Source: Pseudomonadota bacterium
GTDB taxonomy: Bacteria > Desulfobacterota > Syntrophia > Syntrophales > JADFWA01
Assembly: GCA_015222855.1 (NCBI GenBank)
Contig: JADFWA010000209.1
Span: 1-15,807 of the forward strand
Length of the DNA stretch: 15,807 nucleotides
Reading direction: 5' to 3'
Part shown: piece after piece, positions 1 to 15,807 of the stretch
Position numbering within the stretch: the stretch's first letter is position 1
Layout: each line of letters begins with the position of its first letter
The notes under the pieces: model-generated
What the model saw: the letters and a program-made list of their open reading frames with translations, nothing else
Told to the model about the DNA's origin: nothing
Database searches by the model: none
Made by a program: the position numbers and the translations under genes

Positions 1-64
1 ATATTGAGGTTTTAAATAAGCAAATACTGATAAATTTGAATATTTATGATTCAAACAATTTTTA

Positions 65-116
65 TTCTCTGCGTTCTCTGCGACCTCTGCGGTAAAAAAT
101 ATCAGACCTGAGCAGT
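65..116. repeat. CTCTGCG intergenic repeat next to a degenerate TAACTRCTCAGGT word
   Basis: The 7-base word CTCTGCG or a near match occurs three times in tandem at about 66-93 and ends in CGGT. Immediately after it, at 104-116, the minus strand reads GTAACTGCTCAGG, a one-base variant of the core of the element that follows ppsA, engB and the HdrD-like gene in this window. Tandem CTCTGCG words are common intergenic repeats in many environmental bacteria; that is general recollection, not a search result. The rest of 1-148 is AT-rich, and I see no confident promoter or gene in it. Confidence 0.55.
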
Positions 117-148
117 TACAAAATAACAGAGTAAATTTAAGGTTGAAA

Positions 149-556
149 ATGGGTGAAAGGGTATTAAATCTTTATGCCGATGGGGCGTGCCGGGGGAATC
201 CCGGTGAGGGGGGCGCAGGGGCTGTTCTGATAGATCAGGAGGGGAATGTAGTGGGTACCGTCAGAAAATTTCTGGGCGTGTGTACCAATAATGTGGCCGA
301 ATACAGTGCCCTTATAATAGGCTTGGAAGAGGCGTTAAAAAAAGGGTGCAACAAGCTTCATATCTTTCTCGACTCAGAACTGCTGGTCAGACAGGTAAAG
401 GGGGTCTACAGAGTAAAAAACAGCAATCTGAAGAGTCTTATGAAAGAAGTGAGGGGGTTGCTATCATCTCTTGATGGGTATACAATAGAACATATCGTTA
501 GAGATAAAAACAAGATGGCCGATAGATTGGCCAATGAAGCTATTGATTATAAATAA
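149..556 (+). CDS. rnhA: Ribonuclease HI family protein
   Basis: Cytoplasmic endonuclease that cuts the RNA strand of RNA:DNA hybrids (R-loops, Okazaki primers) using two metal ions. The 135-aa product is one complete RNase H fold. Numbering from the ATG, the four catalytic acids are Asp11 (in YADGACRGNPG), Glu51 (in NNVAEYSALI), Asp75 (in LDSELLVRQ) and Asp125 (in KMADRLANEA), with the His-containing loop (IEHIVRDKN) just before the last. The length and the short form lacking the basic protrusion suit the archaeal/Bacillus-type RNase HI subgroup. I chose ATG at 149 because AAGG at 139-142 lies 6 bases upstream; an in-frame TTG at 143 would touch that site. It is followed by a hairpin and the RNase P RNA gene on the same strand. 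The family call is firm; the exact subgroup is less so. Confidence 0.93.
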   Translation: MGERVLNLYADGACRGNPGEGGAGAVLIDQEGNVVGTVRKFLGVCTNNVAEYSALIIGLEEALKKGCNKLHIFLDSELLVRQVKGVYRVKNSNLKSLMKEVRGLLSSLDGYTIEHIVRDKNKMADRLANEAIDYK

Positions 557-557
557 T

Positions 558-594
558 AGTTCCGAGTTCAAAGTTAAACCCGGAACTCGGAACT
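558..594 (+). repeat. Perfect 12-bp inverted repeat between rnhA and rnpB
   Basis: AGTTCCGAGTTC at 558-569 pairs exactly with GAACTCGGAACT at 583-594 around a 13-base loop, starting one base after the rnhA stop codon. A short T run follows at 597-600, so it might act as a weak terminator. The same words (GTTCCGAGTTC, GAACTC) recur at 1000-1020 and 5437-5496, which fits a dispersed intergenic repeat at least as well. Confidence 0.6.
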
Positions 595-603
595 CTGTTT
601 TGT

Positions 604-987
604 GTGTCGGAGTAGATTAGATGATCGCTGGTCCGGTCCTCCGGGCTGGAGGAAAGTCCGAGCTCCGCAGGGCAGGATGGTCGCTAACGGCGACTGGGGG
701 TGACCCTAAGGAAAGTGCCACAGAAAATATACCGCCCGGTGTAACCCACCGGGTAAGGGTGAAAAGGTGAGGTAAGAGCTCACCAGTTCTCCGGGTGACC
801 GGGGAAGCTTGGTAAACCCCATCCGGAGCAAGACCAAATAGGAGAACGTTTGAGGGTGGCCCGCTCGAAGTTCTCGGGTAGTGTCGCTTGAGGCAGCAGG
901 CAACTGCTGTCCCAGATTAATGATCATTGCCCCCTTCAGGGTGACCGGGAGGGGGAACAGAACTCGGCTTATGATCTGCTCCGACAC
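604..987 (+). ncRNA. rnpB: RNase P RNA (M1 RNA), bacterial class A
   Basis: Catalytic RNA of RNase P, which trims the 5' leader from tRNA precursors. The boundaries come from helix P1: 604-617 pairs with 974-987 over 14 positions, all Watson-Crick except one G-U. Conserved blocks appear in the expected order: GGAGGAAAGTCCGAGCTCC from about 648 (P3/P4 entry), AGTGCCACAGAAAATATACC at about 714-733 (core CR-II/III), GGTAA at about 811-815 in the loop that pairs with the tRNA CCA end, and AGAACTCGGCTTATGATCTG at about 959-978 (P4 closing strand and CR-V). The length of about 384 nt is normal for class A. No clear promoter or terminator of its own is visible; it lies between rnhA and the SpoIID-domain gene on the same strand and may be processed from a longer transcript. 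Confidence 0.96.
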
Positions 988-1036
988 GCTGTTAGTTCAG
1001 AGTTCTGGGTTCCGAGTTCTGCATCAAAGAAAAGTT

Positions 1037-2596
1037 ATGTTCAGAAAATCCGCAATAATCTGTCTTTCCCTTTTTTGGTTTTTAATTATTCCTTTGGGTA
1101 ACGGTTATGCTTATGATGCCGGGCAGGCTATGAAGGTAGCCGATGGTTATCTTAAACGTGGGCTTTACCTCGAGGCGATTGGGGCATATCAGGATATTGC
1201 GGACAATTCTGATGTCTGTGAGATACGGGCAAGGTCTATACTCAGGATAGGAGATATCTACAGTTATTTTCTTAATAATCATGACTTGGCGCTGGAAAAA
1301 TATTCAATCGTGAAGGAAAAATATCCCGGTAGCGGGTATGTGGGAAATGCCTGTTTTAATTCAGGAATGATTCTTTGTGAGAAAAGAGAGTATAAAAAAG
1401 CCTTGGAACAATTCAGGATGTATCTTGAGAGGTGTCCACAGGGGATAAGGAGGAGAACAGCCGAATTTATGGTCGAGACCTGTTCCAGACCCCCTTCCAT
1501 GATTGAAAGAAAGGATAAAGTTGGGGCCTTCGAGGTTTCTCCGGATGAGAAGATAAGGATCTTGATCGTTGAGGGTGGAAAGGAGATCGGTATAAGCTGT
1601 TCCATCCCGTTTGTGGTAAAAGATTTCGAGAAGAGAGACACACTCCTCAGACTGCTGCCAGGCCGGATTGCAGTTATAAGGATTCACGGCAGAGCCATAA
1701 AGGTAGATGATGCCGTTTTGCCTTATGACAGCCTGGTTATACTTCCATCTGGGAAGGGGATACTGAAGGTAAACGGTAAATCTTACAGGGGAGAGGTCAG
1801 GATACAGAAAAATGCCGATGATGGGATGAATGTTATTAACGTTCTGGGATTGGAGGAATATCTTTACGGTGTTGTACCAAAGGAGATGTCCCCCCGCTGG
1901 TCTATGGAGGCTTTGAAGGCACAGGCGATAGTGGCGAGGAGCTATGCGCTCTATCAGAAGGGGAAAAGCGGGGACAGGGATTATGATCTTTATTCCACGA
2001 CGTATTCTCAGGTTTATGGGGGACATGATGTGGAATTCAGGTGGTCTAACATGGCCGTGGATGAGACCAGGGGAAAGGTACTTCTCTATAATGGCCGGCC
2101 GGTTTTGACGTATTTTCATTCAAACAGCGGGGGTAAGACTGAAGATGCAAAGAATGTATGGACGGCGGATATCCCTTATCTTAAAGGGATTCCCGATAGC
2201 TATAGCGCAAAGGCTCCAAAATATTTATGGACGCTGTCTCTGGGCCTGGATGAGATAAGGAAAGCCCTGAATAAACATGGTGTTGATGTTGGTGATATAT
2301 ATGAGGTAACTCCTGCTGAAGTCAGTCCATCCGGCAGGGTTGCAAGAGTCAGGATATTGCATAGCGGTGGGGAGACGATTCTTACCGGCAATAATTTTCG
2401 AATCAAGGTAGATCCCACGATGATTAAAAGCACCCTCTTTACGATGACCGGAAATGGGGGCAGAATCCGCTTTGAGGGCAGGGGGTACGGCCACGGTGTC
2501 GGTCTTAGCCAGTGGGGGGCTTACATGATGGCCAAAGAGGGATATTCATACAGGGATATTCTGAAGCACTACTATCCAGGCATTGAAATCAGGTGA
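1037..2596 (+). CDS. Exported TPR and SpoIID/LytB-domain protein, probable peptidoglycan lytic transglycosylase
   Basis: The 519-aa product starts with a signal peptide (residues about 1-26: basic MFRK, hydrophobic core, GNGYAYDA cleavage region), so it acts in the periplasm. Residues about 28-150 hold TPR-like helical repeats (GDIYSYFLN, ALEKYSIVKEKYPGS, YKKALEQFRMYLERCP). Residues about 260-519 are a SpoIID/LytB domain: LEEYLYGVVPKEMSPRW, with Glu283 matching the catalytic acid of SpoIID; AIVARSYALYQ; YSQVYGG; YFHSNSGGKTEDA; and the terminal GRGYGHGVGLSQWGAYMMA block followed by YPGIEI. SpoIID cuts glycan strands stripped of stem peptides; in non-sporulating bacteria such proteins are thought to act in cell-wall turnover or division. 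I chose ATG at 1037: an upstream in-frame start at 881 would run through the RNase P RNA gene and bury the signal peptide. The ribosome-binding site is weak (AAAG). Confidence 0.88.
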   Translation: MFRKSAIICLSLFWFLIIPLGNGYAYDAGQAMKVADGYLKRGLYLEAIGAYQDIADNSDVCEIRARSILRIGDIYSYFLNNHDLALEKYSIVKEKYPGSGYVGNACFNSGMILCEKREYKKALEQFRMYLERCPQGIRRRTAEFMVETCSRPPSMIERKDKVGAFEVSPDEKIRILIVEGGKEIGISCSIPFVVKDFEKRDTLLRLLPGRIAVIRIHGRAIKVDDAVLPYDSLVILPSGKGILKVNGKSYRGEVRIQKNADDGMNVINVLGLEEYLYGVVPKEMSPRWSMEALKAQAIVARSYALYQKGKSGDRDYDLYSTTYSQVYGGHDVEFRWSNMAVDETRGKVLLYNGRPVLTYFHSNSGGKTEDAKNVWTADIPYLKGIPDSYSAKAPKYLWTLSLGLDEIRKALNKHGVDVGDIYEVTPAEVSPSGRVARVRILHSGGETILTGNNFRIKVDPTMIKSTLFTMTGNGGRIRFEGRGYGHGVGLSQWGAYMMAKEGYSYRDILKHYYPGIEIR

Positions 2597-2640
2597 GCAA
2601 ACAGGCACAAAGGCACAAAGTAAACAGGTCTGTTCAAGGA

Positions 2641-2680
2641 TAAAAAGAAGGGGATGCCCATGAATTTATGGACATCCCCT
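2641..2680 (-). terminator. Candidate Rho-independent terminator downstream of ppsA
   Basis: Read on the minus strand, AGGGGATG (2680-2673) and CCAT (2671-2668) pair with ATGG and CATCCCCT across a 6-base loop with one internal mismatch. TTCTTTTTA follows at 2649-2641. It lies about 190 bases past the ppsA stop, with repeats between. On the plus strand the stem is followed by ATATATATTA instead of a T run, so it would be a poor terminator for the SpoIID-domain gene. Confidence 0.6.
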
Positions 2681-2697
2681 ATATATATTATCAAACT

Positions 2698-2768
2698 CTC
2701 GTTCCCACGCTCCTGCGTGGGAATGCATACCTGCTTTTCTCGTTCCCACGCAGGAGCATGGGAACGAG
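2698..2768. repeat. Paired CTCGTTCCCACGC palindromic repeats
   Basis: There are two related units. The first (2698-2731) contains CCCACGC-TCCT-GCGTGGG, a 7-bp stem with a 4-base loop, followed by AATGCATACC. The second (2739-2768) is CTCGTTCCCA and TGGGAACGAG around a 10-base centre. Both begin CTCGTTCCCACGC. Sequences of this type recur as intergenic palindromes in many environmental bacteria (general recollection). No coding capacity. Confidence 0.7.
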
Positions 2769-2770
2769 GT

Positions 2771-2869
2771 GAATGAAACCAATTGAACTAATAAACCTGT
2801 TCCGCTTTTCTTTCTTTGTGCCTTTGGTACGGGCGTATTGCTATACGCTTGTACATACCTGAGTAGTTA
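2771..2869 (-). repeat. 99-bp stop-codon-anchored intergenic repeat, copy 1 (after ppsA)
   Basis: On the minus strand this begins TAACTACTCAGGTATG, and that first TAA (2869-2867) is the stop codon of ppsA. It continues with GCGTATAGCAATACGC, a 6-bp stem with an AGCA loop, then CCGTACCAAAGGCACAAAG, an A-rich stretch, and TTATTAGTTCAATTGGTTTC. It aligns nearly end to end with 12779-12877 on the opposite strand, with about eight differences and one single-base gap by eye. The hairpin has no T run after it, so it is not a standard terminator. Confidence 0.85.
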
Positions 2870-5278
2870 TCCTATCCCCAGGCTTTTTTCAGCCTCCAGT
2901 ACGTCCAATGTCGTTTTAATAACCGTGTCTGAAGTCAGCGACATGCTGTCTATGCCGCATTCGACCAGGAATCTGGCGAATTCAGGGTAGTCGCTCGGGC
3001 CCTGTCCGCAAATACCGATCTTTTTACCCATCTTTTTAGCCTTGGTGATGGCCATCTTTATCAGGTCGAGAACGGCCTGATTTCTCTCATCAAAGATGTG
3101 TGCGATCTGGGCGGAGTCCCTGTCCAGTCCAAGGGTTAGCTGGGTAAGGTCGTTGGATCCTATAGAAAATCCGTCGAAGATTTTGCCGAATTCTTCTATG
3201 AGGACGACATTGCTCGGGATCTCCACCATCATGTAAATTTCCAGTCCGCCTTCTCCCTGTACCAGTCCATTTTCCGCCATTATCTTGATGACTCTTTCCC
3301 CTTCGCTGACGGTACGGCAGAAGGGAACCATCAATTTGACGTTGGTCAGACCCATTTCATTCCTTACCTTCTTCATGGCCTGACACTCCAGGACGAAGCC
3401 TTCCCTGTAACGATCATCATAGTAGCGTGATGCCCCCCGGAAACCGATCATCGGGTTTTCTTCATCTTCCTCAAAATAGATGCCGCCGATGAGGTTTGCG
3501 TATTCGTTGCTCTTGAAGTCACTCATCCTGACGATGACGTCATTGGGATAAAAGGACGCCCCTATCTTTGCCACGCCCTGGGCCAGTTTATCCACGAAGA
3601 AGTCGCCCTTATTGTCATATCCCTTTGTCAGAACCTCTATCTCCTTTTTGACATCAATATCCGTGACCTTGTCAAATTGAATGAGGGCCATCGGGTGAAT
3701 CCTGATGTAATTGTTGATTATAAATTCCAGTCTGGCAAGGCCGACACCGTCATTGGGGATGCCGGCAAGGTCAAAGGCTACCTCCGGGTTTCCCACATTC
3801 ATCATGATATCGGTTTTTGGTCTCTCCATGTTTTCCAGGTTAACCCTCTGGATGTCATATTTTAAAATGCCTTCGTAGACGTTTCCAACCTCCCCTTCGG
3901 CGCAGGATACCGTAGCCTCACTTACACCCTGGAGCTTCTCCGTGCAATTTCCGGTGCCGACAATGCAGGGAACGCCCAGTTCACGGCTGACGATGGCGGC
4001 ATGGCAGGTTCTTCCTCCCTTGTTGGTTACGATGGCGGCGGCGATCTTCATTATCGGTTCCCAGTCGGGATCCGTCATATCGGTAACAAGTATCTCCCCC
4101 TTTTTGAAGTTTTTGATTTCGTCGACAGTTTCTGTGATATGGACAGGGCCGGCGCCGATTTTTGCCCCGACACTCGTTCCGGAAACAAGGGGCGTTTTTT
4201 CTTCAAGAAGTACATAGCTTTCCAGGACATTTGCGTCCTTTTGTGATTGGACGGTTTCAGGCCTTGCCTGGAGAATAAAGAGTTCGCCTGTCTCTCCGTC
4301 TTTCCCCCATTCGACATCCATCGGTTTGAAAAAGCCCGCCTCTTCCGAGTAGTGATCTTCTATAATCATCGTCCAGCGTCCCAGGGTCAGGATTTCATCC
4401 TCTGTCAGGCAGAAGCGTACTCTATCCTCTGCGGGAACGGGGATGGTTTCCGTTGTCTCGCTTTCCATGCCGGAGGCATAGACCATCTTTACTTCCTTTG
4501 ATCCCAATTTTTTCTGGACTATCGGTCTGTATCCGTTTTTAAGTGTAGGTTTGAAGACGTAAAATTCATCCGGGTTTACCGTTCCCTGGACAATTGTTTC
4601 ACCGAGGCCGTAAGAGGCGGTGATCAGGACCGCATCCTTGAATCCCGTTTCAGTATCAATGGAGAATGTGACACCCGAGGCGCCCAGATCGGAACGCACC
4701 ATTTTCTGGACACCTATGGAAAGGGCTATGGATAGATGATCAAACCCCTTGTCCACTCTGTATGAGATAGCCCTGTTGGTGAAGAGGGAGGCGAAGCATT
4801 TTTTGCAGGAATCGATGATGGCTTCTTCGCCTTTCACATTGAGGAAGGTCTCCTGCTGGCCTGCAAAGCTTGCGTCGGGCAGGTCCTCAGCGGTTGCCGA
4901 GCTTCTTACCGCCACGGCAATATTTTCCTCATATTCTTCACACAGTTTACGGTATGCCTTTATTATTTCATCCTTGAGGTCATCCGGAAATTCGGCGTTG
5001 TAGATTAAAGAACGGAGCTTGCTTCCCCTCTCGCTTAAGTTATCCATGTCATGGGTATCCAGATCGGAGAGAATTTTTTTCATTTCTTCGATAATGCCTG
5101 TAGATTCCAATAGATATCTGTAAGCATGGGCCGTCACGGCAAATCCATCAGGGACATCGATTCCCTTGCTCTGAAGTTCCCTTCTCATTTCACCCAGGGA
5201 GGCGTTTTTCCCTCCGACCTGAGGGATGTCACCCAACTCTATTTCATCAAACCACAGTATCAGTTTATTGTCTTTCAT
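2867..5278 (-). CDS. ppsA: Phosphoenolpyruvate synthase (pyruvate, water dikinase)
   Basis: Cytoplasmic enzyme converting pyruvate + ATP + H2O to phosphoenolpyruvate + AMP + phosphate, the entry step of gluconeogenesis from pyruvate. The 803-aa length is usual for PpsA. Residues 1-345 form the ATP-grasp nucleotide-binding domain (VGGKNASLGEM at 21-31, AVRSSATAEDLPDASFAGQQ at 123-142). Residues about 385-475 are the swivelling phosphohistidine domain, with catalytic His426 in TNKGGRTCHAAIVSRELGVP. The C-terminal pyruvate-binding TIM barrel (about 490-800) carries GFRGASRYYD (612-621), SIGSNDLTQLTLGLDRD (706-721) and the Cys757 acid/base site in GICGQGPSDYPEFA. Its ending (GIDSMSLTSD) favours PEP synthase over pyruvate phosphate dikinase. 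The start is secured by AGGAGG at 5290-5285, six bases before the ATG. It is a single-gene unit facing the SpoIID-domain gene; its TAA stop is the first codon of a repeat. Confidence 0.96.
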   Translation of the reverse strand: MKDNKLILWFDEIELGDIPQVGGKNASLGEMRRELQSKGIDVPDGFAVTAHAYRYLLESTGIIEEMKKILSDLDTHDMDNLSERGSKLRSLIYNAEFPDDLKDEIIKAYRKLCEEYEENIAVAVRSSATAEDLPDASFAGQQETFLNVKGEEAIIDSCKKCFASLFTNRAISYRVDKGFDHLSIALSIGVQKMVRSDLGASGVTFSIDTETGFKDAVLITASYGLGETIVQGTVNPDEFYVFKPTLKNGYRPIVQKKLGSKEVKMVYASGMESETTETIPVPAEDRVRFCLTEDEILTLGRWTMIIEDHYSEEAGFFKPMDVEWGKDGETGELFILQARPETVQSQKDANVLESYVLLEEKTPLVSGTSVGAKIGAGPVHITETVDEIKNFKKGEILVTDMTDPDWEPIMKIAAAIVTNKGGRTCHAAIVSRELGVPCIVGTGNCTEKLQGVSEATVSCAEGEVGNVYEGILKYDIQRVNLENMERPKTDIMMNVGNPEVAFDLAGIPNDGVGLARLEFIINNYIRIHPMALIQFDKVTDIDVKKEIEVLTKGYDNKGDFFVDKLAQGVAKIGASFYPNDVIVRMSDFKSNEYANLIGGIYFEEDEENPMIGFRGASRYYDDRYREGFVLECQAMKKVRNEMGLTNVKLMVPFCRTVSEGERVIKIMAENGLVQGEGGLEIYMMVEIPSNVVLIEEFGKIFDGFSIGSNDLTQLTLGLDRDSAQIAHIFDERNQAVLDLIKMAITKAKKMGKKIGICGQGPSDYPEFARFLVECGIDSMSLTSDTVIKTTLDVLEAEKSLGIG

Positions 5279-5345
5279 TTATGACCTCCTGAAGATATTG
5301 TGCAGATAAAAAAATCCATCAACATCAAAACACGAACAACTTACC

Positions 5346-5374
5346 TAACTATCAGTTTGGTTTTTTGAAGTCAA
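5346..5374 (-). promoter_or_regulatory. Weak sigma-70-like promoter candidate for ppsA
   Basis: Minus-strand TTGACT (5374-5369) is a good -35 match. Seventeen bases later TAGTTA (5351-5346) is a poor -10 match. It lies about 68-96 bases before the ppsA start in the only non-repetitive part of the spacer. Position supports it more than sequence does. Confidence 0.3.
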
Positions 5375-5433
5375 CCAGAAAAAAGTTTTAGATTGGATGG
5401 TGTGAACGGTGGGGGTCAGGGGGCAGGCAAAGA

Positions 5434-5496
5434 ACAGTTCCGGGTTCAAGGTTCCGGGTTCAAAGTTAAAAGACACGGAACTCCGAACTCAGAACT
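5434..5496. repeat. GTTCCGGGTTCAA direct and inverted repeat cluster
   Basis: GTTCCGGGTTCAAG (5437-5450) is repeated at once as GTTCCGGGTTCAAAG (5451-5465). These are followed by the inverted words GGAACTCCGAACTCAGAACT at 5477-5496. It belongs to the same word family as 558-594 and 1000-1020 and has no coding capacity. Confidence 0.65.
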
Positions 5497-5551
5497 AAAA
5501 AGACAGGGGTCAGGGATCAGCCGGTAACCGATCCCTGTAAACTGTCCCCTG
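5497..5551 (-). terminator. Rho-independent terminator after the Cache protein gene
   Basis: On the minus strand, CAGGGG (5551-5546), an 8-base spacer, CAGGGATC (5537-5530), an 11-base loop, GATCCCTG (5518-5511), T, and CCCCTG (5509-5504) form a nested stem, followed by TCTTTTT ending at 5497. It begins 14 bases after the stop codon at 5565, so it would end the atpE-Cache transcript. Confidence 0.72.
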
Positions 5552-5564
5552 GTAGCTGTTTTAC

Positions 5565-6887
5565 TTACTCTTCTTCGTCTTCTTCGTCATCCTCGTAGTA
5601 ATCCTCAATCGCACCCTCTGCTCCTTCAGGAACTTCCGACTCTATGGAGCGTGAAACTCCCCTTGTAAGTATCGCTGCAATGAGGAAGAGCAGGATAACC
5701 GAAATGACAATGATCATAGTGATCGTTGCGGTCCATGATTTTACTTCTTTTTCTACATTTTGAGAGTAAGCCTGGGCGAGTTCATTGAACTTCTCCACAT
5801 CCACTCCCATACCTATCCATCCGAACCCACCAGGCTTTGGATAGTTCTTAGAATAGAATTTGATCGGTGCATAGGCCACGAACTTCGTGCGACCCGCAAA
5901 CTTATAAGTCTTGATCCCTGAATGTCCCGCAGCCGCGTCTTTTGCTATCTCCGGCAGGCCACTATCCATAAATCCAAGAAGATTGAGATTTAATACCTCA
6001 TCCCCTTTTTCGGTCAGAGTTTTTGCGGTTTTTTTGGTAAGCGGCGGAACAGGTTTCCCATTACTATAGAAACCGGCTATATGGTAGTCACTCGGATGGG
6101 AGATAATAAACCCCCTGTTGTCCACCATATAGGCGTAATTGCCGGTCGATGCATCCGCCTCCACAACATACTCAGACTGAGTCGGTACAGTATGGTCAGT
6201 AAACTCAGCAATGTGCCTTGTATCAAGAGCAAGGGCAATTATGCCGGCAAATCCCCTATCATCAAATAAGGGAGTGCACATGCGAATTATACCCCTGAAC
6301 CTCTTTCCCTTCTCAAAATCCGGCCTGTTCACATACCAGCCGGTAATGTGAGAAATATAAACTTCCCCTTTCCTGAATTTTCTGGTCCTGGCAAAGTAAT
6401 CCTCAGATTTGTAGGTAGTATTTGCGGGATCACTTACATCTGTCAGTTCTGATCCTGGTACTATCTTCCCTTTAACAACTTTAATCAGTTCCTTACCAGT
6501 TCTGTCGATCAGAGACATTTCAGTGTAGAGGGGGGACAAAACCTTGCGTACCTTTTTATCCTCCTTTATCCAGATGTAGCTCCTCTTCTTGCTTGTAAAC
6601 TCTTTATATGCAGAATCGGTTGCCGGAATGATCGTTGCAATCAACAAATCATCCCTTCTCTCCCCGAGGAATTTAGCCACCTCTTCAGCCGTATTTATGG
6701 CACGTATCCTGATTTCATTCTGGGATTTTTCAGTCAAAACAACCGTCGCCCGCTGCTTTGTTGTTTCTCCCACATTGAATATGCCTTTGGCTATGAGAAG
6801 AGCCATCAGTGATAAGGGGATCACGATAAGCAGGAAGAATATCCTTCCTACGGTGAACAGCTGCTTATCTTTTTTAGTTTCTGACAT
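5565..6887 (-). CDS. Membrane-anchored double-Cache sensor protein without an output domain
   Basis: The 440-aa protein has two membrane spans, residues about 14-36 (GRIFFLLIVIPLSLMALLIA) and 385-408 (TATITMIIVISVILLFLIAA), enclosing some 345 periplasmic residues. That segment has dCache features: an N-terminal helix with AEEVAKFLGERRDDLL, MSLIDRTGKELIKV, YKSEDYFARTRKFRKGEVYIS, TPLFDDRGFAGIIALALDTRHI, then a second lobe with YMVDNRGFIISHPSDYH and VAYAPIKFYSKNYPKPGG. Such domains bind small ligands in histidine kinases and chemoreceptors. Here only about 32 cytoplasmic residues follow the second span, ending in an almost purely acidic tail, with no HAMP, kinase, methyl-accepting or cyclase domain. 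ATG at 6887 is preferred over 6893 because GGGGG at 6900-6896 lies 8 bases upstream of it. It lies 50 bases after atpE and is probably co-transcribed. The fold is well supported; ligand and partner are unknown. Confidence 0.82.
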   Translation of the reverse strand: MSETKKDKQLFTVGRIFFLLIVIPLSLMALLIAKGIFNVGETTKQRATVVLTEKSQNEIRIRAINTAEEVAKFLGERRDDLLIATIIPATDSAYKEFTSKKRSYIWIKEDKKVRKVLSPLYTEMSLIDRTGKELIKVVKGKIVPGSELTDVSDPANTTYKSEDYFARTRKFRKGEVYISHITGWYVNRPDFEKGKRFRGIIRMCTPLFDDRGFAGIIALALDTRHIAEFTDHTVPTQSEYVVEADASTGNYAYMVDNRGFIISHPSDYHIAGFYSNGKPVPPLTKKTAKTLTEKGDEVLNLNLLGFMDSGLPEIAKDAAAGHSGIKTYKFAGRTKFVAYAPIKFYSKNYPKPGGFGWIGMGVDVEKFNELAQAYSQNVEKEVKSWTATITMIIVISVILLFLIAAILTRGVSRSIESEVPEGAEGAIEDYYEDDEEDEEE

Positions 6888-6937
6888 TATCATTTCCCCC
6901 TAAGCTGTCGTTAGTTTTTGAAGTTTATTGTCTTATA

Positions 6938-7315
6938 CTATCCCAGAAAATAGCTCATGAAGGGGTTTGCGTAGATAAGAATCATTGATATGACCAGACC
7001 ATATATTGCCACAGATTCCGCCATGGCCAGACCTATAATCATGGTCATCATTATCTTTGCCTGAGCCCCTGGGTTCCTCCCGACCGCCCCGGTCGCACCG
7101 TTGATCGCGGCACCCATTCCTATACCCACACCACAGCCTGCCACTCCTATGGATAAGGCTGCTCCGATCATGGCTGCAAGGGCAAAAAGAGCCTTTGGAT
7201 ATGAATCTCCCGCCGTCGGAAGCACCTCTGCAGAGAAGGCCACTGGTGAAACTAATAACAACGTAGCCGCTGTTACTAAGAGGATTAATAACACTTTTCT
7301 AATTTTCTGCCACAT
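6938..7315 (-). CDS. atpE: F-type ATP synthase subunit c, probably proton-type, with N-terminal signal sequence
   Basis: Monomer of the membrane rotor ring of FoF1 ATP synthase. The 125-aa product has a signal-like N-terminus (residues 1-29: WQKIRK, then LLILLVTAATLLLVSPVAFSA) and then the two-helix hairpin. Helix 1 is the glycine-rich AGCGVGIGMGAA (59-70), the polar loop is GRNPGAQ (79-85), and helix 2 has GLAMAESVAIYGLVIS with ion-binding Glu100. Compared with sodium-type c subunits of the Ilyobacter kind, Met67 stands where the ligand Gln sits and Val102 where Thr sits, while Ser101 and Tyr105 are kept; loss of Gln and Thr favours protons. AAGGAG at 7329-7324 lies 8 bases before the ATG. 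No atpB, atpI or F1 genes are adjacent; the next gene on this strand is the Cache protein. A sigma-54 promoter lies upstream. Confidence 0.94.
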   Translation of the reverse strand: MWQKIRKVLLILLVTAATLLLVSPVAFSAEVLPTAGDSYPKALFALAAMIGAALSIGVAGCGVGIGMGAAINGATGAVGRNPGAQAKIMMTMIIGLAMAESVAIYGLVISMILIYANPFMSYFLG

Positions 7316-7420
7316 TTTTCATTCTCCTTTCACTGTCACTTAGTTTTTTTCATTTCCCTCTCTAATGGCACAAAAAGTACCTTGAGACAAGAGGGAATTT
7401 TTAAGGGCAAAAGGGGCTTT

Positions 7421-7436
7421 TGCAATGGCTGTGCCA
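7421..7436 (-). promoter_or_regulatory. Sigma-54 (RpoN) -24/-12 promoter driving atpE and the Cache gene
   Basis: The minus strand reads TGGCAC (7436-7431), AGCCA (7430-7426), TTGCA (7425-7421), an exact match to the sigma-54 core TGGCAC-N5-TTGCW with correct spacing. Transcription would begin near 7410, giving a leader of about 95 bases to the atpE start. With eleven fixed positions and about 31,600 possible sites on both strands, fewer than 0.01 exact matches are expected by chance. Its place directly before a gene, next to a gene for a sigma-54 activator, strengthens the call. Confidence 0.82.
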
Positions 7437-7548
7437 CTTTATGATGGATAGTGGATTTCTGCCTTTAACATGGCATAAACATTTGTGAATTTTGAATTTT
7501 GGATTCCTGTGCACGATGTTTTCTTGTGAAGATAACGTTTAACGTCTT

Positions 7549-7574
7549 GTTAAATCGCGTTCTCCGGATTTAAC
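7549..7574. promoter_or_regulatory. Dyad suitable as an enhancer site for an NtrC-class activator
   Basis: GTTAAATC (7549-7556) and GATTTAAC (7567-7574) form a perfect 8-bp dyad around a 10-base centre, with a nearby partial repeat (AACGTTTAACG, about 7534-7544). Its near edge is 113 bases upstream of the -24 element on the minus strand, within the usual range for sigma-54 enhancers. That the regulator at 10716-12098 binds here is inference. Confidence 0.45.
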
Positions 7575-7641
7575 GGATTGTGAAATTGCAGGCCATATTT
7601 TTATTGAAATATTTAAACAGGAACGATAGTATCGATATATT

Positions 7642-7717
7642 GGCAAAGGGCAAAGGGCAAAAGGCAAAGGGTGAAAGGCAAAAGGGTGAAAGGGTGAAAG
7701 GTGAAAGGTGAAAGGTA
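7642..7717. repeat. AAAGGGCAAAGGGTGAAAGG purine-rich degenerate tandem repeat
   Basis: About eleven imperfect 6-9 base units of the form AAAGG(G)C or AAAGG(G)TG run in tandem, almost all purine on the plus strand. The same words build one arm of the hairpin at 12109-12181. The tract carries no ORF and lies in the divergent spacer between atpE and the small membrane protein gene. Confidence 0.7.
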
Positions 7718-7766
7718 ATAAGTCCCTTAATTGTAAAGTTCGTGCAAAAATGGCAAAAGAATTTAG

Positions 7767-7870
7767 TTATTCGTAATTCGAATATCGGAAACCGGAAACC
7801 GATTTACGAATAACGATTTACGTTTTACGAATTTCGAGTTTCGATATTCGATTTCCGGTTTATCCGGGTT
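7767..7870. repeat. Mosaic of TTCGTAATTCG and AAACCGGAAA palindromic words
   Basis: The region is built from reused words (CGAATATCG and CGATATTCG, CGATTTACG twice, AAACCGGAAA at 7789-7798 with its exact complement TTTCCGGTTT at 7852-7861). It can fold as a long imperfect hairpin ending just before the ribosome-binding site of the small membrane protein gene. The rest of 7316-7640 shows only the sigma-54 promoter and the dyad listed separately. Confidence 0.6.
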
Positions 7871-7886
7871 AGGAGGGGGTAAAATA

Positions 7887-8060
7887 GTGCAGGAAGTATT
7901 GACCGCTGTAACCTATCTGGTTGTCTGGCTTGTCTGTGGGAAGGTTATCGGTATTGAGAGTGGATTGACCAAGCTTCTTATTTCGTTGGGTGCTGCTGTG
8001 GGTGTTTATGTATTGATGGCCGTTAAGGGACGTAGAGAAAAAAATCAAGAAGAGGAGTGA
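7887..8060 (+). CDS. 57-aa two-helix membrane protein, translationally linked to the kinase gene
   Basis: A GTG at 7887 is preceded by a strong AGGAGGGGG (7871-7879), and the frame runs to TGA at 8058-8060. The 57-residue product starts MQEVLTAVTYLVVWLVC, has two hydrophobic spans (about 5-23 and 27-47) joined by a short IESG turn, and ends in a charged tail GRREKNQEEE. The kinase gene starts 6 bases after the stop, and the GAGGAG that serves the kinase (8052-8057) lies within the last codons of this ORF, so the two are probably translated together. I recognise no family. The small size, two spans and position beside a sensor kinase suggest a modulator or partner of that kinase, which is inference. 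Gene callers with a 60-codon cut-off would miss it. Confidence 0.72.
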   Translation: MQEVLTAVTYLVVWLVCGKVIGIESGLTKLLISLGAAVGVYVLMAVKGRREKNQEEE

Positions 8061-8066
8061 TTAACT

Positions 8067-10703
8067 ATGCGGGAAACCCGGTCCAACGATAAAAAAAAGC
8101 ATTTCAGGATTGATTTCAGGTTTTCCATCTGGTTGGCCACCTCCATTGTTGTTTTGATGATTCTTATGTTTGCTCTGACCATCAATAGTGCAAGGGAAAG
8201 GGATATGGTGGAGCAGTTCAGTAAACAGCAGCTGGCTATTGCCAGAGGAACGGCCGCCGGGATAGAAGAACTCGTTGTTGGTATTGAGAAGAGCATGGTA
8301 ACTCTGTCCAGGCTTCCATGTGTTAAGGGAACCATGCCCGAAGCCACCATCCAGAGCATGAAGGTAATTTATGATGACCTGGAAGGAAGGGTTGAGTTTA
8401 TAGCCGTGGAAAACAAATATGGGGTAATTATAGCCGCTTATCCTCCTTCTCTCCTTAAGGGGATAATGGGCAAGAGTTTCGGGTTTCGCCGCTATTTTCA
8501 GGAGGCAAAGAGAACGGGAAAACCATGTGTAAGCGATCTGGTACTGGTGGGTGGTGAAAAGTATGAAGATGTGGAAAACAGGTTTAAGTCGATAATTGTC
8601 GCCGTTCCCAAATATGATCCAGGCAATGAGTTTTCCGGTGTGGTTCTGGCCGCGCTCTCTTTTTCCACTATCATCGACCGGTACATCAAGCCAATTAAGT
8701 GTGATATGCCGTGCTGTCTCTGGATGGTGGATGATAGCGGCACAATACTTGTCCACCCCGATGCGGAATTTGTGGGCGAGAATGTAGGGATACTCGAAGG
8801 CGCAAAATCTGAGGAAAGAATATCCCTGAAAGATGCGCTGCTGAGAGGGGAAGAGGGATATGGCGAATATATGCTGCTTAAAAAGGATGGCAGGGTTGAA
8901 AAAAGTATTGTGGCCTATGCCCCGATTCACCTGGGTTCGCGGAAGTGGACGATCGTTGCCGGTATTCCTCACGATGCTGCTATTCTGCTTTTGCGCAAGA
9001 CTTTTTTCAATATCATGTTTGTGGCTGCGCTGCTGATTGCAGCGGTTGTTATCGGGAGTATAGCTGTGGTCTATTCCGGGAGGAGACGATTGCGCCTCGA
9101 GGAAGAATTGAGGCACCTCAGGGAAAGGAGCAGTTGGCAGGAAAAGCTTGCCAGGGAAAAGAGGACTATTGAGGGGATCATAGAGGGGTCCCCCATACCG
9201 GCATTTGTTATAGACAGGGAGCACAAGATCATCCTCTGGAACAAGGCCTGTGCGGAGCTGACCGGTTTTGACAGCAAAGACATGATAGGCACGGACAGGC
9301 AGTATGTTCCATTTTATCCTGAAAAAAGGCCGCTAATAGCCGATGTGATTGTTGACAGCGATGTTGAGGGGCTGAAGAAGTATTATGGCAAGAAGAAGAT
9401 ACTGAAATCTACGGTGGTAGAGGACGCCTATGAAGCGAGGGATTTCTTTGAGGACATGGGCGGCATAAAGAGACACCTTTATTTTATGGCGGCCCCGATA
9501 TACGATGAGAATGGGGAGGTCATCGCGGCCATCGAGACACTTCAGGATGTTTCCAGGGAGAGGGAAATGGAGCTTAGCTTGAAAGAGTATGCCGAGTCGC
9601 TCAAGAACGAACTGTATGAGAATGTCAAGCTGCGGGAGAATGTGGAGGGACTTTACAGTTATCTCCAGTCCATATTGGACAGTTCCCCCGATCGGGTATT
9701 TGCCCTCAGCAGTGAAGGTATTATCAATTATGTCAGCCGGGGTATGGGTGAAGGGGCCGAATTTACCACCCACCAGATCAAGGGTAAGCATTTTACGGAA
9801 TTTGTTGCTCCGGAACACAGGGATTTTATGCTTGAAAAATGGGAGGAGATGAAGAAGGGGATATTTAGGCCTTATGAGATTGAGGTGAGAAAAGAGGATG
9901 GTTCGGTGAGAAATTTATTGTTAACCTCCGGGACGATCAGAGGAACTGACCGGTATGTTATTGTTCAGCGGGACGTCACGGAATTTAAGGATCTTGAGAA
10001 GAAGTTCTATGAGAGCCAGAAACTTGCCGCTGTGGGGCAGCTATCAGCCGGTATTGCGCATGAGATCAGAAATCCGCTTTCCTCTATAAAGATGAGTCTG
10101 CAGATTCTGGCAAAACGGTTGAAACCTTCGGGAAATGATTTGAAGAGATTCAATATTGCCGAGAAAGAGGTGGAACACCTGGAGAAACTGGTAAGGGATA
10201 TCCTTATTTTTGCCAGACCTGAGGAACCAAAGATGGAGCTTGCCGATATTAACAAGTCTCTTGAGGACTCTCTGGCAATGGCTGAAAAGGAGATAGCAGA
10301 CAAGAAGATACATGTACATAGTGTATATGACAAAAAGGTACCACTTATAAAGTTTGATCCGGCCATGCTGGAGCAGGCATTTTTAAATATCTACCTCAAT
10401 GCTGTTGATGCGATGGAGTCAAATGGAAAACTTCTGATATCGACGAAATTAATTGAAAATAAGTACGATTACGTTGTTATTGAAATTGAGGATAACGGTT
10501 GTGGTATTGATGATGATGACCTTCACCATATATTCAATCCGTTTTTTACGATGAAGAAAGATGGTACGGGCCTTGGGCTGACCCAGGTTGAGAAGATTGT
10601 TGACCTGCATCGGGGGACGATTGAGATCATAAGCAGGAAGGGGAAAGGAACCAGGATCTGTATGACATTTCCGGTTTCCACCACCGGAACAGAGAAGGGG
10701 TAA
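8067..10703 (+). CDS. Membrane sensor histidine kinase: dCache, two PAS, HisKA, HATPase
   Basis: The 878-aa sensor of a two-component system autophosphorylates on His and passes the phosphate to the regulator encoded 12 bases downstream. Order of parts: first membrane span about 18-39; periplasmic dCache domain about 45-305 (FIAVENKYGVIIAAYPPS, FGFRRYFQEAKRTGKPCVSD, SGVVLAALSFSTIIDRYI, then WMVDDSGTILVHPDAEFVG and YAPIHLGSRKWTIVAGIP); second span about 313-336; coiled coil 340-370; PAS 1 at 370-495 (SPIPAFVIDREHKIILWNKA); coiled coil; PAS 2 at 530-640; HisKA with His665 in LSAGIAHEIRNPLSS; HATPase with N box NIYLNAVDAM (774-783), EDNGCGID (808-815) and FNPFFTMKKDGTGLGLTQ (823-840). There is no receiver domain. 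Its ribosome-binding site lies in the end of the small upstream gene. The Cache domain resembles in type the stand-alone Cache protein encoded divergently. Confidence 0.93.
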   Translation: MRETRSNDKKKHFRIDFRFSIWLATSIVVLMILMFALTINSARERDMVEQFSKQQLAIARGTAAGIEELVVGIEKSMVTLSRLPCVKGTMPEATIQSMKVIYDDLEGRVEFIAVENKYGVIIAAYPPSLLKGIMGKSFGFRRYFQEAKRTGKPCVSDLVLVGGEKYEDVENRFKSIIVAVPKYDPGNEFSGVVLAALSFSTIIDRYIKPIKCDMPCCLWMVDDSGTILVHPDAEFVGENVGILEGAKSEERISLKDALLRGEEGYGEYMLLKKDGRVEKSIVAYAPIHLGSRKWTIVAGIPHDAAILLLRKTFFNIMFVAALLIAAVVIGSIAVVYSGRRRLRLEEELRHLRERSSWQEKLAREKRTIEGIIEGSPIPAFVIDREHKIILWNKACAELTGFDSKDMIGTDRQYVPFYPEKRPLIADVIVDSDVEGLKKYYGKKKILKSTVVEDAYEARDFFEDMGGIKRHLYFMAAPIYDENGEVIAAIETLQDVSREREMELSLKEYAESLKNELYENVKLRENVEGLYSYLQSILDSSPDRVFALSSEGIINYVSRGMGEGAEFTTHQIKGKHFTEFVAPEHRDFMLEKWEEMKKGIFRPYEIEVRKEDGSVRNLLLTSGTIRGTDRYVIVQRDVTEFKDLEKKFYESQKLAAVGQLSAGIAHEIRNPLSSIKMSLQILAKRLKPSGNDLKRFNIAEKEVEHLEKLVRDILIFARPEEPKMELADINKSLEDSLAMAEKEIADKKIHVHSVYDKKVPLIKFDPAMLEQAFLNIYLNAVDAMESNGKLLISTKLIENKYDYVVIEIEDNGCGIDDDDLHHIFNPFFTMKKDGTGLGLTQVEKIVDLHRGTIEIISRKGKGTRICMTFPVSTTGTEKG

Positions 10704-10715
10704 AGGAGTGAAGGC

Positions 10716-12098
10716 ATGCCGAAGATTCTTGTAATTGATGATGATACTTCCATATGCGAGACCCTTGAGCTGTATCTGACCGAAGAGGGGCATGAAGTTC
10801 ATACTGCCCTGACCGGCACCGACGGGTTGAATAAAGCGGTGGAGGTCTTGCCGGATGTCGTAATTCTGGATATAAGGCTTCCCGATATTGACGGTTTTAC
10901 CGTATTGGAAGATCTGAAAGAGGATGGTGAAGAAACCAGGGTGATTATGATTACCGCTCATCATGATATGGATACGACCATCAAGGCCATGAAAGAGGGG
11001 GCCTTTGATTATATCCACAAACCTATTAATATAGATGAGTTGGATATAGCCATTCAGAAGGCGCTCGAAAGCCTTGAAATGGAAAAGAAGATAAATGGTC
11101 TTCTCATGGAGCCTTCGAGGGACTTCAAGGTGGGTGATATTATCGGTAGAGGCAAGGGGATGAGGGAGGTATTTAAGACCATAGGAGTTGTTTCCCAGAG
11201 CAGGACAACGGTGCTTATTCAGGGGGAGAGCGGAACCGGAAAGGAGCTGATTGCCAAGGTTATACATAACAATACATCGAGTGACGAACCCTATATAGCG
11301 GTAAACTGTTCCGCCATTGTGGATACCCTCCTTGAATCGGAGCTCTTCGGTCATGAGAAGGGTTCCTTCACGGGTGCGATAAGCAGGAAATTGGGCAAAT
11401 TTGAGCTTGCCCGTTACGGCACGGTTTTCCTGGATGAGATTAGTGAGATGTCGGTAAATCTGCAAGCCAAACTCCTGAGAGTACTTCAGGAGATGGAATT
11501 TGAGAGGGTTGGCGGTAAGGACAGGGTAAATGTGAATGCGAGGATAATCGCCGCCACCAACAAAAATCTCAAGGAGCTTGTGAGGGAAGGGAAATTCAGG
11601 GATGATCTTTATTATCGCCTGAACATTGTAGCAATAAACATCCCCCCCTTGAGGGAAAGAAGGGAGGATATCCCTTCCCTTGTCGACTATCTCATCAAAA
11701 AGATCAATTATGACCTCCATAAGAAGATTGCCGGCGTGTCCGATGAGATGATGGACATCTTTCTCAAATACGACTGGCCCGGAAATATCAGGGAGCTGGA
11801 AAATCTCCTGGTGAGGGCTGCCGTTGTTACCAAAGGGCAGGTCCTCGGGAGGGGGGATTTCCCGGATCTGCTGGAAAGCTTTGTCAGCGGTGAGGTTCGG
11901 GATAAAGTGCCCGGCGTGGTGGGGGGTGGAGAAGATGAGGATTTTGAATTCCGTACCATTGATGAGATAGAGGAGAGACACATAAGAAATGTAATCGGGA
12001 AGACCGGCAAAAACAAGGGTGAAATCTGTGAAATACTCGGCATCTCCCGTCCCACCCTTGAGAGAAAGCTGGAAAAGTACGGGATTACGTTTGAATAG
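10716..12098 (+). CDS. NtrC-class sigma-54-dependent response regulator
   Basis: The 460-aa transcription activator has three domains. Receiver, 1-120: acidic VIDDDT at 6-11, phosphoacceptor Asp52 in ILDIRLPDIDG, Thr80, Lys102 in HKP. AAA+ ATPase, about 138-375: Walker A GESGTGKE (170-177), sigma-54 contact loop GSFTGA (216-221), Walker B GTVFLDEIS (235-243), RDDLYYRLN (295-303), WPGNIREL (354-361). Fis-type helix-turn-helix, about 418-457: IGKTGKNKGEICEILGISRPTLERKL. The loop carries Ser in place of the second residue of GAFTGA, a known variant that keeps the essential Phe, Thr and Gly. AAGGAG at 10703-10708 lies 7 bases before the ATG and overlaps the kinase stop, so this is its cognate kinase. 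An exact sigma-54 promoter lies in the divergent spacer at 7421-7436 and is the nearest candidate target. Confidence 0.95.
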   Translation: MPKILVIDDDTSICETLELYLTEEGHEVHTALTGTDGLNKAVEVLPDVVILDIRLPDIDGFTVLEDLKEDGEETRVIMITAHHDMDTTIKAMKEGAFDYIHKPINIDELDIAIQKALESLEMEKKINGLLMEPSRDFKVGDIIGRGKGMREVFKTIGVVSQSRTTVLIQGESGTGKELIAKVIHNNTSSDEPYIAVNCSAIVDTLLESELFGHEKGSFTGAISRKLGKFELARYGTVFLDEISEMSVNLQAKLLRVLQEMEFERVGGKDRVNVNARIIAATNKNLKELVREGKFRDDLYYRLNIVAINIPPLRERREDIPSLVDYLIKKINYDLHKKIAGVSDEMMDIFLKYDWPGNIRELENLLVRAAVVTKGQVLGRGDFPDLLESFVSGEVRDKVPGVVGGGEDEDFEFRTIDEIEERHIRNVIGKTGKNKGEICEILGISRPTLERKLEKYGITFE

Positions 12099-12108
12099 TA
12101 AAGGCCAA

Positions 12109-12181
12109 AGGTCAAAGGTTAAGGGTGAAAGGCTAAGGGCTAAGGGGAAACCTTTAACCTTTTACCCTTAACCTTTGACCT
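12109..12181. repeat. 31-bp imperfect hairpin of AAAGGTTAAGGGT words
   Basis: 12109-12139 (starting AGGTCAAAGGTTAAGGGT) is complementary to 12151-12181 (ending ACCCTTAACCTTTGACCT) with about four mismatches and an 11-base loop. It fills the gap between the response regulator gene and engB and uses the same words as 7642-7717. The long stem could stop transcription, but only GATTT follows, so a terminator role is unproven. Confidence 0.75.
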
Positions 12182-12202
12182 GATTTATGGAGTAAATCAA
12201 AA

Positions 12203-12781
12203 GTGAAGATAACATCGGTAGAGTTCATAAAAAGCGCCAGGGAGCCATCTCAGTATCCGAAGGATTCACTTCCTGAGGTGGCCTTCGCCGGCAGATCCAA
12301 TGTGGGTAAATCTTCCCTTATTAACACCCTCGTTAATCGAAAGAGACTTGCCAGGACGAGTACCACTCCGGGAAGAACGCAGCTTATAAATTTTTTTACG
12401 GTGAATGACCGCGTTAGTTTTGTCGATCTTCCCGGTTATGGATATGCCAGAGTGCCCCGTTCCGTAAAAAAGGAATGGGGGCCTATGGTGGAAAGGTATC
12501 TTAAGGAACGGAAGAATCTGCGCCTTGTCATCCTGATCCTTGATGTGAGGAGGGATCCATCTGAGGGTGATCTCGCTCTTGTTGAATGGCTCCGTTTTTA
12601 CGGTATTGATTCGATCTTTGTCCTGACAAAGATCGACAAAATTTCAAAGAGTCAGGTAAATCTTCGTCATCACAAGATCGGAGAGCATCTGGGAGTGTCA
12701 GATGATAAATTGGTATGTTTTTCAGCCAAGACAGGTTATGGAAAAGGGGCGATCTGGAAGGTGATAGAGAGAATAACGTAA
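12203..12781 (+). CDS. engB: Ribosome-biogenesis GTPase YihA/YsxC/EngB
   Basis: Small cytoplasmic GTPase needed in most bacteria for late assembly of the 50S ribosomal subunit. The 192-aa length is standard. All G motifs are present in order: G1 GRSNVGKSS (30-38), G2 TTPGRTQ (54-60), G3 DLPGYG (75-80), G4 TKID (142-145), G5 SAKT (174-177). The N-terminus MKITSVEFIKSA is typical of the family and supports the GTG start at 12203; GGAG at 12189-12192 lies 10 bases upstream. It follows the response regulator gene across a hairpin and is probably functionally unrelated to it. Its TAA stop (12779-12781) is the first codon of the 99-bp repeat also found after ppsA. Confidence 0.96.
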   Translation: MKITSVEFIKSAREPSQYPKDSLPEVAFAGRSNVGKSSLINTLVNRKRLARTSTTPGRTQLINFFTVNDRVSFVDLPGYGYARVPRSVKKEWGPMVERYLKERKNLRLVILILDVRRDPSEGDLALVEWLRFYGIDSIFVLTKIDKISKSQVNLRHHKIGEHLGVSDDKLVCFSAKTGYGKGAIWKVIERIT

Positions 12782-12877
12782 CTACTCAGGTATGTAGGGG
12801 CGTATAGCAATACGCCCGTACCAAAGGCACAAAGAATAAAAAAGAAAAACAGTTTTATTAGTTCTATTGGTTTCATT
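12779..12877 (+). repeat. 99-bp stop-codon-anchored intergenic repeat, copy 2 (after engB)
   Basis: It begins TAACTACTCAGGTATG, where TAA is the engB stop codon, then GGGGCGTATAGCAATACGCC, whose GGCGTAT-AGCA-ATACGCC part forms a 7-bp hairpin, then CGTACCAAAGGCACAAAG, an A-rich stretch, and TTATTAGTTCTATTGGTTTC. It is the same element and orientation relative to its gene as 2771-2869. Beyond it, 12878-13027 shows no gene or clear motif. Confidence 0.85.
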
Positions 12878-13027
12878 GGTTAACTGCTAACTTTGCTATA
12901 AAAGCGTACCCCCTGATTGATTTTGTGGAGAAGGTTTAGCCGATAGCCGTTAACGTTTTCATCGTAAAATTTTTTGTTAGGGCATCCTAAGTTTGTTCTA
13001 TCTTGCTAATCTTACAGGATTTTTAGT

Positions 13028-13056
13028 TTGACATATGTATTAAGTTTTGATATAGG
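13028..13056 (+). promoter_or_regulatory. Sigma-70-type promoter for the hdr genes
   Basis: A perfect -35 TTGACA (13028-13033), a 17-base spacer and TATAGG (13051-13056, four of six matches to TATAAT). Transcription would start near 13063, giving a leader of about 209 bases that contains the whole 153-bp palindrome. No better promoter is visible between engB and the HdrD-like gene. Confidence 0.55.
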
Positions 13057-13082
13057 CCCCATCGGTGATACGGGAAATTTTA

Positions 13083-13235
13083 TAATTAGTGTCTGTCTAG
13101 AAATGAGGATTTTTGTTCAAGTTCAAGAAAGGCGAAAATTTTAACCGCAGGAATACATAGGGTATTTCGAGGATTAAAATTTGAGCCTGACGTAGAAATT
13201 GGGCAAAAAGACCATTTCTGGATGGGCACTAATTA
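13083..13235. mobile_element. 153-bp near-palindromic element, MITE-like
   Basis: The ends are exact inverted repeats, TAATTAGTG (13083-13091) and CACTAATTA (13227-13235). Complementarity continues inward through most of the element: AGAAATG at 13100-13106 against CATTTCT, a TTTTTG/CAAAAA match, and AAATTTTAA at about 13137-13145 against TTAAAATTT, up to a central ATACATAGGGTAT. There is no ORF inside and no clear target-site duplication outside. Terminal inverted repeats, no coding capacity and small size fit a miniature inverted-repeat transposable element or a large REP-type palindrome. It lies between the promoter at 13028 and the HdrD-like gene and would form a long hairpin in the leader RNA. 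Confidence 0.65.
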
Positions 13236-13271
13236 AGAAAGCCTTAGATATTGAATGAATGGGAGAGATAA

Positions 13272-14411
13272 ATGATGTCAGCACCAGTCACGCCCTACCT
13301 TGAAATATCGCAAGTTATTGAAGATGCCGGCGGTGAGGCGTTAAGGAAGTGTTATCAATGCGGGACGTGTACCGGAACCTGTCCATGGAGTTCTATAACG
13401 GAGTTTAATGTTCGAAAACTCATCAGGCAGGGGCAGTTTGGGTTTGACGGGATTGAGGAGTTTATGTGGCATTGCTCCACCTGCAATTTTTGTGTTTCAA
13501 GGTGTCCCCGGGGGGTTGAGATCATTGATGTTATCAGGGCTGTGAGAAGGGTATACTCGGAGGGTGGTCTGCTTCCCGAGAGCCTGCGTGTCTTTATAGG
13601 CAGTCTTTCCTCACGCGGGAATCCATGGTCAGGGGAACCGGATAAGAGAAATGACTGGTATGAGGGAGATTATCCGCATTTTTCCGAAGATACGGAATAT
13701 CTGTATTTTACCTGTTGTACGGTTTGTTATGATCCCAGGAACATCCAGGTTGCACGTGCCACGGCTGAGATATTGGACCGGGCGGGTATAAGCTGGGGAC
13801 TTTTGGGCACGGATGTAAACTGTTGCGGGGAGAGTGCAGGCAAGGTTGGTGACTCTGCCCTTTTTGAGCGCCTTAAAAATAACAATGAAGAAATTTTTAA
13901 ATCAAACAAGGTGAAGAAGATTATCGTTAATTCACCTCACTGCTATTATACCTTCAAACAAGAATATGACGGAAAATATGAAGTTATCCACATTACCGAA
14001 CTTCTTGCCGATCTCATCCGGGATGGAAAGATTGCACCCAAAAAGGATCTTGGCGGAACGAAGATAACCTATCATGATCCGTGCTATCTGGGGAGACACA
14101 GCGGTATTTATGACGCTCCACGGGACATATTAAGATCCATACCCGGTGTAGAACTTGTGGAGATGGAAAGGAGCAGGGAACAGGGTATGTGCTGTGGCGG
14201 CGGCGGCGGCGGCTTGTGGACCGAGAGGAGTAAAGGTGAGAGGCTGGGCGACCTGCGGTTGGAGGAAGCCCTGGGAACAGGCGCGACTATACTGGCTACC
14301 ACGTGTCCCTACTGTATTTCAATGCTGGAAGACAGCGTCAAGACAGCGAATGCCGATGAAAAGATAAAGGTGAAGGATATAACGGAATTAATCCTCGACA
14401 GTCTGGAGTGA
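13272..14411 (+). CDS. HdrD-like iron-sulfur protein (HdrC-HdrB fusion: two 4Fe-4S sites, two CCG domains)
   Basis: Electron-transfer subunit related to heterodisulfide reductase HdrD; in bacteria such proteins pair with HdrA flavoproteins in electron bifurcation or membrane redox complexes. The 379-aa protein has an HdrC-like N-terminal part with two 4Fe-4S motifs, Cys27-30-33-37 (CYQCGTCTGTCP) and Cys68-71-74-78 (CSTCNFCVSRCP), then two CCG domains. The second CCG domain is complete: Cys271, Cys307-Cys308 in CCGGGGGG, Cys345 and Cys348 in CPYC. The first has Cys149, Cys184-Cys185 and Cys224, but Ser221 stands where the first Cys of the closing CXXC belongs; extra Cys148 and Cys152 lie nearby. 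GGAG at 13262-13265 lies 6 bases before the ATG; a second ATG follows directly at 13275. The HdrA-like gene follows after 60 bases. The physiological disulfide or electron partner cannot be told from sequence. Confidence 0.9.
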   Translation: MMSAPVTPYLEISQVIEDAGGEALRKCYQCGTCTGTCPWSSITEFNVRKLIRQGQFGFDGIEEFMWHCSTCNFCVSRCPRGVEIIDVIRAVRRVYSEGGLLPESLRVFIGSLSSRGNPWSGEPDKRNDWYEGDYPHFSEDTEYLYFTCCTVCYDPRNIQVARATAEILDRAGISWGLLGTDVNCCGESAGKVGDSALFERLKNNNEEIFKSNKVKKIIVNSPHCYYTFKQEYDGKYEVIHITELLADLIRDGKIAPKKDLGGTKITYHDPCYLGRHSGIYDAPRDILRSIPGVELVEMERSREQGMCCGGGGGGLWTERSKGERLGDLRLEEALGTGATILATTCPYCISMLEDSVKTANADEKIKVKDITELILDSLE

Positions 14412-14454
14412 CGTAACTACTCAGGTATGAGGAGTTACGAGGCACTGAGTAGTT
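14412..14454 (+). repeat. Intra-operon hairpin carrying the TAACTACTCAGG core
   Basis: CGTAACTACTCAGGTATG at 14412-14429 is identical to 12777-12794, here starting directly after the TGA stop of the HdrD-like gene. AACTACTCAG (14415-14424) pairs perfectly with CTGAGTAGTT (14445-14454), making a 10-bp stem with a 20-base loop that ends 6 bases before the ribosome-binding site of the HdrA-like gene. No T run follows, so read-through is expected. Confidence 0.75.
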
Positions 14455-14471
14455 ATTCACAAGGAGTTCTT

Positions 14472-15807
14472 ATGAGCAGAATAGGTGTTTTCGTCTGTCA
14501 CTGTGGTATGAATATAGCCAAAACGGTGCGGATTGATGATGTGGTCGAATTTGCCGGAGGGCTGCCCGATGTCGTCGTGGCGGAAGGCTATAAGTTTATG
14601 TGTTCCACTCCGGGACAGGAGCTCATCCAGGAGAAGATTAAGGAATGTAATCTGGACAGGGTTATAGTTGCTGCCTGTTCGCCTCTCATGCATGAAAAGA
14701 CCTTTCGCAAGGTGGTGGAAGGCGCCGGTTTGAACCAATATCTGCTGACAATAGTCAATATTCGTGAGCAGTGTTCCTGGGTGATAGCAGATGAGGATGA
14801 GGCGACTTCAAAAGCGAAGGCTTTAATTAATGGAGCCGTTTACCGCACGCGTTTACTTACCCCTCTTGCCTCGCGATTCATAGATGTCAATCCGGAAGTT
14901 ATGGTTGTAGGAGGCGGGATTGCCGGTATCCAGGCGGCTCTGGAGTTGGCCGCGACGGGCAAAAAGGTGTATCTGGTAGAAAGGAGCCCCACGATCGGTG
15001 GTCACATGGCGCAGTTTGACAAGACTTTTCCTACCCTGGATTGTTCCGCCTGCATATTGACTCCAAAGATGGATGCGGTCCTGCAAAATCCCAATATTGA
15101 ATTGATGACCTCCTGTGAGGTGACAGAGGTTAAGGGATTTGTGGGGAACTTTGATGTTACGGTAAAGCAGAAGGCACGGTATGTTGACCATGATAAGTGT
15201 AATGGCTGCCTTTCCTGCCTGGAAAAATGTCCTGGCAGGGGGCTTTCGGAATTCGATGAGGGGCTGGACAGGAGAAAGTCTATCTATATACCGTTTCCCC
15301 AGGCCGTTCCTCAAAAACCTGTCATTGATAGAGAAACCTGTATCTATTTCAAGAAGGGGAAGTGCCGGGTCTGTGAGAAGGTCTGTGAGCAGGATGCCAT
15401 AGATTTTGAGCAGGAGGACACGTATCGCGATATTACGGTTGGCGCGATAATCGCTGCCACCGGATACGGTTTGATGGATACAACACCGCTCGTTCAATAC
15501 GGTTATGGCAAATATCCGGGCGTCTATCATTCCCTGGAGGTGGAGAGACTGTTTAATTCAACCGGGCCTACCGAGGGCAAGGTCGTGATGAGAGATGGGA
15601 AAGAGCCTGAAAGTATCGCGATACTCCATTGCATAGGCAGTCGTGATACGAACTATCACGAATATTGCAGCCGGGTGTGCTGCATGTATGCCTTGAAATT
15701 CTCCCATCTCTTTAAAGAAAAGACGTCTGCCGATGTCTACCAGCTTTATATCGATATGCGATGTTTCGGCAAGGGTTATGAGGAATTTTACAGCAGGCTT
15801 CTTGAGG
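14472..15807 (+). CDS. hdrA: HdrA-like FAD and iron-sulfur subunit (partial, 3' end beyond the window)
   Basis: Flavin subunit of heterodisulfide-reductase-type complexes, where FAD splits electron pairs between high- and low-potential acceptors. 445 codons are open to the window edge. The N-terminal HdrA domain starts MSRIGVFVCHCGMNIAKTV and contains CS at 69-70. The FAD-binding Rossmann motif is VVGGGIAGIQAALELA (145-160), with GGHMAQFDKTFPTLDCSACI (177-196) giving Cys191 and Cys194. An inserted ferredoxin domain carries Cys243-246-249-253 (CNGCLSCLEKCP) and Cys290-298-301-305 (CRVCEKVCEQ). HCIGSRD (386-392) and YCSRVCCMYALK (398-409) are HdrA signatures. AAGGAG at 14461-14466 lies 5 bases before the ATG. 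Probably one operon with the HdrD-like gene. The C-terminal part is not visible, so any fusion to MvhD or duplication cannot be judged. Confidence 0.93.
   Translation, partial: MSRIGVFVCHCGMNIAKTVRIDDVVEFAGGLPDVVVAEGYKFMCSTPGQELIQEKIKECNLDRVIVAACSPLMHEKTFRKVVEGAGLNQYLLTIVNIREQCSWVIADEDEATSKAKALINGAVYRTRLLTPLASRFIDVNPEVMVVGGGIAGIQAALELAATGKKVYLVERSPTIGGHMAQFDKTFPTLDCSACILTPKMDAVLQNPNIELMTSCEVTEVKGFVGNFDVTVKQKARYVDHDKCNGCLSCLEKCPGRGLSEFDEGLDRRKSIYIPFPQAVPQKPVIDRETCIYFKKGKCRVCEKVCEQDAIDFEQEDTYRDITVGAIIAATGYGLMDTTPLVQYGYGKYPGVYHSLEVERLFNSTGPTEGKVVMRDGKEPESIAILHCIGSRDTNYHEYCSRVCCMYALKFSHLFKEKTSADVYQLYIDMRCFGKGYEEFYSRLLE

Follow-up and report, generated by a model that had tools for sequence, protein, structure and literature searches.

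Why does a gene for the c subunit of an F-type ATP synthase stand apart, behind a sigma-54 promoter and back to back with a two-component system? The number of c subunits in the rotor sets the number of ions needed per ATP, a ratio that is usually taken as fixed for each species, and syntrophic bacteria live on an energy yield near the smallest that is usable. The locus comes from a draft genome of the Syntrophales (423 contigs, 1.9 Mb, 81% complete), and we call the whole stretch of 15,807 nucleotides that was analysed the window. An initial annotation, made from its letters, had proposed that the two-component system controls atpE and a neighbouring Cache gene. From the comparison described here, we put the probability at roughly 0.7 that a sigma-54 two-component circuit is dedicated to supplying an alternative F-type c subunit together with a Cache membrane protein. 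The finding exceeds the earlier proposal, in that the sequences compared support such a circuit in a large part of the order and also in f52, a second family belonging to the same phylum. No description of this circuit was found by title and abstract in the open-access literature, most subscription journals lying outside that search.

Genes of the locus

The genes listed initially (atpE and a stand-alone Cache gene and, divergently, a small membrane protein, a dCache kinase and a regulator with the GSFTGA loop) are all present by open reading frames and Pfam. The interval given for them, 6938–12098, contains the others but leaves the Cache gene outside. The c-subunit gene, which we call atpE type A or simply A, is at 7315–6938 on the minus strand. 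Its product scores 60.7 bits against the PF00137 cut-off of 24 and has a signal-like N-terminal segment, the ion carboxylate E100 and the polar loop RNP-G. After 44 bp, on the same strand, the Cache gene (6893–5565, minus) encodes a membrane helix, a double Cache domain, a second membrane helix and a conserved acidic tail, and scores 44 bits against the dCache_1 cut-off of 45; the two genes are probably co-transcribed. Further along is a gene of the PEP-utilising (pyruvate dikinase) family (2867–5278, minus). It lies downstream on the same strand in 16 of 36 order loci, and no minus-strand terminator-like site is listed in the window between it and the Cache gene, so that it is a possible third gene of the sigma-54 unit. 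A terminator-like hairpin of 13 pairs stands behind it at 2680–2649.

On the other side, 571 bp from atpE, is a plus-strand gene (7887–8060, GTG start) for a two-helix membrane protein of 57 residues with a conserved IESGL, which gives no match in Pfam or NCBIfam and serves as a marker of the system. It is followed by the sensor histidine kinase (8067–10703, plus; dCache-PAS-PAS-HisKA-HATPase) and the response regulator (10716–12098, plus). The latter has a receiver with the phospho-acceptor D52, an AAA+ domain (PF00158, 223 bits) with GSFTGA at residues 216–221 and a Fis-type HTH (PF02954, 33 bits). In the aligned regulators D52 is found in all 52 rows that have the residue and the conserved K102 in 53 of 53; the loop reads GSFTGA or GAFTGA in 50 of 53 and GSFTSA in the remaining three (G037, G021 and G048), and the recognition helix is nearly invariant. 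Judged by its receiver, AAA+ loop and Fis HTH, the regulator is an NtrC-class sigma-54 activator. Its best NCBIfam match is AtoC and that of the kinase AtoS, but both stay far short of the cut-offs (460 of 714 and 281 of 646 bits, respectively); identification as AtoC was rejected on this ground.

The sigma-54 promoter and its upstream sites

The exact −24/−12 promoter that had been noted before atpE is confirmed at 7436–7421 on the minus strand (TGGCACAGCCATTGCA), with the GG and GC elements at the right spacing and an exact consensus, and it is conserved in A loci. It is the single exact match to TGGCACNNNNNTTGCW in the window; the whole draft has 8 such matches, compared with 0 for the reversed control. 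Promoters and upstream sites were scored in 44 of the 68 genomes with an A gene (the window and 43 others), plus six added later. In 44 of 44 A loci, the window included, a site that scores 17 or more out of 19.5 lies no further than 200 bp from the start codon; 70 of 4400 dinucleotide shuffles reach this level, and none of the 19 loci for other c subunits does (17 B and 2 N-type). The threshold was chosen after sight of the scores and the loci are related, so that the 44 scores are not independent trials. The sites lie 83–159 bp ahead of the start codon. Though some shuffles do reach the threshold, the conservation of the site in 44 of 44 loci, and within this range of distances, refutes the view that it is a chance match, to which we give practically no weight. 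Among the six order loci added later, two (G021 and G048) score 16.5. In f52 the scores are 19.0–19.5 in six of six distinct loci, and the site is also present in G055, G087 and G071. Eight promoters of family f15 lack the usual TTGCA at −12, five of them having CATGCA instead, and several of these eight loci share an alternative upstream stretch of the type CAATCTCAA-ATTAG.

Upstream of the A promoters there is an NtrC-type dyad, TTKAAY-N5-RTTMAA, often as two sites ~30 bp apart. In the window, both read on the minus strand, the proximal predicted enhancer site is TTTAAC-AAGAC-GTTAAA at 7538–7554 (12/12) and the distal one TTTCAC-AATCC-GTTAAA at 7569–7585 (11/12), 31 bp away. A repeat finder independently gave a 21-bp direct repeat at 7538 and 7569 with the same 31-bp spacing (family D3), the dyads themselves being 17 bp long. 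The perfect dyad reported initially, TTAAATC-N10-GATTTAA at 7550–7573, is real as a sequence, but its reading as a single dyad is better replaced by one in which it consists of the inner, facing half-sites of these two NtrC-type sites. The motif was first read by eye from the same sequences and then scored: 12/12 dyads occur in 32 of 44 A loci (19 of 4400 shuffles) and dyads of at least 11/12 in 40 of 44 (270 of 4400 shuffles; 0 of 19 other c loci), and a pair 29–33 bp apart with a summed score of at least 20 is found in 32 of 44 (60 of 4400 shuffles). The 12 loci without a clear pair are eight of f15 (L049, L055, L056, L057, L059, L060, L070 and L073) together with L045, L074, L099 and L100. 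For G048, G021 and G056, relatives of G037 with promoter scores of 16.5, 16.5 and 19.0, the dyads match at 12, 11 and 11 of 12 positions, and five of the six distinct f52 loci have dyads of the type TTGAAC-N5-GTTCAA that match at 11 or 12 of 12 positions. A pair of sites spaced by three turns of the helix, ahead of a sigma-54 promoter, is the classical NtrC enhancer layout. The arrangement thus resembles NtrC/AtoC-class systems in its receiver-AAA+(GSFTGA)-Fis HTH regulator and in tandem dyads that precede the −24/−12 promoter at a spacing of roughly three turns, but differs from them in its predicted target, one rotor subunit of the ATP synthase alone, and in the extra small membrane protein.

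The gene for sigma-54, rpoN, was not found in the window's draft (81% complete). It is present in 16 of 18 other genomes tested, with no match in G013 and G018. Since G001, G002 and G003 have rpoN (the G001 copy being a fragment at a contig end), incompleteness of the draft is the most likely cause of its absence, and is also the most likely cause for a second c gene (B), which was likewise not found in this draft.

A c subunit of its own kind

The gene called atpE initially is indeed a c-subunit gene, but not the ordinary one of an atp operon. When 73 c subunits are placed in a tree, 51 A rows, those of f52 included, fall on one side of a branch with a support of 100/100, in an alignment of only 90 columns in which the window's row is a long branch (0.68). 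The 44 A proteins and 17 B proteins, aligned after removal of unresolved X letters (one row, L092, had one), have no residue in common at positions 44, 47, 49, 83, 90, 93, 99 and 119. Position 83, which follows RNP in the polar loop, is G in all 44 A proteins, whereas all 17 B proteins have E or D, and in the six f52 A loci it is G or A and never E or D. The acidic residue of this loop normally faces the central stalk of the enzyme. At position 99, just before the carboxylate, the A type has A, and B proteins have I or T. Both sets, the 44 A proteins and the B proteins, keep E100, S101 and Y105 throughout, and an A protein added later (L132) has A in place of S101. The product has the PF00137 hairpin with its membrane carboxylate; scored alone, it stays below every NCBIfam c-subunit cut-off listed, reaching 35.5 of 43.95 bits for the equivalog TIGR01260. 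An N-type (Na+) c subunit was considered and rejected, since the loop is RNPG rather than QQP and there is no adjacent atpB. Several of these genomes do carry an N-type gene as an additional c gene; the N-type proteins read have the QQP loop and lie beside their own atpB, whereas A does not.

It had been assumed that F-ATPase genes normally form one operon. That is not the rule in these genomes, where the c genes are separate from atpZ-atpI-atpB. The only PF00119 match of the window's draft, atpB, is on another contig and has no c gene following it; in relatives B too is apart from atpB, by ~3–5 kb in the four loci that have both on the stretch examined. This separation, the residue differences and the clade of its own rule out the window's atpE as an ordinary atpB-linked gene. 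At least one further c-subunit match of any kind, N-type included, is found among the matches listed in 62 of the 68 A genomes, and, as noted, none of the 19 other c loci has the promoter. In G019 a single atpB is accompanied by two c genes, A and B. In G048 and G055 (99–100% complete) there is one atpB and A is the only c gene found, and in G037 the sole other c gene is N-type and lies beside a second atpB. Taken together, these gene counts indicate that two c subunits can be candidates for the same F-type a subunit. By the same counts, A alone seems to serve the ATP synthase in some genomes.

More than one kind of c subunit in one enzyme is known from the mixed c1/c2-c3 ring of Acetobacterium woodii (PDB 4bem, which we take to be this ring). 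There the c genes are in one operon, whereas here the A gene has a predicted regulatory circuit of its own. Compared with the canonical atpE of an atpZ-I-B-E operon, A shares the PF00137 hairpin, the signal-like N-terminus and the E-S-x3-Y ion site, and differs in not being next to atpB, in its own sigma-54 promoter and in the RNP-G loop. Such an atpZ-I-B-E operon, described in Pelobacter carbinolicus (PMC3543383), is found alongside A in the f52 genomes G130 and G362. The same paper ties the ion count per ATP to the number of c subunits and proposes two-component (ColRS) control of the atp operon through ColR-type sites (PMC3543383). The likeness to the present case is two-component control of ATP synthase genes, but the ColR sites stand before a whole operon, and sigma-54, control of a single subunit and a Cache partner are not described there. 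As read from the sequences, then, the c subunit is a PF00137 member with a clade of its own, and its predicted control architecture is different from the one proposed in Pelobacter carbinolicus.

Conservation of the layout

A comparison of related genomes had been suggested as a check, and it gives conserved linkage, promoter and dyads. Gene order was scored in 50 order loci (the 44 and the six later ones), the denominators being loci with enough flank. The Cache gene is just downstream of A in 43 of 49, and the small protein, kinase and regulator are divergent from A in 37 of 50, 37 of 48 and 38 of 47, respectively. All four are in place in 36 of 46 loci. The promoter is there in each of the 44 loci scored for it, most of which also have the dyads. 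The exceptions with regulatory genes elsewhere include G085, G042, G007 and G006. L011 was left out of the counts as it was taken to be a duplicate of L060, the protein being identical. This recurrence across the order and f52 rules out a single-genome oddity.

Co-occurrence was counted in 100 order genomes (68–100% complete), with classes assigned by score among the c-subunit matches listed and typed by hand. Among the matches listed, 68 genomes have A, 65 the Cache gene and 72 a regulator orthologue, whose identity is at least 70% in 66. As raw counts among relatives, again for the matches listed, A and the regulator are both present in 66, A only in 2, the regulator only in 6 and neither in 26; for A and Cache the corresponding counts are 62, 6, 3 and 29. 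The regulator was not found at the threshold used in the A genomes G024 and G058. The six regulator genomes without A among the matches listed include G018, G034 and G035 (95–99% complete). G018 and G034 keep both kinase and regulator, which suggests that the regulator may have targets besides A.

Some genomes have a reduced version of the locus. In G055 and G087 the regulator is directly divergent to atpE(A), with two dyads 30 bp apart between them (12/12 and 12/12 in one, 12/12 and 11/12 in the other); kinase, small protein and Cache were not found on the stretch examined, nor a Cache orthologue in either genome. In the group of G037, which is itself a single contig of 3,179,300 bp, no Cache orthologue was found, and the three genomes read have no kinase beside the regulator; G037 retains the A promoter and a 12/12 dyad. 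In G037, G021 and G048 the regulator orthologue (60–64% identity) lies beside EngB, convergent with atpI-atpB.

Among 395 genomes of the phylum, a close stand-alone Cache protein (at least 54% identity) is found in 14 order genomes, the window's included, and in 8 of f52, in one of which the locus is split over contigs. The small protein is present in 22 of the 395, and these are exactly the 22 genomes with this close A-type Cache. The f52 loci have the same c-Cache and small protein-kinase-regulator genes, divergent in L124 and with the regulatory genes beyond Cache in L125; relatives of the f52 protein bear names that include Desulfomonilia. The initial proposal that the two-component system controls atpE and Cache is thus supported, as far as sequences can do so, by synteny, by conservation of promoter and dyads, by the regulator being present in 66 of the 68 A genomes and by the arrangement in G055 and G087.

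The stand-alone Cache protein

The two membrane helices and the acidic cytoplasmic tail of the Cache protein are conserved, so that it cannot be taken for a broken kinase. The structural model (pLDDT 66) has the dCache fold and matches dCache sensors of kinases and chemoreceptors. As to the ligand, a sequence search of the PDB gave no match and the fold search gave the dCache class only. The similarity to the dCache domain of the neighbouring kinase amounts to only 27% identity over 71 residues (E 0.010). Closer relatives are found elsewhere: in G064 and G088 a Cache domain of 57–60% identity heads a kinase of 1138–1143 residues directly behind a membrane gene, which in G064 is of the Nuo/Mrp type by Pfam and in G088 looks alike by eye. 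In f52 a further c-Cache pair heads RnfA-RnfB-RnfC in three of three loci read. Of the more distant relatives (29–41%), some stand alone, in f52, and others form the sensor portion of proteins that mostly have 700–1075 residues. With its positions beside ATP synthase, Rnf and Nuo/Mrp-type genes, this Cache family thus recurs near ion-translocating machines.

Discussion

From gene order, promoter, dyads, co-occurrence, paralogy and intact residues, all of them read directly in the DNA, we infer the following course of events. The dCache kinase, perhaps with the help of the small membrane protein, would sense a cue in the periplasm and phosphorylate the regulator at D52. The phosphorylated regulator would then bind the tandem dyads ~130–170 bp upstream of the expected start point (centres at ~135 and 166) and open the sigma-54 promoter, so that atpE(A) and Cache, and perhaps the PEP-utilising gene too, are transcribed. 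The A subunit would enter the cell's F-type ATP synthase (F1Fo). Where another c gene is present it would alter the amount or make-up of the c ring, and where there is none it would set the level of the enzyme. The stand-alone Cache protein is probably a second sensor next to the ATP synthase.

One alternative concerns the nature of the A subunit. It might be functionally equal to the other c subunit, so that the circuit raises the supply of c and hence the number of synthases while the kind of ring stays the same. The genomes G048 and G055, where A alone seems to serve the enzyme, fit this, as do the identical core ion-site residues of A and B. However, A and B are told apart at eight aligned positions (44 against 17 proteins), including 83 in the loop and 99, and the six f52 loci keep G or A in the loop; an effect of dosage only is for us plausible but somewhat improbable. 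A second alternative is that A is not part of the ATP synthase at all and forms a separate membrane complex with Cache, as a sensor, channel or anchor. That would suit the loss of the acidic loop residue in A and the recurrence of c-Cache as a two-gene module that also heads rnf operons in f52. It leaves the atpB of G048, G055 and G037 with no other F-type c gene that we could find, and it does not sit well with the retained ion-site residues E, S and Y, so that we think it unlikely.

The remaining alternative concerns the regulator: the promoter would be real but served by another activator, the two-component system having its targets elsewhere and being linked to it only through an old gene order that also involves EngB and, in some genomes, atpZ-atpI-atpB. 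In 9 of 47 order loci the regulator is indeed not beside A, and in G018 and G034 it is present together with the kinase while A was not found among their listed matches. Against this, A and the regulator go together in the listed matches of the 100 order genomes (66/2/6/26), in G055 and G087 it is the regulator that has stayed next to A, and the dyads are kept where a regulator with the near-invariant recognition helix is kept. We consider another activator very improbable. The reading that we prefer therefore stays that of a dedicated circuit for the supply of an alternative c subunit and its Cache partner.

A bolder extension is that the two rotor subunits are interchangeable parts of one enzyme, switched or mixed through a circuit that senses the outside, and that the ions per ATP or the coupling change in this way with the energy supply, as in a change of gear, Cache riding with the alternative ring as an on-site sensor. 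We offer this tentatively and regard it as rather unlikely in this full form. In the same reading the c-Cache module would also have been put at the head of the rnf operons.

The comparison also yields a candidate target gene and DNA site for a two-component system that is widespread in the Syntrophales, and a context for a conserved small membrane protein and for a Cache family beside ATP synthase, Rnf and Nuo/Mrp-type genes. For Syntrophus, a contribution of the ATP synthase to the build-up of ion gradients has been proposed (PMC4992975), and control of the supply or kind of c subunit would be a possible way to tune this. With a c subunit that is separately regulated and widely conserved, and with the parts that would sense the cue named, a rotor change on demand becomes directly testable: cells that live on little energy may adjust the rotor of their ATP synthase to a signal from outside.

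Components of the proposed circuit and their arrangement in related genomes

The small membrane protein of the proposed circuit (7887–8060 in the window), a 57-residue protein of two helices with a conserved IESGL motif, matched nothing in Pfam or NCBIfam searches. It was found in 22 of 395 phylum genomes, the identical 22 that carry the A-type Cache gene, the stand-alone double Cache gene behind the window-type atpE. Between the enhancer and the regulatory genes lie degenerate repeats with a 7-bp period (7642–7862; GGCAAAG/AAAGGGTG, CGATTTA), and similar repeats follow the regulator gene (12100–12181).

At three loci of the Syntrophus-like group (L127, L151 and L152) the AAA+ loop of the regulator orthologue reads GSFTSA, not GSFTGA, and no kinase match adjoins it. 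In genome G006, the c gene of another type found in relatives (B) is followed by the kinase, the regulator and EngB (L097, contig C4), with the A-type c–Cache pair on a different contig. The regulatory genes stand immediately beside atpI–atpB at L066, L076 and L127, and the circuit and the stator genes therefore perhaps once formed a single locus.

Related c-subunit and Cache genes in other settings

The same Cache domain is fused to PAS–GAF–PAS kinases encoded immediately behind a Nuo/Mrp-type membrane gene (L122, 3770–7201; L123, 1673–5089; Pfam was run on L122 only). In f52, a second, more distant family, additional c-subunit and Cache paralogues head an rnfABC operon in the order c–Cache–RnfA–RnfB–RnfC (L137, 5944–10828; L140, 5763–10914; L168, 4229–9160); no sigma-54 site precedes the pair in L137 or L140, the two loci scored. 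Six PF00137 matches fall in one 576-residue open frame, that is, fused c hairpins, at about 5.5–7.2 kb of L146 (genome G362, contig C38); a distinct c gene with one hairpin is also encoded there, next to another atpB. A 326-residue frame on contig C41 of genome G130 holds four PF00137 matches.
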